From Streptosporangium sp. NBC_01755 (lineage in GTDB: Bacteria; Actinomycetota; Actinomycetes; Streptosporangiales; Streptosporangiaceae): 64,000 nucleotides of DNA. The notes under the pieces were generated by a model. It saw only the letters and a list, made by a program, of their open reading frames with translations, was not told the origin of the DNA and did no database searches. The DNA lies in assembly GCF_035917995.1 (NCBI RefSeq), contig NZ_CP109131.1:5270001-5334000 (forward strand), given 5' to 3'. Below are positions 1 to 64,000 of this stretch, piece by piece. The stretch's first letter is position 1, and each line of letters starts with the position of its first letter. The position numbers were made by a program, and so were the translations under genes.

Positions 1-617
1 CGCTGCTGGAGCTCAACTGCGAGACCGACTTCGTCGCCAAGGGTGAGCGTTTCCAGGAGCTCGCGGCCCAGGTGGTCAAGCACATCCTGGCTTCCAGGCC
101 GACCGACGTGCCCTCGCTGCTCGACTCCGAGCTCGACGGCAAGAGCGTCAAGACGCACCTCGACGAGGCCAACGCCGCGCTCGGCGAGAAGATCGAGATC
201 CGCAGGTTCGCCGTGCTCGAGGGCGGTTTCATCGGCTCCTACATGCACAAGACCGACCCCCAGCTTCCCCCTGCGGTCGGCGTGCTCGTGCAGCTCGACA
301 CCCCGAACGCCGACGTCGCCAAGGACATCGCGCAGCACGCCGCCGCGATGGCGCCGAAGTACCTCAGCCCCGCCGAGGTCCCGGCCGACGTCATCGAGAA
401 GGAGCGCGCGCTCTTCGAGGAGATGACCCGCGAGGAGGGCAAGCCCGAGGCCGCCATCGGCAAGATCGTCGATGGTCGCGTCAACGGCTGGTACAAGGAC
501 TTCACCCTTCTTGAGCAGTCCTTCGTCAAGGACAACAAGAAGTCCGTCGCGAAGTTCGCGGACGAGAATGGTGTCAAGGTCCAGGCCTTCGTCCGCTTCA
601 AGGTCGGCCAGGCCTAA
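1..617 (+). CDS. tsf: Elongation factor Ts, C-terminal part (cut by window edge)
   Basis: EF-Ts is the guanine nucleotide exchange factor that recycles EF-Tu-GDP in the cytoplasm. The frame is open from base 3 and begins inside the conserved [10 protein letters not shown] motif, which binds EF-Tu. About 204 residues remain, so roughly 70 N-terminal residues, including the UBA-like start, lie outside the window. The rest shows the two dimerisation subdomains and the usual C-terminal [20 protein letters not shown] ending. It is followed after 50 nt by pyrH. This rpsB-tsf-pyrH-frr order is the standard actinobacterial arrangement, so the identification is secure. Confidence 0.97.
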
Positions 618-667
618 TTCCAGACACCCGCTCTTCACGTAGAGCACCAAACGAGGAGGCCGCCGCC

Positions 668-1435
668 GTGCAGGAGAATCCAGGACCCGCCACGTCGGCG
701 GTTTCTTCGTACTCGGATCCGCTTCGCTGGAAGCGGGTGATGTTGAAGCTGTCCGGTGAGGCGTTCGCCGGCGGCGAGCCGCTGGGCATCGACCCGGCCG
801 TCGTGGGTCACCTCGCGGACTCGATCGCCGAGGCCGTCCGAGGTGGCGTCCAGGTCTCGGTCGTCGTGGGCGGCGGCAACATGTTCCGGGGTGCCGCCCT
901 CTCCGAGCGCGGGATGGACCGGGCGAGGGCCGACTACATGGGCATGCTCGGCACGGTCATCAACTGCCTGGCCCTCCAGGACTTCCTGGAGAAGCGGGGT
1001 ATCGACACCCGCGTCCAGACGGCCATCACCATGCAGCAGGTCGCCGAACCGTTCCTGCCCCGCCGCGCTATCCGCCACTTGGAGAAGGGCCGCGTGGTCA
1101 TCTTCGGGGCGGGGCTCGGCTCGCCGTTCTTCTCCACCGACACCTGCGCCGCGCAGCGAGCGCTGGAGATCGGCGCCGAGGCTCTGCTCAAGGGCACCCA
1201 GGTGGACGGCGTCTACGACGCCGACCCGCGAAAGAGTCCCGATGCCGTCCGGTTCGACCACCTCGAATATGGTGAGGTGCTGACCCGGGGGCTGGGGGTC
1301 ATGGACGCCACCGCCATCAGTCTGTGCATGGACAACAACCTTCCCATCGTGGTCTTCGACCTCATGGGGGAGGGCAACATCCTGCGGGCCGTGCGCGGTG
1401 AGAAGATCGGCACGCTGGTAAGTCCGGCACATTAG
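668..1435 (+). CDS. pyrH: UMP kinase
   Basis: Hexameric bacterial UMP kinase of the amino-acid-kinase fold; it converts UMP plus ATP to UDP in pyrimidine nucleotide synthesis. The 255-residue product has KLSGEAF near residues 27-33, [10 protein letters not shown] near 66-75 and the C-terminal [12 protein letters not shown] segment. It carries a 20-residue N-terminal extension compared with E. coli PyrH. The GTG start at 668 is supported by a GAGGAGG ribosome site ending 9 nt upstream. It sits in the tsf-pyrH-frr cluster, but is separated from frr by an unusual 89-bp tandem repeat. Confidence 0.97.
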
Positions 1436-1611
1436 GGAGCGAGCCCGACGTAGCGAGCGGAGTGGTACGCGAGGTAGGAGCGTCCCGCGAAGTGAGCGAG
1501 GAGCGGAGAGCGACCAGAAGACAGGGAGCGAGCCCGACGTAGCGAGCGGAGTGGTACGCGAGGTAGGAGCGTCCCGCGAAGTGAGCGAGGATGGTGAGTG
1601 ACCGAGAAGAC
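1434..1611 (+). repeat. 89-bp tandem repeat between pyrH and frr
   Basis: Two head-to-tail copies of an 89-bp unit fill almost the whole pyrH-frr gap (1434-1522 and 1523-1611), followed by six bases of a third copy. The first 60-odd bases of each unit are identical; the copies diverge only near their 3' ends. The unit starts within the pyrH stop codon and is rich in GCGAGC/GAGCGA words. No protein homology is apparent. Near the end of copy 2 an 11-codon frame (1591-1626) terminates in a GTGA overlap with the frr start. Confidence 0.9.
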
Positions 1612-1622
1612 AGGGAGCCGCT

Positions 1623-2180
1623 GTGATCGACGAAACTCTCCTCGAAGCCGAGGAAAAGATGGACAAGGCCGTGTCGGTGGCGAAGGAAGACTTCGCCGGC
1701 ATCCGCACAGGTCGGGTCACCCCGTCGATGTTCAACAAGATCAGCGCTGAGTACTACGGGACGCCCACCCCCATTCAGCAGCTTGCCTCGTTCCACGTGC
1801 CCGAGGCGCGCATGGTCATCATCCAGCCTTTCGACAAGAGCTCGATGGCCGCGATCGAGAAGGCGATCCGCAACTCGGACCTCGGTGTGAACCCTGGTAA
1901 CGACGGGGCGGTGATCCGGGTGGCCTTCCCCGAGTTGTCGGAGGAACGCCGCAAGGAGTACATCAAGGTCGCCAGGAACAAGGCGGAGCAGTCCAAGGTC
2001 TCCATCCGTAACATTCGTCGTAATGCCAAGGAGACCCTGGACAAGATGATTAAGGATGGCGAGGCCGGTGAGGACGAGGTGCGCCGGGCGGAGAAGGAGC
2101 TCGACGACCTCACCCAGAAGCATGTCGCCAAGATTGACGAGCTGCTCAAGCACAAGGAATCCGAGCTGCTTGAGGTTTGA
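1623..2180 (+). CDS. frr: Ribosome recycling factor
   Basis: RRF splits post-termination ribosomes together with EF-G. The 185-residue product matches family length. It has the [20 protein letters not shown] core near residues 28-47, the [10 protein letters not shown] strand, and the charged C-terminal helix with the SVSIRNIRR-like segment ([18 protein letters not shown]). Translation starts at GTG 1623 behind an AGGGAG site. A strong hairpin follows the stop codon, so transcription from the tsf-pyrH-frr unit probably ends or is attenuated there. Confidence 0.97.
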
Positions 2181-2186
2181 GCCATG

Positions 2187-2229
2187 ATCCTTGTCCCGCG
2201 CGGGCACTCCGTGCGGGACAAGGATTTTG
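2187..2229 (+). terminator. Hairpin terminator/attenuator after frr
   Basis: A 13-bp perfect stem, ATCCTTGTCCCGC at 2187-2199 with its complement at 2213-2225, has a 13-nt loop and is followed by TTTTGT. It begins 6 nt after the frr stop codon. It ends only 11 nt before the ATG chosen for cdsA, so it can act as terminator or as an attenuator for cdsA. Confidence 0.85.
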
Positions 2230-2236
2230 TGTATGT

Positions 2237-3079
2237 ATGAAAGTAGGACCCCCTGTGGAACCTGCGGCGGGCAGTAGCCGTACCGGCCGGAATCTTCCTG
2301 CTGCGGTGGCGGTAGGTCTCGCCCTGGCGGTGTCGGTCATCGCCTCCCTCTACTACGTAAAGGAGCTCTTCCTTGTCGTGGTGATCGCGGCGGTGGGTGT
2401 CGGAGTGACGGAGCTGGTCCGGTCGTTCGAGACCAGGGACATCAGGATTCCGTTGATCCCGGTTCTGGTCGGCACGGCCGCCATGCTGACCGGCGCCTAC
2501 TGGGGCGGGGCCGCCTGGCTGGTCGGCGTCTTCGCGATGACCGTGCTCGTGCTGATGGTCTGGCGGATGCTTCTGGGCACCGAGAACTACGTCCGTGACA
2601 TCACCGCGACCATCCTGGTCGTCGTCTACCCCTCCTTGCTCGCCGGGTTCGTGGCGCTGCTTCTCGCTCACCCGATCAAGGGTGCGGACCTGGTGGTCGT
2701 CTTCATCGCCACCACGGTTGCGAGTGACATCGGTGGATATTTCGCCGGAATATCCCTCGGTAAGCACAAGATGTCCCCGACGATCAGCCCGAAGAAGACC
2801 TGGGAGGGCTTCGCCGGGTCGGCGCTGGCCTGCATGGCCGTGGGCGGCTGGCTGGTGGCGTGGCTGCTGAAGGACGACATCTGGAAGGGTGTTCTCCTCG
2901 GCGCGGTCGTGGTGGTCTTCGCCACGCTCGGTGACCTGGTCGAGTCGGTGATCAAGCGCGACCTCGGCGTCAAGGACATGAGCAGTGTGCTCCCCGGCCA
3001 CGGCGGCATGATGGACCGCCTCGACTCCCTCGTCGTCACGCTGATTCCGGTCTGGGTGCTACTCACCCTGCTGGTGTGA
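2237..3079 (+). CDS. cdsA: Phosphatidate cytidylyltransferase (CDP-diacylglycerol synthase)
   Basis: Membrane enzyme that makes CDP-diacylglycerol from phosphatidic acid and CTP, the branch point for phospholipids. The 280-residue product has about eight hydrophobic segments and the full CdsA signature near residues 236-263 (SVIKRDLGVKD then LPGHGGMMDRLD). ATG 2237 was chosen because an in-frame TTG at 2177 would put the frr hairpin inside the gene. No Shine-Dalgarno is visible before 2237, because the hairpin occupies that space, so the message may be leaderless or translated by read-through from frr. Confidence 0.95.
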   Translation: MKVGPPVEPAAGSSRTGRNLPAAVAVGLALAVSVIASLYYVKELFLVVVIAAVGVGVTELVRSFETRDIRIPLIPVLVGTAAMLTGAYWGGAAWLVGVFAMTVLVLMVWRMLLGTENYVRDITATILVVVYPSLLAGFVALLLAHPIKGADLVVVFIATTVASDIGGYFAGISLGKHKMSPTISPKKTWEGFAGSALACMAVGGWLVAWLLKDDIWKGVLLGAVVVVFATLGDLVESVIKRDLGVKDMSSVLPGHGGMMDRLDSLVVTLIPVWVLLTLLV

Positions 3080-3085
3080 AGAGGC

Positions 3086-4168
3086 TCATCCCGCCTCGGT
3101 GAGCCGGGTGGCCGACAGGCGCGGAAGCACCGCCCGGTAGCCCTCGGCCGAGGCCAGGTGTAGCTCGTCCGGGGTGATCGGGATGAGCCAGAGCCACTGG
3201 ACGGAGTCCCCGCCGAAGGAGAAGCCTGACAGGTCGGGCAGCCCGGGCATCCCGGTCAGCATCATGACCCCGCCGTAGGCGGAGCCGAGCGGGAAGGTCT
3301 CCGGCCGGTGGTACCACCTGGCGGTGTGGCCGTGGCCCAGCCAGGTGACCGAGTGCCACGGGTACTGTCCCAGCCACAGGAACAGCCGGGCCGCGTCGCG
3401 GGCGTCGCCGGATGAGGCGACGGCGAGCTCCACCCGGGCGTAGGCGTCGGGCCGGTCGATGTACTGCTCGACGGTGGGCATCCGCTGGCAGCTCATCCCG
3501 ACGGTGGAAAGGATCGTGTGCTCCCTGCCCCGCTCCGGTGGTCGTTCGGTGATGCCCACCGTGGGCATCCGCTCGCCTCCGGCGTCCCAGAACCGGCCCG
3601 CGGTGCCGACCCTGCGGTCCAGGTGGCCCATCACGAACTGCTGGAACGATGCCCAGGCGCCGTCGCCGCCGCGCCACTCCCAGTAGGCGCGGGCCTTGGC
3701 GATCCGTGCGGCCAGTGTGTCGTGGGCCTCCCGCAGTGACCAGGCGAACGGGGACTCGCCCAACGCGTCACGAGAGTAGCCGGGCATTCCCCTGCTCATG
3801 TCCGCCCACCCGGGAATGACCGCCAGCAGCTCGTCGTTCTCGTACAGGGCGACGCCGTCGCCCTCTTCGAACCACAGCGCCCGCAGCGTGCCCAGGGGGC
3901 CTCTGCCGTCAGGGTGCCGGGTGTTCGCCCGGGGGGAGATCGGCGGCAGTGCGGAGTTCAGCCGGTCCGGGTCGAGTCTCTCAGGGGCGGGGCCATGATT
4001 GGCCAGCCAGACGGCTCCGTGCACCTTTCCTCGCGACCCGCACAGGTAAGCTACCGAGGAAGTCTCGTCGCGTTCGACCACCAGGGTGCGGCTCCCGTAG
4101 GGATTGACGTCGGTGAGTACGACCTCGACGCCGTCTCCCTGTTCTCCCGTGGGGCGGTTTGTCGCCAT
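3086..4168 (-). CDS. SUFU (suppressor of fused) domain protein
   Basis: The 360-residue protein matches the bacterial SUFU-domain family in its second half: WFEEGDGVALYENDELLAVIPGW, then a W-rich C-terminal segment ending in SVQWLWLIPITPDELHLA. The bacterial function is unknown; in polymorphic-toxin loci related domains act as immunity proteins, but no toxin lies next to it here. The start is the ATG at 4168; the frame upstream is open but is antisense to rlmN. It is convergent with cdsA (6 bp between stops) and divergent from rlmN. Confidence 0.8.
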   Translation of the reverse strand: MATNRPTGEQGDGVEVVLTDVNPYGSRTLVVERDETSSVAYLCGSRGKVHGAVWLANHGPAPERLDPDRLNSALPPISPRANTRHPDGRGPLGTLRALWFEEGDGVALYENDELLAVIPGWADMSRGMPGYSRDALGESPFAWSLREAHDTLAARIAKARAYWEWRGGDGAWASFQQFVMGHLDRRVGTAGRFWDAGGERMPTVGITERPPERGREHTILSTVGMSCQRMPTVEQYIDRPDAYARVELAVASSGDARDAARLFLWLGQYPWHSVTWLGHGHTARWYHRPETFPLGSAYGGVMMLTGMPGLPDLSGFSFGGDSVQWLWLIPITPDELHLASAEGYRAVLPRLSATRLTEAG

Positions 4169-4240
4169 ACCTCCGGACTCTAGATTACGGTCGGGCACCG
4201 CTTCGAGTATTCGCGTAACCGTCGAGAGAAGGCATTGGAC

Positions 4241-5365
4241 GTGTCGACTGCCAGCCCGTCCGGGACTCCCGTACCCGGCCAGCTCACCTTCGTGGCGCCG
4301 CGCCGGGCCAAGCCCGCCCGCCACCTGGCCGACCTGACCATGGCCGAGCGCCGGGCGGCGGTCGCCGAGCTGGGCGAGAAGCCGTTCCGCGCGGACCAGC
4401 TGTCCCGGCACTACTTCGAGAAGCTCAACGGCGATCCCGCGCTGATGACCGACCTTCCGGCCGCGGCCAGGGAGAAGTTCGCCGCCGCGCTCTTCCCCAG
4501 CCTGCTGACCTCCGTCCGGGAGATGACCACCGACGCCGGCACCACCCGTAAGACGCTGTGGCGGCTCTTCGACGGCGCGCTGGTCGAGTCGGTCCTCATG
4601 CGCTACACCGACCGCACGACCATGTGCGTGTCCTCGCAGGCGGGCTGTGGCATGAACTGCCCGTTCTGTGCCACCGGCCAGGCGGGCCTGACCCGCAACA
4701 TGACCACCGCCGAGATCGTCGAGCAGGTCGTCGCCGGGGCGCGGGCGCTGGCGGCCGGCGAGGTTCCCGGCGGCCCCGGGCGGGTCGGCAACGTGGTCTT
4801 CATGGGCATGGGCGAGCCGCTGGCCAACTACAAGGCCGTGGTCGGCGCCGTCCGCCGTATGGTCGAGCCCGCTCCAGACGGCCTGGGTATCTCCGCCCGG
4901 GGCATCACCGTCTCCACGGTCGGTCTGGTCCCGGCGATCGGCAAGCTCGCCGGGGAGGGGCTTCCGGTGACGCTGGCGCTCTCGCTGCACGCTCCCGACG
5001 ACGAGCTCCGCGATACCCTGGTGCCGATCAACACCCGGTGGAAGGTCGCCGAGGTGCTCGACGCGGCCTGGGACTACGCGGCCAGAACCAAGCGCCGCGT
5101 CTCCATCGAGTACGCGCTGATCAAGGACATCAACGATCAGGAGTGGCGGGCCGACCTGCTCGGCAAGCTGATCAAGAACAAGCTCGTGCACGTCAACCTG
5201 ATCCCGCTCAATCCGACCCCGGGTTCCAAGTGGACCGCCTCCCGGCCGGCGGACGAGCGGGCCTTCGTCCGGCGCCTGGAGTTCCACGGCGTGCCGGTGA
5301 CGGTCCGTGACACCCGCGGCCGCGAGATCGACGGCGCCTGCGGCCAACTCGCCGCCGCCGAGTAA
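4241..5365 (+). CDS. rlmN: 23S rRNA (adenine2503-C2) / tRNA A37 methyltransferase RlmN
   Basis: Radical-SAM methyltransferase that modifies A2503 of 23S rRNA and A37 of some tRNAs. The 374-residue product carries the CxxxCxxC cluster motif at residues 136, 140 and 143 (CGMNCPFC), the GMGEPLANY motif, and the second catalytic cysteine near the C-terminus (DGACGQL). GTG 4241 lies 8 nt after a GAGAGAAGG ribosome site and is preferred to TTG 4235. A long GC hairpin follows 40 nt after the stop. The neighbourhood frr-cdsA-rlmN is usual in actinobacteria. Confidence 0.96.
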
Positions 5366-5406
5366 CCTCCCCTTTTCCTTACGGCTGCGCCCGCTGAGGC
5401 GCCGAC

Positions 5407-5436
5407 CGCCGCCCGGCCCCTCCTGGCCGGGCGGCG
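5407..5436 (+). terminator. GC hairpin after rlmN
   Basis: A 12-bp perfect stem (5407-5418 with 5425-5436) and a 6-nt loop CCTCCT, without a T tract, as is common for actinobacterial terminators. It ends the rlmN unit. Confidence 0.75.
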
Positions 5437-5553
5437 CTCCCCGGCCGCCCCACACTCCTTCCGCATCGCCAACCGGCCCGGCATGGCTCGTCCGGATTCC
5501 CACCCGTTCCCCTCGTCGCGACCACCCCCACATCGACCGGCATCCCACAAAGC

Positions 5554-5690
5554 GGCGACTACCGCACCACTCCATCGACGGCGATCCTGCCGCGTCACCG
5601 GCGACCAGCCTGTCAGCAAGTCGGCGACCAATCTGCTATCAAAGTAGCGACCATTCTGTCAGCAACCCAGCGGCTATCCTGTCACCAGAC
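5554..5690 (+). repeat. Degenerate 20-26 bp iteron-like direct repeats
   Basis: Five to six loose direct repeats begin with GGCGACCA or GGCGATCC and continue CTGTCAGCAA. Units start near 5554, 5580, 5600, 5623, 5647 and 5670. They stand where the N-terminal part (Walker A) of the following ATPase should be, and end about 15 bp before ATPase homology resumes. No gene is visible between the rlmN hairpin and these repeats. Confidence 0.6.
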
Positions 5691-5715
5691 CGCGCTCATC
5701 GATCCCGCTGGTTTC

Positions 5716-6765
5716 GTGGAATTCCCCGAACTCATGGTCATCGACGAGATCCAGCGAGCCCCCGAGCTGCTGCTCGCCATCAAGGAACAGGTGGACACCG
5801 ATCCGAGGCCGGGCCGATATCTGCTGACCGGATCGGCACGCGTGCTTGGGCTCCGGGGGCTTCCCGACGCGTTGCCTGGCCGGATGGAGACCATCGAGCT
5901 GTGGCCCTTCTCGCAGGGCGAGATCGACGGCACGGCCGACGGATTCGTGGACGCCATCTTCGCCGAGCCTGAAAATCTTCACCATACTTCCGGGGTCAGC
6001 CGTGCCGAGTACGCAGAACGGCTGGTCCGGGGTGGGTTTCCCGAGGCGGTCTCACGTCCCAACATCCGCAGACGGGAGCGATTCCTCGACTCGTACGTCG
6101 CGGATCTCATCGCGCGTGACGTGAGTCAGCTGGCGGAGATCGAGCGGACCTCGGAGATGCGGGCTCTGATCCGGCTACTGGCCGCCAGGTCGGGCCAGTT
6201 ACTGGTTCCCGGGTCCTTGAGCAACGGGATCGGGCTTTCCGCGAGCACGGTCCAGCGTTACCTTGGCCTGCTGGAAGAGGTCTTTCTGATCAAGCGGATC
6301 CCCGCCTGGTCACGCAACCTCGGCAGCCGTTCGACCGGAACGCCCAAGATGGCATTCGTCGATTCTGGGATCGCGGCGAACCTCCTGGGGGCGGATTCCA
6401 GGAGTCTGGTGCGTCCCGAGGGCGCCTTCGGCCCGCTCCTGGAGGGCTTCGTCCTCATGGAGTTGGCTCGCCAGCTCACATGGTCCGACGAACGCGTGGA
6501 GCTGTTCCACTACCGGACCAAGGACAAGGTGGAGGTCGACGTCGTCCTGGAGAATCGCCAGGGGCGCGTGGTCGGGATAGAGGTGAAGGCGTCGTCGACG
6601 GTGCGACCGGACGACTTCAAGGGACTGCGGCACCTCGCGAATCGGCTCGGCGACGATTTCGCGGTGGGAATCGTCCTCTACACGGGCGCACAGACGCTCC
6701 CGTTCGGCGACCGCATGCGCGCCATGCCGGTGAGCGCCCTCTGGGAGGTCGCTTTTAGCCGGTAA
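5716..6765 (+). pseudogene. 5'-truncated AAA/DUF4143 family ATPase
   Basis: The product is clearly homologous to the intact ATPase at 48191-49462. Shared segments include the Walker B region LMVIDEIQRAPELL, LLTGSARVLGL, LPDALPG, ELWPFSQGEIDG, and the C-terminal nuclease-like DUF4143 part (FHYRTKDKVEVDVVLE ... GIEVKAS). The first roughly 75 residues, including the Walker A loop, are missing. Homology begins near 5704 in the same frame, with no start codon or ribosome site before GTG 5716. The remaining 349 codons are uninterrupted. ATP binding should be lost, so I treat it as a remnant, though an expressed C-terminal piece cannot be excluded. Confidence 0.75.
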
Positions 6766-6801
6766 TTCCCAGCAGAATGGAGGTCGTCGGCTGAAAGGCC
6801 A

Positions 6802-7602
6802 ATGGGCGAGAGGCGAAAGGACGCGGGGTTGAACCACTTTCCACGGGTTCTCGGGGTACGTACGGGATATGACCCCGATCAGGTGGATCTGCTGGTCCGC
6901 CGGATCGAGGGCACCCTCGGCAGGGGCGCCCCGGAGGGGGAGCCGATCACCGCGGACGAGATCCGCGACGCCCGTTTCCGCGCGAAGCCCGGCGGCTACC
7001 ACGAGATCGCCGTCGACTTCGCGCTGGAGGCCTTCATCGTGGCGATCGAGACCCGGTATCCCGGCGCGGTTGACCGGGAGCCGGTGGCCGGTGGGTCATC
7101 GGAGCCGCTCGGCGCGATCGAGACCCGGTATCCCGGCGCGGTTGACCGGGAGCCGGTGGCCGGTGGGTCATCGGAGCCGCTCGGCGCGATCGAGACCCGG
7201 TATCCCGGCGCGGTTGACCGGGAGCCGGTGGCCGGTGGGTCATCGGAGCCGCTCGGCGCGATCGAGACCCGGTATCCCGGCGCGGTTGACCGGGAGCCGG
7301 TGGCCGGTGGGTCACCGGAGCCGCTCGGCGCCGACGAGGCCGAGGAGCACGCCGCCCGGGTCGAGCGGGTCGCCTTCAGGCCCGGGCGGCTCGGTATGGG
7401 CTACAACGAGGACCAGGTCGACGCCTTCCTCAACCGGGTCGCGGCCACCCTGCGCGGCACCATCGACCGGCCCCTCACCCCCGATGACGTGCGCGGAGTG
7501 AGGTTCGCCACGGTGATGCTGAGGCCGGGCTACGCGGTCAGCGAGGTCGACGGGTTCCTCGCCGACCTGGCGGGCGTCCTGGAGGCCCATCCCGGCCGTT
7601 GA
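6802..7602 (+). CDS. DivIVA-like protein with internal 24-residue repeats
   Basis: A 266-residue protein with DivIVA-type motifs in both ends: residues ~10-38 (FPRVLGVRTGYDPDQVD), ~53-75 (GGYHEIAVDFALEAF), ~190-215 (GMGYNEDQVDAFLNRV) and ~235-262 (GYAVSEVDGFLADL). Each has the GY...(E/Q)VD..L pattern of the DivIVA N-terminal lipid-binding region. Between the pairs lie four tandem copies of a 24-residue unit starting IETRYPGAVDREPVAGG. Long coiled coils typical of true DivIVA/Wag31 are missing. ATG 6802 follows an AAAGG site. A role at poles or septa is only inferred. Confidence 0.75.
   Translation: MGERRKDAGLNHFPRVLGVRTGYDPDQVDLLVRRIEGTLGRGAPEGEPITADEIRDARFRAKPGGYHEIAVDFALEAFIVAIETRYPGAVDREPVAGGSSEPLGAIETRYPGAVDREPVAGGSSEPLGAIETRYPGAVDREPVAGGSSEPLGAIETRYPGAVDREPVAGGSPEPLGADEAEEHAARVERVAFRPGRLGMGYNEDQVDAFLNRVAATLRGTIDRPLTPDDVRGVRFATVMLRPGYAVSEVDGFLADLAGVLEAHPGR
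7042..7329 (+). repeat. Four 72-bp tandem repeats inside the DivIVA-like gene
   Basis: Copies run 7042-7113, 7114-7185, 7186-7257 and 7258-7329. The first three appear identical; the fourth differs by one base (TCA to CCG context, Ser to Pro). The length is a multiple of three, so copy number can change without frameshift. Confidence 0.95.
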
Positions 7603-7606
7603 GTTG

Positions 7607-8101
7607 TCAGCGGGTGCCCCAGGAGTAGGTCTGCTTGTGAAGCTTGAGGTAGACGAAGGTCTCGGTGGCACGGACCGTGGGGGTGGCCCGGATCTTGCCA
7701 AGGATCTCCAGGAGGTGCTGGTCGCTCTCGCAGACGACCTCGACCATGATGTCGAGCGACCCGGCGGTCAGCACCACGTAGTCGATCTCCTTTATGGCCG
7801 ACAGTTCGTCGGCCACGATCTCCAGATCACCCTCGCACTTGATGCCGATCATGGCCTGGCGGGAGAAGCCCAGGGTCAGCGGGTCGGTGACCGCGACGAT
7901 CTGCATGACCCCCGCGTCGATCAGGCGCTGGACCCGCTGGCGTACCGCGGCCTCGGACAACCCCACGGCCTTGCCGATGGCGGCGTACGGCTTGCGTCCG
8001 TCTCCCTGCAGTTGTTCGATGATCTGCTTGGAGATCTCGTCGAGGACGACGGGTCCTGGCCTGGCGTCGTTGTCGCGGCGTACCTTGGGCGGCGTCGTCA
8101 T
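7607..8101 (-). CDS. Lrp/AsnC family transcriptional regulator
   Basis: A 164-residue regulator with an N-terminal winged helix-turn-helix (LDEISKQIIEQLQGDGR, then AIGKAVGLSEAAVRQRVQRL, residues ~20-65) and a C-terminal RAM ligand/dimerisation domain ending TETFVYLKLHKQ. It is divergent from the aminobutyraldehyde dehydrogenase and the polyamine importer, so it probably senses an amino acid or polyamine intermediate and controls that unit. A 7-bp inverted repeat in the divergent gap (8193-8226) is a candidate site. Its 3' end converges on the DivIVA-like gene, with 4 bp between the stop codons. Confidence 0.9.
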   Translation of the reverse strand: MTTPPKVRRDNDARPGPVVLDEISKQIIEQLQGDGRKPYAAIGKAVGLSEAAVRQRVQRLIDAGVMQIVAVTDPLTLGFSRQAMIGIKCEGDLEIVADELSAIKEIDYVVLTAGSLDIMVEVVCESDQHLLEILGKIRATPTVRATETFVYLKLHKQTYSWGTR

Positions 8102-8192
8102 CCGCGCTCCCTGGCGTCATGTTGCGGGGCTGTTTCCGTCATGTTGCGGGTCCGATGTGACATGTTGTCAGTTTCGGGCTGCCTGTCAAGCG

Positions 8193-8226
8193 ATTTCGTA
8201 GCAATTTGGTATCTTAACAACGAAAT
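8193..8226. promoter_or_regulatory. Inverted repeat, candidate Lrp operator
   Basis: ATTTCGT at 8193-8199 is repeated inverted as ACGAAAT at 8220-8226, separated by 20 bp of AT-rich sequence. It lies in the divergent promoter region between the Lrp-type regulator and the dehydrogenase. Binding is inferred from position only. Confidence 0.45.
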
Positions 8227-8294
8227 CCCTTGTCGTACGGTTCTTGCTCTGTAAGAGTCGCGACAACTCAGCCCCGATCCATAGGAGGCCGACG

Positions 8295-9752
8295 GTGACC
8301 ACCCCGGTTGATACCCCTGAGCTCCCCCGCCTGAGAAACTACGTCAACGGCGAGCTCGTGGAGGCCAGGAGCGGCAGGTTCTCCGACGTCATCGACCCCT
8401 GCACCGGAGAGGCCTACCTTAGCGCCCCCGTCTCCGGCCAGGAGGACGTCGACGCGGCCTACGCCGCCGCTGCCGCCGCATTCGAGTCGTGGGGCCGGGC
8501 CACCCCGGGCGAGCGTGCCAATCTGCTCCTCAAGGTGGCCGACGCGATCGAGGCGCGGGCCGAGGAGCTGAACGAGGCCGAGTGCCTCAACACCGGCAAG
8601 CCGCGCGCCCGCATGGCCGAGGACGAGACCCCGGTCGCGGCCGATCACTTCCGCTTCTTCGCGGGCGCCGCACGCACGCTGGAGGGCCCGACCTCCGGTG
8701 AGTTCCTCGCCGAGCACACCTCGGTCATCAGGCACGAGCCGATCGGTGTGGTGGGTCAGGTCACGCCGTGGAACTACCCGATGATGATGGCGGTCTGGAA
8801 GATCGCCCCGGCGCTCGCCGCGGGTAACACCGTCGTGCTCAAGCCCTCCGACACCACCCCCGTCTCCACGGTCAAGCTGGCCGAGATCCTCGGCGAGGTC
8901 CTGCCGAAGGGCGTCTTCAACGTCGTCGTCGGCGACCGGGAGACCGGCGCGCTGGTCGTCGGCCACCCGACCGCGTCGATGGTCGCGATCACCGGTTCCG
9001 TCGGTGCCGGTATGGCGGTGGCCAGGAGCGCAGCCGAGGACCTCAAGCGGGTCCACCTGGAGCTGGGCGGCAAGGCGCCCGTCATCGTGTTCGACGATGT
9101 CAAGGACCTCAAGGCCGCCGCCGAGTCCATCGCCACCGCGGGCCTGTACAACGCCGGCCAGGACTGCACCGCGGCCTGCCGCGTGCTGGTCCACGAGGAC
9201 GTCCACGACGAGTTCACGGCCGCGCTCACCGAGGCGGTGGCGAGCACCGTGACGGGTGACCTCTCCGACACGGAGGCCCTGTACGGCCCGCTCAACAACG
9301 CCGACCAGCTGACCCGTGTCACCGGCTTCATCGACCGGGTTCCCGGTCACGCCAAGGTCCTGACCGGCGGGAACCGGGTCGGCGAGCGGGGCTACTTCTT
9401 CGCCCCCACGGTCGTCGACGGCCTTAGGCAGGACGACGAGATGGTGCAGAACGAGGTGTTCGGGCCGGTCATCACGGTCCAGGCCTTCTCCGACGAGGCG
9501 GACGCGGTGGCCAAGGCCAACGGCGTCAAGTACGGCCTGTCGGGTTCGGTGTGGACCTCCGACCACGGTCGGGCGATGCGGGTATCGAATCGTCTTGATT
9601 TTGGTGTGGTGTGGGTAAACACTCACATCCCATTCGTCTCAGAAATGCCACACGGAGGCTTCAAGCACTCCGGTTATGGTAAGGATTTGTCCGTTTTTGG
9701 CTTGCACGACTACCTTCGCGTCAAGCACGTCATGCACTACATCGGCGAATAG
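8295..9752 (+). CDS. Gamma-aminobutyraldehyde dehydrogenase-like aldehyde dehydrogenase
   Basis: NAD(P)-dependent aldehyde dehydrogenase of 485 residues. Visible family motifs are [22 protein letters not shown], the catalytic glutamate in LELGGKAPV, the nucleophile Cys near residue 291 (AGQDCTAAC), and EVFGPVITV. The [14 protein letters not shown] form and the polyamine-importer neighbours point to 4-aminobutyraldehyde, the product of putrescine deamination. GTG 8295 has an AGGAGG site 6 nt upstream. potA follows 25 nt after the stop, so one transcript with the importer is likely. The exact substrate is inferred. Confidence 0.87.
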
Positions 9753-9777
9753 CCGCGAACAGAGGGATAAGCCTGGC

Positions 9778-10917
9778 ATGACCAAAATCCAGGTGGGCGC
9801 GGAGGCGGCCGCCGCCCGCTCGCCCCAAGTGCCCGCGATCGAACTCGACGGGGTCGTCAAGGAGTATGTCTCCCACGGAGAGGTCGTCCAGGCGGTCAGG
9901 GGCGTCACCCTGACGATCGCCGAGGGGGAGTTCTTCTCCCTCCTCGGCCCCTCGGGCTGCGGCAAGACCACCACCATGCGCATGATCGCCGGGTTCGAGG
10001 ATCCGTCGCGGGGTAACGTGCGGCTGCACGGCCAGGACGTCACCGACGTCCCCCCCAACAAGCGCGACGTCAACATGGTCTTCCAGTCGTACGCCCTCTT
10101 CCCGCACATGAACGTCTGGGAGAACGTGGCCTTCGGCCTGCGGCGCAAGAAGGTCGCCGAGGCCGAGATCAAGCGCCGCGTCGGCGAGATCCTGGAGATC
10201 GTCGACCTCACCGGGCGCGAGAAGCGCCGTCCTCGTGAGATGTCCGGAGGCCAGCAGCAGCGGGTCGCCCTGGCCAGGGCCCTGGTCAATAACCCCCGCG
10301 CGCTCCTGCTGGACGAGCCGCTCGGTGCCCTCGACCTCAAGCTCCGCCAGGCCATGCAGATCGAGCTCAAGCGCATCCAGCGCGAGGTCGGCATCACCTT
10401 CGTGTACGTCACCCACGACCAGAGCGAGGCGCTCACCATGAGTGACCGCATCGCGGTCATGAACGACGGCATGGTCGAGCAGCTCGGCACCCCAAGAGAG
10501 ATCTACGAGCGGCCCGCGACCGCCTTCGTGGCCGGGTTCATCGGCACGTCCAACCTGCTCAACGGCACCGTCGACCGTCTCCAATCCGGTTTCGCGGTGC
10601 TTAAGCTGGGCGAGGAGGACCAGGTGCTCGCCGAGGGCGGATCGTTCACGGCCGGGGAACCGATCGCGATCACGGTGCGCCCGGAGAAGATCGGTATTTC
10701 CACCGAGGAGCCCACCGGAGACCTCAGCGTCGTACGAGGCGTCGTCTCAGAGGTGGTCTACCTGGGGCTCTACAACTCCTACACGGTCAGCCTGGCCCAG
10801 GGGGCAGAGGTGACCGTCTTCCAGCAGAACGCACTCGACAGCACGAGTACGGCGGAGCGTGGCGACGCCGTGTGGCTGTCGTGGCAGCCGCACCACTCGT
10901 ATGCGATCGGAAGTTGA
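9778..10917 (+). CDS. potA: Polyamine ABC transporter, ATP-binding protein (PotA-like)
   Basis: A 379-residue ATPase of the spermidine/putrescine importer class. It has Walker [10 protein letters not shown] near residue 57, the signature [15 protein letters not shown] near 154, Walker [13 protein letters not shown] near 176 and the switch histidine in VTHDQSEAL. The C-terminal TOBE region follows ([11 protein letters not shown]). ATG 9778 was chosen from the N-terminal homology and an AGAGGG site; earlier in-frame starts overlap the dehydrogenase. The next gene starts 8 nt after its stop codon. Confidence 0.93.
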
Positions 10918-10924
10918 GCACGCT

Positions 10925-12166
10925 ATGGATCCCCGCACGAACCCCGCCTTCCTGCGTGGCATGACGCAGAGCCGCTCCGTCACCCGCCGTGACGCCCTCC
11001 GCCTGGGTGGGATGTCGGCCGCCGCTCTCGCCCTCACCGCCTGCGGCGTGCAGGGCAAGAAGGTGGAGGCGCCCCAGAAGGACGCCGTCGCCGAATACTG
11101 GGGCTCCAAGAAGAAGAACGGCACGCTGCGCTTCGCCAACTGGCCGCTCTACATCGACAAGGACGGCAAGCGATACCCGTCCCTGGAGATGTTCGAGGCC
11201 GACACCGGCATCAAGGTGACCTACACGGAGGCCATCCAGGACATCCCCACGTTCTTCGGCAAGATCCAGCCGCTGCTCGCCGCCAACAACGACATCGGCT
11301 ACGACCTGATGGTGCTGACCAACGGCCTGCAGCTGTCCAAGGCCATCGCGCTGGGCTACCTCGTCCCGCTCGACCACGCCAAGCTGCCGAACTTCGCCGC
11401 CAACGCCAGCTCCGTGTCCAAGAACCCCACCTGGGACCCGAACAACGCCCACACGATCCCGTGGGCGGGCGGCCTGACCGGCATCGCCTACAACCCCAAG
11501 TACGTGGACGAGGTCAAGAGCATCGCCGACCTCTGGGACCCCAGGTACAAGGGCAAGGTCGGCATGATGCTCGACACCCAGGAGGTCGCCAACTTCGGCA
11601 TGTTCGCCCTGGGCATCGACCCCGACACCTCGACCGAGGCCGACTGGAAGAAGGCGGGGGAGAAGCTCAAGCAGCAGCGCGATGCGGGTCTGGTGCGCAA
11701 GTACTACGAGAACGACTACGTCGACGCCCTCGCCAGGGGAGACATCTGGATCACCATGGCCTGGTCGGGCGACATCTTCCAGCAGGTCGCCGAGGGCAAG
11801 GACCTGAGGTTCGTGGTGCCCGAGGAGGGCGGCACGATCTGGACGGACAACCTGTGCATCCCGAAGACCTCGCAGAACCCGGTCGACGCGCTGACCTACA
11901 TGGACTACGTCTACCAGCCGAAGATCGCCACGATGCTGGTCGAGTCCATCAACTACATCACGCCGGTCTCCTCCGCCAAGGACCTGGTCCTCGCCGACGC
12001 CGCCAAGGCCACGGGCAAGGAGAAGGCGGCGCTGGAGCAGATCGCCGAGAGCCCGATGATCTTCCCCTCGGAGGCGGACATGGCCAAGCTGCGGTCGTAC
12101 AAGAAGCTGAGCCCGGCGGAGGAGAAGATCTTCGAGGACATCTTCCAACCGATCACGCAGGGCTAG
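10925..12166 (+). CDS. potD: Polyamine ABC transporter, substrate-binding lipoprotein (PotD-like)
   Basis: Extracellular binding protein of 413 residues. The N-terminus has a Tat-like SVTRRDALRLGG motif near residues 19-30, followed by a hydrophobic stretch and an LTAC lipobox (Cys near residue 40), so it is probably exported folded and lipid-anchored. The mature part shows PotD-type segments such as LRFANWPLYID, WDPNNAHTIPWAGGLTGIAYN and DIWITMAWSGDI. It lies between potA and the two permeases. Putrescine or spermidine is the likely ligand. Confidence 0.92.
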   Translation: MDPRTNPAFLRGMTQSRSVTRRDALRLGGMSAAALALTACGVQGKKVEAPQKDAVAEYWGSKKKNGTLRFANWPLYIDKDGKRYPSLEMFEADTGIKVTYTEAIQDIPTFFGKIQPLLAANNDIGYDLMVLTNGLQLSKAIALGYLVPLDHAKLPNFAANASSVSKNPTWDPNNAHTIPWAGGLTGIAYNPKYVDEVKSIADLWDPRYKGKVGMMLDTQEVANFGMFALGIDPDTSTEADWKKAGEKLKQQRDAGLVRKYYENDYVDALARGDIWITMAWSGDIFQQVAEGKDLRFVVPEEGGTIWTDNLCIPKTSQNPVDALTYMDYVYQPKIATMLVESINYITPVSSAKDLVLADAAKATGKEKAALEQIAESPMIFPSEADMAKLRSYKKLSPAEEKIFEDIFQPITQG

Positions 12167-12170
12167 GCCG

Positions 12171-12212
12171 ATGAGAGAGCGAACCAGACGGGAAGGGGCA
12201 AGCGGCCGGTGA
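12171..12212 (+). other. Possible 13-codon bridging ORF, potD-potB junction
   Basis: ATG 12171 to TGA 12212 encodes MRERTRREGASGR. The stop overlaps the potB GTG start by 4 nt. It may only reflect high-GC coding statistics, but it resembles other junction ORFs in this window. Confidence 0.25.
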
Positions 12213-13060
12213 AGCGCCTCGCCCCCTACCTGCTCATCCTGCCCGGCGGACTCTGGCTGGCGATCTTCCTGGTGGTGCCGATGGTCTTCATGGCCTCGGT
12301 CTCCACCCAGGAGGGCGACGTGGTCAACGGGTTCGTCCAGACGTTCAACTTCTCGGTGTACGGCGACGCCCTGGCGCAGTACCAGACCCAGTTCCTGCGC
12401 TCGGCCGGGTACGGTCTGGTCGCGACCGTCGTCTCCATCGCGCTGGCCTATCCGATGGCCTACTGGATCGCCTTCAAGGGCGGCAACCGCAAGTCCACCT
12501 ACCTGCTGCTGGTGCTGCTGCCGTTCTTCGTCTCGTTCGTGCTGCGCACCGTGTCGTGGCGGTTCCTGCTCGCCGACGACGGCATGCTGCTGGGGCCACT
12601 GAAATCGGCGGGGCTGCTGCCCGACGACTTCCACGTGCTGCAGACGACGTTCGCGGTGATCGGCGGCCTGATCTACAACTACCTGCCGTTCATGATCCTG
12701 CCGATCTACGTCGCACTGGAGCGGGTGGACCCCAAGGTGGTCGAGGCCGCCCAGGACCTGTACGCGGCCAGACACGAGGCGTTCACCAAGATCGTGCTGC
12801 CGCTCTCACTGCCCGGCGTGTTCGCCGGAGTGCTGATGACGTTCGTCCCGATGACCGCGGACTACGTCAACGCGGGCATCCTCGGCGGTCCGGAGAACAC
12901 GATGATCGGCAACATCATCCAGACCGAGTATCTGGTCAACAACGACTACCCGACCGCCGCCGCGCTGTCGTTCACGCTGATGGCGGCGATGCTGATCGGC
13001 ATCTTCGCCTACGCCAAGGCGCTCGGCACCGAGAACGTCCTGGAGGCGGCGGCCCGATGA
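12209..13060 (+). CDS. potB: Polyamine ABC transporter, permease (PotB-like)
   Basis: Inner-membrane permease of 283 residues with about six transmembrane helices. The cytoplasmic EAA loop is visible at EAAQDLYAARHEAFTKIVLPLSLPG. GTG 12209 follows a GGAAGGGG site. The start overlaps, as GTGA, the stop of a 13-codon frame (12171-12212) that begins 5 nt after the potD stop. It works with PotC as the membrane channel of the importer. Confidence 0.92.
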   Translation: MKRLAPYLLILPGGLWLAIFLVVPMVFMASVSTQEGDVVNGFVQTFNFSVYGDALAQYQTQFLRSAGYGLVATVVSIALAYPMAYWIAFKGGNRKSTYLLLVLLPFFVSFVLRTVSWRFLLADDGMLLGPLKSAGLLPDDFHVLQTTFAVIGGLIYNYLPFMILPIYVALERVDPKVVEAAQDLYAARHEAFTKIVLPLSLPGVFAGVLMTFVPMTADYVNAGILGGPENTMIGNIIQTEYLVNNDYPTAAALSFTLMAAMLIGIFAYAKALGTENVLEAAAR

Positions 13061-13104
13061 GCCCTGACACCCTCCGCCGGACCAGGAACGGTGAGCGACC
13101 GTGA
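13057..13104 (+). other. Possible 15-codon bridging ORF, potB-potC junction
   Basis: The ATG overlaps the potB stop (ATGA at 13057-13060) and the TGA overlaps the potC GTG start (GTGA at 13101-13104). It encodes MSPDTLRRTRNGERP. Both ends are 4-nt overlaps, so it could couple translation of potB to potC. Confidence 0.35.
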
Positions 13105-13955
13105 GCACCGGCGCACCCGATGTCGTGAACGGGATGGACGCCCCTGCGCCCGCCGGGCGGAGGTCCCCGCTGAACACGAGGCGGCTGGGTGACCGGCTGC
13201 TCCGGGTCTACGTCTGGCTGATCATCGCCTGGCTGTTCCTGCCGATCGCCGTCATGATCGTGTTCGGCTTCAACGACACCCAGAGCAAGTCGAACGTGAC
13301 CTGGCAGGGCTTCACCCTCAAGTGGTGGGGCCGCCTGGACGAGTATCCCGAGCTGGTCACGGCAGTGCTCAACTCACTCAAGATCGCCGTGCTCGCCACG
13401 GTGATCACGACGCTGATCGGCACGCTCATGGGCCTGGCCCTGGGCCGCTACCGCTTCCGCGGGCAGGGCGCGACCAACCTGGTGATGTTCGCCGCGATCG
13501 CCTCACCCGAGCTCGTCATGGGCGCCTCGCTGCTCTCGCTGTTCATCAGCGCCGGTGTGCAGACCGGCTTCGCGACGGTGGTCATCGCGCACGTGCTGTT
13601 CTCGCTCTCCTTCGTGGCGATCACCGTGCGCGCCCGGGTGATCGGGCTCGATCGGTCGATCGAGGAGGCGGCACGCGACCTGGGCGCGTCCACCTGGACG
13701 ACGTTCTGGCGGATCACCTTCCCGATGATCCTGCCCGGCGTCGTCTCCGGCGCGCTGCTGGCCTTCGCGCTCTCCATCGACGACTTCGTGATCACCCAGT
13801 TCACCAGCGGTGCCACCCAGACGTTCCCGCTGTGGATCTGGGGTGCCACCCGTATCGGGGTGCCGCCTCAGGTCAACATCCTCGGGACGCTTATATTCGC
13901 AGTAGGCGTCGCCATCGCCGTGGTCAACACGGTCAACGCGCGCCGCCGCACCTAG
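13101..13955 (+). CDS. potC: Polyamine ABC transporter, permease (PotC-like)
   Basis: Second permease, 284 residues, with a longer N-terminal cytoplasmic tail and six predicted helices. The EAA loop reads EEAARDLGASTWTTFWRITFPMILPG, and ALSIDDFVITQFTSG is typical of PotC. GTG 13101 lies in a GGTGAGCGACC context and overlaps the bridging ORF. A hairpin after the stop (13964-13997) closes the dehydrogenase-potABCD unit. Confidence 0.92.
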   Translation: MSTGAPDVVNGMDAPAPAGRRSPLNTRRLGDRLLRVYVWLIIAWLFLPIAVMIVFGFNDTQSKSNVTWQGFTLKWWGRLDEYPELVTAVLNSLKIAVLATVITTLIGTLMGLALGRYRFRGQGATNLVMFAAIASPELVMGASLLSLFISAGVQTGFATVVIAHVLFSLSFVAITVRARVIGLDRSIEEAARDLGASTWTTFWRITFPMILPGVVSGALLAFALSIDDFVITQFTSGATQTFPLWIWGATRIGVPPQVNILGTLIFAVGVAIAVVNTVNARRRT

Positions 13956-13963
13956 CCGCCGTC

Positions 13964-13997
13964 AAGCCCCGTGCCCTCACCGGGTGGCGCGGGGCTT
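13964..13997 (+). terminator. Hairpin after the pot operon
   Basis: AAGCCCCG (13964-13971) pairs with CGGGGCTT (13990-13997). The loop contains a further CCC/GGG pairing. It lies 9 nt after the potC stop. Confidence 0.75.
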
Positions 13998-14155
13998 CGG
14001 TGTATCCGGATGCCGGCAAGGACATCCACCGCACGACATCCACGGCACAGAACAGGGAGGCGAGATCGGAATCAGGCGGGGGGAACCCGCGCGTGATCTT
14101 CACGACCACGCGATACACACAAAGATAATCTGACTCACGTAGGGAAGTGAGATTT

Positions 14156-15550
14156 GTGGATCCGCTGAAGGCTCTTGCTGATGCGGAGCGCAAGCCGTAC
14201 TGGCTCGACAGTGCGGCGAAACCCGAGCCGCTGGCGCGGCTCTTCGGTGAAACGAGCGCCGACCTGGCAGTGGTCGGCGGAGGATTCTCCGGGCTCTGGA
14301 CCGCCCTGATGGCCAAGGAACGCGACCCGTCGCTCGACGTCGTCCTGCTTGAGGGACGGAGGATCGGCTGGGCCGCCTCCGGACGCAACGGTGGCTTCGC
14401 GATGGCCACGCTCACCCACGGCCTCGCCAACGGGCTGGAGCGCTGGCCCGAGGAGATCTCCACGCTCGAACGCCTCGGCGTCGACAACCTCGACGAGCTC
14501 GGCGAGGCCATCGCCAGGTACGGCATCGACTGCGGTTACGAGCGCACCGGCGAGCTGCACGTGGCCGCCGAGCCGTGGCAGCTGGAGGAGATGAACCGGA
14601 GCCTCGACATCGCCCGCGAGCTGGGCACCCGCTTCGACGTCCTCGACGCGGAAGAGGTCCGGGCGGAGGTGAACTCGCCCACCTACATCGGTGGCCACTG
14701 GGAGCGTGACGGCTGCGCCATGCTCGACCCCGCCCGGCTGGCCTGGGGGCTCAGAACGGCCTGCCTCTCGGTGGGCGTGCGCATCTACGAGCGCACGCCG
14801 GTACGCACCATGAAGGACACTCCGACGAGCCTGGACCTGCTCACCCCGAACGGCATGGTCAGGGCGCGCAACGTCGCGCTCGGCACGGGGGTGTTCCAGC
14901 CGCTGCTGCGGCGGCTGAAGCACTTCCTCGTGCCGGTCTACGACTACGCGCTGATGACCGAGCCGCTCTCCGCCGACCAGCTGGCCTCGGTGGGCTGGCA
15001 CAACCGGCAGGGGGTGGGGGACGCGGCCAACCAGTTCCACTACTACCGGCTGACCGAGGACAACCGGATCCTCTGGGGCGGCTACGACGCGGTCTACTAC
15101 AACGGCGGCATGATCAAGCCCGAGTACGAGCAGCGCGACGAGACCTTCGTCAAGCTGGCCGAACACTTCTCCACCACCTTCCCCCAGCTGTCCGGGCTGC
15201 GCTTCACCCACAGGTGGGGCGGGGTCATCGACACCTGCAGCCGGTTCAGCGCCTTCTACGGCCGGTCGCACGGCGGGCGCGTGGCCTACGCCGCCGGATA
15301 CACCGGTATGGGCGTCGGCGCGACCCGGTTCGGAGCGAACGTCATGCTCGACCTGCTCAGCGGCGAGCGGACCGAGCGGACCGAGCTGCGGATGGTCAAG
15401 GAGAAGCCCGTCCCGTTCCCGCCCGAGCCGGTCCGCTCGGTCGGGATCCAGATGACCCGCTGGTCGATCGCCCAGGCCGACCTGCACGAGGGCCGCCGCA
15501 ACCTCTGGCTGCGCACCCTGGACCGGATGGGCCTCGGGTTCGACTCCTAG
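14156..15550 (+). CDS. FAD-dependent amine/amino-acid oxidase (PuuB/DadA-like)
   Basis: A 464-residue DAO-fold flavoprotein. The dinucleotide-binding motif DLAVVGGGFSGLWTA lies near residues 36-50, followed by GWAASGRNGGFA, and the C-terminal FAD contact GGRVAYAAGYTGMGVG. This pattern fits gamma-glutamylputrescine oxidase and related enzymes, consistent with the polyamine genes upstream. GTG 14156 has AGGGA 10 nt before it; GTG 14147 is an alternative adding three residues. It probably has its own promoter, because a terminator precedes it, and it is followed by an 11-bp hairpin. Confidence 0.82.
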   Translation: MDPLKALADAERKPYWLDSAAKPEPLARLFGETSADLAVVGGGFSGLWTALMAKERDPSLDVVLLEGRRIGWAASGRNGGFAMATLTHGLANGLERWPEEISTLERLGVDNLDELGEAIARYGIDCGYERTGELHVAAEPWQLEEMNRSLDIARELGTRFDVLDAEEVRAEVNSPTYIGGHWERDGCAMLDPARLAWGLRTACLSVGVRIYERTPVRTMKDTPTSLDLLTPNGMVRARNVALGTGVFQPLLRRLKHFLVPVYDYALMTEPLSADQLASVGWHNRQGVGDAANQFHYYRLTEDNRILWGGYDAVYYNGGMIKPEYEQRDETFVKLAEHFSTTFPQLSGLRFTHRWGGVIDTCSRFSAFYGRSHGGRVAYAAGYTGMGVGATRFGANVMLDLLSGERTERTELRMVKEKPVPFPPEPVRSVGIQMTRWSIAQADLHEGRRNLWLRTLDRMGLGFDS

Positions 15551-15556
15551 GGGACG

Positions 15557-15592
15557 TCCCCGTCCCCTGCCCACACCGGCCGGGGACGGGGA
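15557..15592 (+). terminator. Hairpin after the FAD oxidase
   Basis: TCCCCGTCCCC (15557-15567) pairs with GGGGACGGGGA (15582-15592) around a 14-nt loop. It lies 6 nt after the stop codon. The next 130 bp hold GC-rich short repeats and no gene. Confidence 0.75.
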
Positions 15593-15728
15593 TGGCCGAC
15601 GGAACCGCCGCCGGCCAGGGCGGGGAATGGCCGATGGAGCCCCGCCGGCCGGGGCCGTGACGGGGCCGTGACGGGGCCGGCCGACGGAACCTCTGGCTTC
15701 CGCCGTGCGGGACGTACAGACTTGAAGC

Positions 15729-16616
15729 ATGTCCGAAAAGGTGAAGTTCACCGTCGGCGGGGTCACCCTCGCCGGCGACCTGCGGATCCCGGCGGCGCCG
15801 GGCCCGCATCCCGCCCTGGTCCTCACCGGCCCGTTCACCGGCACCCGGGACCAGGTCACCGGCCTGTACGCGTCCAGGCTGGCCGGAGCGGGATATGTGA
15901 CGCTGGCCTTCGATCACCGCAACTGGGGCGAGTCGGGTGGCGAGCCACGCAACCACGAGGACGCGCAGGGAAAGCTGGAGGACCTGCGGGCCGCGGTCTC
16001 GCTGCTGCGAGTCCGGCCGGAGGTGGACGGCGCCAGGATCGGCGCGGTCGGGATCTGCCTCGGCGGAGGCTACGCGCTCAGGTTCGCCGCCTTCGACCCC
16101 CGGGTGAAGGCGTTCGCGGGCATCGCGGGGGCGTACAGCAACCCCTACGGAGTACGCGCCGGGATGTCGCCCTCCGGGTACCAGGAGGCGCTGGCCTCCT
16201 TCACGCGGGTGCTGGAGCGCCAGGACCTGGGTGGTGAGGTGGAGTACCTGCCCGCGGTGGCGGGGGAGGGGGAGGCGGCGATGCCGGGCGACGAGCCGTT
16301 CGCCTACTACGGCACCTCCCGAGGTGCCTCGGCGCACTGGAGCAACGCGGTGACCAGGGCCTCCCTCCGCGAGCTGATCACCCTGGACAACATGACGGGC
16401 GCCGACTTCCTGTCGCCCAAGCCGGGGCTGATCGTGCACGGCGTGGTCGACCGCCTCTGCTCCCCGGAGGGAGCGGAGGAGGCGTACCGGCGGATGGACG
16501 ATCCCAAGAGGCTCGTCTGGCTGGACACCAGGCTCCACATCGACCTCTACGACACCGAGCCGCACGTCACCCGGGCGGTCGAGGCGGTCGCCAAGTTCTT
16601 CGGGGAGCACCTCTGA
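15729..16616 (+). CDS. Alpha/beta hydrolase, dienelactone-hydrolase-like
   Basis: A 295-residue alpha/beta hydrolase. The nucleophile elbow reads VGICLGGGYAL near residue 109, with Cys in place of the usual Ser, as in dienelactone hydrolases. GPFTGTRDQVTGLYASRLAGAGYVTLAFDHRNWGES is the typical oxyanion and strand region, and a late Asp/His pair is seen in GVVDRLCSPEG and DTRLHIDLYD. ATG 15729 is supported by homology at MSEKVKF. The kinase starts 6 nt downstream, so they are probably co-transcribed. The substrate is unknown. Confidence 0.82.
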   Translation: MSEKVKFTVGGVTLAGDLRIPAAPGPHPALVLTGPFTGTRDQVTGLYASRLAGAGYVTLAFDHRNWGESGGEPRNHEDAQGKLEDLRAAVSLLRVRPEVDGARIGAVGICLGGGYALRFAAFDPRVKAFAGIAGAYSNPYGVRAGMSPSGYQEALASFTRVLERQDLGGEVEYLPAVAGEGEAAMPGDEPFAYYGTSRGASAHWSNAVTRASLRELITLDNMTGADFLSPKPGLIVHGVVDRLCSPEGAEEAYRRMDDPKRLVWLDTRLHIDLYDTEPHVTRAVEAVAKFFGEHL

Positions 16617-16621
16617 ACGCG

Positions 16622-17611
16622 ATGTACGTCCTCGGCCTGGACATCGGCGGGACGTCCTCACGCGCGCTCCTGATCGACTCCGGCGGTCGGCGGGCCGGAT
16701 ACGGCACGGCCGGGGGCGGGAACCCCGCGGCACACGGCAATGCCGTCGCCGTCGCCAACATCGGCCTGGCTCTGCGGCAGGCCCTGCGCGGAGTCGACCC
16801 GAGCCTGGTGGCGGGGGCGGTCATCGGGATGGCGGGCGCCGGGGCGCTGGACCGGCTGGTGTTCGACCCCATGTGGGCCTCGGCCGGCCTGCGCGCCCGG
16901 CCCCGGCTCACCGGCGACCTGGGCATCGCCTTCGCCGCCGGTACGGCGGAGCCACGCGGCACCGTGCTCATCGCCGGGACCGGGGCGATCGCCGCCAGGA
17001 TCGAGGATCGCGAGCCCGTGATGATCGCCGACGGGCTCGGCTGGCTCCTGGGCGATCGGGGTTCGGGGTTCTGGCTGGGCAGACAGGCGGCCCGCGCCGC
17101 CGCCCGCGCCCTCAGCCGGGGCGACGCGGGCGGGACGCTGACCCGCCTCGTCATCGGTGCCCTGCTGGAGGGCGAGCCGCTCCCGCAGGGGAAGGCCGGG
17201 GGGACGGCGGAGGAGGCGACGGAGGAGACACGGGCGCCGGCGATCAGGCTGGTGGTCCGCGCACAGTCGCGGCCCACGCTGGAGCTGGCCAGGCTCGCCC
17301 CGCTCGTCAGCCGGGCGGCGGACGAGGGCGACCCCGCCGCCCTGGAGATCGCCTCCACCGCTGCCAGGCTGCTCTGCGAGACGGTGGCCGAGGTCCGCCC
17401 GGCGGGCGAGACGAGCCCGATCGTGCTGGCCGGAAGCGTGCTGACCGGCGAGGGACCTGTCGGCTCCGCCGTACGGGAGAAGCTGGGGGCCACGGCGGTC
17501 CTGGCGGGTGACGGCGCGGGTGCGGCGGCATGGCTGGCCGGGCGGGAGGCGTTCGGCTGGGACCCGGCGGCCGCCGCGCTGCTTCACGCCCGCATCGTCT
17601 CCGGCGACTGA
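16622..17611 (+). CDS. N-acetylglucosamine-kinase-like BadF/BadG ATPase
   Basis: A 329-residue member of the BadF/BadG/BcrA/BcrD ATPase family, which in actinobacteria includes GlcNAc and other sugar kinases. The phosphate-binding motif LGLDIGGTSSRALLID lies at residues ~4-19; AGTGAIAARIE near 117 and DGLGWLLGDRGSGFWLG near 136 are the adenosine and sugar regions. Substrate assignment to an amino sugar is by family only. It converges with prpE (28 bp between the stop codons). Confidence 0.8.
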   Translation: MYVLGLDIGGTSSRALLIDSGGRRAGYGTAGGGNPAAHGNAVAVANIGLALRQALRGVDPSLVAGAVIGMAGAGALDRLVFDPMWASAGLRARPRLTGDLGIAFAAGTAEPRGTVLIAGTGAIAARIEDREPVMIADGLGWLLGDRGSGFWLGRQAARAAARALSRGDAGGTLTRLVIGALLEGEPLPQGKAGGTAEEATEETRAPAIRLVVRAQSRPTLELARLAPLVSRAADEGDPAALEIASTAARLLCETVAEVRPAGETSPIVLAGSVLTGEGPVGSAVREKLGATAVLAGDGAGAAAWLAGREAFGWDPAAAALLHARIVSGD

Positions 17612-17639
17612 TCCCGGCGGCCCGGCCGGGGCCGGCCTA

Positions 17640-19568
17640 TCAGCCGTCGCCGGAGCCCGAGCGGAGGGGGTCGGCGTCCCGGTCGTCCCGGGTGGTGGCG
17701 CCGCGCCCGACGATGGGGCGCAGCACGTCCAGCACCGTCGCGTCCTCGATGGTCGAGGGGACGGGCTCGTCGATGCCCTCGGCGATGCCGCGCATGGTCT
17801 TGCGCAGGATCTTCCCCGACCTGGTCTTCGGCAGCGCCGGGACCACGTCCACCTGTCTCAGCGCCGCCACCGCGCCCACCTGCTCGCGGACGGCCAGGAC
17901 CAGTTCGGCCCGCAGGGTCTCGGGATCGACCGAAGCCCCGCTCTTCAGCACCACGAAGCCGCGCGGGACCTGCCCCTTCAGCTCGTCGGCGACCCCGATC
18001 ACCGCGCACTCGGCCACCGCCGGGTGCGCGGCCAGCACCGCCTCCATGGACCCCGTCGACAGCCGGTGCCCGGCCACGTTGATCACGTCGTCGGTGCGGC
18101 CCATCACGAAGAGGTAGCCGTCCTCATCGAGGTAGCCGCCGTCGCCGGTCAGGTAGTAGCCGGGGAAGGCCGACAGGTAGGACTTCACATAGCGCTCGTC
18201 GTCCTGCCAGAGCGTGGGGAGGGTGCCGGGCGGGAGCGGGAGCCGGATGCAGATCGCCCCCTCCTCGCCGGGGGCGCATTCGGCGCCCGAGGCCCGCAGC
18301 ACGCGCACGTCGTAGCCGGGGACGGGCACGGTGGGGGAGCCCGGCTTGACCGGCATGGGTTCCAGGCCGCGCAGGTTGGCCGCGACGGGCCAGCCGGTCT
18401 CGGTCTGCCACCAGTTGTCGATGACCGGGATGCCGAGCTTCTCCACGGCCCAGTGGTAGGTGTCGGGGTCCAGGCGCTCCCCGGCGAGGAACAGCGTCCG
18501 CAGCGACGAGATGTCATGGTCGCGCAGCAGGGCCGCCTCCGGGTCGGTCTTCCTGATGGCGCGGAACGCGGTCGGCGCGGTGAACAGCGCGTTCACCCGA
18601 TGTTCGGCGATCACCCGCCAGAACGCGCCCGCGTCGGGGGTGCCGACCGGCTTGCCCTCGTACAGCACCGTCGTGGCGCCCCGCAGCAGCGGCCCGTACA
18701 CGATGTAGGAGTGCCCGACCACCCAGCCGACGTCGGACGCCGCCCAGAACACCTCGCCGGGGGCGATGTCGTAGACGTTGGCCATGCTCCACAGCAGCGC
18801 CGCCGCGTGCCCGCCGTTGTCGCGTACGACGCCCTTCGGCAGCCCGGTGGTGCCGCTGGTGTAGAGGATGTAGAGCGGGTCGGTCGCCTTCACCGGCACG
18901 CACTCGGCGGGTTCGGCCGTAGCGCTCGCCCAGTCGACGTCCCGCCCGGGCACCAGCTCCGCCGGAGCCTGCTCGCGCTGGAGGATCACACAGTGCGCGG
19001 GCCGGTGCCCGGCCAGGTCGAGCGCGGCGTCGAGCATCGGCTTGTACGGCACCACGCGGGTGGGCTCGATCCCGCAGGAGGCCGACACGACCACCTTGGG
19101 GCGCGCGTCGTCGATCCTGACCGCCAGCTCCTTGGGCGCGAATCCGCCGAACACCACCGAGTGCACGGCCCCCAGCCGCGCGCAGGCCAGCATGGCGATC
19201 ACCGCCTCCGGCACCATCGGCATGTAGACCACCACCCGGTCGCCCTGCTCCACCCCGAGGTGGCGCAGCACCCCGGCGAACCTGGCGACCTCGTCACGCA
19301 GCTCGGCGTACGTGTAGCGCCTGCCGGTACCGGTCACCGGGCTGTCGTGGATCAGCGCGAGACGGTCGCCGTGGCCCGCCTCGACGTGCCGGTCCAGCGC
19401 GTTGTGGCAGGTGTTCAGCTCCCCGTCGGGGAACCACCGGTAGAAGGGCGGAGCCCCGGCGTCCAGCACCTCGCGCGGGGGCCTGCTCCAGGCGACCGCC
19501 TCGGCGGCCTCCGCCCAGAAGTCCTCCGGGTCGGTGATACTGCGGGCAAACGCGTCAGCGTACGACAT
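17640..19568 (-). CDS. prpE: Propionyl-CoA synthetase / acyl-CoA synthetase
   Basis: AMP-forming acyl-CoA synthetase of 642 residues, matching PrpE in length. The P-loop YTSGTTGLPKG lies near residue 235, WWQTETGWPV in the middle, YYLTGDGGYLDEDGYLFVMGR in the hinge, and the acetylatable lysine in TRSGKILRKTMR near 588. WSMANVYDIAPGEVFWAASDVGWVVGHSYIVYGPLL is PrpE-like rather than Acs-like. It activates propionate (or a similar short acid) to the CoA ester in the cytoplasm. It ends in an extra acidic-basic tail. Confidence 0.88.
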   Translation of the reverse strand: MSYADAFARSITDPEDFWAEAAEAVAWSRPPREVLDAGAPPFYRWFPDGELNTCHNALDRHVEAGHGDRLALIHDSPVTGTGRRYTYAELRDEVARFAGVLRHLGVEQGDRVVVYMPMVPEAVIAMLACARLGAVHSVVFGGFAPKELAVRIDDARPKVVVSASCGIEPTRVVPYKPMLDAALDLAGHRPAHCVILQREQAPAELVPGRDVDWASATAEPAECVPVKATDPLYILYTSGTTGLPKGVVRDNGGHAAALLWSMANVYDIAPGEVFWAASDVGWVVGHSYIVYGPLLRGATTVLYEGKPVGTPDAGAFWRVIAEHRVNALFTAPTAFRAIRKTDPEAALLRDHDISSLRTLFLAGERLDPDTYHWAVEKLGIPVIDNWWQTETGWPVAANLRGLEPMPVKPGSPTVPVPGYDVRVLRASGAECAPGEEGAICIRLPLPPGTLPTLWQDDERYVKSYLSAFPGYYLTGDGGYLDEDGYLFVMGRTDDVINVAGHRLSTGSMEAVLAAHPAVAECAVIGVADELKGQVPRGFVVLKSGASVDPETLRAELVLAVREQVGAVAALRQVDVVPALPKTRSGKILRKTMRGIAEGIDEPVPSTIEDATVLDVLRPIVGRGATTRDDRDADPLRSGSGDG

Positions 19569-19619
19569 CAGGCCATCATGCTCCCCCCGCAGGCGCCCGG
19601 TCGAGGCCCCCCTCCGGTC

Positions 19620-19862
19620 TCATACCCGCAGCTCGCGGAACTCGATGTCGAGCAGCTCCGCGACCGCCTTCAGCTCGGCTACCCGGTTCCCGGCCCCGAG
19701 CGCCCAGTGATGCCCCACACCCTCGTCGTTCCAGTGCACCAGGTCCGTGGAGCTGTAGGACCGGAAACCGCAGAACGGCGCGCCGGGACGCTGCCACTCG
19801 TAGCCGCAGCCGTAGCTGGTGCCGTAGAGGTGGTAACGGTTGCCGAAGCGGCGGATCTCGCC
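19620..19862 (-). pseudogene. Glycoside-hydrolase/isomerase fusion remnant
   Basis: An open frame of 80 codons without a start codon. The first part (GNRYHLYGTSYGCGYEW, then FCGFRSYSSTDLVHW) looks like the start of a GH43-type five-bladed propeller enzyme. The last part (HHWALGAGNRVAELKAVAELL) resembles the C-terminus of an arabinose/fucose-isomerase-type enzyme. Neither half is complete. It abuts the lipoprotein fragment at 19864, so it looks like a deletion scar joining pieces of a sugar-use cluster. Family assignments are from memory of motifs and are tentative. Confidence 0.5.
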
Positions 19863-19863
19863 C

Positions 19864-20049
19864 TCACGATCGCTCCTCGCGGCTCACCAGGGCGTCGGCC
19901 CGGTCGGCGGCCCGGTCGGCGGCGTGATCGTTGCCGAAGCCTGCCGGCCACGGCTTGCCGCCCTCGGCTGTGGTGGAGTCCGAACACGCGCTCAGGCCGA
20001 GGGTGAGCACGCCTGCGATGGCCAATGTGGATATGGTGGTGCGTTTCAT
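19864..20049 (-). pseudogene. Sugar-binding lipoprotein, N-terminal fragment
   Basis: ATG 20049 begins a lipoprotein signal peptide (MKRTTISTLAIAGVLTLGLSAC, Cys near residue 22) followed by about 40 residues, then a stop. A functional ABC substrate-binding protein would need about 300 more residues. Its ATG overlaps by 4 nt the stop of the ABC ATPase fragment upstream, preserving the usual ATPase-binding protein order. It contains a short DHAADRAADRADA repeat. Confidence 0.6.
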
Positions 20050-20243
20050 GATTGCTCCTCAGGGGGTGGATCAGTCGGCGTCGCGACGATCCGATCGCTC
20101 GCGCCGAGCAGCTCCGGCAGGTCACTGCTCACCATGAGGACCGCCGCACCGGCAGCGGTGAGTTCGTTGACGAGCGCGTGGATCTCGGCCTTGGCGCCGA
20201 TGTCGACGCCACGGGTCGGCTCGTTGAGGACCAGGACCCGCCG
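20046..20243 (-). pseudogene. Sugar ABC transporter ATPase, C-terminal fragment (RbsA/XylG type)
   Basis: Reading the minus strand gives VLVLNEPTRGVDIGAKAEIH, then VLMVSSDLPELLGASDRIV, the Walker B and switch region of the second ATPase half of sugar importers. The Walker B aspartate is Asn here (LNEP rather than LDEP). About 65 codons remain. The fragment is cut near 20243, where sequence of opposite sense (a LacI C-terminus) begins. Confidence 0.65.
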
Positions 20244-20246
20244 GGG

Positions 20247-20534
20247 GTGCGGATTCCGAAGGAGTTCGCGATCGTCGGCTACGACGACATCGACTTCGCG
20301 GCCGCCGCCGCGGTGCCGCTCACCTCGGTCCGCCGGCCCCGGCAGTTACTCGGCCGGACCGCGGCGGAGCTGCTCATCGAGGAGGTGACCGAGGACAGCA
20401 GCCACCAGCACCGCCAGGTTGTCTTCGAACCGGAGTTGGTCGTACGGGATTCGAGCGACCGGACGATCGGTCGGGTGCCGCGGCGCCGCCGGCCCGGCCG
20501 CGAGGGCGTCACCGCCACGCCGTACCCCGCTTGA
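20247..20534 (+). pseudogene. LacI-family repressor, C-terminal fragment
   Basis: The frame from GTG 20247 reads RIPKEFAIVGYDDIDFAAAA, VPLTSVRRPRQLLGRTAAEL, then HRQVVFEPELVVRDSS, the last third of a LacI-type sugar repressor. The DNA-binding domain and the first two thirds of the sensor are missing. Its 3' end overlaps the phosphotransferase remnant on the other strand by 26 bp. Confidence 0.7.
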
Positions 20535-21144
20535 CGGCCGAGGTGCTGTGGCACAGGTCGTGTAGTCGCGCCGCCTCGGTCGCGGTGATGTTCGGGTCCG
20601 CCAGGCGCGCCGTGATGACCTCGGCGGTGCGCGATGCCGGATCGATACGGCATTCACGCCGGAACGCCCGCAGGAGGGCACGCCTGCGAAGCCGGGCGAC
20701 GAACCCCGGCACGTCACTGCTCCCCACCAGCACCAGGGTCTGAGCCACATCCGCCGCGGGATCCCCGGCGGCGGCGTTGCACCAGTCGATGACACTCGGT
20801 CCGCGGTCGGTGAGGATGACGTTGGCCGGGTGGAGATCCAGGTGCAACACCCGGTGATCCGATTCGCCGGCGAACCGGCGCGGGAGCCAGTCGGGCGCGG
20901 TGACCGCGTGCAACGTGTGGTGAAGCTCGCCGAGCAGCCGGCCGTACGCCGTCGTCCGCCGGGGCCGCCGCCGCAACGCCTCAAGCATCGTCGGCCCGTG
21001 CAGTCGCTGAAGCACCAGATCGGTGTCGGTGACGTCGTGCACCACATGTGATCTTCTTCGTCCCCGCCGGCCGCGAGAATGCCACGGCTTCTCACGATCA
21101 TTCCATCTGGTGGCGCGGAATCCAGGCCCGGCTCCCCCTCTCAT
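20509..21144 (-). pseudogene. APH-like phosphotransferase, N-terminally truncated
   Basis: The frame holds the catalytic part of an aminoglycoside-phosphotransferase-like kinase: HLDLHPANVILTDRG (catalytic Asp, metal Asn) and VIDWCNAAAGDPAADVAQTL (metal-binding Asp). The ATP-binding N-terminal lobe is absent; homology begins near 21048 at VHDVTDTDLVLQRLHG. The first ~33 codons look like non-coding GC-rich sequence. With the neighbouring fragments this suggests a chain of deletions. An active short form is unlikely. Confidence 0.6.
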
Positions 21145-21168
21145 CCGGCAGGGGCCCTGAGCCGCCGG

Positions 21169-24015
21169 TCAGGTGGTGACGACGCCGGAGGCGCCGTCGA
21201 CGGTGATCTCCTGGCCGGTGACGATGTGCTCGGCCGCCCCGCTCACGCCCACGACGGCCGGGATGCCGTACTCGCGGGCCACCACGGCGCCGTGGGAATT
21301 GGCGCCGCCCATCTCCATCACCAGGCCGCCGGCGGTTAGGAACAGCGGGGTCCAGCCGGGGTCGGTGGAGGGGCAGACCAGGATCTCCCCGGGTTCCAGG
21401 TGCGCGCCGACCGGGTCGAGGACGACCCTGGCGCGGCCGGTGACGGTGCCCGCCGAAGCCGGGGTGCCGGTCAGCGCGCCGTCCACCGGTGCCCGTACGG
21501 CGATGGCCTCCGGTTCGGTGCCGTCCGACAGCAGGACGCGGGGGACGTGCCTGCGGCGCAGCTCGCGGGCGGCCTCCGCACGTCGCCGCGCCACGAGATC
21601 TCCCAGTGCGGGTCGTACGGCCACCTCGGACGGGTGCGCGCCGGCCTCCGCCGGGGCGGGGGCGGGCGTCGGCCTGTCACCGTCGGCCGTGGGCGCGCCG
21701 GCCTCCCGTGAGGAGGGGGCGGTGAGGGCCGCCCTGGCCTCGCGGAAGGTCAGGAAGAAGACGTCGTCGGCGCGGGACAGCAGGCCCCGGGAGGCCAGCT
21801 CGGCACCGACGGCCAGCAGCTCGGCCCGCATCGCGGCCAGGGCGGTCACCATGACGTACTTGGGCATCTCGCGTAGGCCCGCCAGCGCGCGGGTCCGGCC
21901 GAGCGCGAATCGGACGAGGCGCCCACGCAGTCCTCCGGCGCGCCCGCCCAAGGTCTTGATCATGAGCGTGGCCTCGGCGGCACCCCTGGCGAACAGCGCG
22001 TCGGGGGCCAGGGCGGGATCCTCCAGCCGCAGGTAGTTGGCGAGGACGCCGATGATGTGGGTCGGATCCTCTGACCAGCGTGGCAGCCCGAGGTCGATCT
22101 CGGCGACCGCCCTGACGCCGTAGACGGAGAGGAAGTCCGCCAGACCACTTCCCAGCACGCCGGGCAGTGTTCCCGCGTGGAAGCGCTCGGCCAGCTCGGT
22201 GGCGGGGGCGCCCAGCAGCAGGGAGGCGGCCTCGCCGTCCTCGCGGACGCGGGTGGCCAGCCGCCACAGTGCCAGGTCCATCTCGGTGGTCACGTTGTGC
22301 GGGAGCCCGCGCAGCACCGTCTCCAGCTCATCGGGCCTGACCCGGTCGCCCAGCACCAGGGCGGCCAGGCCGAGCATCGCGAACCCGGCGGCGGCGGCCG
22401 GGGCGATGGTCGGCAGCAGCGGGAAGATCTGGCCGCCCAGCATCCGCTCGACATGGTCGAGACGCTCGGCCGGGGTGGCGCCCCGCGGTGCCGGGAGCCG
22501 CCCCCGCAGACGCTCCCGGAGCAGCTCCACGTCCCGGTGCGCCGAGGCGGGGGCGCGCAGGGCCCGCACGGCGCGCCGCGGGATGTGGAAGCGGGCCGCG
22601 ATCCTGACCGCCCGGCGCAGGGGCGGCCGGAGCGAGGGCTGGATGACGCCGAACCGGGGGTCGTCGAACAGTCCGCGCAGCACCTTCGCGGACCTGGCCT
22701 CCATCACGTCGAGCACCTTCGGGAAGGCCACCCGGCCCACCCGGCTGCGGATGAGGCCGGTGACGTCGAAGAACAGCCGACCGCCCGCCTCGGTGACGGG
22801 CGGGGCGCCGGCCAGCCGGTCGGCCACCGGCGTCCCCAGCATCTCGAACACCGATGACGACAGCAGCCTGAAGGCCGACATGCCCATGGGGGTGATCGGC
22901 CGGTACAGCCCCTGGGCCAGGCTGAAACAGAAGTAGATCCGGGTGTCGCCGGGCACGGGACCTCCGGACGACTCCGCGTGGTGGGGGATCGGGTAGAGGG
23001 TGGTTATGGGGCGCGCCTGGGTCAGCCAGAGGACTCCGGCGGCGTCGATCGCCCACTCGATGTCCTGAGGTGTCCGGTAGTGCCGTTCGACCCGGTCGCC
23101 GAGCTCGGCCAACGCCCCCAGTTGCGCGTCGGTGATGCAGGCGCTCTCCACGGGGTCCGCGGGGGTCTCGACGTGCTCGACGCCGCCGCCCGCCAGTGAC
23201 CGTACGGCCACCAGCTTGTCTCCCAGGCGGCGCTCGGTGATCCGGCCGGTGGCGGTGTCGACCACGAAGTGGTCGGGGTTGACCGCGCCGGAGACCACCG
23301 CCTCGCCGAGACCGGGACTGGCGTCGATCACCGCCTCGTGCCGCCGCCCGGTGACCGGGTTGGCGGTGAACATCACCCCGGCCGTCTCGGACTGGACCAT
23401 CTTCTGGATGACCACCGCCAGGCGCACCGCACCGTGGCCGATACCGTTCGCGGCCCGGTAGGCGACGGCCCGGTCGGTCCAGAGCGAGGCCCAGCACCGC
23501 CGGACCGCGTCCAGCACGGCGTCGGCGCCGATCATGTTGAGGTAGGTGTCCTGCTGTCCGGCGAAGCTGGCGTGCGGCAGGTCCTCGGCGGTCGCGGAGG
23601 AGCGGACCGCGACGGGGCCGTTCGCGCCGCCCCTCACCGTGTCCGCGATGTCGTCGGGGACCGGCGCGGCGAGCACGATCCCGCGGGCCTTCGCGGCCAA
23701 TGCGTTCAGGGCGGGGATGTCCCCGGCGGGCGTGGTGGCGAGCGCGGCGAGCACGTCCTTCAGGGCGGTCCGTTCGGTGACCCTGCGGTAGGCCTCGGTG
23801 GTGACGCACAGGCCCGGGGGAACGGGGAGCCCGGCGCTGGTCAGCACGCCGAGATTGGCCGCCTTGCCACCGACCAGCGGCAACATCTCCGCCCCGATGT
23901 CCTCAAATTTCAGGATGAGGGGTGGGGGCACGTCTCCCCGAGGCAGCGGGGGCCGTGCCGGAGGCGTCGTGGGTGGGATGTCGTCGGCTGGCCGGTCACG
24001 CTCCATGCCGTCCAT
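21169..24015 (-). CDS. PEP-utilising phosphotransferase, rifampin-phosphotransferase-like
   Basis: A 948-residue three-domain enzyme. The N-terminal PEP/pyruvate ATP-binding domain has VGGKAANLGVLTSAGLPVPPG, AVRSSATAEDLPHASFAGQQDTYLN and DIEWAID; a long substrate-binding middle follows; the C-terminal swivelling domain has the catalytic His near residue 905 (GGANSHGAVVAREYGIPAVVG). This order is that of rifampin phosphotransferase rather than PpsA. No rifamycin-associated inverted repeat was seen upstream, so induction by rifamycin is not supported. ATG 24015 follows an AGGGAG site; an ATG at 24087 is less likely. Confidence 0.8.
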   Translation of the reverse strand: MDGMERDRPADDIPPTTPPARPPLPRGDVPPPLILKFEDIGAEMLPLVGGKAANLGVLTSAGLPVPPGLCVTTEAYRRVTERTALKDVLAALATTPAGDIPALNALAAKARGIVLAAPVPDDIADTVRGGANGPVAVRSSATAEDLPHASFAGQQDTYLNMIGADAVLDAVRRCWASLWTDRAVAYRAANGIGHGAVRLAVVIQKMVQSETAGVMFTANPVTGRRHEAVIDASPGLGEAVVSGAVNPDHFVVDTATGRITERRLGDKLVAVRSLAGGGVEHVETPADPVESACITDAQLGALAELGDRVERHYRTPQDIEWAIDAAGVLWLTQARPITTLYPIPHHAESSGGPVPGDTRIYFCFSLAQGLYRPITPMGMSAFRLLSSSVFEMLGTPVADRLAGAPPVTEAGGRLFFDVTGLIRSRVGRVAFPKVLDVMEARSAKVLRGLFDDPRFGVIQPSLRPPLRRAVRIAARFHIPRRAVRALRAPASAHRDVELLRERLRGRLPAPRGATPAERLDHVERMLGGQIFPLLPTIAPAAAAGFAMLGLAALVLGDRVRPDELETVLRGLPHNVTTEMDLALWRLATRVREDGEAASLLLGAPATELAERFHAGTLPGVLGSGLADFLSVYGVRAVAEIDLGLPRWSEDPTHIIGVLANYLRLEDPALAPDALFARGAAEATLMIKTLGGRAGGLRGRLVRFALGRTRALAGLREMPKYVMVTALAAMRAELLAVGAELASRGLLSRADDVFFLTFREARAALTAPSSREAGAPTADGDRPTPAPAPAEAGAHPSEVAVRPALGDLVARRRAEAARELRRRHVPRVLLSDGTEPEAIAVRAPVDGALTGTPASAGTVTGRARVVLDPVGAHLEPGEILVCPSTDPGWTPLFLTAGGLVMEMGGANSHGAVVAREYGIPAVVGVSGAAEHIVTGQEITVDGASGVVTT

Positions 24016-24189
24016 CGGGCCGCTCCCTGCGTCGCTGCGTCTGATGCGTGCTGCAACATTAGGCCGGAGAGGCCAATAAATCAACAAGTGATGAATTATC
24101 TGTCGCGTCCGCCAGGCCAGGACTCGTCATGCCCGTCCCGCCGACGCTCAAGGAGCTCGGGGTTCGCGCGCCGGGTCCGTCACCGGCAC

Positions 24190-24245
24190 GCCGGGGATGC
24201 CGGGAAACCGGGGATGCCGGGGATGCCGGGGATGCGGGGGAAGCC
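24190..24245 (+). repeat. Short CCGGGGATG repeats
   Basis: About five imperfect 9-bp units (GCCGGGGAT) in tandem between the PEP enzyme and the terminator of the secreted-protein gene. No coding signal is seen here. Confidence 0.6.
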
Positions 24246-24258
24246 GGGAGATGACACG

Positions 24259-24294
24259 GCGGCGGCGCCGGCCTGGTGAGGCCGGCGCCGCCGC
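24259..24294 (-). terminator. Long GC hairpin after the secreted-protein gene
   Basis: A 15-bp perfect stem (24259-24273 with 24280-24294) around TGGTGA. It lies 25 nt past the stop of the minus-strand gene at 24320 and ends its transcript. Confidence 0.8.
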
Positions 24295-24319
24295 GAAACG
24301 CGAGTTCGGGAGTCGGTCC

Positions 24320-25039
24320 CTAGCCGCCCCATCCGAGGAGCCAGACCTGGCCGTTCGCCCCGTAGCGGTTCTTCTGCCACGGGTATGCCCGGGAGGAGCA
24401 CACGCCCGTGTAGGGATTGTAGGAGGTGCAGAAACGCCATCCGTCCGTGACGTCCCAGACGTTCCAGCCGACCCCGTACGCCTGGATGTTCTGGCAGCCC
24501 TCGTACATGTAGCTGGGAAGGTTGGTGCTCCCCGTGCAGCTCGCCGAGGTGTACGTGACCTGGGCGCCGTTGCCGCACCACGTGTGATAAGCGGCCCCGT
24601 TGCGACCGGGGGCCCCGTACGTGGTGGTCAGATACCAGCAGCCCGACGTGAAATTACTGGAGGTGTTGGAGAACTGCCTGGCGGGCGACAGGATGCCGCT
24701 GGCGAACTTGCCCTGGTTGGTGTCGACGATCCGGGGAGGGGTTTCCTGTTGGCGGGACATGTCGATGTACTTGTCCAGCCCCCTCCTACGAATCTCGTCG
24801 GTGGTCAGGGCGCGTGCCGTGGGCCTGGGGGGCGGGTCGACCCGCTGGATCATGGAGGTCGGCGAGCCGCCCAGAGCGGTCGGCGGGACGCCCGGGGAGG
24901 TCGGCGAGCCGCCAGGGGAGGCCGGCGGGACGCCCGGGGAGGTCGGCGGGACGGGTGAGAAGGCTCCGAGGCTCAGGACGGCGGCCGCCGCGAACGCGCA
25001 GCTGACCGTGGCTCGGGCGAATCGTCGCTTCAATGGCAT
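24320..25039 (-). CDS. Secreted Cys-rich protein of unknown function
   Basis: A 239-residue product with a signal peptide (RRFARATVSCAFAAAAVLSLGAF, residues ~4-26) and a Pro/Gly/Ser-rich linker with SPGVPP and GGSPTS repeats (~30-65). The C-terminal domain of ~110 residues has six cysteines and many aromatic residues (SGCWYLTTTYGAPG, GWNVWDVTDGWRFC, ending QVWLLGWGG). The Cys count suggests three disulfides outside the cell. I do not recognise the family. ATG 25039 is the first start after a promoter-like AT-rich stretch near 25125 (TATATA on the minus strand). It has its own terminator. Confidence 0.75.
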   Translation of the reverse strand: MPLKRRFARATVSCAFAAAAVLSLGAFSPVPPTSPGVPPASPGGSPTSPGVPPTALGGSPTSMIQRVDPPPRPTARALTTDEIRRRGLDKYIDMSRQQETPPRIVDTNQGKFASGILSPARQFSNTSSNFTSGCWYLTTTYGAPGRNGAAYHTWCGNGAQVTYTSASCTGSTNLPSYMYEGCQNIQAYGVGWNVWDVTDGWRFCTSYNPYTGVCSSRAYPWQKNRYGANGQVWLLGWGG

Positions 25040-25612
25040 GCGGCATGCTCCTTATCAAAACGGCGCGCCGCGGGCCGGGGCATAGGCATTCCCGTCCACG
25101 GTGCGAGCTTGATGGCGTAGGAAATATATAGGCCTCCCTTTCCTGGAGTGCGGAATCTGGTTTCCGGCAGGGTAAACGAAAATTTCCTCGGGTAATCGAC
25201 TGGAAGCCTTGCGCGACCTCGCCGCCTGTGATTCCGCATACCTGGCCCGGTCACAAGGGAACCCAGTGTGACATGCACGAAAGGGATTATGGAGGACCGG
25301 CGTGTTTTTCCGGCAGTCAGCTCGCGTGCCTTTCTTGTGAATTCCCGAGAGTAAGTGGATCGTGTCCCGGCCGCGCTTCTTTCGCTGATTTACCGTCCGT
25401 TTTGGGGACGTGTTCCGACAAGCGTGCTCAATCCCGTACCAGGGCCGGGAACCGGTTGTGCGTTTCCCCGGAGGGTCCCCCCGGCGCCCGCCATTCCGAT
25501 GCCCCGCCCGAGGCCGGTCGGCCGTCGACCCCCGCCCCTCCGTCCCGACGCACGGGAACCGGGCTTCTCGCGATCGTTGGAACCGGCGCGGGAATCGGAT
25601 AGGAAGGGGAAC
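25040..25612. other. Intergenic, no confident gene
   Basis: About 570 bp between two divergent genes. Long frames here on both strands lack homology and ribosome sites. An AT-rich patch (25120-25130) may hold the promoter of the secreted-protein gene. I see no RNA gene or clear repeat. Confidence 0.6.
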
Positions 25613-26848
25613 ATGACTACCGAGCAGACGTTCGTCATCGTCGGAGCAGGTCTGGCCGGGGCCAAGGCGGCGGAGTCCCTGCGCCAGGAGGGCTTCTCGG
25701 GCCGGATCACGCTGATCGGAGCCGAGACCGAGCTGCCGTACGAGCGCCCCCCACTCTCGAAGGGCTACCTGCTCGGCAAGGAGGAGAAGGCCAAGGTCTA
25801 CGTCCACGACGAGGGCTGGTACGCCGACAACTCGGTGGAACCGCTGCTCGGACGCCGCGTGACGGACCTCGACCGGGCCGCGCACCAGGTGGAACTCCAC
25901 GACGGGCGGCGTATCCGGTACGACCGGCTGCTCCTCGCTCCCGGCGCCTCACCGCGCCGCCTCACCGTGCCCGGCGCCGACCTGGACGGCGTGCACTACC
26001 TCCGCAGCCTCGACGACTCGGAACGGTTGCGTGAGGCGATCCGCGGTGGAGGCAGGGTGGCCGTCGTGGGCGCGGGCTGGATCGGGCTGGAGACCGCCGC
26101 GGCCGCCAGGGAGTACGGCTGCGAGGTGACGATCGTCGAGCCGAGGGCGGTGCCGTTGCACGCCGCACTCGGCCCCGAACTGGGGGCCTTCTTCGCCGAC
26201 GTGCACCGGCGGCACGGCGTCGACCTGCGGCTCGGCCGCGAGGTGACCGGGCTGCTGGGCTCCGGACGCGTCCACGCGGTCGCCACCGACGACGGGGAGG
26301 AGGTCGCGGCCGACGTGGTGATCGTCGGTGTCGGCGTGAGCCCCAACACCGAACTCGCCGAGCGGGCCGGCCTGACGGTGGAGAACGGGATCGTCGTCGA
26401 CGAGTCCCTCCGCACCGACGACCCCGACGTCTACGCCGCCGGTGACGTGGCGAACGCGTTCAACCCCCTGTACGGCACCCGCATCCGCGTCGAGCACTGG
26501 GCCAACGCGCTGAACGGGGGGCTGACCGCGGGTAAGGCCATGCTCGGCCGGCAGGTCGTCCACGACCGGCCGCCCTACTTCTTTACCGACCAGTACGACG
26601 TCGGCATGGAGTTCTCCGGCTGGCTCGCGCCCGGCGGATACGACTCCGTGGTCATCCGCGGGGACCTGGAGGCGGGGGCCTTCCACGCCTTCTGGCTCGC
26701 CGAGGGGCGCGTCGTGGCGGGCATGCACGTCAACCAGTGGGACGAGGGCATCGCACCGGCACAGGATCTGATCCGCAGCGGTGCGACAGTCAGCCCCGAC
26801 CGGCTCGCCGACCTCTCCGTATCGCTGACCGACGTCACGAAAGGCTGA
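25613..26848 (+). CDS. FAD-dependent ferredoxin reductase
   Basis: A 411-residue NAD(P)H-ferredoxin/rubredoxin reductase of the putidaredoxin-reductase type. The FAD motif VIVGAGLAGAKAAESLRQ lies at residues ~8-25, LPYERPPLSKGYL near 42, the NAD(P)H motif VAVVGAGWIGLETAAAARE near 148-166, DDPDVYAAGDVA near 275, and the C-terminal reductase domain (FFTDQYDVGMEFSGW). It passes electrons to a ferredoxin, often for a P450, but no ferredoxin or P450 lies nearby. ATG 25613 follows GGAAGGGG. Confidence 0.9.
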   Translation: MTTEQTFVIVGAGLAGAKAAESLRQEGFSGRITLIGAETELPYERPPLSKGYLLGKEEKAKVYVHDEGWYADNSVEPLLGRRVTDLDRAAHQVELHDGRRIRYDRLLLAPGASPRRLTVPGADLDGVHYLRSLDDSERLREAIRGGGRVAVVGAGWIGLETAAAAREYGCEVTIVEPRAVPLHAALGPELGAFFADVHRRHGVDLRLGREVTGLLGSGRVHAVATDDGEEVAADVVIVGVGVSPNTELAERAGLTVENGIVVDESLRTDDPDVYAAGDVANAFNPLYGTRIRVEHWANALNGGLTAGKAMLGRQVVHDRPPYFFTDQYDVGMEFSGWLAPGGYDSVVIRGDLEAGAFHAFWLAEGRVVAGMHVNQWDEGIAPAQDLIRSGATVSPDRLADLSVSLTDVTKG

Positions 26849-26909
26849 CCCGACGCCTCGCCCTCGGCACGGGAACCGGGGCGGCTGCCCCGCCCGTCCA
26901 CGGGTAAGA

Positions 26910-26942
26910 AACCGCCCCAAGGGAAGGCGGTTCGAAGGAGGC
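26910..26942 (+). terminator. Hairpin after the ferredoxin reductase
   Basis: AACCGCC (26910-26916) pairs with GGCGGTT (26936-26942), ending just before the GNAT ribosome site. It may attenuate rather than fully stop transcription. Confidence 0.5.
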
Positions 26943-26954
26943 GAGGAGGCGGGC

Positions 26955-27530
26955 ATGGCCCCCACCGAAAACATGATCATAGAGACGCGCGGCCGCAGGG
27001 AGTCGCTCGCGCTGTCCGGGACGATCTGCGACCTCTATCAGGCGGTGTTCTCACTGCCGCCCTTCAGCGGGAACGACGCGGAGTTCGCCAACCAGCGTTG
27101 CTACTTTCCCGAGCTGGTCGGCCGGCCCGGATTCCGGCTGACCACCGCGCGATCCGGCCCCGAGTTCGTCGGGTTCGGGTACGGATACCTGCTGCCCGCC
27201 GACGCCCGCTGGTGGACCGGGCTGGCCGAACCGGTCGACGAGGAGTTCACGACCGAGACCGGGACCAGGACGTTCGCCGTCATCGACTACGGCGTGCTGC
27301 CCGGCTGGCGCGGCATCGGGATCGGGCACCGGATCCACGACGAGCTGATCGCCGGATCCGGTGCCGAGCGGGCGACACTGTCGGTACAGCCCAGGGCCGC
27401 ACGGACCCAGGCGATCTACCGGCGGTGGGGATGGCGGAAGGTGTCCCACAAACTGCTGGACCCGCCGATCCCCGCCCCGGTCTTCGACATCCTGGTGCTG
27501 GAGAAGGTACCCACGGCACGCCGCCGGTGA
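26955..27530 (+). CDS. GNAT family N-acetyltransferase
   Basis: A 191-residue acetyltransferase. The acetyl-CoA binding motif A is VIDYGVLPGWRGIGIGHRIHDELI near residues 112-135 (R-G-I-G-I-G), followed by ERATLSVQPRAARTQAIYRRWGWRKV, typical of motif B. The substrate is unknown. ATG 26955 follows GGAGGCGAGGAGG. A run of 12-bp repeats starts at its stop codon. Confidence 0.85.
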   Translation: MAPTENMIIETRGRRESLALSGTICDLYQAVFSLPPFSGNDAEFANQRCYFPELVGRPGFRLTTARSGPEFVGFGYGYLLPADARWWTGLAEPVDEEFTTETGTRTFAVIDYGVLPGWRGIGIGHRIHDELIAGSGAERATLSVQPRAARTQAIYRRWGWRKVSHKLLDPPIPAPVFDILVLEKVPTARRR

Positions 27531-27645
27531 GCCGGTTCGTCAGGCGACTCGTCAGCCAACTCGTCAGCCGATTCGGCAGCTGATTGGACAGGCGACTCGT
27601 CGGCCGATTGGACAGCCGATTCGTCGGGCGATTCGTCAGGCGATG
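27530..27645 (+). repeat. Nine imperfect 12-bp direct repeats
   Basis: Units such as CGACTCGTCAGC, CGATTCGGCAGC and CGATTGGACAGC follow one another between the GNAT stop codon and the stop of the convergent regulator. The last units overlap that stop. The function is unknown; it may be a slippage-prone spacer between convergent genes. Confidence 0.75.
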
Positions 27646-29252
27646 AGCTGGAGGGCGTGCAGCTTCTCGTCCAGGGCGGCGACCTGGCGGGTCCTCGCCC
27701 ACGGATTCAGCGTCTCGCGGACCTCCACCACCGAGCGAGCCAGCCGCGGCGAGGTGTTCCGGCAGGTGAGGCGGGCGGCCTCGCCGATCTGTTCGCACGC
27801 CTCGTCGATGGCGCGCAGCCGCAGGTACCCGCGCGCCAGGTCCAGGCGGCTGAACGCCAGGTTACGGACGAACGCCGGGTCGATCTGGGTCAGGGACCGG
27901 GCGGCCATCTCGACCGCGGTCTGGGCATCGCCCATGTCCAGCAGACACTTGGTCTTGGTCGACAGATGCTGCCCGTCGCCGTAGAAGTAGAGCAGCTTGC
28001 TCCCCACATCCCCCTCACCCGCGTGGCCGAGCTCGCGAAGGGCCTGGTCCAGGCTCCTCATGCACCGGGCGTGGTCCTTGTGACGATCGGTCTTGGCCGA
28101 GCGGCGCAACACCGCCGAGTAGGCGCGAGCACCCACGTCACACGCGTACGACACCAGCAGTTTGCTACCGGCCCGCTGCCCCCAGGCCAGCGCGCCCAGA
28201 GCGTGCTCGACACCCTGGCGGGGATCGCCCTGCCAGGTGGCCAGCTGCGACCAGTTGGCCAGGACGAAGCTGTTCATCGCGTCGTTGTCGGCCCGGTGCG
28301 CGGCAGACTTGGCCTGCTCGTAGTAGTAGTTCGCCCCGTTGAAGTCGTTGAGATTGAACAGTACCCAGGCGGTGAACCGGCAGATGTTGGCCAGCAGGTA
28401 CAGCAACCGCTCGCGCACCTCGTCCGTCGACGCGGCCGGGATCAGCGACCGCACCAGGTGCTGCTGGGCCAGCACGGTCCCCAGCACCGACTGGGGGCCG
28501 AGGCGGTCCTCCTGGCGCATGCAGTGGTGCAACACCGCGTCGATGTGGTCGACCGTCGCCTCGTCCACCCGGGACGGCTCGGCGGCGATCAGGGCGAGCC
28601 GGTCGAGCTCGTCGTCGTTCAGCCGGTCCAGCAGCGGAGAGGCCGCCGCCGCGGCCGCCGCGGCCCTGACCAGGGCCAGCACGTCGCGCCGATTCATGGA
28701 CGCCGCCCACTGGGCGAGAGCCCGTACGAGGGCGTCGTACTCCTCCTCGCGGCTCGTCCCGACCGGCGCGGGTCCGGCGGGCGCGGGTCCGGCGGGCAGG
28801 GCCGCCAGCACCCCCTGGATATCCTCGCGGCAGAGGCTGCCCGCGGCTCCCGCGGCCACCAGTTCCCGCCCCCGGAGTCGGGTGGCCGGGGCGTTGTGCT
28901 CGTCGGCATCGCGGTGGTCTTCACCGTCGACCAGGTCGGCGGTGCGGCATTGATAGATACGGGCCAGCCGGTTCAGACCGGCGATCGGCGGCTCGTTGCC
29001 GGTGGGGCCGGGCCAGGCCTCCCACGACCCGAGCTTGCGGGTCGTCAGTGGCTCGTTCGGCCAGTACTCGTTCCATAGATGGCAGACCTTGGCTTGTGTG
29101 AGTCGATGCGCCTCCCGGAAGCCCTGGCGGGAGTTCAGGTGCCAACGCCGCTGGAATTCAGCTGCGACCTCGGCCCACGTGCAACCACGCTCACGGAGCT
29201 CAGCGCTGAAGATGTCCATCTGCTGCTTGACGCTGCGCGGTGCACGTGGCAT
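27636..29252 (-). CDS. Actinobacterial helix-turn-helix/TPR-like regulator
   Basis: A 538-residue protein. The N-terminus (LRERGCTWAEVAAEFQRRW ... LTQAKVCHLWNEYWP) looks like a divergent helix-turn-helix. The middle and C-terminus are alpha-helical, with TPR-like pairs (YYYEQAKSAAHRADNDAMNSFVLANWSQLATWQGD; ARGYLRLRAIDEACEQIGEAARL). This architecture is common in Streptosporangiales as signalling regulators of unknown ligand. ATG 29252 is supported by the conserved MPRAPRSVKQQMDIFSAELR-like start. The gene is divergent from an RsbW-like ATPase. Confidence 0.75.
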   Translation of the reverse strand: MPRAPRSVKQQMDIFSAELRERGCTWAEVAAEFQRRWHLNSRQGFREAHRLTQAKVCHLWNEYWPNEPLTTRKLGSWEAWPGPTGNEPPIAGLNRLARIYQCRTADLVDGEDHRDADEHNAPATRLRGRELVAAGAAGSLCREDIQGVLAALPAGPAPAGPAPVGTSREEEYDALVRALAQWAASMNRRDVLALVRAAAAAAAASPLLDRLNDDELDRLALIAAEPSRVDEATVDHIDAVLHHCMRQEDRLGPQSVLGTVLAQQHLVRSLIPAASTDEVRERLLYLLANICRFTAWVLFNLNDFNGANYYYEQAKSAAHRADNDAMNSFVLANWSQLATWQGDPRQGVEHALGALAWGQRAGSKLLVSYACDVGARAYSAVLRRSAKTDRHKDHARCMRSLDQALRELGHAGEGDVGSKLLYFYGDGQHLSTKTKCLLDMGDAQTAVEMAARSLTQIDPAFVRNLAFSRLDLARGYLRLRAIDEACEQIGEAARLTCRNTSPRLARSVVEVRETLNPWARTRQVAALDEKLHALQLIA

Positions 29253-29577
29253 CGGCTCGGCCCCTCCCGGCGGGTCCTCCGGTGGCGATTCTTCGGGCCG
29301 AACGTTACTGGTCGATCACGTTCGGTGACGGCAGAGTGCAGAAATCAGCGGCCAGATCGCCGATCCTTGCAACGCCCTCGCTGTACGGAGTGACTTGAGC
29401 TCCGACAGTGACGAACAGACGTGGTCTCGTCGCCTGTTTCCGGCACGCTCCGCGCAGGAGGGTTGAGACAACGCCGGAGCCGTTGGATTCGCGTGATCTC
29501 ACAGCTCGGGCGGGGCGTCCCTATCTGCGCCGGGGACGCGTGACCGAATCTCCGTTGAACCTCTCTGGAGCCATCTC
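29253..29577. other. Divergent intergenic region
   Basis: About 325 bp between the TPR-like regulator and the ATPase gene. I see no convincing gene, RNA or repeat. It should hold both promoters. Confidence 0.5.
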
Positions 29578-30180
29578 ATGACCGTGCTCCCCGTCGAACG
29601 GCCGGGACCGATGTACTCACCGTTTCACCCTGATCTGGGCGCCCCCGATGACCTGTCCCTGGACGCGGCCGAGCTGCGACTGGCGGCGCAGCCGGCCGCG
29701 GCCTCCCAGGCCCGCGACTTCACCCGCACGCAGCTGCGCAGGTGGGGTCTGCGGGAGCTTTCCGATGTCTGCGTCCTGGTCGTCTCGGAGATGACCACCA
29801 ACGCCATCAAGGCCACCGCCGTCCCGCATGCCCCGGACGGCTACGCCTGCCCGCATCCCCTGGCCGCCTGCGCCTGCTCGCAGGCCGACGAACCGTACCC
29901 GATCGTGCTGCGCCTCCGCCTCACCACCGTGGGCCTGTTCGCGGAGGTCTGGGACAGTTGCGACGGCGAACCCCGGCTCGCCGAGGCCGGAGAGGACGAT
30001 GAGAGCGGCCGGGGCCTGCTGCTCGTCGGCGTCTGCACCGACGAGTGGGGCCACTACCGGTCACCGGCCAGGGGGAAGGTCGTCTTCGGCCGCTGGGCTC
30101 TGCCGTTCGCCCGGCACGACCTGGACGCGGTGCCCCGGCAGCCGCCCGCGTACTCCCGGATCCGCACGGCGCGTACGTGA
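29578..30180 (+). CDS. RsbW-like histidine-kinase-fold ATPase
   Basis: A 200-residue protein of the HATPase_c/anti-sigma kinase family. The N box is [13 protein letters not shown] (residues ~64-76), G1 is VWDSCDGEP (~123-131) and G2 is [11 protein letters not shown] (~141-151). Between N and G1 lies an insert with [12 protein letters not shown], rich in Cys/His. Such proteins phosphorylate anti-sigma antagonists or act as orphan regulators in actinobacteria. The stop overlaps the next GTG start (GTGA), implying coupling. Confidence 0.82.
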
Positions 30181-30467
30181 CCCGACAGGGGCGTTCCGGG
30201 GGACCTGACGGCGGGGATGCCGAGATACCGTCCCGTCCCGCGCCGTACGGGGGTGTCGACCCAGGCCCCCGGGACACGATCACTCGCGACGACACCGAGG
30301 CCGCCGAGCTCCGGCCACTGCCTCGCCGACGGCGCCTGACCGCGGAGGAGTTGGTCGCCCGCCACCGTCGGCTCCCGCGCGTGAACCATGAACTCATGCG
30401 CCAAGAGGCCGACGAGTTCTTCGGCACGGCCGCAATGAGACCGGTCCTGAAGACCGGAGTGGAGTGA
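30177..30467 (+). CDS. Small basic protein ending in a CRISPR repeat
   Basis: GTG 30177 overlaps the upstream stop by 4 nt. The 96-residue frame is rich in Arg/Asp and ends [25 protein letters not shown], then [13 protein letters not shown]. The last 13 residues are encoded by a degenerate CRISPR repeat (30429-30464), and the stop lies in the following spacer. The natural C-terminus has probably been lost or replaced. The family is not recognised. Confidence 0.5.
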
Positions 30468-30540
30468 ATCCGCCCGAGACGCTCCCGAGCCTGCGCCCTG
30501 CTCCGCCGCAATGAGACCGGTCCTGAAGACCGGGATGGGG
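30429..30540 (-). CRISPR. Two degenerate type I-G repeats with one spacer
   Basis: Repeats at 30429-30464 and 30505-30540 match the main array repeat with a few substitutions (CTGAAGACCGG in place of CTGGAGACCGG, and altered ends). The spacer is 40 nt (30465-30504). They have the same orientation as the main array but lie 2.2 kb beyond its trailer. A 31-nt stretch of the spacer (30468-30498) is identical to 30992-31022 in a neighbouring gene. They look like an array relic. Confidence 0.85.
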
Positions 30541-30976
30541 CTACCTGAATGAGATCGGGATGCGGAAGATCATCCTCGGCGGGCATCGTGGGTGAGGTGG
30601 CGCGCAGACCACCTCCCGTCGCTATCGCAGGAGTCCATACAGCAGCGCGATCCACATCGCGTCCGCCGCCGCTGTCGAGGTCGGTGTCCGGGCAGACTCG
30701 GGGTCGCTGTCCGGTGGTGGATCCGGCGTCGATGACGTCGATATGGAGCGTTCCATTGTGATGAGCTATGGCGACGGTGATCCGGCCGTCGGGGGTACGG
30801 CCTGAGTCGGAGTGACGCACCGAGTTGGTGACCAGCTCGGTGAGCAGGAGCAGCGCGTCGTCGGCGTGCGGGTGGCCCACACCGTCGAGCAGGTCGCGGA
30901 CGTAGCGGCGAGCCTGCGGGACGGCGGCGACCTGCGCGGGAAGCTCAACCTGCCCGAGCAGCCCAGGCGTGCTCAT
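30541..30976 (-). pseudogene. RsbW-like ATPase, 3' end disrupted
   Basis: ATG 30976 starts an HATPase protein with N box LLLTELVTNSVRHSDSG and G1 VIDAGSTTG. After DSGGGRD, where the second glycine box should read GRGL(W/L)LV, the sequence is aberrant, and the frame runs without a stop through both degenerate CRISPR repeats into antisense of the upstream genes. About 145 codons are native. Its ATG overlaps by 4 nt the stop of the gene at 30973-31293, so the two formed an operon. A frameshift or replacement by the CRISPR relic is likely. Confidence 0.6.
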
Positions 30977-31293
30977 CGTGGCCTCCGTGCGATCCGCCCG
31001 AGACGCTCCCGAGCCTGCGCCCCGGTCCGGGCGTCCCGACTCCCGTTCCGATTCCGGCCCCGACTCCGGCTGCGGTATCGCTTCCGATCTCGGGTCCGGC
31101 TACAGGCGAAGACCGGAGCGCGGCCCCGCTGCCGCCCGGCCGTGGACCCGCGTTGCCCCGGCGCTAGGAGGATCTCCATGCTCGGCGGCCGGTCGGGCGA
31201 GAGCCGGACCACGGAGTCGACCCCCAGCTCACTCAGCTCCCAGGCCAGCTCCACAAGCCGCCCACCCCACCCTTGAGGATCATGCACCTTCAT
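30973..31293 (-). CDS. Small actinobacterial protein paired with an RsbW-like ATPase
   Basis: A 106-residue product starting at ATG 31293: an N-terminal globular part (WGGRLVELAWELSELGVDSVVRLS, then DRPPSMEILLAPG) and a basic tail (DRKRYRSRSRGRNRNGSRD) ending in [13 protein letters not shown]. It lies in the usual place upstream of an HATPase gene, with an ATGA overlap. The segment coding [10 protein letters not shown] (30992-31022) is identical to most of a spacer in the nearby CRISPR relic. Function unknown. Confidence 0.6.
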   Translation of the reverse strand: MKVHDPQGWGGRLVELAWELSELGVDSVVRLSPDRPPSMEILLAPGQRGSTAGRQRGRAPVFACSRTRDRKRYRSRSRGRNRNGSRDARTGAQARERLGRIARRPR

Positions 31294-31498
31294 CTGATCG
31301 TCTGCCCTTCGTGGACTTCACATCTGCTGAGCACTTACCGAAGCCACTGTCATGTGCGGAGCGTCACGTCTCGCACACATGGAGCATGCATCGATGACGA
31401 TGAGCGCGCTGCCAAATGAGCAAATTCGCTTTCTTGGAAGCGCCGGAACTCTGTGTCAGTGAGTCGCTACTGTGGGCTCAGCTCAAGGGAGGCTGAAC

Positions 31499-32353
31499 AT
31501 GCGGCAAACAGGGAGTCCCACCGTGCGCAGGCGTCGCTTGGCCGCAGAACTGCGTCGTCTACGCGAACGCGCTCAACTGACCATGGAGGAGGTCGGCGAG
31601 CAAATTGGCTGGTCTGCTACCAAGATCTCACGGATCGAGACCTCCCGAGTAGGCGTCGTGCCCAAGGACGTCGGGAGCCTCCTTGATCTCTATCGGGTAG
31701 ACGGCTCCAGGCGTGAAGAGCTGCTCAAGCTCGCCCGCGACGCGCGTAAGCGGGGGTGGTGGCAGGCATACAGCGATCTATCCAGCGACTACACCTCCTA
31801 CATCAGCCTCGAAGCCGAGACAACTTCGATGCGCAGCTTCGGCACTGTGCTTCTTCCTGGCCTTGTCCAGACCGAGGACTACGCCAGGGCCGTCATCCGC
31901 GCCGGTTTGATCCTCGCGCCCCCTGGTGAAGTCGAACGGCGCATTGAAGTCCGTATGGCCAGGCAGTCACTTCTCACCCAAACGAATCCTCTTCGACTCT
32001 GGACCATCCTCGACGAAGCCGCCGTCTGTCGCACGATTGGCGGATCTACGGTGATGCGAGCGCAGCTCAAACGCCTTCTTGAGCTGGCAGAGCTGCCCAA
32101 CGTCACGATCCAGGTGCTGCCGTTCACGGCCGGAGCGCACTCGGGCACGAGCGGCGCATTCGAGATTCTCGAATTTCCTGAACCTGCGGATCCAGACGTG
32201 GTGTTTCTGGAGAATCTGACAGACAGCCTCTATGTAGAACGTGAGGCGGATGTTTATCGTTATACGGTGGCATTCGACCACCTGCGTGCCAAAGCGTTGG
32301 ACCCCGATGACTCCCGAGATTTCATCGCAAAGGCGGCTGTTCGACCTAGCTGA
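31499..32353 (+). CDS. XRE-family regulator with DUF5753
   Basis: A 284-residue protein: N-terminal helix-turn-helix (LRRLRERAQLTMEEVGEQIG, WSATKISRIETSRVGV, residues ~10-48) and C-terminal DUF5753 (YISLEAETTSMRSFGTVLLPGLVQTEDYARAVI ... FTAGAHSGTSGAFEILEF). ATG 31499 has AAGGGAGG 6 nt upstream. With the DUF397 gene 21 nt downstream it forms the standard actinomycete regulator/DUF397 pair linked to development, sometimes proposed to act as toxin-antitoxin-like pairs. The pair stands between the CRISPR array and its relic. Confidence 0.92.
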   Translation: MRQTGSPTVRRRRLAAELRRLRERAQLTMEEVGEQIGWSATKISRIETSRVGVVPKDVGSLLDLYRVDGSRREELLKLARDARKRGWWQAYSDLSSDYTSYISLEAETTSMRSFGTVLLPGLVQTEDYARAVIRAGLILAPPGEVERRIEVRMARQSLLTQTNPLRLWTILDEAAVCRTIGGSTVMRAQLKRLLELAELPNVTIQVLPFTAGAHSGTSGAFEILEFPEPADPDVVFLENLTDSLYVEREADVYRYTVAFDHLRAKALDPDDSRDFIAKAAVRPS

Positions 32354-32374
32354 TCGTTACGGAAGGTATGCGGA

Positions 32375-32623
32375 ATGTCTGAGCTGGACCTATCCCACGT
32401 CACATGGCAGAAAAGTTCTCTCAGCGGTGCTGGTCAGAACTGCGTAGAAGTCGGGCTCGCCGAAGGTACCCGGGCAACCTCCGAGCACGCGACAGGTGCT
32501 GAGCATCTCCTCTTGATCCGTGACTCCAAGGATCCCGACGGCCCAGTGCTGACGCTTACCCCCTCCGCATGGGACGCCTTCGTCGCAAACATCAAGAGCG
32601 GCGCCCTTACAGACTTGCTCTGA
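32375..32623 (+). CDS. DUF397 protein
   Basis: An 82-residue DUF397 protein: WQKSSLSGAGQNCVEVGL near residues 11-28, LLIRDSKDPDGPVLTLTPSAWDAFV near 46-70. It is the usual partner of the upstream XRE/DUF5753 regulator. Its stop lies 75 nt before the trailer repeat of the CRISPR array. Confidence 0.92.
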   Translation: MSELDLSHVTWQKSSLSGAGQNCVEVGLAEGTRATSEHATGAEHLLLIRDSKDPDGPVLTLTPSAWDAFVANIKSGALTDLL

Positions 32624-32698
32624 CGATTCGGAGTTGTCTACACACAGCGAGACTGATGTGGAACATGGCGGCGCCGTTGTCTCAGGCCGACGGGGTAC

Positions 32699-34424
32699 CC
32701 CACAATGGGACCGGTCCTGAGACCGGAGTGGAACGCAGCTCGCTTACCTGATGAAGTTGGCCTGGGAGTTGCCGCAATGAGACCGGTCCTGGAGACCGGG
32801 GTGGAGCCCGTCTGGCTTATCACCACCGTTCTCGCGGGCTACGGCCGCAATGAGACCGGTCCTGGAGACCGGGGTGGAGCTGGCGGGGCACTGGGACGCT
32901 GGCCGGTCCTGGTTCCTGCCGCAATGAGACCGGTCCTGGAGACCGGGGTGGAGCCGGCGAGACCCGCATGATCCTTCCCGGTGCCCACCGTGCCGCAATG
33001 AGACCGGTCCTGGAGACCGGGGTGGAGCCGTCGTCGTTCTCTCCAGTACCGCTGAATCTCCTCGCCGCAATGAGACCGGTCCTGGAGACCGGGGTGGAGC
33101 GCGACGGCTATCTGTACCTGCGCTGCGCCGACTGCAACGCCGCAATGAGACCGGTCCTGGAGACCGGGGTGGAGCGGCTGGTACTCCTTGGCGGACGCAC
33201 CGCCGTGCTTCGTGCCGCAATGAGACCGGTCCTGGAGACCGGGGTGGAGCCCCGCGGCCGGGCCTGCGGGCGTCACCGTCAACATCGCCGCAATGAGACC
33301 GGTCCTGGAGACCGGGGTGGAGCTTTGACGCCAGGCAGGCGATCCCCCAGCCGGGGTAGGTGCCGCAATGAGACCGGTCCTGGAGACCGGGGTGGAGCTC
33401 GAGCCGTTCCTGACGTGGCTCTACCGGCAGGACATGCCGCAATGAGACCGGTCCTGGAGACCGGGGTGGAGCCCGGGGCGGCCGGTCGAGCACCGGCCGC
33501 CCATAAACGCCGCAATGAGACCGGTCCTGGAGACCGGGGTGGAGCGACAAGATGACTGAAGAGGAGATGCGCCAGGACTGCATGCCGCAATGAGACCGGT
33601 CCTGGAGACCGGGGTGGAGCTCGATGATGGCGTGCGTCCTCCACCCGTTCTGAAGGAGCCGCAATGAGACCGGTCCTGGAGACCGGGGTGGAGCGCGGTA
33701 TCGACCTGGAGGTCGAGCCGCACGAGGTGGTTGCCGCAATGAGACCGGTCCTGGAGACCGGGGTGGAGCACGGATCAGGTTTCCCGAATGACGATGTCCC
33801 AGCAGCCGCAATGAGACCGGTCCTGGAGACCGGGGTGGAGCTTCGGTGTCGGTCTGATCGCCCGGTACATCCATAGCCGCAATGAGACCGGTCCTGGAGA
33901 CCGGGGTGGAGCGATCGCCAGCACGTGAGTACGCGCCTGGCGCCCCATGCCGCAATGAGACCGGTCCTGGAGACCGGGGTGGAGCGACCCCACCAGGGCG
34001 GGCTACTGGCTCATCTCCGGAGCCGCAATGAGACCGGTCCTGGAGACCGGGGTGGAGCGGCGGCGATTCCAGATGATCGATGAGGACCGAGACGACGCCG
34101 CAATGAGACCGGTCCTGGAGACCGGGGTGGAGCCGGTGTCGCGGACGGCCTGGATCGCGGGGGCCATCGGCCGCAATGAGACCGGTCCTGGAGACCGGGG
34201 TGGAGCTTGGTGTTGCCCGTGGAGTTGTTCCAGAAGGTCAGGCCGCAATGAGACCGGTCCTGGAGACCGGGGTGGAGCGTTCAACGGTCCTCCTGGGGGT
34301 CGGCGGGAGTCTTGCGCCGCAATGAGACCGGTCCTGGAGACCGGGGTGGAGCCATCCTCGCGGCGAGGTCGAGCCCGGCCGGGGACGGCCGCAATGAGAC
34401 CGGTCCTGGAGACCGGGGTGGAGC
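32699..34424 (-). CRISPR. Type I-G CRISPR array, 23 identical repeats plus one degenerate
   Basis: The 37-bp repeat on the plus strand starts GCCGCAATGAGACC and ends GGGGTGGAGC. Perfect copies start at 32771, 32844, 32918, 32992, 33064, 33139, 33214, 33287, 33362, 33436, 33509, 33584, 33658, 33733, 33805, 33876, 33949, 34022, 34097, 34170, 34242, 34316 and 34388. The copy at 32699-32734 is degenerate with a 1-nt deletion and marks the trailer. Spacers are 34-38 nt. Read on the minus strand, the repeat contains CCGGTC-TCCAG-GACCGG (a 6-bp hairpin) and ends ATTGCGGC, so crRNA is made from the minus strand, co-directional with the cas genes. Confidence 0.98.
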
Positions 34425-34652
34425 GGTTTCTGAGCTGGGACTATCACAAATAGTGACTGAAGCGGATTGAAGAAATGTCTGCTTTAGGGTCTGGAGTGCT
34501 CGCTTGGACTTCGGAACCCCCCGGGGAAAGTGGGCATGCTTGGGGTTCCTAACCGCGACCCGGGGTGGACGGGCGGGGGTAAGGCGCTCCGGCAGGGAGA
34601 GGGCACGCGCTGTTGTGTTTTTCAAGTGGCGGATTGTGTGGATGGCCAAGGA
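34425..34652 (-). promoter_or_regulatory. CRISPR leader region
   Basis: 228 bp between the first repeat and the stop of the cas8-like gene, the leader by orientation. The 80 bp next to the repeat are AT-richer than the surroundings and hold the inverted repeat ACTAT-CACAA-ATAGT (34440-34454). No cas gene frame is present. It probably contains the array promoter; the exact boxes are unclear. Confidence 0.6.
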
Positions 34653-35588
34653 CTAGAGGAGCTTCACGGGGAGAGGGGACAGGACGCCGTCGAAGGTGCG
34701 GCCGGGGATGCGTTGCCTCTCCGCGCCGTAAACGTTGATGACCCCGAGGGCCGGCCAATGGGTGGAGCTTACGGTGGGGACGTGGTCAACGGGGGCGAAG
34801 ACGGGATGTTCTAGGAGGCACCTCACGGCGAGGGTGTTGAGGGCGGGGCGCCAGAGGGGCCACAGCATGACGGGGCCGGAGCGTCTCCGGTGCCAGAGGG
34901 TGGTGCGGACGCGCTGGCCGTCGCCGGTGATGCGGAGGAGGGGAAGTGCCATGGTGGCCAGCCAGGTGGCTCCGGGGACACCGCTCTCCCGGCCTGCGCG
35001 GCCTTCGGGGTCGTCGCTGTTGCTGCGCAGCACCCGGTGGTCGAGGTATTCGCCGGTGACCCCCTCGACCCGTCGCCAGCCGACCAGGGCCTCCAGGAGC
35101 CGCTCCGGCCTGCCCCGGACCGCCTCCAGGGGTTTCGCGAAGAAGGTCTGTAACGTCTGCTTACCGCTGGGAGCGGTGAACAGTGTGATGGCGCAGCGTT
35201 CCTGTTTGTCCAAGGCCAGGTCAGTGACCAGGGACGGCAACCAGGTCTCCGCTGCCTCGGGGTGATTCGTCGCCAGCTGGTGGAACTCCTCGCGGGAGCG
35301 ACGCAGTGGGTCCTTTCCCACCCCCGACGGCGGAGGAAAACCGGCTCCGCCGTCGGGGAGGATGGCGGACTCGGGGATCGACTCGATGACGCCGCGCAGG
35401 GCCTCCGCTATCTCCTCGGCCGTCTCGCACGGGCTGTGCAGGATCGCGCAGGCGGTGGAGTCGGAGAAGGAGAGCGCCGTCGGCATGCGGCAGACGTCGG
35501 CGCAGACGCGGAGCAAGCCGAGGGCGGCGAGGAAACCGAGGGGGGTCCGTCCATCAAGGGCCGGTAGTTCGATACTGAAGGTGGTCAT
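34653..35588 (-). CDS. Type I-G Cascade subunit, Csb3/Cas8-like (Csx17-related start)
   Basis: A 311-residue protein that is the last gene of the cas operon. It begins IELPALDGRTPLGFLAALGLLRV, a pattern seen at the start of type I-G/I-U large-subunit candidates (Csx17, Csb3). Later segments include FTAPSGKQTLQTFFAKPLE and PLWRPALNTLAVRCLLEHP. By position it should be the remaining Cascade subunit (Cas8 role, PAM recognition), as csb1 and csb2 provide Cas7 and Cas5-Cas6. ATG 35588 overlaps the stop of a 25-codon mini-ORF. The exact family is uncertain. Confidence 0.7.
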   Translation of the reverse strand: MTTFSIELPALDGRTPLGFLAALGLLRVCADVCRMPTALSFSDSTACAILHSPCETAEEIAEALRGVIESIPESAILPDGGAGFPPPSGVGKDPLRRSREEFHQLATNHPEAAETWLPSLVTDLALDKQERCAITLFTAPSGKQTLQTFFAKPLEAVRGRPERLLEALVGWRRVEGVTGEYLDHRVLRSNSDDPEGRAGRESGVPGATWLATMALPLLRITGDGQRVRTTLWHRRRSGPVMLWPLWRPALNTLAVRCLLEHPVFAPVDHVPTVSSTHWPALGVINVYGAERQRIPGRTFDGVLSPLPVKLL

Positions 35589-35662
35589 GTGCGCTCCTCG
35601 TTTTGGGTTGAGCGCGAGACGTCGGAGAACCGGACCATTGGCTCAGTGCTGAGAGCTGTCAT
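35585..35662 (-). CDS. 25-codon mini-ORF copying the Cas3 tail
   Basis: ATG 35662 overlaps the cas3 stop (ATGA) and its own TGA overlaps the ATG of the next gene (ATGA). The product ends VRFSDVSRSTQNEERT, against VRLADIWCSARSEERT at the Cas3 C-terminus. The last 15 bases, GAGGAGCGCACATGA, are identical and carry the ribosome site of the following gene. It is either a translational-coupling element or a duplication scar. Confidence 0.5.
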   Translation of the reverse strand: MTALSTEPMVRFSDVSRSTQNEERT

Positions 35663-38511
35663 GTGCGCTCCTCGCTCCGGGCCGAGCACCAGATGTCGGC
35701 GAGCCGGACGACGGCTTCCAGGCGGGCGAGTCCCCAGCGGCCGTAGCATCGGTTGAGTCGTTCGAACCGGGCGGGTGATGCCCAGTCGACCGATTGGGAG
35801 GTGTCGACCTCGATCGGCTGACCGTTCCGCTCGATTTTGGTGGTCGGGTCGGGGTCGATGACTGGGGGGAGTAGCGGGCGGCTCCGTCCATGGTGGCTGG
35901 CGATGAGGTGCAGGACCAGGTCGTGGTCAACGTCGGGCACCTCGGTCAGGAGGACCGTCGCGATTTGGGTGGAGAGCGCCTCGTGCCGCATGTCCGCCGG
36001 GTAGGACGCTCGGCGGCGGGCCTGCCGGAAGGCGGCGCGGTCGCCGGGGTTCATGCCCGACTTGGCGAGCGGCTCGTCGTTGGCCGCAGCCGCCCAGCGG
36101 TCGCCGCCGCACAACATGACCTGGAAGCGCGGGTCGCGTTTGCCCTCGTCGTGCCAGAGGGCGGCCAGTCCGACGGCCCGGATCGTCTCCGGCTCCATGC
36201 CTAGGTTGCGGGCGAACTCCTCGGCCTTCTCCGCCACCTCCCGCTGGTGGACGGCCAGGGAGAGCTTCCCGGTGGAGACGGAGGAGCCCGCAGCGGTGCT
36301 GTCCTCGCGGAAGGCGGCGGTGCCGGAGGAGAGCAGCAGGGTGCCGGTGTCGAGGTGCTCGATCAGCCGGGCACGGGAACCGCCGGTGAGCCGTCTGAGC
36401 ACCGCCAGATGCGGCAGCTCGTCGCGGCCCGGTACGGGGTCGCCCAGCGCGGAGCGGAGCGACCTGACCTGCCCCAGAGAGGGATTATCACGGTAGTCGG
36501 CGTTCAGGCGCTCGACCCAGGCCGCGACCTCGGAGACGAGGTCGGGGGCGTAGGTCTCCAGGGCGCGGACCAGGGTCGGGCCGACGCGGATCGTCGCCCC
36601 TCTCCGGACGGCGGATTGCGCGAGGTCGGCGATGTCGATGGTGGGCTCGCGGCTGCCGGGGTGCCAGCCGTAGCGGTCGCAGCCTCCGTGGGAGGCGGGA
36701 ACGACGATGGTGTCGGAAGGATGGATCCGGTCGGCCGCGATCACCTCGGAGTTGTCCCGTGAGCGGTAGCGGAGCACGGTCCTGCCGCCGGGCGGTACGG
36801 GGATGTCTGGGAGGTGCTCGGCCTCCAGATCGCTGATGTCGTCGCCGCCTGCCTCGCCGTTGAGCCAGCGTTGGACGGCGCGAAGGGGCAGTTCGATGCT
36901 CTCGGTGGAGGTCGGTGGCATCAGGCCGACGAGGTCGGGCCACAGCGTGTCGTCGTCGGGGAGGTCGCGCCAGAGGACCGTCACCTGTGGCGTTCCCCGG
37001 TTGAGGCCGTGCAGGTAGGGAGGCAGGGGGATGTCGTTCAGCGGGATCGGTGAGGTGCGTGTCCAGACGTCCAGGTGGGCTCGGCTCAGGGAGGGAACGT
37101 AGGGGCGGGGTTCGCGGAGTGTGGCCCACTGGCCGGGGGGCAGGGCGCGGACCAGTGTGCGCAGCGCCGAGGGGGAGGCGTCCATGCCCGGCTCCGCCGG
37201 GAGCCGAACCTTCGGCGAGTGGGGGAGCGGAGGGATGCGTTCGCGCAGCCAGGCCCAGGTCGCCGGGCGTGCCGTGTCGTAGACGCCGTCCGAGTCCGCC
37301 GAGCCGTGCAGCACGACCGCCGGGGCCACGGTCCGCTGGTCGCCGAGGCGGTTCAGCCGGCCGAGGCGCTGGATGAGCGCGGGTAGCGAGGCGGACTCGG
37401 TCACCAGCGCGTCCAGGTCGATGTTCGCGCCGACCTCGATTGTCTGGGTCGCCACCACGAACATCGGCTCGGCGGACGTGCGATCCCGGCCCGCCCTGAT
37501 CCGCTCGTAGTGTTCGGCCAGCAGGTAGTCGCGGTCTGTCGGGCGGATCTTGCCGGTCAACAGCACGCAGCGGCTCGCGGAGTCAGTGCGGAGAAGCTCG
37601 AACACGGCCCGTGCCCGCGCCACAGTGTTGACGACGACCCCGACGACCGGATGCTCTCGCTGGAGCTCCCGCGCCCAGTGGGCGAGGGCGCCAGACATCG
37701 CCTTCGCCGTGTTGGCCTTGGTGGTCGGTACGTCCACCAGGTGGAGCTCTTTGGCCGCCCTCAGCCTCCTGGACGCCTCACGGTGGTTCTCGTCCACGTC
37801 GGTGATGCGGTGCACGTCGGCGGTGCCGGACTCAGGGCTGGCGGACATGCTCACCACGGTCGGACGGATCGGGGCCGGTGTCTCGTCGCAGGCCGTGGCC
37901 CTGCGCACACTGGCCAGGAACGCCTCGGAGAGGTGGGCCTCGTCCACCACGATCAGGCTGTCGGTACCCGCCAGGGCCGCGTCGATCGGGCGCAGGTGCT
38001 TTCCGACGCCGTAGCCGCGGAAGAAGAACCGGCTGCCCACCTGGTCGACGGTTCCGACGACGATGGCGTGCCGGTCAGGCCGCTCGATCCATCGCCATGA
38101 CCAGTTGACCCCGCCGCGCATCCGGGTGACCTCCACCGGTCTGTCGGCGGTGTCGCCGTCCACCCGGAGGGCGGTGGCGACCTCGGCCGCGCGGCTGTCG
38201 TCTTCGGGGGTGCGTAGGGCTTCGGCGATCTTCTCGGCGTGCCGGTACGCCTCGTCGACGATCAGCCGGCGGTCGACCACGAGGAAGATCCGCCTGGCGA
38301 CTCCGGCTCGCGCCTCAGCCCTGCCGAGGGCCGCCGCGAAGACGGCGACGTCGATCACGGAGGTCTTCCCCAGGCCGGTGGGGACGTCGATCAGCTCTGG
38401 CCACCCTTCCTGGACCACCCGGTCGAGCAGCGCGGTCTGCCAAGGGAAGGGCTCGTACCCGTGAACCTCTTGGTAGAAGGCGGGAAAGTCCGTGACGGTG
38501 AGCTCACTCAT
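35659..38511 (-). CDS. cas3: Cas3 helicase-nuclease, type I-G (C-terminal HD)
   Basis: A 950-residue protein. The N-terminal SF2 helicase has Walker A VPTGLGKTS (residues 43-51), DEAH near 190, SMSASPE (motif III) and QRLGRLNRLGD (motif VI). The HD nuclease is at the C-terminus: HQREVAEKAEEFARNLG near 755, ALWHDEGKRDPRFQ near 785, RHEALSTQIA and LIASHHGR. This helicase-then-HD order is typical of type I-G (I-U). ATG 38511 overlaps the stop of a 31-codon mini-ORF. It unwinds and degrades target DNA recruited by Cascade. Confidence 0.93.
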   Translation of the reverse strand: MSELTVTDFPAFYQEVHGYEPFPWQTALLDRVVQEGWPELIDVPTGLGKTSVIDVAVFAAALGRAEARAGVARRIFLVVDRRLIVDEAYRHAEKIAEALRTPEDDSRAAEVATALRVDGDTADRPVEVTRMRGGVNWSWRWIERPDRHAIVVGTVDQVGSRFFFRGYGVGKHLRPIDAALAGTDSLIVVDEAHLSEAFLASVRRATACDETPAPIRPTVVSMSASPESGTADVHRITDVDENHREASRRLRAAKELHLVDVPTTKANTAKAMSGALAHWARELQREHPVVGVVVNTVARARAVFELLRTDSASRCVLLTGKIRPTDRDYLLAEHYERIRAGRDRTSAEPMFVVATQTIEVGANIDLDALVTESASLPALIQRLGRLNRLGDQRTVAPAVVLHGSADSDGVYDTARPATWAWLRERIPPLPHSPKVRLPAEPGMDASPSALRTLVRALPPGQWATLREPRPYVPSLSRAHLDVWTRTSPIPLNDIPLPPYLHGLNRGTPQVTVLWRDLPDDDTLWPDLVGLMPPTSTESIELPLRAVQRWLNGEAGGDDISDLEAEHLPDIPVPPGGRTVLRYRSRDNSEVIAADRIHPSDTIVVPASHGGCDRYGWHPGSREPTIDIADLAQSAVRRGATIRVGPTLVRALETYAPDLVSEVAAWVERLNADYRDNPSLGQVRSLRSALGDPVPGRDELPHLAVLRRLTGGSRARLIEHLDTGTLLLSSGTAAFREDSTAAGSSVSTGKLSLAVHQREVAEKAEEFARNLGMEPETIRAVGLAALWHDEGKRDPRFQVMLCGGDRWAAAANDEPLAKSGMNPGDRAAFRQARRRASYPADMRHEALSTQIATVLLTEVPDVDHDLVLHLIASHHGRSRPLLPPVIDPDPTTKIERNGQPIEVDTSQSVDWASPARFERLNRCYGRWGLARLEAVVRLADIWCSARSEERT

Positions 38512-38603
38512 GCTGAGCCCTCCTTGGGGAGGAAAAGTCCGAGGTGGCGCATGGAGCCTGCGATCTCCGGTTTCGCGACCGGCCGGTTGGTGAGGTCGCT
38601 CAT
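38508..38603 (-). CDS. 31-codon mini-ORF copying the Csb2 tail
   Basis: ATG 38603 overlaps the csb2 stop and the TGA overlaps the cas3 ATG, both as ATGA. The product, from NRPVAKPEIAGSMRHLGLFL to the end, closely follows the Csb2 C-terminus (DRPVVGPVIAGSMRYLGLGL, then FVPEEGSG). Similarity is also clear at DNA level. The copied tail contains the AAGGAGGG ribosome site for cas3. Confidence 0.55.
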   Translation of the reverse strand: MSDLTNRPVAKPEIAGSMRHLGLFLPKEGSA

Positions 38604-39982
38604 CCAGAGCCCTCCTCGGGGACAAAGAGGCCGAGTCCGAGGTAGCGCATGGAACCTGCGATCACCGGCCCCACGACCGGCCGGTCGAAGGTGACCCGGG
38701 CGTGCACGATGGGTTTCTTCGGCCGGTTGGGTGGGAGAGAGCCGGGGCGAGGCCGCCAGATCGCGCCGCCGGTCAGCGGGGCCGTCGAGATCTCGACCTC
38801 GGTGACATCGGGGAAACCGGCCCGGCGCAGCGACTTGGCGACCATCTGCTCGTACGAGCGGCCGGGGCGGGCGAAGCTGTCGGTCATCATCGGGGTGGCC
38901 GTGACCCAGGTGCGGGTCCCCGCCTGGCGGCCGGTCCATCGGCCGCGACGCAGGGTGCGCAGGTTCTGGCCCTGGCTGAGCCGTACCGGTTCGCCGGACC
39001 AGGGAGTGAGTCTGGTCAGCGGATCGGCCATGACGGCCTTGGCCAGTTGGGTCCAGTCCTCGGCGGGCATGTGGCGGGGCAGCGCCAGTGCCACTCCCAG
39101 CAGGTGGCCGTCGGAGTGCTGTTGGTCGACGTCGGGAAGCGCGAGGAAGGCGACGTGCGTCCTGTCGTCCGCCCCGTGCCCGCTCACCTGGGCGGGAACC
39201 GGGTCGGTGACCCGGGAGATGACGGCTTTGCGCAGGGCGAGCGTGAGCCGGGCGACCTGGTCGCCGTTGATGCGGGCGCTGGGTCGTTCGAATCCCCAGA
39301 TGATGAGGTCGTCCCATGGGGACAGGTGTGTCGGGACAGGTTCCGGCGTCGCCACGACCGGTGAGTACGGCAGCGCCCGCGCGGCCTCCCACGCCCTCCC
39401 GCCACGGTCGTAGGCGTTCTGGAGCGCGTCCGTGTATCCGGCGTAGGGCACACGCAGCTCGATCGCGCCGGGGGTGCCGAGCGTGACCGGAGCCAGCTCC
39501 GACCACGCCGGTTCGTCCTCGGGCAGGGAGCCGGTCACGCTCACCTCGGCCTGGCTGGTCGAGCGGCCGACGTACGGCACCCGCCGGGCCAGCGCGCTGA
39601 GCGTGGCCAGCACTCCGGGATCGGGGTCGGCGCCTGGCCAGATCACGGCGAACCGGTCGCAGGCCGGGGTGACGAAGGCGCGGCTGCGAGCCCCGTTCGT
39701 GCGGCCAGGCCAGGACTGGCTGCCGGGTTTCTGCTCCCTCTGGTTCGTCACCACGTAGGAGTCGGTCCTGCCCGGCCGTACGTTGTGCATGGCCGCGCGC
39801 ACCACCGGGGCTCCGGCACGTTCCAACCAGCGCAGGGCGTGCCAGTCGCCCGCCTCCACCGCCGAGGCGGCCAGGGCGCAGAACAGCCGGGCGGGATGAG
39901 GGGGCCATTCGGCCCGGCTGGGCTGGGTGTCCCCTGCGTCGTAGCGGCCGTGGCGCAGCCGCACCGTGAGAGTGAGTGCCAC
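38600..39982 (-). CDS. csb2: Type I-G Csb2 (Cas5-Cas6 fusion, GSU0054 family)
   Basis: A 460-residue protein starting LTVRLRHGRYDAGD and EWPPHPARLFCALAAS, the hallmark of the Csb2/GSU0054 family, which combines Cas5 (5' handle binding) and Cas6 (crRNA processing) in type I-G. The C-terminal ferredoxin-like part contains KSLRRAGFPDVTEVEIS and the conserved PVVGPVIAGSMRYLGLGLF ending. ATG 39982 starts 7 bp after the csb1 stop. The stop overlaps the mini-ORF that repeats its tail. Confidence 0.92.
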   Translation of the reverse strand: MALTLTVRLRHGRYDAGDTQPSRAEWPPHPARLFCALAASAVEAGDWHALRWLERAGAPVVRAAMHNVRPGRTDSYVVTNQREQKPGSQSWPGRTNGARSRAFVTPACDRFAVIWPGADPDPGVLATLSALARRVPYVGRSTSQAEVSVTGSLPEDEPAWSELAPVTLGTPGAIELRVPYAGYTDALQNAYDRGGRAWEAARALPYSPVVATPEPVPTHLSPWDDLIIWGFERPSARINGDQVARLTLALRKAVISRVTDPVPAQVSGHGADDRTHVAFLALPDVDQQHSDGHLLGVALALPRHMPAEDWTQLAKAVMADPLTRLTPWSGEPVRLSQGQNLRTLRRGRWTGRQAGTRTWVTATPMMTDSFARPGRSYEQMVAKSLRRAGFPDVTEVEISTAPLTGGAIWRPRPGSLPPNRPKKPIVHARVTFDRPVVGPVIAGSMRYLGLGLFVPEEGSG

Positions 39983-39988
39983 CGCTGC

Positions 39989-41155
39989 CTACTCCTCGTC
40001 GACGGAGTGGGCGAAAGCGAACTCGATCGCCTGCTGGAGCGAGGGGATCGGGGTGACCTCGATGATGTCGTCGGCCATCGGCACACCCAGCCGGGCGGCC
40101 TCTTCGCGTAGCTCGTGGTAGGCGTCCAACGCCTCTCGTACCGACACTTCGATCTCGTCCAAGCTACCGCCGGGCAGCTCCAGGCCGACCGTCTCGGACG
40201 CCTTCGCCAGGTCGCAGCCTGAGCGCAGCCAGGCGGAGGGGCGCCCGAACGCCAGCCGGTCGCCGACGAGGGCGAGGGCGGCGAGCGTCGCGCGGCTGGC
40301 CGTGGCGGCTTCGGCCGGGGCGTCTCCGAAGCGGAGGCGTTCAAGGCCCGCGAAGGAGATGCTCGCCATCCGGCGGATCTCCCTGACGGTGGCTCCACCG
40401 GGAACGGGGTTGGGTGCGATGTTGCCGTGCCCGATCTCGCTCAGCTTGCCGCCCTTGGCCTTCTGGCCGTCGGCGACGAACTTCCACTGGTTCTCCGCCT
40501 TGGTCTTGTCGTCGACCGAGCCGGTGAGGTTCTGTGGGTCGAGCCGTCCGCCGCGTCGCGCGCCGAAGTGAGGGGCTACGCCGTACATGGTCGCGGTGTA
40601 CAGCCGGGCGAACTTGGGCCACCGGCCCTTGCGGTGGGAGTCCCACGCGCCGAGCACCAGAGACAGGGGCTCCCGCTCGTAAAGTGGCCGGACGTCGGTC
40701 ACGCTGACGGCGCGAAGCCGCTCGCCGACCGGGCTCTGGTCGAAGCGGATCCCCCCGATCGTGCTGTCGCGCAGGTAGGCGTCGGCGTAGCGGTGCGGGA
40801 AGTCGAGCGAGGTCAGCCGTATCTCGCCCCGGGACGTCTTCGTCCGCAGCTCGAACATCGGCAGGGTGAGCCGGCCCGCGTCGCGGGCATCGCGCATGGC
40901 CTCTTCCAGCCGGTTGGACTGGGACTGCTCCTGGTCGATCGTCACGGTGCCCACCTGCTCACCGTCGAGGAGGCGATCGGCGACAATGTACTTCTTCGTC
41001 TGGTCCTTCTCGTTTTTGTCGACGGGGAAGGTGGGGGGCATCACGATGTTGCCCGCACCGCCGACCGGCTGATACCTGGCCTGCACCACCAGCGCCGTGT
41101 GCTTCCTGTCATCGCCGAGCGCGTCCAGAAGACGTGCCGAAAGACTCGTGCTCAC
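39989..41155 (-). CDS. csb1: Type I-G Csb1 (Cas7, GSU0053 family)
   Basis: A 388-residue Cas7-family backbone protein. YQPVGGAGNIVMPPTFP near residues 32-48 and LTSLDFPHRYADAYLRDS are family hallmarks. GTG 41155 has AAGGAGG 7 nt upstream and is preferred to an ATG at 41290, which would add 45 unrelated residues. It is the first gene of the csb1-csb2-cas3-csb3/cas8 operon, which leads directly into the array. No cas1, cas2 or cas4 is found on either side. Confidence 0.93.
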   Translation of the reverse strand: MSTSLSARLLDALGDDRKHTALVVQARYQPVGGAGNIVMPPTFPVDKNEKDQTKKYIVADRLLDGEQVGTVTIDQEQSQSNRLEEAMRDARDAGRLTLPMFELRTKTSRGEIRLTSLDFPHRYADAYLRDSTIGGIRFDQSPVGERLRAVSVTDVRPLYEREPLSLVLGAWDSHRKGRWPKFARLYTATMYGVAPHFGARRGGRLDPQNLTGSVDDKTKAENQWKFVADGQKAKGGKLSEIGHGNIAPNPVPGGATVREIRRMASISFAGLERLRFGDAPAEAATASRATLAALALVGDRLAFGRPSAWLRSGCDLAKASETVGLELPGGSLDEIEVSVREALDAYHELREEAARLGVPMADDIIEVTPIPSLQQAIEFAFAHSVDEE

Positions 41156-41638
41156 CGCGAACACCTCCTTGTGTTGCCTGACGGCGAGAAATCGATTGGC
41201 GAAAGAGTGGCAGGCGGGACCGACAGAATCGGACCCACCTGTGATGTCGGTGGCCATGAAGTCGAACAGCAGGCTTGTGCGGGAGGGCATCGAGGCCCGG
41301 CCGGTTCACCGGATGGACCATAACCTTTCGGTTTGTTTCGGTCCTTCCACCTACATATAACGGATATCCGAATATTGAGAATGATCAACCGGCATGCGGG
41401 GCAGGGATCGTAGCGCCCTCGAACAATGATCTGGTTCCGAGTTTTGTGCCTACCCGATAATTGCCATTAATGGTGACTAAATCCTTGAAACCTGCCGATT
41501 GTCGGCGCATCCCTGGCGGATATGGCAAAGTGTTTCATTGATATCGGTAGGCGTGGGGGAACTGTCCAGGCGGTGTCGGGTCCGGGATTGCCCTTCGATT
41601 ACCTGTACGGGGAGTTAACGTTTAGCGACCGAGGTAAA
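41156..41638. promoter_or_regulatory. Divergent promoter region, cas operon / acyltransferase
   Basis: About 480 bp without a gene. AT-rich sequence at 41325-41400 holds the palindrome CGGATATCCG and a plus-strand promoter candidate: TTGTTT (41333-41338), 17-bp spacer, TATAAC (41356-41361). The csb1 promoter must also lie here, but I cannot place its boxes with confidence. Confidence 0.45.
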
Positions 41639-42772
41639 GTGGATCATTCCCCCTTTCGAAGCGCGGCTGTGGAGAGTGACAGTTCCTCCGGACCGGTTTC
41701 GGAGACCGGGCGGCAGCGCACCCCGCGGCGTGACCGGCTCTACGAAATCGACGCACTCCGTATCACCGCGGCCGTCTCGGTGGTGGTGTACCACTACGTC
41801 TTCTCCGCGTACGCGGGTGGCATGAGCAAGGTCGAATTCCCCGTCGCGGGTGAGATCGCCAGGTTCGGTTACCTGGGCGTGGACATGTTCTTCATGATCA
41901 GCGGTTTTGTCGTGCTGCTCAGTGCCTGGGATCGTCGGCCGGGAGCCTTCCTGGTCTCGCGGATCGTCCGGCTCTATCCGGCCTTCTGGGTCGCGGTCAC
42001 GATCACCGCGCTGGTCTCGGTCACGCTGGGTATGGGCAAGTACCCCGTCACGCTCGTGCAGTACCTCGCCAACCTGACGATGTTCAACTCGTTGCCCGAC
42101 ATCCCCAACGTCGACGTCGTCTACTGGACGCTGTGGGCCGAGATCAGGTTCTACGCGCTCATCTTCGTGCTCGCCTGGATCGGCATCACCCGAGGCCGGG
42201 TCATCGGGGTGCTGTGGGGCTGGCTGGCGCTGACCTTCCTGCTGCAGAGCGGGTTGCTTCCCGCCTCGGTCCACTCACTGGCCGACCTGGTGGTGCAGTC
42301 GCAGTTCTCGCACTACTTCATCGCGGGTATGGCCTTGTGCATGGTCTACCGGTTCGGCCCGTCCTGGCAGCTCAGCGCGATCGTCCTGATCTCCTTCGGC
42401 AACGCCGTCTACCGGGGCATCGAGTTCGCCGGCAAGGTGGGCACCCGCTACCACACCGAGATCGAGAGTGCCGTCGTGGTGGCCGTCATCGTCGCGATCT
42501 TCATCGTGATGTTCCTCGTCTCGCTCCGCGTCACCCAGCGGCTCGGCCGCCCCTGGTTCGCCATCGCCGGAGCCCTGACCTACCCGCTGTACCTGATCCA
42601 CGCGCACGTCGGCTTCATTATCTTCGACCGGCTCGGTGACATCGTGCAGCGGCATGTGCTGCTGGTCGGGATGCTGGTGCTGATGTGTCTGGCGGCCTAC
42701 GCCATCAACATCGCGGTCGAACGTCCGCTGGCACCCCGGTTGAAACGGCTCCTTACCCCGATCTCCACGTAG
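41639..42772 (+). CDS. Acyltransferase 3 family membrane protein
   Basis: A 377-residue polytopic protein with about ten hydrophobic segments. The family motif IDALRITAAVSVVVYHYVF (conserved R and H) opens the domain, followed by FGYLGVDMFFMISGFVV and RIVRLYPAFW, which are typical of acyltransferase-3/OafA proteins that O-acylate cell-envelope sugars. GTG 41639 with GAGG 5 nt upstream is the likely start; GTG 41669 is also possible. The acceptor is unknown. It is divergent from the cas operon. Confidence 0.85.
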   Translation: MDHSPFRSAAVESDSSSGPVSETGRQRTPRRDRLYEIDALRITAAVSVVVYHYVFSAYAGGMSKVEFPVAGEIARFGYLGVDMFFMISGFVVLLSAWDRRPGAFLVSRIVRLYPAFWVAVTITALVSVTLGMGKYPVTLVQYLANLTMFNSLPDIPNVDVVYWTLWAEIRFYALIFVLAWIGITRGRVIGVLWGWLALTFLLQSGLLPASVHSLADLVVQSQFSHYFIAGMALCMVYRFGPSWQLSAIVLISFGNAVYRGIEFAGKVGTRYHTEIESAVVVAVIVAIFIVMFLVSLRVTQRLGRPWFAIAGALTYPLYLIHAHVGFIIFDRLGDIVQRHVLLVGMLVLMCLAAYAINIAVERPLAPRLKRLLTPIST

Positions 42773-42908
42773 TTGCGGACAGTAGGTGTGGAGATGCTCA
42801 GTTCGGACCCGAGCCGACTGAGGTTGAGTAGCCCTCCGGTCTGCGCCGCGAGGAGCGCGAGGAGTCTCCGCATGTCGCTGGTGCGCTCGATGTCCGCGCT
42901 CATCTGGC
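42770..42908 (-). pseudogene. DUF4143 ATPase internal fragment
   Basis: The minus strand reads ADIERTSDMRRLLALLAAQT, then LGSELSISTPTVRNYVE, matching the middle of the DUF4143 ATPases in this window (compare EIERTSEMRALIRLLAARSG in the copy at 5716). Both ends are missing, about 45 codons remain, and the 3' end overlaps the acyltransferase end. It is a third relic of this family. Confidence 0.6.
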
Positions 42909-43070
42909 CGGGGTGCGCAGGAGGAGGGCCGGTCCGTGGCATAGGCTAGGTGATTGTTGCGTTCCACAGGACGCATGCAATGACCGCTCGGCGGCCGCGA
43001 AAGCGGTATCACCCCGGTCGAAGCCCACCACCCCCGGTGGGCTCCCGAGCCGGGCGGGGTTTCCGTCTGG

Positions 43071-44306
43071 ATGTTGGACGGAGATCTGTTGAAGTCGTAC
43101 CTTGCCGTGCTCGGCTCCCCCGGAGCGTGGCGCTTCCTCGTTCCCGCGTTCCTCGCGCGCCTGCCGTACGCGATGCTCCAGCTCGGCATCCTGCTGCTCG
43201 TGCAGTGGTCCACCGGCTCGTACGGCGTGGCGGGTGTCGCCGCTGCCGCCGCCGCAGTGGCGGCGGCGCTGGCCGGTCCGCAGACCGGGCGGCTGGCCGA
43301 CAGGTACGGTCAGGCGAAGGTGCTGTTCCCGCAGGTCGGCCTGCATGCCGCCGCGCTGGGCACGCTGCTCCTGCTCGCCTCCACCCATGCTCCGGCCCTG
43401 GCGCTGGTGGTCGTCGCGGCACTGGTCGGTGCCTCGGTGCCGCAGATCGGTTCGATGGTCCGGGCCCGCTGGGCGCACATGCTCGGCGGCTCCGGCAGGC
43501 TCGATGCGGCCTTCGCCCTGGAGTCCATCACCGATGAGCTGACCTTCACCCTCGCCCCGGTGCTGCTGGTGGCCATCTCGACCGGGTTCTCACCGGTCTG
43601 GGCGTTGCTGCTGGCGCTGGTCATGATCGTGACCGGGACGTTGCTGTTCGCCCTGGTCGGCAAGGGCGCTCCCGAGCCGATGCCGGTCCGGGTCCGTGCC
43701 CAGCGCGGAGTGCTCCGGCTGCGGGGGGTGGCCGTGCTCGCGGGTGCCTTCATCGCCATCGGCACCGTCTTCGGTAGTCTCCAGGTCGGCGTCACCTCCT
43801 ACACCGCCGCACTCGGCCAGGCCGGAGCGGCAGGGCCGATCTACGCGACCTTCTCGGGGGCCAGCTTCGTCGGCGGCATCCTCTACGGCGTCGTCCGCTG
43901 GCGGGCGGTTGCCCCGATCCGTCTCGTGGCGGGCGTCGGACTGCTCTCCGCAGCCACGGCCGTCCTGACGCTCGCCACTTCCATCCCCATGCTGTATGGC
44001 GGAGCCGCTCTGGCCGGGTTCGTCATCGCCCCCGCCGTGATCACCGGCTACACGCTGGTCGAGGCCCTGGTGCCCAGCGAGGTCAGGACCGAGGCGTTCA
44101 CCTGGCTCACCGGTGCGATCGGACTGGGCATCGCGACCGGCGCCGCCGTGGCCGGTCAGCTCGTGGACCGCTTCGGCGAGGCCCTGGCCTTCCTGGTCCC
44201 GCCGATCACCACCGGCCTGGCGGCCGTGCTCATCCTGATCTTCCTCCGAACCCTGAGGCCCGCCACCCAACGCTCACAGCCTCGCGAACTGGCTCCAGCC
44301 GCCTGA
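43071..44306 (+). CDS. MFS transporter
   Basis: A 411-residue major facilitator protein with 12 predicted helices. The loop 2-3 motif reads GPQTGRLADRYGQAKVL, and two six-helix halves are joined by the charged RVRAQRGVLRLRG segment. The family resembles actinobacterial drug or metabolite exporters; the substrate is unknown. ATG 43071 lacks a strong ribosome site; TTG 43089 follows CGGAG and is an alternative. A group II intron begins 24 bp after the stop. Confidence 0.85.
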   Translation: MLDGDLLKSYLAVLGSPGAWRFLVPAFLARLPYAMLQLGILLLVQWSTGSYGVAGVAAAAAAVAAALAGPQTGRLADRYGQAKVLFPQVGLHAAALGTLLLLASTHAPALALVVVAALVGASVPQIGSMVRARWAHMLGGSGRLDAAFALESITDELTFTLAPVLLVAISTGFSPVWALLLALVMIVTGTLLFALVGKGAPEPMPVRVRAQRGVLRLRGVAVLAGAFIAIGTVFGSLQVGVTSYTAALGQAGAAGPIYATFSGASFVGGILYGVVRWRAVAPIRLVAGVGLLSAATAVLTLATSIPMLYGGAALAGFVIAPAVITGYTLVEALVPSEVRTEAFTWLTGAIGLGIATGAAVAGQLVDRFGEALAFLVPPITTGLAAVLILIFLRTLRPATQRSQPRELAPAA

Positions 44307-44915
44307 GGCATGCCTACTGAGGCGATCATGTGCGCCCAGTAGAACTGGAGGTGAAGCCGTGACATAGCGGCTGATCTGCATGTTCGTAAGCTCGTCGTCG
44401 CTTGCCGGTGAAAGTCCGGTCCGGGTAGCTGCCAGGAGGCCCGGTAGCAGGCTGGCGGCTTCGTCTGGAAACGGGCGGGGTCGAAGCCCAGCGTCAAAAG
44501 CCCTTAAGGGGGAGCGACGATGCGGTCCGTAGCATGACGCGAAGCCTGCGGCGTCGTTACTCAGCCGTCTTCGGACGGGACAAGGGAGAGCCGAGCCCCT
44601 CGTGATCGGGGTGAAGGCCATGGAAGCGGCGAAGAGCCTGGAAATTGCAGCCGCGAAGAACTCCCCGGCGTATGGGGCGCGGAACGTATCGATAGTGACG
44701 GCGGGAACTGGGGAGGCCCTCCCCGGCCCGGTGACCTGCGGAAGGTGTTACCGGAGCGTGGCGTCCTATAACCGGTCAACGCCGGGAAGTGGATTGCTGG
44801 CCGGGTGGGCGTCGGAGGCGGCCGTAGTACTGCTTGAGCCGACCGGACAACATAACCGGCGGTGAGGGAAGGGCCGCTACTTCGTCGATGCATATTGAGG
44901 TGGAGGAGGGGCTCG

Positions 44916-46295
44916 GTGAGTGCCGTTTTGGCTATTCCCGCCGCCGTGGGGCCGCGTGTTCCGCGTGATCCGGTCCGCGCCTTGCAGCATGTGCTCTACC
45001 GGGCGGCCAAGGCCGATCCCGGACGTCGGTTCCACGCGCTCATGGACAAGGTCTATCGCAGAGACGTTCTGGAGCGCGGGTGGGTCATGGTGCGCAGCAA
45101 CAACGGCGCACCGGGCATCGACGCGACCACGCTGGCCGACATCGAGGAGTACGGGATCGTCCGGCTTCTTGAGGAGTTGGCCGCGGAACTTCGGCAGGGC
45201 CGGTATCGGCCATTGCCCGCGCGCCGGGTGATGATCCCCAAGCCTGGGCTGAAGGACGAGTACCGGCCGTTGTCGATTCCCGCTGTTCGGGATCGGATCG
45301 TGCAGGCCGCTGTGAAGATCGTGTTCGAACCGGTCTTCGAGGCGGACATGGCTGATTGCTCATTCGGGTTTCGCCCGAAGCGCTCAGCACACGATGCTCT
45401 GCAAGTGCTCATTGAGGAGCAGGCGCGGGGCCGCCGGTGGGTGGTCGAGACGGACATCGCCAACTGCTTTTCGGCGATTCCGCACGATGAGTTGATGCGT
45501 GCGATCGAGGAACGCGTCTGCGATCAGTCGCTCCTGAAGCTCCTGCGGGTGATTCTGCGCGCCGGGGTGATGGAGGACGGACAGATCCGGCGAGAGGTCA
45601 CCGGCACGCCACAAGGCGGCGTGGTTTCACCCGTCCTCTGTAACGTCTACCTGCACCGATTGGATCGGGCGTGGGACGAGGCGGACGGCGTGCTGGCCCG
45701 CTATGCCGACGACGCGATCGTGATGTGCTGGTCCCGCGGTCAAGCCGAGCGGGCCCTGGCCCGCCTGACGGAGCTGCTGGCGGCACTCGGTTTGGAGCCG
45801 AAGGCCGCCAAGACCCGCATCGTGCACCTGGAGGTCGGTGGGGAAGGCCTGGACTTCCTGGGCTTTCACCACCGGCTGGTGCGCTCACGCGGGTTCAACG
45901 GGAAACGGCCGTTCGTTTTCCTCGCTCGCTGGCCCTCAGACAGGGCGATGCAACACGCCCGCGACCGGATCCGTGACCTCACGGACGGCCGCAGGCTGCT
46001 GCTTCGCACCGAAGCGATCACCAAGGAGGTCAACCTGTTCCTGCGGGGATGGGCTGGCTATTTCCGGTACGGGCATTCTGCCCGGCGCTTTAGCAAGATC
46101 AGAGAGTTCGCCTGGATGCGCCTGGCGCTGTTCCTCAGCCGAAAACACCGGCGCAGCCGGAGCTACGGCCGGGGCGTGCTGAAACGCTCGCTCAGCGATC
46201 TCGGCTTGATCAGCCTGTATGGAATCGTCGTCGCGCCCAGGGCGGGCAAGCCCTGGCGGGAAAGGCCGAATGCCGGCGGTGAACGACGTCGGTGA
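44916..46295 (+). CDS. ltrA: Group II intron reverse transcriptase/maturase
   Basis: A 459-residue intron-encoded protein. RT blocks include NNGAPGIDATTLADIE, YRPLPARRVMIPKPG, RPLSIPAVRDRIVQ, GFRPKRSAHDALQ, TGTPQGGVVSPVLCNVYL and the catalytic RYADDAIVM (near residues 261-269). The maturase (X) domain follows (FLRGWAGYFRYGH). No HNH endonuclease motif is visible after it, so retrohoming would use replication-fork primers. GTG 44916 follows AGGAGGGG. The frame is intact, and the stop overlaps domain V by 2 nt. Confidence 0.95.
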   Translation: MSAVLAIPAAVGPRVPRDPVRALQHVLYRAAKADPGRRFHALMDKVYRRDVLERGWVMVRSNNGAPGIDATTLADIEEYGIVRLLEELAAELRQGRYRPLPARRVMIPKPGLKDEYRPLSIPAVRDRIVQAAVKIVFEPVFEADMADCSFGFRPKRSAHDALQVLIEEQARGRRWVVETDIANCFSAIPHDELMRAIEERVCDQSLLKLLRVILRAGVMEDGQIRREVTGTPQGGVVSPVLCNVYLHRLDRAWDEADGVLARYADDAIVMCWSRGQAERALARLTELLAALGLEPKAAKTRIVHLEVGGEGLDFLGFHHRLVRSRGFNGKRPFVFLARWPSDRAMQHARDRIRDLTDGRRLLLRTEAITKEVNLFLRGWAGYFRYGHSARRFSKIREFAWMRLALFLSRKHRRSRSYGRGVLKRSLSDLGLISLYGIVVAPRAGKPWRERPNAGGERRR

Positions 46296-46327
46296 GCCGT
46301 GTGCGGGAGAACCGCATGCACGGATCG
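46294..46327 (+). ncRNA. Group II intron domain V
   Basis: A 34-nt hairpin starting GAGCCGTGTGCGG with a GAGA-type loop and closing CCGCATGCACGGATCG. It has the AGC-like catalytic triad position and bulge of domain V. It is the ribozyme core. Confidence 0.88.
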
Positions 46328-46590
46328 AGGTGGCGGGGGTTGGAAACGGAGCGAAGAACCTGGTCACGGCCACTGGGGTGGCACACCCGTCCGGGAAACC
46401 GACGGAAGGAAGGCCCCAGGCCCTCCCGCCAGGAGAAGCCACCGCGCCAGCCCCCGACCCTACAAATATTGAGATTTTCCGGAGGTCCAGGTGGTCCGCC
46501 TGCCACTCCAGCAGGGCCGACGCGCCTTCCGATCTTCTCAAAAGTCCCAGAACTTATGATCGGCTCAGTAGTTCGGGTTCGTGCCGGGCT

Positions 46591-47142
46591 TCAAGGCAGT
46601 GCCCGGCAAGCGGTCACCTCGATCTCAATCATGAGTCCGGGAAGAAGTAGCTGGCTCACCTGGATTGTCGTCGAGGTCGGGAACGGCCCGTTAGCGTAGA
46701 TGCTCTTGCGATACGGCAAGGCGTTGATCAAGGCGGATGTATCGGTTACGTACATGTTCTCGCGCACGACATGGCGAAAATCGAGGGAGTATTTGGCCAG
46801 GCTCTCCTTGATGCGCTGGTAGATGAATTGCATCTGAGCGGCCAGGTCGCCGGGGGATACAGGGTTGAAATCCGTGTCGAGGGCCGCCGTACCCGATAGC
46901 CACAGAGTGTTGTCCACCTGGACGCCCTGGGAGTAGCCGAGGGAACGTTGCTGGGACTTCCAGTAGTAGAAGAGATCGGTGCGTCTGGACGACGACGCCG
47001 CGGCTGCCGACGCGTCGGGGGTGACGAGTTGGCTGGCGACAGCGGCTACTCCCGCAGCGCCGACGCCGGTCAGGAGGCGGCGGCGGACTGCTCCGCTGTT
47101 GAGTAGGGCGTCATTTGAGTTCAACTCGCTCTGAGAGCTCAT
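46591..47142 (-). CDS. RidA-family protein with Tat signal
   Basis: A 183-residue protein. The N-terminus has VRRRLLTGVGAAGVAAVASQ, a Tat-type signal ending at DASAAA (near residue 48). The mature part is a RidA/YjgF domain (YSQGVQVDNTLWLSGTAALD, RHVVRENMYVTDTSALINAL, LPGLMIEIEVTACRAL). The Arg used by enamine deaminases (EVTACR) is present. An exported RidA is unusual; it may act on extracellular imines or be a binding protein. ATG 47142 is the likely start; the region upstream is non-coding. Confidence 0.82.
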   Translation of the reverse strand: MSSQSELNSNDALLNSGAVRRRLLTGVGAAGVAAVASQLVTPDASAAAASSSRRTDLFYYWKSQQRSLGYSQGVQVDNTLWLSGTAALDTDFNPVSPGDLAAQMQFIYQRIKESLAKYSLDFRHVVRENMYVTDTSALINALPYRKSIYANGPFPTSTTIQVSQLLLPGLMIEIEVTACRALP

Positions 47143-47717
47143 CTTTGCGCATCTCCTGTGGTGAGGGGTGTTGTTGTTGGACGTCGGCTCCTATGGGCAG
47201 CGGGGAAAAAGCCAGGGGGCGACCATCGCAACACGCGCTGCGCTGCATTTAAAAGCGCAGGCGAATCTAATCTTCGTGAGAAACGAGAGTGAAAATGATT
47301 TGCTGCTCACTGGGGGGAGAGCAGCACCGTCTCGGACGAGCCGGGAACCCGTAAGTAGTCATTGGTGTGACTCGTACCCATGCCAAGACCTCCTGGCCGT
47401 TATTTCGGTTGCCCGAATCCGGCACATCGGCAGATCTGAAACTCTTGGGAAGAGTGTTTGTCCGCTACGGGGCTGTAGTCAAGGCCTGTGAGCCAAGATC
47501 TTTTAGGGGTTGTTGGCAGAGGATTGCTGAACCTGAAAGCTCGACGTGACACGCGATCATGCCTATGACCTGCAGTGACAGGCGCGTTCTGCGTAACGTT
47601 GACCTTTGATCATCAGTACGCTAAGGCTGGCCCGGCGCCGGCAGCACCCCACCCGACACCGCCGACGCCGCCTGCCAGGCCGGCGCGATCACCATCTCCA
47701 GTCGCCGCCCGGCCGGC
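47143..47717. other. Intergenic, no confident gene
   Basis: About 570 bp upstream of the RidA-like gene. Short frames occur on both strands without homology or ribosome sites. The first ~150 bp should hold the RidA promoter. I see no RNA gene. Confidence 0.5.
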
Positions 47718-47800
47718 CCACCGTACGATCCGCAGCAGCCGGTTGCCTTCATCGTCATCGATCTCACGTACGTGAACCCGTTCAGCCACCCGCAGAGTCT
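47718..47800 (-). pseudogene. IS630-type transposase N-terminal scrap
   Basis: The minus strand reads LRVAERVHVREIDDDEGNRL, then LRIVRW, close to the conserved N-terminus of IS630-family transposases (VREIDDDEGNRLLRIVRRGSGSV). After TGG at 47718 the similarity stops. No inverted terminal repeats are identified. Confidence 0.6.
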
Positions 47801-47991
47801 GAAGCGATCGCGCCGGCCAAGGTAGGACCTTAATCGGCGTGTCACCACGAAACAGGGCAAACCCAAGCTGCTACGGCATGGGCTCTCCACCTGCTGCGAG
47901 GGTCTGGGATGGACGGCGATCGCCCCTGTCCTCACGCTAGGGAAAACACGTCCAAATGGACACGACTTGTGCGTTCAGCAGGACGTGGATT

Positions 47992-48166
47992 GTGTGGCTG
48001 ATCGGATGTGACTTGTGTGTTCAATGGAATGTGAGTTGTGTGGCTGATCGGATGTGACTTGTGCGTTTGGTGGGGCGTTGGTTGTGTGGCTGATCGGATG
48101 TGACTTGTGTGTTCAATGGGACGCGGATCATGCGGCTGATCGGACATGAAATGCTCGTCTGATCAG
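47992..48166 (+). repeat. 46-bp tandem repeat upstream of the AAA ATPase
   Basis: Units start at 47992, 48038, 48084 and (partial) 48130, each beginning GTGTGGCTGATCGGATGTGA. A divergent partial unit precedes them from about 47960. The cores are nearly identical; the last third varies. The array ends 25 bp before the ATPase start codon, so it may serve as an operator or promoter array for that gene. Confidence 0.9.
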
Positions 48167-48190
48167 TCATCATGGTGGCACGATTGGAGC

Positions 48191-49462
48191 ATGTCTGAGC
48201 TGGTCACGCCACTCGGAAGGGTGGTCAGTCGTAATGCCGAGCGCCTGGTTCGTGAGGCGCTCGCCGACACCCGAGTAGTGCTGATCAACGGAGCGCGGCA
48301 GTCGGGAAAGAGCACGCTGGCCGCTCTCATCGCGGGCTCTAGGGAGAGTTCGTTCACTCGGAGCCTGGACCGCCCGGAGAACCTCACCGCCGCGCAGGAA
48401 GATCCGAACACATTCGTAGAGCATTCAGGTCTGCTCGTCATCGACGAGATGCAGCACGCGCCGGAACTTCTGAGCTCCATCAAGTATCAGGTGGATACCG
48501 ACTCCCGCCCGGGCCGGTTCCTGCTGACCGGGTCGGCGAGGGTGCTCGGTTTGAAATCTCTCCCCGACGCACTGCCCGGGCAGATGGAGACGATCGAACT
48601 CTGGCCCTTCTCACAGGGAGAGATCGATGGCGGAGCAGACGATTTCGTGGATTCTGTCTTTCATCTGGCGGACGGCCCGCTTCCGCGCCTGCCCGGTGAA
48701 AGCCGGCGCGCCTTGGCCCTGCGCATCGCTAGAGGCGGGTTTCCTGAGGCGGTCGCTCGCCCCGACCCCCGGCGCAGACGCCGTTTTCTCGCTTCATACG
48801 TCAATACGTTGATCGAGCGAGACATCCGGGATCTGTCCGATATCTCAAATCCTGTCGATCTACGTCGGCTGCTCCAGCTCGTGGCGGCCCGGACAGGGCA
48901 GTTGCTGGTAACAGCGAATCTGGCTTCAGACCTGAGTGTCTCGGCCAAAACGGCACAACGATATTTGGATCTCTGTGAAGAGATCTTCCTCATCAAGCGG
49001 GTTCCCGCGTGGTCGAGCAGCCTGGCGACCAGAACGATCGGGACTCCGAAAGTCGCGTGTGCCGACTCGGGGATCGCCACGTATCTTCTCGGGCTGGACG
49101 AGAACAGGCTGGCATCCGGGGGGGATCTCTTCGGACCGCTCCTGGAGGGCTTCGTCCTGATGGAGTTGGCGCGGCAGCTCAGTTGGGCGGAAGAAGAAGT
49201 CCGGCTCTTTCATTACCGCACCAAGGACCAGGTGGAGGTCGACGCTGTGCTTGAGACAGCCGACGGACGCGTCGCCGGTGTCGAGGTCAAGGCGAGCGCC
49301 ACGGTCAGGAGTGGCGATTTTCGCGGCCTTCGTCTGCTGGAACGCCAGACGGGCGACGCGTTCGCGGCGGGGGTCGTCCTCTACACCGGCGATCAGTCCC
49401 TGAGTTTCGGTCCCAGGTTGAAGGCGTTGCCGGTCAGTGCGCTCTGGCGGCTGCGACTCTGA
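48191..49462 (+). CDS. AAA/DUF4143 family ATPase
   Basis: A 423-residue intact member of the AAA_14/DUF4143 family. Walker A is INGARQSGKST (residues ~32-42), Walker B LLVIDEM (~81-87), the sensor LLTGSARVL near 115, a winged-helix segment (LLQLVAARTGQLLVTANLASD), and a C-terminal PD-(D/E)XK-like fold (FHYRTKDQVEVDAVLE ... GVEVKASA). Its role is not established; such genes are widespread and mobile-like in bacteria. ATG 48191 follows TTGGAG. It is closely related to the truncated copy at 5716. Confidence 0.88.
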   Translation: MSELVTPLGRVVSRNAERLVREALADTRVVLINGARQSGKSTLAALIAGSRESSFTRSLDRPENLTAAQEDPNTFVEHSGLLVIDEMQHAPELLSSIKYQVDTDSRPGRFLLTGSARVLGLKSLPDALPGQMETIELWPFSQGEIDGGADDFVDSVFHLADGPLPRLPGESRRALALRIARGGFPEAVARPDPRRRRRFLASYVNTLIERDIRDLSDISNPVDLRRLLQLVAARTGQLLVTANLASDLSVSAKTAQRYLDLCEEIFLIKRVPAWSSSLATRTIGTPKVACADSGIATYLLGLDENRLASGGDLFGPLLEGFVLMELARQLSWAEEEVRLFHYRTKDQVEVDAVLETADGRVAGVEVKASATVRSGDFRGLRLLERQTGDAFAAGVVLYTGDQSLSFGPRLKALPVSALWRLRL

Positions 49463-49521
49463 CGCGGAGCACAGTGGGGGAGAGGGACCGCCGCGTGGCG
49501 GTCCCTCTGGGCGGGACGGTG

Positions 49522-50454
49522 TCAGAGGCCGGCGGCCTGGCGGGCGCGGCGGGCCTCGCGGCGCTCGACGAAGCGGGAGGCGGTGGTCTCCAGGCGGTCG
49601 AGGAATTCGGAGAGCTCCTCGCGGGCCTTCTCACCCTCGGGGCCGAACTCCTTCATGTTGAAGACGTCCCACTGGCGCAGGACCGGCTGCAGGACGTCGT
49701 CCATGTGCAGGCGCAGGTCGTAGATTCCGGCGTTGGCGATGGTCATGGCCTTGCGGGTGAAGCCATCGATGCCGGTGCCGGGCATCTGGAAGGTGGTGAC
49801 GACGTCGGTCACGGCGCGCATGGTCTGGTCCGGGGCGAGCTGGAAGGCCGCGTTGAGCAGGTTCCGGTAGAAGAGCATGTGCAGGTTCTCGTCGGCGGCG
49901 ATCCTGGCGAGCAGGCGCTCGCAGTTCGGGTCCTCGGAGGCCTTGCCGGTGTTGCGGTGCGAGATGCGGGTGGCCAGTTCCTGGAAGGAGACGTAGGCGA
50001 CCGAGGCGAGCACGCCCTCGTAGGAGTTGCTGAAGCCCTCGCTCATGTGCACCATCCGGGCCCGCTCCAGCGCGACCGGGTCGACCGCGCGGGTGACCGT
50101 CAGGTAGTCGCGGATGGCGGTGCCGTGGCGGCCCTCCTCGGCGGTCCAGCGGTGGACCCAGGTGCCCCATGCCGCGTCGCGGCCCAGGGTCGTGGCGATC
50201 TCATGGTGGTAGCTGGGGAGGTTGTCCTCGGTCAGCAGGTTGACGATGAGGGAGACGCGAGCCTCTTCGGGGATCTTGGTGTCTGACTCGTCCCAGGCGT
50301 CCCCGTCGAAGAGGCCGTCGTAGTTCCGGCCTTCCGACCAGGGCACGTACTCGTGCGGGAACCACTCCTTGGCCACCTTGTGGTGCCGGTCCAGCTCCCC
50401 CGCGACGACGGGCTCAAGCTCGAGCAGCAGCTCGGTCTCACTGAACTTTCGCAT
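49522..50454 (-). CDS. Acyl-ACP desaturase (soluble di-iron, DesA-like)
   Basis: A 310-residue soluble desaturase. Di-iron ligands are in EDNLPSYHH (residues 76-84), EEGRHG (106-111) and DENLH (188-192), with a further Glu in SYEGVLASVAYVSFQELATRISH. It introduces a double bond into ACP- or CoA-linked fatty acids in the cytoplasm, using ferredoxin and oxygen. ATG 50454 follows GGGAGAGG. A palindromic site lies 33 bp upstream (50487-50504). Confidence 0.92.
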   Translation of the reverse strand: MRKFSETELLLELEPVVAGELDRHHKVAKEWFPHEYVPWSEGRNYDGLFDGDAWDESDTKIPEEARVSLIVNLLTEDNLPSYHHEIATTLGRDAAWGTWVHRWTAEEGRHGTAIRDYLTVTRAVDPVALERARMVHMSEGFSNSYEGVLASVAYVSFQELATRISHRNTGKASEDPNCERLLARIAADENLHMLFYRNLLNAAFQLAPDQTMRAVTDVVTTFQMPGTGIDGFTRKAMTIANAGIYDLRLHMDDVLQPVLRQWDVFNMKEFGPEGEKAREELSEFLDRLETTASRFVERREARRARQAAGL

Positions 50455-50486
50455 CAGGCCTCTCCCTCAAAGACTACGCAACCGTA

Positions 50487-50504
50487 ACCTACGTTAGCGT
50501 AGGT
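50487..50504. promoter_or_regulatory. Palindrome upstream of the desaturase
   Basis: ACCTACG-TTAG-CGTAGGT, a perfect 7-bp inverted repeat with a 4-bp centre, between the start of the desaturase and the DUF998 gene end. Position and form suggest a TetR-type operator for the desaturase. No regulator gene is adjacent. Confidence 0.55.
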
Positions 50505-50576
50505 AAGACCTTGCCGGGTACGTGCGACACGTCTCATTTGCTCGCTCGTGAGCGATCGGAGGGAGGGGATTTGTCG

Positions 50577-51302
50577 TCAGCCGAGGCCTATCGGCTGGTG
50601 AGGGCGCCTGGCATCGTCCGGGCCGGGCTGGATGGGAACCGTCACACCCCGGTCGTTCCCCGGCTTCCGGTGGTCGAGGCGACCGGTCACGCCGTCGCCC
50701 TCCCGGTGTCCTGATCGCAGGGCGGCGAGGAAGACCAGCGTCATCTCGGCGAGCAGCAGCAGGCGCTGCGCCAGGCCGTAGTGGTCGGGGCCGCCGATCA
50801 GATCCGAGATCAGCGAGCCCGGGTGGGCGGCCAGGAACCAGGCCAGCAGCACCACGGAGGCGACAGCGGCCCCCGCCAGTGCCCGGCTCCCGGACCGGCG
50901 GCCGAGCATCCACCCCGCGCAGGGGAGCGCGGTGAAGACCACGGCAGCCGACCAGCGGTGGATCTCCCCGCCGATCGAGGTGACACCGGGCGCCGCGTCG
51001 GTGGGGAACGTGGCGGTGAGCAGGAGTCCCAGTGCCGAGGCGACGAACAGTGCGCGCGCCGCGGCGCCGCGCACCGGGTCCACCCGGGCCAGCAGGTAGG
51101 CGACCCAGAGGCAGCCCATGGCCAGGGCGATCGTGCCGCCGGCCATCACCCAGGCGCTGTCGCCGCGCAGTGCGTACTCGCTGACCAGGCTCTTCGTCGG
51201 GTTCACCGCGCCTGCCGAGACCATGTGCGCGTAGCCCATCGCGGCCAGGGCGAGCAACGGACCGGCCACGCCCGGCAGCCGGGACGACGGGTTCTCGTTC
51301 AT
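50577..51302 (-). CDS. DUF998 membrane protein
   Basis: A 241-residue protein with about six transmembrane helices and DUF998 features (NPTKSLVSEYALRGD near residue 35, GEIHRWSAAVVFTALPCAGW). The C-terminal ~45 residues are hydrophilic and Arg/Pro-rich. Function unknown. Its ATG (51302) overlaps the stop of a 12-codon frame that repeats the tail of the upstream glycosyltransferase, so it probably belongs to the DMT transporter-GT4-DUF998 operon. Confidence 0.8.
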   Translation of the reverse strand: MNENPSSRLPGVAGPLLALAAMGYAHMVSAGAVNPTKSLVSEYALRGDSAWVMAGGTIALAMGCLWVAYLLARVDPVRGAAARALFVASALGLLLTATFPTDAAPGVTSIGGEIHRWSAAVVFTALPCAGWMLGRRSGSRALAGAAVASVVLLAWFLAAHPGSLISDLIGGPDHYGLAQRLLLLAEMTLVFLAALRSGHREGDGVTGRLDHRKPGNDRGVTVPIQPGPDDARRPHQPIGLG

Positions 51303-51488
51303 CGCGCCGCCTCACGGTGAGTCGCTGTGGAGTTCATCGCCCCGCCTCCCGATAAATCGTCTCGGAGTTCATTGGATCGCCTCCGGTGCTCAGCCCCGGA
51401 GTTCACCGCGCCATGTCCTGGTAGATCACCGCGGAGTTCGTCGCCCAGGCTCCCGGCGCCCCGCCCCGGAGTTCGTTTCGAGGGGTCA
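51299..51488 (-). repeat. Serial copies of the GT4 tail and stop codon (35-bp units)
   Basis: GGAGTTC words at 51329, 51364, 51398, 51433 and 51468 mark five units of 34-35 bp between the GT4 stop and the DUF998 start. Read on the minus strand, two units are complete mini-ORFs: MNSETIYREAGR (51334-51372) and MNSTATHREAAR (51299-51337). Each ends in ATGA, overlapping the next start. A third reads VIYQDMAR before its stop (51403-51405). All resemble the GT4 ending AIYREAAR. Confidence 0.8.
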
Positions 51489-52724
51489 CCGCGCCGCCTC
51501 CCGGTAGATCGCCTCGAACCTGGCCAGGGAGGCATGGTGGTCGTGGGTCAGCGCGATGGCACGGCTCGCGGCGCCCATCGAGGCGCGCAGTCCGGGGGAG
51601 GCGAGCAGCGTGGTCAGGTGCCGTGCCAGCTCCTGGACATCGCCCGGTGAGAACAGGCCGCCGTTCTCGCCGGGCCGTACCAGGTGCGGCAGGGCCATCG
51701 CATCGGCGGCGACGACCGGCAGGCCGGTGGCCATGGCCTCCAGCGTGGCGATGCTCTGCAGCTCCGCGACGCCCGGCATGGCGAAGACGTCGGCGGCGGC
51801 GTACGCCTGGGGCAGAGCCTCGTCCGGTACGAACCCGAGGAAGGTCACCCGGTCGCCGACCCCGATCCGGTCGGCCAGCCTGGCGAGCGAGGCCTGCTGC
51901 CCACCGGTACCGACCAGTGCGATCTGCGCGTCGGCGCCGTTGAGCACGTGCGGCAGGGCGCGGATGAGCTCGTCCAGCCGCTTCTCCTCGTCCAACCGGC
52001 CGACGAACAGGATCGTGTCCCGATCGGGCAGGCCGAAAGCCCCGCGCGCCCACGCCTTCGGCTCGGCACGCGGCTGGAACCTCGCCAGGTCGATGCCGCA
52101 GGAGACGGGCTCCACCGGCGGGCCGAAGCCCTTCGCGGTGAGCAGTCCCGCCGCGATGCCGGTGGGCGTGGTGACATGGTCCGCCCGGGAGAAGACCCGG
52201 TTGAAGTCCTTCCAGGCCAGCGCGCCCGCTTTGGTGCGGAGCCGTTCGGGGATGTGCGCGAACTGGAAGAGATTGTCCGGCATGAAATGGTTGGTCGCCA
52301 CGACGGGGATGCCGGCACGCCGGGAGGCGGAGATCGCCGCGCGGCCGACGATGAAGTGCCCCTGCGTGTGGACCACGTCAGGGGAGATCTCGCTGATGAG
52401 CCGGTCCAGCCGGGTCGGCACCGCGAGCCGCATGGTCGGGTGGACCAGCGTCGGCGCCGAGCGCAGCCGGTGCACGGTCACCCCCTCCACCTGCTCGGTC
52501 CTGGCCGGCCCGAAATCCGAGGCGCACACCACGTGGACCTCGTTGTCCCGCTCGGCCAGGCCCCGGGCCAGCCGGTGGGTGAAGTAGGCGGCGCCGTTCA
52601 CGTCCGGTGGGTAGGTGTCGGTGGCGATCAGCACCCGGCGAGGCCGGGTGGGAAGGATGGCGGGGGCCCGCGCGGGGATCGGCAGGGCGGTGGCGGACGG
52701 CATGGCCATCAAGACTCCGTTCAT
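51486..52724 (-). CDS. Glycosyltransferase family 4
   Basis: A 412-residue GT-B fold enzyme. The N-terminal half has VLIATDTYPPDVNGAAYFTHRLARGLAERDNEVHVV, and the C-terminal nucleotide-sugar half has ILFVGRLDEEKRLDELIRAL and AMPGVAELQSIATLEAMATGLPVVAADAMALPHLV (an E-x7-E-type motif). This is the pattern of actinobacterial mannosyl/glucosyl transferases acting on lipid or glycan acceptors. ATG 52724 overlaps the DMT transporter stop by 4 nt. Its C-terminal tail is repeated downstream. The acceptor is unknown. Confidence 0.87.
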   Translation of the reverse strand: MNGVLMAMPSATALPIPARAPAILPTRPRRVLIATDTYPPDVNGAAYFTHRLARGLAERDNEVHVVCASDFGPARTEQVEGVTVHRLRSAPTLVHPTMRLAVPTRLDRLISEISPDVVHTQGHFIVGRAAISASRRAGIPVVATNHFMPDNLFQFAHIPERLRTKAGALAWKDFNRVFSRADHVTTPTGIAAGLLTAKGFGPPVEPVSCGIDLARFQPRAEPKAWARGAFGLPDRDTILFVGRLDEEKRLDELIRALPHVLNGADAQIALVGTGGQQASLARLADRIGVGDRVTFLGFVPDEALPQAYAAADVFAMPGVAELQSIATLEAMATGLPVVAADAMALPHLVRPGENGGLFSPGDVQELARHLTTLLASPGLRASMGAASRAIALTHDHHASLARFEAIYREAAR

Positions 52725-53551
52725 CGTGCTATCGCGTCGTGCGATGGGGACATCGGGGTGGTACGGGCCAGTGAGACGGTTCCGGCGGCGGTGAGCGCCG
52801 CCGCCGCCAGTGCGGTGAGCACCGCCGCCACGCCGGTCGGCAGTGGTTCACCGAGCAGGAGGGCGCCGAAGACGACGGCGGTGAGGGGGTCGGACACCTG
52901 GAGGGCGGCGAAGGCGACGCCGAAGTGGCCGACGGCGTAGGCGCGCTGGAGCAGGGCCAGTGCGATCAGGGCGGGTATCGGGACGGCGAGCAGGAACCAG
53001 AACTCCCCGTCGCCGTCGACCAGGACACGGGTGAGCGTGGCGGTCGCGCCGTACAGCACGCCCGCGCCCATGGCGAGCAGGCAGGCTCTCGCGGCGGGTG
53101 AGGCGTATCTGGACGCGGCCCACAGCGCCAGGGCGGCGGCGGCCGCCCCCGCGAGCAGGGCCGCCGCCGCCCCGCTGCCAAGGTGTGGGTCGCCGCCGTG
53201 GTCGGGCACGACCAGCACCAGGCCGATCAGCCCGATCGCGATCACCGCCGCGGAGGCCAGCTCGCCCGGCCGGGGTCTGCGACGTTGCAGGGCGGCGGCA
53301 CAGGGCAGGGCGAACAGGAGGCTGGCCACGCCCATCGGCTGGACCACGGTGAGCGGGCCGTACTTCAGCGCGACGACGTGCAGGGCCGTGCCCGCCGCGA
53401 TGGCCAGGCCGCCGAGCAGCCATCTGGGGCGTCGGACAAGCTGCCTCAGCACGGCACGGGACGTGCTCGCCGCCTCGAACTGCTGCAGCGCGGCGCCGAG
53501 TGCGAAGAACAGTGACCCCAGCAACGCCAGGCCGGCCGCCAGCACAGTCAT
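52721..53551 (-). CDS. DMT (EamA-like) family transporter
   Basis: A 276-residue membrane protein with about ten helices in two halves (LGSLFFALGAALQQFEA at the start; LQVSDPLTAVVFGALLLGEPLP in the second half), typical of the actinobacterial DMT group. ATG 53551 follows GGGAGGAG. The stop overlaps the GT4 start (ATGA), indicating translational coupling. The substrate is unknown. Confidence 0.85.
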   Translation of the reverse strand: MTVLAAGLALLGSLFFALGAALQQFEAASTSRAVLRQLVRRPRWLLGGLAIAAGTALHVVALKYGPLTVVQPMGVASLLFALPCAAALQRRRPRPGELASAAVIAIGLIGLVLVVPDHGGDPHLGSGAAAALLAGAAAAALALWAASRYASPAARACLLAMGAGVLYGATATLTRVLVDGDGEFWFLLAVPIPALIALALLQRAYAVGHFGVAFAALQVSDPLTAVVFGALLLGEPLPTGVAAVLTALAAAALTAAGTVSLARTTPMSPSHDAIAR

Positions 53552-53853
53552 GCGCACTCCTCCCAACCAGATGAAGCCACGGCGAGATGACCGGATCGCC
53601 TCTGGGAGGCGTCCGGTTAGGGTCTCGCGATGAACACTGGAAGCGTCCCGTGGAAGGAGACACCGGAGCCATCGGGGTTTACCCTGACTTCGCAGGGAAT
53701 TCCCCGGGATTCGCATCGGGGCTGTTGCTAGTGGCCCCATACCGAACGTTGACCGGGAAACCCGCAGCGGGGAACAGACGTTCCGGCCCGGAAAAGCCCG
53801 GTCAAGGTTCGGAGACGCCCCTAGCCGGATTCTCTTTTCGTAGTTTCGCGGGC

Positions 53854-54020
53854 ATGGATCTCGTGGGTGCCTGGCGCCTGGTCGAGTGGCGGATCGTCAG
53901 CGCCGTGGGCAGGGTTTCGCACCCCATCGGCACCGACGCGGTGGGGCTGCTCTGCTACACCCCCGACGGCCGCATGAGCGTGACCATCGCGCGCCGGTCG
54001 AGCCTCGCCGTCCCGGTCCG
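53854..54020 (+). pseudogene. Lipocalin-like domain protein, N-terminal fragment
   Basis: From ATG 53854: MDLVGAWRLVEWRIVSAVGR, then SHPIGTDAVGLLCYTPDGRM, the first strands of the small lipocalin-like (DUF1348/PF13924-type) domain. After about residue 50 similarity ends and the frame runs antisense into the dedA gene, stopping at 54087. The other two thirds of the domain are absent. Confidence 0.6.
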
Positions 54021-54023
54021 CCG

Positions 54024-54653
54024 TCAGTCACCGGAGGTGACCAGGCTCGCCTGCGGCTCCGCCGGGACTCGATGCCGGCGCAGGTAGCGGACGGCCTCGA
54101 CCACGGCGGTGATCGTCACGGCGATTCCCAGACCGAGCAGCAGGCCCTTGAACGGGTCGTTCTCGAAGGCCACGCCGCCCACGTAGCCGATCAGTCCCGA
54201 GTAGAGCGCCCAGGACAGCGCGGCCACCGCGTCGAAGAGGGCGAACGAGCGCCGAGGGTAGGCGACCGCGCCCATGGTGAGGGTGCAGGCGGTCCGGCCA
54301 CCCGGAATGTAGCGGGCCACCACGAGGATCAGGCCGCCCCGCTCCGCCAGTGCCCGCTCCGCCCAGGCGAACGTCTTGCGGCTGCGCCTGCCGTTGCGCA
54401 GCCGGTTGCCGGCGCCGCGCCCGATGGCGTACGAGATGTGGTCGCCCGCGAACGCGCCCAGCGCGGCCACCGCGATGACCAGCGGCAGGTCGGGCGCGCC
54501 GGTGGCGGCGGCGAACACCCCGGCGGTGATCACGGATGTCTCCGCCGGCACCACGGGGAAGAACCCGTCGAGTAACGCCAGCGCGAACAGTGCCAGATAG
54601 ATCCAGGGAGATGCCATCGCATCGTGCAGAGTGTCAAGGATTGCCTGTGTCAC
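54024..54653 (-). CDS. DedA family membrane protein
   Basis: A 209-residue DedA/SNARE-associated protein, likely a lipid or phosphate-lipid flippase-type transporter. Motifs: FALALLDGFFPVVPAETSVITAG, GAFAGDHISYAIGRGAG, and RYIPGGRTACTLTMGAV with conserved Arg-Gly. GTG 54653 (VTQAILDTLHDAM) follows TGGAG; an ATG at 54749 adds residues without homology. It abuts the lipocalin-like fragment at its 3' end. Confidence 0.88.
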   Translation of the reverse strand: MTQAILDTLHDAMASPWIYLALFALALLDGFFPVVPAETSVITAGVFAAATGAPDLPLVIAVAALGAFAGDHISYAIGRGAGNRLRNGRRSRKTFAWAERALAERGGLILVVARYIPGGRTACTLTMGAVAYPRRSFALFDAVAALSWALYSGLIGYVGGVAFENDPFKGLLLGLGIAVTITAVVEAVRYLRRHRVPAEPQASLVTSGD

Positions 54654-54875
54654 GCCGGGCTCCAGTCGGGGGCGGGGATGTCTCGCACGGAACGCTGACA
54701 CCCCGGTGATCCCCGGGTATCCGGGAGAACCCCCGAGGTCTCCGGTCATGTCCCTGAGATCACCACGAAATCCGTCACATCGACCCTAGGAACCGGGCGG
54801 AGCCGGTCACATCATCCGAATGGCCCCCCTCATCTCCGACTTTCGTCGGGGGACCGCTGCCGGGACGGCGCGTTC

Positions 54876-55529
54876 CTAGGCGGGCGGGACGGCGAGGGGA
54901 TCGTAGTGCAGGCGGCGTAGCACCCGGCGGAAGGCGTACAGCGAGAAGGCCACGGCCAGGCCGCTGATCACGGCCACGGCCGAGGTACGGACCAGCAGGT
55001 AGGTGCCGATCGACTCGTGGAGCTCGTGGAGCAGGAGCCAGATGCTCACCGCGGAGTTGGCCAGCAGCACGAAGGCCCACAGCAAAGTGATGCGGGCGAA
55101 GAACCGGCGGACCCGCTCGTGTTTCAGCACAGCCGACGGCAGGTGGATGTAGTCGAGGGTCAGCCGCTGCACCAGTGGGCGGTTGAGCCGGACCGAGGCG
55201 AGGAAGACCATGCTGATGCAGATCGTCCCCAGTTCGGGCTGGAGGAAGTAGAGCACCGCGCTCCCGGTCCAGAACCCGAGCAGCGCCCGGACGGTGATCG
55301 CGATGACGGCGAGGATCATCGTCCCGGGCACGGGAATCCGCCGGACCAGCCGCCACCCCACTCCCGCGTACACCCAGGTGACCGCGGCGACCAGCGCACC
55401 CCGCAGGCCGAGGACGGCCAGCGCGGCGTAGAAGACGGCCAGGGGGGCGACGACGCCCTCCAGCAGCCTCGGCGCCGCCTGTCTGGCCAGAGCGGCGAGG
55501 CGGGGGAGGACGATGGGCTGATGGCTCAT
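54876..55529 (-). CDS. VC0807-like membrane protein
   Basis: A 217-residue protein with about six hydrophobic segments (VVAPLAVFYAALAVLGLRGALVAAVTWVYAG; ALLGFWTGSAVLYFLQPELGT). The pattern matches the VC0807/DUF3159-type family of unknown function. ATG 55529 follows GGAGCG. It stands alone between dedA and the divergent DUF5519 gene; no terminator was recognised. Confidence 0.75.
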   Translation of the reverse strand: MSHQPIVLPRLAALARQAAPRLLEGVVAPLAVFYAALAVLGLRGALVAAVTWVYAGVGWRLVRRIPVPGTMILAVIAITVRALLGFWTGSAVLYFLQPELGTICISMVFLASVRLNRPLVQRLTLDYIHLPSAVLKHERVRRFFARITLLWAFVLLANSAVSIWLLLHELHESIGTYLLVRTSAVAVISGLAVAFSLYAFRRVLRRLHYDPLAVPPA

Positions 55530-55821
55530 GACGCTCCACGGCTGGTGCGGTGGTGGGCGCTGGACGTTCGCGCCTACCCCGGCACGACGTACGCATGCCG
55601 GGAATGTCGAGGGCGATCGCGGAGATTGCCGTCTCCGGCTGTTCACCGGCTGCTCACCGTATCTGAGCGAGGCCCACCTTCTCGTGAAAACCGCCTTTTA
55701 CCAGCTCAATCGGGTATGAAGGAAGTGTGAATTATTACAATTAATGAAGAGGATCACTTTTCCGGTAACGGTTGAGAAACGGAAGCTTTCCCGATCGGCT
55801 CCGGTCCGCGACGATGAGAGC

Positions 55822-56169
55822 ATGGCAGTGCTCAGCACGCGCGCGTCCCGCCGTTCCACCGAGGGCGTTGCGAATGTGGCGGCCCAGCTCATCGGCTGGC
55901 CCGACCTGGCGCTGAAACGCACCCGCAGGGGGCTGGGATTCCGGTCCGGAGGCAGGGAGATCGTCAGGATGTCCGGCGATCACACCGCGGAGTTGCTCCT
56001 CACCACCGACGTGATCGACCGGTGGGCCCGGGTGCTCACCGACTGCCACCGGGTCACCCCCGGCGCCGACGCCGGGTGGGTGGCCATGACCATCGAGGGC
56101 CGGGCCGACGCCGAGCTGTTCCTCTCACTCGTCAGCGTCGCGATCAAGGTCAACCAAGGGTCGCGGTAG
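55822..56169 (+). CDS. DUF5519/luciferase-domain small protein
   Basis: A 115-residue protein. WPDLALKRTRRGLGFRSGGREIVRM near residues 29-53 and DHTAELLLTTDVIDRWARVL match the small luciferase-domain (DUF5519) family of unknown function. ATG 55822 was chosen by homology; an ATG at 55744 would add 26 residues. It converges with and overlaps the LysE-type gene by 20 bp. Confidence 0.75.
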   Translation: MAVLSTRASRRSTEGVANVAAQLIGWPDLALKRTRRGLGFRSGGREIVRMSGDHTAELLLTTDVIDRWARVLTDCHRVTPGADAGWVAMTIEGRADAELFLSLVSVAIKVNQGSR

Positions 56170-56803
56170 CCAGCCTCACGCCGAAGCCGATGAAGAGCGC
56201 GCCCACGCCCGTCCGCAGTGCCGTCGACATGCCGCGGCGGGACCGGAACTGGCCGGCCAGGAACGTCCCGCCGAAGATCAGTGCAGACAGGTAGAGCACG
56301 CTGAACAGCTGGCAGATCCCGCCCAGGATCAGGAACGACAGCGCGGGGGTGCCGTAGGCGGGGTCCACGAACTGGATGAAGAACGAGACGAAGAACAGGA
56401 TCGCCTTCGGGTTCATCAGGCTGATCACCAGGGCCTTGCGGAAGGGGCTCTCCGCGGTCCGCTCCGATTCCGGGGGCATCGCCCGCGCGCTCTCGGGGGA
56501 GCGCCGTGAACGCCAGGCCCCCCGCAGCATCTGGAACCCGATCCACGCCAGGTAACCCGCCCCGGCGTACTTGACGACGTTGAACAGGATCGGCGTCGAC
56601 TTCAGCAACGACGCGACCCCCGCCGCGGCGAGCACCATCAGGACGGTGTCGCCGAGGAACACCCCCATGACCCCTCGGTACCCCTGGCGTATCCCACGCT
56701 GGGCGGCGGTGGTGAGTACGTACAGCGAGTTCGGGCCGGGCAGCAGGATGATGAAGAAGGCGCCGACCACATAGGTCCAGATGTCGGTGATGCCGAAGAA
56801 CAT
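56150..56803 (-). CDS. LysE/LeuE family amino-acid exporter
   Basis: A 217-residue exporter with six predicted helices. The N-terminal LLPGPNSLYVLTTAAQRG and NPKAILFFVSFFIQFVDP are LysE/RhtB hallmarks, and the overall form resembles leucine exporter LeuE. It exports neutral amino acids or analogues. ATG 56803 follows GGAGCACCACC. It starts the block next to a decayed chitinase region. Confidence 0.88.
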   Translation of the reverse strand: MFFGITDIWTYVVGAFFIILLPGPNSLYVLTTAAQRGIRQGYRGVMGVFLGDTVLMVLAAAGVASLLKSTPILFNVVKYAGAGYLAWIGFQMLRGAWRSRRSPESARAMPPESERTAESPFRKALVISLMNPKAILFFVSFFIQFVDPAYGTPALSFLILGGICQLFSVLYLSALIFGGTFLAGQFRSRRGMSTALRTGVGALFIGFGVRLATATLG

Positions 56804-57243
56804 GGTGGTGCTCCAGGGGGCGTTATGGGATGCATCGCTACCGTACCGCCAGGAGATTCCTTACCATTCCGCAGGTCCGATGGTCAGCGGATGGGGTCAT
56901 CTCGCCGTACCGGACGCCGAAGCCGTGCCGGACGCCGAAGCCGTGCCGGGGAACGGCTGCCGGGGTGATCGCCGAGTGTTCCGTCGCGTGCCCTGTGCGC
57001 GCTTTGGACCGTTCCTGCCCGATAGGGCGGCGGCCGATGTTTTTGGGTCTTGTGGCAGGACCATGTCAAGGCTACGATCACGACAACTCTTAGGAAACTT
57101 TCCTAAAAGAAGTGTCGAATGGGGGTGCCCTTGGCTCGTGCGCCCCCTGTGACCAGATCATGAGCTGCGAAAACTCGGCGGCGTGAGCCGTCGCAACCGA
57201 AGGTCCGACCGTCCGGACGCCTCGCCCCCCAGGTTCCACGTCC
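56804..57243. other. Intergenic with short repeats and an operator
   Basis: About 440 bp without a convincing gene. An 18-bp unit (GCCGTGCCGGACGCCGAA) is repeated two to three times near 56910-56955. A palindromic operator lies at 57090-57106 (separate entry). Confidence 0.55.
57090..57106. promoter_or_regulatory. Palindrome TTAGGAAACTTTCCTAA
   Basis: A perfect 8-bp inverted repeat around a central C. Similar AGGAAA/TTTCCT elements stand before secreted chitinase and cellulase genes in actinobacteria, by my recollection. It lies upstream of the small secreted-type ORF at 57244 and the two chitinase remnants. Confidence 0.6.
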
Positions 57244-57501
57244 ATGGGAGCGATCATGCGGCGCACCTTTCCCCTCCTCGTCCTGACTGCGGTTGCAAAC
57301 CCCCGCCGCGCCCTGCCCGCGCCCGGTGCTCCCGTCCCGGCCATGCTTGGCGTTCTCGTCCCGGCCATGCCCGGTGCTCCCGTCCCGGCCATGCTTGGCG
57401 CTCCCGCCCCGACCGCTCTCGGCGCCGCCGTCGCCGTGGTCCCATCCGCCGGTCGGCGATGCCCGGCGCGTGCGACGGCAGTGGCACCCACGACTCGGTG
57501 A
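57244..57501 (+). CDS. Doubtful secreted-type ORF with VPAMLGAP repeats
   Basis: An 85-codon frame begins MGAIMRRTFPLLVLTAVANP, which looks like a signal peptide, followed by four 8-residue units like APVPAMLG encoded by 24-bp repeats (about 57320-57415). It then becomes Arg/Ala-rich with no family match. It stands behind the TTAGGAAA palindrome, where a secreted hydrolase would be expected. It could be the decayed 5' end of such a gene. Low confidence that it is a real protein. Confidence 0.3.
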   Translation: MGAIMRRTFPLLVLTAVANPRRALPAPGAPVPAMLGVLVPAMPGAPVPAMLGAPAPTALGAAVAVVPSAGRRCPARATAVAPTTR

Positions 57502-57665
57502 GCCCGGCGCTCCCCGGCGTCCCACGCTGATCAACGGAACGGCCTCAGCACGGCGGGACCGCGCCCATCTCGCCGTACGGCACGCACCCACGTTCGCGCC
57601 CGCGCACCTCCCCGCGTGGCGCGGGCCGTACGGTCACACCCCCCCACAGAACGCATGAGGTTAAC

Positions 57666-58469
57666 GTGAAATTACGCGCCATCGCTCGTTCTCTCGTCGC
57701 CCTGGCGGCCCGCGTCCTGGCGATGACGGTCGCACTACCCGCCCAGGCCGCATCCCCCACCGCTGTCTTCACCAAGGTCTCCGACTGGGGGGCCGGTTTC
57801 GAGGGCAAGTACACGATCACCAATGGTGGCACCACCACGATCAACGGCTGGTCGGTCGCCTTCGACCTGCCCGCCGGGGCCAACATCGGTTCCTTCTGGG
57901 ACGCGTCGATGAGCCGGAGCGGGCAGCGCTTCACCTTCACCAACGTCGGCTGGAACGGCACCCTGGCGCCCGGCGCAACCGCGAGCTTCGGCTTCAACGG
58001 CAGCCCCGGCGGCGCCACCCCGTCCAACTGCACGCTCAACGGCGCGGCCTGCGGCGGCGGCACCAACCCCGGCACCCCGGGCGCGCCCGGTACCCCGTCG
58101 GTCACCGGCACCACCAACTCCTCGATCTCCCTGTCCGTTCGACTTCGGCGCCTCCAACATCTACACCGACACCGTCAACGCCTCCGAGGGCCTGAAGAAC
58201 GCGCTGAAGGCGGCCAACGGCTGGACCGACGCGCAGGCGTACGCCCGGATGGGCATCTCCGGCATGAACGGTCTGTCCGACCAGCAGGAGCTGACCACGG
58301 TGGCGGCCTGGACCCAGATCCGAGACTGGGCCAAGTCCAAGGGCCTGACCCGCCTCGCCTACTGGGCGGTCAACCGCGACCGACCCTGCCCGGTGGCGGC
58401 GTGGTCTCCAACTGCAGCGGCATCGCTCAGTCCGACTGGGACTTCACCCGCGTCACCGCCGGCTTCTAA
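57666..58469 (+). pseudogene. CBM2-GH18 chitinase, internally deleted and frameshifted
   Basis: GTG 57666 starts a signal peptide (ending ALPAQAAS) and a complete CBM2-like domain (AVFTKVSDWGAGFEGKYTIT, NVGWNGTLAPGATASFGFNG). A linker and the first strand of an Fn3 domain follow (SVTGTTNSSISLS). Near 58137 the sequence jumps, in another frame, to the last part of a GH18 chitinase (NIYTDTVNASEGLKNALKAA, MGISGMNGLSDQQELTTV, AYWAVNRDRPCPG). A second frameshift near 58395 restores the first frame for GGGVVSNCSGIAQSDWDFTR to the end. The catalytic DxxDxDxE region is lost. Confidence 0.85.
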
Positions 58470-58558
58470 GCCGTGCGATCCGTACGGCCCGTACCCCACC
58501 CGGGGCGCGGGTCGTACCCCCCACGACACCCTCCTGGAAATCCTTGCGGGGTAATCGG

Positions 58559-58980
58559 ATGCACCTCAGGAAACTCGCCGTGGCCGCCGTGCCGGCGCTC
58601 GGCGGGACGATGCTCGCCACGACACCGGCCCACGCGGCCAACATCGCGACGAACCCGGGCTTCGAGGACGGGCTGAGCGGCTGGACCTGCTCGTCCTCCT
58701 CGGGCGTGACGACCGTCTCCTCGCCCGTACACGGCGGGACCAAAGCGCTACAGGCCACCCCGGCAGGGAACGACACCGCCCGATGCCAGCAGACGGTCAG
58801 CGTCAGACCGTCCTCGGCCTACACCCTGTCGGCCTGGGTCAGGGGCGGCTACGTCTTCCTCGGCGCGACCGGAACCGGCGGGACCGACCCCAGCACCTGG
58901 GGGTCCTCGCCGTCGTCCTACACCCAGCTGTCCACCTCGTTCACCGGCGAGGTTTCCCCCTCCGCGTCCGCAGGTCTCAC
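58559..58980 (+). pseudogene. Second chitinase-like gene, N-terminal fragment
   Basis: ATG 58559 starts a signal peptide (RKLAVAAVPALGGTMLATTP, AHAA) and a carbohydrate-binding module (NIATNPGFEDGLSGWTCSSS, GTKALQATPAGNDTARCQQT, SAYTLSAWVRGGYVFLGATG). The module ends within YTQLSTSFTG, and the frame passes through GC-rich repeats into the next gene with no stop. This N-terminus is typical of a family-18 chitinase. The catalytic domain is missing. Confidence 0.7.
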
Positions 58981-59065
58981 GGGGCGGTCTCATGGGTCGG
59001 TCTCGGGGGGTCCGGTCTCATGGGTCGGTCTCAGGGGGTCCGGTCTCACGGGGCGGGTACACCCT
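58975..59065 (+). repeat. GGTCTCATGGG short repeats at the truncation point
   Basis: Overlapping copies of GGTCTCATGGGTCGGTCTC and GGGGGTCCGGTCTCA occur three to four times where the chitinase fragment ends. They may have mediated or followed the deletion. Confidence 0.6.
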
Positions 59066-59209
59066 CTCAAGCCTGGAGTGGTTCGCGACGCGCGGTGGTC
59101 GCTCGTCGTGACGGCCTGGATCCCCAGGGTCGCCAAAACTGGCAGAGAGGTCTCGTTTTGGGGACTGGGTGGCTGGTTGGGGGTGGGGTCCGGCAGGCTA
59201 GGGGCCGTC

Positions 59210-60595
59210 ATGGACTACGCAATTCTCACGGGGTTCATCCTCGTCACAGGTGTCGTGCTCGCCCTGGTCGCACAGTGGAAGGGCTGGCGGCCCTCACTGC
59301 TGGCCGTGCTGGGGGTCGGAATCGTCTTCAGGGTGCTCATCATGACCACCTCGGCGATGGACACCTGGCAGCCGGTCGACTTCGTGAACAGCTTCAAACC
59401 CGCCGGCGAGGCGGTCCTGAACCGTGAGGATCCCGTCCTGGGGAGCAACGGCGGCTGGCACTTCTTGCCGACCATCCCCTACGTCTATGGCTTCCTGCTC
59501 TGGCTGGGCATCCCCTGGGAGATCGGCGGGCGCCTGGTCACCGTGGTCGCCGACATCGCGCTGATCCCGCTGGTCGGCAAGCTCGCCGGAGGCTCCAAGG
59601 CGTCGTTGCGCGCCTTCCAGTACGCCTGCAACCCGCTGGCCATCCTGGTCGCCTCTGTGCACGGCCAGGTCGAGCCGGTCGCCCTGGTCTTCGGCGTCGC
59701 CGCCTTCGTCGTCGCCCGGGGGCCCGGCGACCCCGACCGGCCCGGTATCCGGACCGACGTGGTCGCGCTGGTGCGGGGCAGCGTCGCGTTCCGCGGCCTG
59801 CCCGGTGCCGTACGGCACGCCACCGGTTCCACCGGCGTGGTCCGGAGGGCGCTCACCCCGCGCCCCGGCGACCGGCAGTCCCTGCGTCGTGCCCTGTTCG
59901 CGGGGCTGCTGATGGGCCTGGCGCTCTGCGCCAAGAGCTGGCCGATCTGGCTCATCCCCGGCATGCTCCTGCTGCTGCCCACCTTCCGCGCCCGCGTCGT
60001 GGCGTTCGTGGCCACCGGCATCGCGCCGATCTTCTTCCTGGTCACCCTGCCGATCTTCGCCGGCACCTCGCTGAGCCAGATCCCCGAGGTCATTCGGGTG
60101 ATCCAGGACGTTCGCCCGATCGTCGGCCAGTGGGGTTACAGCGCCATCCTCATGCACGGCGTCAACGATCTGAACCAGGCGATCGCCACCTTCGGCACCC
60201 GTCTGGTCTACGTCACCCTGCTGGTGACCGCCTTCCTGTGGCGCCGCGCCGACCCGGTCGACCTCACCACGGCGCTGCTGATCGCCTTCATGGTCGCCAC
60301 TCCCAGGCTCGGCGCGCAGTACCTCCTGTGGTTCATGCCGTTCCTGGTCGCCCGTCCGACCCGTTTTGCCTGGCCGGCCATCATCGGGGTGTCCTTCTGG
60401 GCGGCGTTCGGTTACCTCTACATGACCCAGTTCGACTCCGCCACCTGGCGGAGCCTGCATGTCTTCTGGTCCCAGGGCTCCATCGTGCTCCTGCCGATCC
60501 TGGTGCTCGCGCTGCCATGGGCGCGCCGCGTCTTCAAAGCGCCTGACGCTCCCGAGGAACCACCATCCCTGAAGCCCGTTCCGGCCTCCGCCTAA
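59210..60595 (+). CDS. Polytopic membrane glycosyltransferase-like protein (GT87/mannosyltransferase type)
   Basis: A 461-residue membrane protein with about ten helices. The first extracytoplasmic loop reads MTTSAMDTWQPVDFVNSFKPAGEAVLNREDP, similar to the D/E-containing loop of GT-C enzymes, and ALCAKSWPIWLIPGMLLLLP occurs later. Such proteins use polyprenyl-phosphate sugars. A cytoplasmic insert (~175-235) is Arg-rich. ATG 59210 is chosen because hydrophobic homology starts there; the frame is continuous with the upstream chitinase fragment, so a read-through fusion is formally possible. Confidence 0.75.
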   Translation: MDYAILTGFILVTGVVLALVAQWKGWRPSLLAVLGVGIVFRVLIMTTSAMDTWQPVDFVNSFKPAGEAVLNREDPVLGSNGGWHFLPTIPYVYGFLLWLGIPWEIGGRLVTVVADIALIPLVGKLAGGSKASLRAFQYACNPLAILVASVHGQVEPVALVFGVAAFVVARGPGDPDRPGIRTDVVALVRGSVAFRGLPGAVRHATGSTGVVRRALTPRPGDRQSLRRALFAGLLMGLALCAKSWPIWLIPGMLLLLPTFRARVVAFVATGIAPIFFLVTLPIFAGTSLSQIPEVIRVIQDVRPIVGQWGYSAILMHGVNDLNQAIATFGTRLVYVTLLVTAFLWRRADPVDLTTALLIAFMVATPRLGAQYLLWFMPFLVARPTRFAWPAIIGVSFWAAFGYLYMTQFDSATWRSLHVFWSQGSIVLLPILVLALPWARRVFKAPDAPEEPPSLKPVPASA

Positions 60596-60638
60596 CCTGT
60601 CACCACTGTGATGGGTTAGGCGGTTAGGGTAGGTAGGT

Positions 60639-61085
60639 GTGACGAACACTGTGGAAATCCTGCGCTACACGGCCTTCACTCATGATCCCGAGGGGGGAAA
60701 CCCCGCCGGGATCGTCCTCGACGCGGCCGGGCTCTCCGACCAGGAGATGCTCGCCGTCGCCGCCGAGGTCGGATACTACGAGCGGCTGAAGGCGTTGATG
60801 ATCCGCGAGGACTGGACGACGGTGAACCTGTTCTGGCAGGAGAACGACGAGCGGTTCCACACCCGCAACCCGTTCCCTGTCGGGGGCGTCGTGGAGGACC
60901 CGGCCACCGGGGCCGCGGCCGCCGCCTTCGGTGGCTACCTGCGCACCATCGGCTCCGGCTCCTCGGAGTTCACGGTCATCCAGGGAGTGGCCATGGGGCG
61001 GCCCAGCACACTGAAGGTCTCGATCGCCTCGGCTGACGGCCGGAGCCGGGTGAGTGGCGGAGCGGTGGCGATGGAGATCGTCTGA
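60639..61085 (+). pseudogene. PhzF-family isomerase with in-frame internal deletion
   Basis: The 148-codon frame joins the PhzF N-terminus (EILRYTAFTHDPEGGNPAGI, VLDAAGLSDQEMLAVAAEVGY, residues 6-47) directly to its C-terminus (LKALMIREDWTTVNLFWQEN, NPFPVGGVVEDPATGAAAAAFGGYLR). Family members have about 280 residues, so roughly 130 are absent. The glycine-rich second-domain motif is kept. The fold is a duplicated barrel, so stable function is doubtful. GTG 60639 follows GGTAGGTAGG. Confidence 0.75.
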
Positions 61086-61091
61086 ATCCCC

Positions 61092-61820
61092 CTAGTACCC
61101 GTCGTCCGACCGTCCGATCAGCCGGCCCAAGGGCATCCCAGCCAGCCGCCGCACCTCGTTCGCCATATGGGCCTGGTCGGCGTACCCGCTGGCCACGGCG
61201 ACCTCGGCCGCCGCGACGCCGCGCCTGGCCAGCCGCAGTGCCCGCTGGAACCTGACCACCCGCTGCAGCGTCTTCGGGCCGTACCCGAAAGCCCGCAGGG
61301 ACCGGCGCAGAAGCTGCCGCTCACCGAGCCCCAGATCCCAGGCCACCTCCCTGACACTCCGCCCCGCCAGCAGTGCCGCGGCGATCGCCGACGCGGCGGG
61401 ATCGGGTCTGGACGCCGCGCGCAGTCGTACGGCCAGAGCCCGTTGTACGACGGCGGCGACCGGCTCCGACGGACGCCCCGTGCAAGGGGCCAGCTCGGAC
61501 AGTTCCCTGAGCGGTTCCAGCTCGGACAGCGGTACCCGCAGGTCACGCAGGCTGTCGAGCGGCACGCCGAACACCCCGCCCGCCGCGCCCGGCCTGAACC
61601 GGATCCCGATGTAGCGGTCGCCTGGCGACATCCGGACGGTTTTCGGGCCGGTGTCGGGACCCGCGACCTGTGCTCCCCCCGGACCCCAGATCAGATCCAC
61701 ACAGCCGTCGGGTACGACCAGCTGGGTCGTGCCCGTGGCCATGACGGTGGTCGCCTCATTGATCCACACGCAGGCCACCCGCGCGGCGATGCGGGAGTCC
61801 GGGGCCCACTCGCGATACAT
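61092..61820 (-). CDS. AraC-family regulator
   Basis: A 242-residue regulator. The N-terminal half is a sensor of the DUF6597 type (TTQLVVPDGCVDLIWGPGG, YIGIRFRPGAAGGVFGVP). The C-terminal two helix-turn-helix motifs read SVREVAWDLGLGERQLLRRSLRAFGYGPKTL and VAVASGYADQAHMANEVRRLAG. This is the usual partner type for small detox or acetyltransferase genes. It converges with the PhzF remnant, 6 bp apart. ATG 61820 is the start. Confidence 0.88.
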   Translation of the reverse strand: MYREWAPDSRIAARVACVWINEATTVMATGTTQLVVPDGCVDLIWGPGGAQVAGPDTGPKTVRMSPGDRYIGIRFRPGAAGGVFGVPLDSLRDLRVPLSELEPLRELSELAPCTGRPSEPVAAVVQRALAVRLRAASRPDPAASAIAAALLAGRSVREVAWDLGLGERQLLRRSLRAFGYGPKTLQRVVRFQRALRLARRGVAAAEVAVASGYADQAHMANEVRRLAGMPLGRLIGRSDDGY

Positions 61821-61829
61821 GGCCTCAGG

Positions 61830-62996
61830 CTACGGCGGAGGAGATCCTCTCCCGTCCTTGTCCGAGGGCTTTCCCTGATCCTGCTTGTCCGAGGGTTTTT
61901 CCTGATCCCGCTGGTCTGAGGGCTTTTCCTGGTCCTGCCCTACCGCCGGCTGCTCGTCCTCGGGGACGTTCCCGGAGATGAGAGCGGCGGCCCACTCGCC
62001 GTCGGGATCGCTGTCGATCAGCAGCGCGCGGGCCAGCAGGCTGAGCGGGATGGCCAGCAGCGCGCCCAGCGGGCCGAGCAGGAACGTCCACAGGATGAGC
62101 GAGATGAAGGTCAGAGTCGTGGACAGGCCGACGGCGTCGCCGAGGTACTTGGGCTGTATCAGCGACTGCACCACGAAGTTGATCAATATGTAGGCGATGA
62201 TCACGAAGATCATGGTTTCGAGCCCGCCTGACAGGAGGCCGAGCAGGGCGGGCGGCAGCAGTCCCAGCACGAAGCCGATGTTGGGAACGTAGTTGGTGAT
62301 CAGTGCCAGCACGCCCCAGAGGAGGGGGAGCGGTACGTCGAGAATCCAGAGCGCGGCCACGTCCAGCACGGAACAGATCAGCCCGAACCCCGTCGAGACC
62401 AGAAGATAACGGCGGACCTCACGGCTGAAGTGATGAAGCGCATTGACGAGTAGGGGCCTGTGCGCCGCCCCCATGGCGAGAATCCGGGAGAACGCCTGCG
62501 CGTCCAGGCACATGGCCAGGAGCAGGACGACGATCAGAACGAAGCTGGAGAACGCCCCCACCAGCCCGCTGAGGACTTCCTGTGCAAACGCGATGATCTT
62601 TCCGGGGTAGAAGGAACTGATCGCCTCGTTTATCTGCTGTGTGCCGATGCCGAGCCTGGCCGCCAGCTGCTGGGCCTCGTGAACGAGCTGGTTGAACTGT
62701 TTGTCGTAGGTGGGCACGAGGACCGCCGTCTGTGCGATCGCCACGGTCAGGATCGCCACCATGCCCAGGAGTACCAGCAGCACGATCACCAGGGGGACGG
62801 CGACTAGTACCCACCCAGGAGCACCGTGCTTGTGGAGCCGGGTTCTGACCGGGGAGACCGCCAGCACCAGGACCAGGGCCAGCAGCGTCGGTCCGACGAT
62901 CGAGTCGATTTCCTTGATGCCCGCGAGGGTGACCACGGCACCTGCGGTGCAGAGAAGCACGACGAGTGCCCTGGGCAACACTCTCTGGTCCGTCAT
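61830..62996 (-). CDS. AI-2E family transporter (YdiK/TqsA-like)
   Basis: A 388-residue membrane protein with eight hydrophobic segments. Family pattern: ALVLVLAVSPVRTRLHKHGAPGW, LLWGVLALITNYVPNIGFVLGLLPPALLGLL, and QSLIQPKYLGDAVGLSTTLTFISLI. The C-terminal ~45 residues are hydrophilic, with three DQEKPSDK-like repeats. Members export signals or act as ion antiporters. The AraC gene begins 9 bp downstream of its stop, so they may be co-transcribed. ATG 62996 starts the gene. Confidence 0.88.
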   Translation of the reverse strand: MTDQRVLPRALVVLLCTAGAVVTLAGIKEIDSIVGPTLLALVLVLAVSPVRTRLHKHGAPGWVLVAVPLVIVLLVLLGMVAILTVAIAQTAVLVPTYDKQFNQLVHEAQQLAARLGIGTQQINEAISSFYPGKIIAFAQEVLSGLVGAFSSFVLIVVLLLAMCLDAQAFSRILAMGAAHRPLLVNALHHFSREVRRYLLVSTGFGLICSVLDVAALWILDVPLPLLWGVLALITNYVPNIGFVLGLLPPALLGLLSGGLETMIFVIIAYILINFVVQSLIQPKYLGDAVGLSTTLTFISLILWTFLLGPLGALLAIPLSLLARALLIDSDPDGEWAAALISGNVPEDEQPAVGQDQEKPSDQRDQEKPSDKQDQGKPSDKDGRGSPPP

Positions 62997-63178
62997 ATCG
63001 AGTCTCTACCCAACGGGCGGAAAACACGTCCGCATAGGGCACGCTTCGATTTGACGGGACCCGGTGGCGTACATAGAGTTCACAGGCCCGAGGGGGTTGG
63101 CGGAGATCGCCAGAGCCTCGGGACCCTCCTTCTGATCATCTCCCTTCGTTGGGACGCGTGCGTCACGACGGCATCCGA

Positions 63179-63208
63179 TTGGACAACAAGCGGATGTTGG
63201 AGTAAGTT
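63179..63208 (+). promoter_or_regulatory. rRNA promoter candidate, upstream
   Basis: TTGGAC (63179-63184), 18-bp spacer, TAAGTT (63203-63208). It lies 340 bp before the 16S 5' end. Confidence 0.45.
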
Positions 63209-63289
63209 AGAGGGGTTGCCCTGGAAACAGGGTGGTCGCAATCCTAGCGGATTCGGCGGGTTGGGGTCGATGGTCGGAAAACCGGCAAT

Positions 63290-63319
63290 TTGACACAAGC
63301 CCGGCAGATCCGATAAGAT
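63290..63319 (+). promoter_or_regulatory. rRNA promoter, downstream
   Basis: TTGACA (63290-63295), 18-bp spacer, TAAGAT (63314-63319), a near-consensus sigma-70 promoter. The leader after it contains TTGAGAACTCAACAGTG (63398-63414), a conserved actinobacterial rRNA leader/antitermination element. Confidence 0.8.
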
Positions 63320-63543
63320 GGTGACACGGAATGGAACGCCCTGAAGTCTGGGACACCGCGAAGGCGGGTCCGCGGACGACGGTGTACGCGTCCGTTTCTT
63401 GAGAACTCAACAGTGTGTTAAAAGCCAGTGCATGAAGCACAACCCTGTCCGACCTGCCCTTTGGGGTGGGAGGACGGATTCCTTTGGTTGAACATCCATC
63501 ATGTGAGATGGGTGCTTTCAGCCGGGAGCAACTGTTCAGACAT

Positions 63544-64000
<457 letters not shown>

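Follow-up and report, generated by a model that had tools for sequence, protein, structure and literature searches.

The two mini-ORFs that lie between csb2 and cas3, and between cas3 and the next gene, in the type I-G CRISPR operon of Streptosporangium sp. NBC_01755 are products of local duplication, the duplicated unit being in each case the whole coupled junction: the tail of the upstream gene (gene A), an SD-like site, the overlapping ATGA and the opening codons of the gene that follows (gene B). Sequence comparison suggests that these are probably lineage-specific junction duplications, tolerated when termination-reinitiation coupling between the two genes was preserved. The window referred to below is the whole 64,000-nt stretch of chromosomal DNA that was analysed. 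Within it, the operon runs on the minus strand from csb1/cas7 through csb2, cas3 and a gene of 311 amino acids to a CRISPR repeat array (32844-34426), with the mini-ORFs, here termed relays, placed as follows:

39989-41290, minus strand: csb1/cas7, the first gene of the operon (TIGR02570, PF09617)
38600-39982, minus strand: csb2, the gene upstream of junction 1 (TIGR02165, E 7.7e-90)
38508-38603, minus strand: relay mini-ORF 1, 31 codons, MSDLTNRPVAKPEIAGSMRHLGLFLPKEGSA, with ATGA joins to csb2 (38600-38603) and cas3 (38508-38511)
35659-38511, minus strand: cas3 of type I-G (TIGR02621, E 1.2e-232)
35585-35662, minus strand: relay mini-ORF 2, 25 codons, MTALSTEPMVRFSDVSRSTQNEERT, with ATGA joins to cas3 (35659-35662) and the next gene (35585-35588)
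34653-35588, minus strand: Cas3-extension family gene, 311 aa (NF049934, E 3.6e-94)

The presence together of csb1/cas7, csb2 and Cas3g genes, adjoining a CRISPR array, places the operon in type I-G. Its last gene had been labelled cas8-like in a preliminary description of this DNA, and is instead a member of the NCBIfam type I-G 'Cas3-extension family'. The Cas8g/Csx17 large subunit is named as an effector component of type I-G (PMC9638904). No recognised Cas8g/Csx17 gene was seen in the operon (34600-41300 of the window), and the corresponding profile, TIGR04113, had no match in the whole genome, but had none in the control genomes either. An ORF that by eye resembles a group II intron reverse transcriptase/maturase is located near the operon on the plus strand (44862-46295).

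The coordinates of both mini-ORFs, their lengths of 31 and 25 codons and their 4-nt overlaps at each end proved exact as first described, such that a 4-nt stop/start overlap is found at every mini-ORF join of the two cas junctions. Tandem Repeats Finder, at a score of 30, reported neither cas junction, hence local alignment was used, which resolved each junction into two copies:

38589-38685, minus strand: junction 1, copy 1, comprising the csb2 tail, SD-like GAGGAGGG, ATGA and the head MSDLT
38497-38587, minus strand: junction 1, copy 2, comprising the csb2-tail copy, SD-like AAGGAGGG, ATGA and the cas3 head MSELT
35649-35709, minus strand: junction 2, copy 1, comprising the cas3 tail, SD-like GAGGAG, ATGA and the head MTALS
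35575-35635, minus strand: junction 2, copy 2, comprising the cas3-tail copy, identical CGAGGAGCGCACATGAC and the head MTTFS

The copies at csb2-cas3 aligned with a score of 56 (identical in 76 of 91 ungapped columns, with a single 6-nt indel) at a period of 92 bp, and those at the junction of cas3 with the extension gene with a score of 33 (47 of 61 identical) at a period of 74 bp, against maxima of 22.5 and 21.5, respectively, in 1000 dinucleotide shuffles per pair. Both ranked top for local self-alignment among 126 neighbouring operon windows, and the original observation that the mini-ORFs copy the tail of the upstream protein is upheld. The copied segment does hold an SD-like site, as had been noticed, but it also includes the first codons of gene B, which had been overlooked (MSDLT/MSELT at junction 1 and MTALSTE/MTTFSIE at junction 2). 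A 17-nt block that includes the SD-like site and start is identical between the copies of junction 2, where 14 of 61 positions differ over the whole aligned stretch; at junction 1, the frame has been kept despite the 6-nt indel and 15 substitutions in 91 columns. The cas3 frame upstream of the ATG at 38511 stays open as far as a TTG at 38625, inside csb2, hence cas3 could also start in a manner that bypasses relay 1; the Cas3 proteins of relatives align from the ATG at 38511. At junction 2, no upstream in-frame start that would bypass relay 2 exists. Both copied starts of the cas operon are preceded by SD-like sites, so that gene B could also be initiated independently.

Csb2 was identified in 29 of the family's 341 genomes, this one among them, and as the nearest Csb2 is only 62% identical, the gain of the mini-ORFs is not closely datable. 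Apart from this genome, 28 had a Csb2 match; junctions were read in 26 of these, with the omission of G020 (weak Csb2 match) and G277 (L057; no cas3 match), and none of the 26 had a mini-ORF at either cas junction. An in-frame start overlapped the csb2 stop or lay at most 3 nt away in all 26. Cas3 and the Cas3 extension were encoded by a single ORF in 13 relatives and by two directly joined genes in the other 13, twelve of which were found by script to have an in-frame start overlapping the cas3 stop or at most 3 nt from it; the thirteenth (L031), for which the script had searched only upstream of the alignment, has an in-frame GTGA at -4 that was located by hand. In one relative (L035), junction 1 reaches a tandem score of 23.5 and retains the direct join. 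The preliminary description had proposed aligning the junctions of related type I-G loci, and held that relatives with direct joins and no mini-ORF would point to a neutral local duplication; once aligned, direct joins or fusion without a mini-ORF are what the 26 relatives display.

No closer relative of the operon was found when genome contigs were searched with Cas3 alone, the alignment search returning 26 loci, the best with 64% identity in its best segment. Among plasmids, at least 25 records match Cas3; of the matches listed, the first 17 cover 89-99% of it at 35.4-38.6% identity, and one beyond these reaches 44.1% identity over 55% of Cas3. In L052 (also L080, Sinosporangium siamense), the csb2 and cas3 matches are fragmented, a TAG interrupts the csb2 match, and the type I-G locus looks broken. 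Loci from other families (L061, L065, L068, L073, L079, L082 and L093-L097) were used in pooled scans only, outside the junction table: the gene-end repeat scan took in all of them, and the counts of mini-ORF chains and of junction tandem repeats took L058-L083 together with L093, L095 and L097.

The relay anatomy is not confined to CRISPR genes. In a sample of this chromosome made up of the window plus 95 additional stretches of 20 kb (1.96 of 8.15 Mb), it was found at at least five more junctions. The junctions concerned, including one identified by eye and a third within the window, are:

L-threonine dehydrogenase and glycine C-acetyltransferase (tdh-kbl): two 25-codon relays
ABC-transporter gene pair (ABC-ABC): two relays of 25 codons
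unassigned gene and sulfotransferase: one 29-codon relay
ABC ATPase and aldolase-like gene: one 9-codon relay
epimerase-like gene and acyltransferase: one 6-codon relay
histidine kinase and response regulator (HK-RR, L145): relays of 25 and 18 codons, identified by eye, as was the response regulator
51403-51489, minus strand: third window junction, relay 1, 28 codons, VTPRNELRGGAPGAWATNSAVIYQDMAR, with GTGA joins, after a glycosyltransferase gene (51486-52724)
51299-51406, minus strand: third window junction, relay 2, 35 codons, with an ATGA join to a DUF998 gene (50577-51302)

The third window junction has a repeat of period 104, and its tail copy is weak and diverged (17.0 vs a permutation maximum of 20). 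Spacings of -4 or -1 occur in 192 of the 1072 codirectional gene pairs of the sample. Chains of joined mini-ORFs numbered 38 in this genome (G000) against 30.14 expected from shuffled spacers, 7 against 5.31 in the congener G012 and 1 against 0.71 in other loci. Joined chains per se are therefore not in clear excess over shuffles; most of those without a tail copy may be due to chance, and chains alone prove nothing. When the 45 joined chains were assessed for tail copies, six exceeded and one equalled the maximum of 1980 mismatched pairings.

Local repeats scoring at least 24 numbered 40 at the 1419 credible gene ends of the genome sample, some of them off the stop, and none were detected at 154 credible gene ends in the relatives' loci. 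Of the 946 codirectional junctions here, 67 carried tandem repeats (score of at least 22), as did 11 of 208 in G012. The controls, which are small, gave 2 of 140 for a Streptomyces avidinii plasmid (300 kb) and 0 of 108 for named actinobacterial loci (391 kb, including one congener). Duplications thus seem to be in plentiful supply in these two congeners. It had been argued that duplications at two junctions of one operon speak against accident, but as junction duplications are frequent in this genome, the pairing is less telling. Strong tandem arrays elsewhere in the window, at 7042-7331 (72 bp x 4), 47964-48144 (46/92 bp) and 58973-59056 (28 bp x 3), are in keeping with a repeat-rich genome. 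A tandem array of small genes was also observed in L169 (approximately 6744-7790), where small ORFs of about 200 nt repeat every 264 bp.

At the few orthologous junctions read in congeners, relays are variously present and absent, and what persists is the joined frame. The tdh and kbl genes are directly joined by TGATG in 13 of 16 congeners; the relays are of 25+25 codons in G000, 56 in G002 and 18 in G013, within spacers totalling 153, 169 and 55 nt, respectively, and each reaches kbl exactly. For ABC-ABC, five congeners were read: the two relays of G000 are replaced by a single 11-codon relay of differing sequence in G002 and by a direct join in G007 and G014, the second protein of G003 (L231) has a long N-terminal extension, and the first protein of G013 (L229) a C-terminal extension built of repeats. 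PhoH-YbeY has one relay in G001, two in G012 and a different 32-codon mini-ORF in G000, which overlaps ybeY by 11 nt and is the exception to the stop/start overlaps of 4 or 1 nt found at each join. The G000 relays at HK-RR and at the epimerase-acyltransferase junction are missing from both congeners read, G002 and G013, which have direct joins.

The periods of the duplications follow a distinct pattern. An automatic test selected duplications that extend over a stop overlapping a start codon, with gene B starting at the copied join. All six relay cases thus obtained had a period of 2 mod 3 (74, 77, 74, 86, 26 and 17 bp), as did five of five at the strictest threshold. The csb2-cas3 junction (92 bp), in which 3 of 10 core bases differ, was missed by the automatic test and was added by hand, bringing the count to 7 of 7. 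At 30 gene ends where the duplication involves no start overlap, here called uncoupled, periods of 0, 1 and 2 mod 3 numbered 13, 8 and 9. The relay cases differ from these uncoupled ends with a Fisher p of 0.0026 without csb2-cas3 and 0.0011 with it, and the ratio of 7 to 0 against period 1 alone has a binomial probability of 0.008, values that pertain to 6-7 cases from a home-made gene caller and to a frame test devised after the first cases, themselves included, had been seen. The script would have counted a period of 1 as a relay case and a period of 0 in the direct class, hence the absence of period 1 is not built in.

At a score of 16, direct joins gave two, zero and zero cases for 0, 1 and 2 mod 3, with the duplications located inside gene B (e.g. 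the N-terminal repeats of L121) and one of the two (L108, score 18) being weak. The corresponding counts at the same score were 2/1/2 for start-overlapping stops where B starts elsewhere, and 3/1/1 for those without a near codirectional gene. Several junctions stand outside the seven: HK-RR (L145), with two relays recognised by eye, where the second gene leaves the stretch and was uncalled, along with L208 of G012, L188 and the third window junction, in which the tail copy is weak or lacking.

These observations may be brought together as follows. Small tandem duplications would often arise around gene ends in the genus. If the period at which a coupled junction is copied equals 2 mod 3, and no stop intervenes, a mini-ORF running from the copied B start to the copied A stop would be left without further steps; a ribosome ending gene A would restart on this mini-ORF and then on gene B, and coupling would be carried across the insert. 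A period of 0 mod 3 would lengthen a neighbouring protein, and with a period of 1 the ribosome, having restarted, would enter B in the wrong frame; no period of 1 mod 3 was seen where B starts at the copied join. The csb2-cas3 and cas3-extension mini-ORFs would be two old cases. In both E. coli and Haloferax, coupling has been described as dropping steeply as the genes lie further apart, with about 20 nt almost abolishing it (PMC10666635). Genes separated by 70-150 nt should therefore be uncoupled unless the spacer is translated and ends at the start of B, and relays would supply such a spacer. We infer translation of the relays, and selection on coupling as the cause of the period pattern. 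A broader proposition, that coupled junctions in Streptosporangium are self-copying units whose inserts are filtered by translation, surviving as one or more relays at 2 mod 3 or as in-frame extensions of A or B at 0 mod 3, and not at 1 mod 3, appears to us evenly poised between right and wrong. Stepping stones for reinitiation and scars of repeated duplication had originally been offered as alternatives; the evidence fits both together, as two sides of one thing.

The same duplications could be neutral scars, that is, the tandem-repeat noise of a repeat-rich genome, in an operon where cas3 and its neighbour use ribosome sites of their own and the frames are due to chance in GC-rich DNA. We consider this rather unlikely, though it deserves serious attention: tandem repeats are common in this genome and in G012 (67/946 and 11/208 vs 2/140 and 0/108 in the controls), mini-ORF chains alone scarcely exceed shuffles and no peptide constraint was seen. 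Chance frames do not, however, sit well with the count of 2 mod 3 periods (all 7 relay cases vs 9 of 30 uncoupled ends), with three unequal tdh-kbl inserts that are every one exactly joined, or with the retention of frame at junction 1 through an indel and 15/91 substitutions. Improbable, in our judgement, is adaptive tuning, whereby relays would have been selected to cut the output of Cas3 and the Cas3 extension relative to Cascade through loss of a fraction of the ribosomes at each step. Such selection would agree with relays at two consecutive junctions of one operon and with the lower yield inferred for each extra step, but the relays are missing from the 26 relatives, and the fusion of Cas3 with its extension in 13 of these argues for equal, not reduced, output of the extension. 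The tuning of stoichiometry, as suggested in the preliminary description, is unsupported as a specific role, given that relays of like anatomy are found at junctions of threonine catabolism, ABC transporters, two-component systems and other unrelated genes, and that at the junctions read they differ between congeners.

A mobile repeat akin to the mycobacterial interspersed repetitive units (MIRUs), inserted at start codons, would likewise bring -4 joins and a mini-ORF, but is very hard to reconcile with the sequence searches. When compared with the whole genome (40 of 461 first-look candidates scored), the operon DNA matched itself and one 37-base stretch (89%, inside cas3), and hence no homologous repeat dispersed over many junctions was found; none of the seven relay sequences was matched beyond its own locus (E 0.001, 2.36 Mb), and among themselves they matched at best at E 0.08. 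We hold equally little expectation that the relays encode functional peptides mimicking the Csb2 and Cas3 tails. The copied tails do correspond to conserved parts of the parent proteins (Cas3 tail positions 935-943, and the csb2 tails), but 8 of 12 changed codons in junction 1 and 9 of 10 in junction 2 are nonsynonymous, as are 34 of 43 over six tail-copy comparisons, a sample of few sites and low power. Substitutions at codon positions 1, 2 and 3 numbered 17, 21 and 15 over the six comparisons, two of which share the tdh tail, with no third-position excess among these few sites, and the mini-ORFs are missing in relatives. The comparison of mini-ORFs with parent tails that had been recommended as a check thus gave no sign of peptide constraint, and the relay peptides look unconstrained. 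A structured RNA or attenuator was set aside, as the two cas junctions fold no more stably than shuffles (z -1.06 and -0.12) and Rfam gave no match at gathering score in 34500-41600.

Should the frame rule hold in a census, tolerated junction duplication would constitute natural, sequence-only evidence of selection on reinitiation at overlapping stops and starts. If true, it would also offer a route for operon spacers to lengthen and small ORFs to arise with coupling kept. Mini-ORFs that copy a tail do not necessarily encode functional peptides, whether they adjoin CRISPR genes or others, and for CRISPR biology itself the finding is a local curiosity.

In the open-licence PMC literature, no description was found of locally copied junctions that make relays, though several known systems share features with them. 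The stop/start overlaps are the same as those of termination-reinitiation coupling at ATGA/TGATG, whereas in plain coupling no relay mini-ORF made of a copied junction sits between the coupled genes. Short upstream ORFs, whose own translation delivers ribosomes to the next gene (PMC12548453), and engineered bicistronic designs, in which a short ORF does so (PMC5995908), are comparable as far as these sources describe them; the relays differ in being natural, intercistronic, born of duplication and sometimes two in a row. An intercistronic small ORF in Salmonella promotes translation of a downstream Mg2+ transporter gene, but that ORF reportedly acts by aborting translation, and the title and opening of the abstract mention no copied junction (PMC8092293).

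MIRUs are the nearest known kind to these junction duplications. Their unit lengths, 77 and 53 bp, are both 2 mod 3. They are described as seemingly mobile repeats that insert at start codons with -4 spacing, the -4 coupling of their mini-ORF likely limiting the effect of the insert on expression (PMC12548453). The relays resemble them as short repeats at gene starts that hold a mini-ORF joined at -4 spacing; unlike the dispersed, seemingly mobile MIRU family, each repeat here is a copy of the junction in which it lies, and the relays have no sequence in common.
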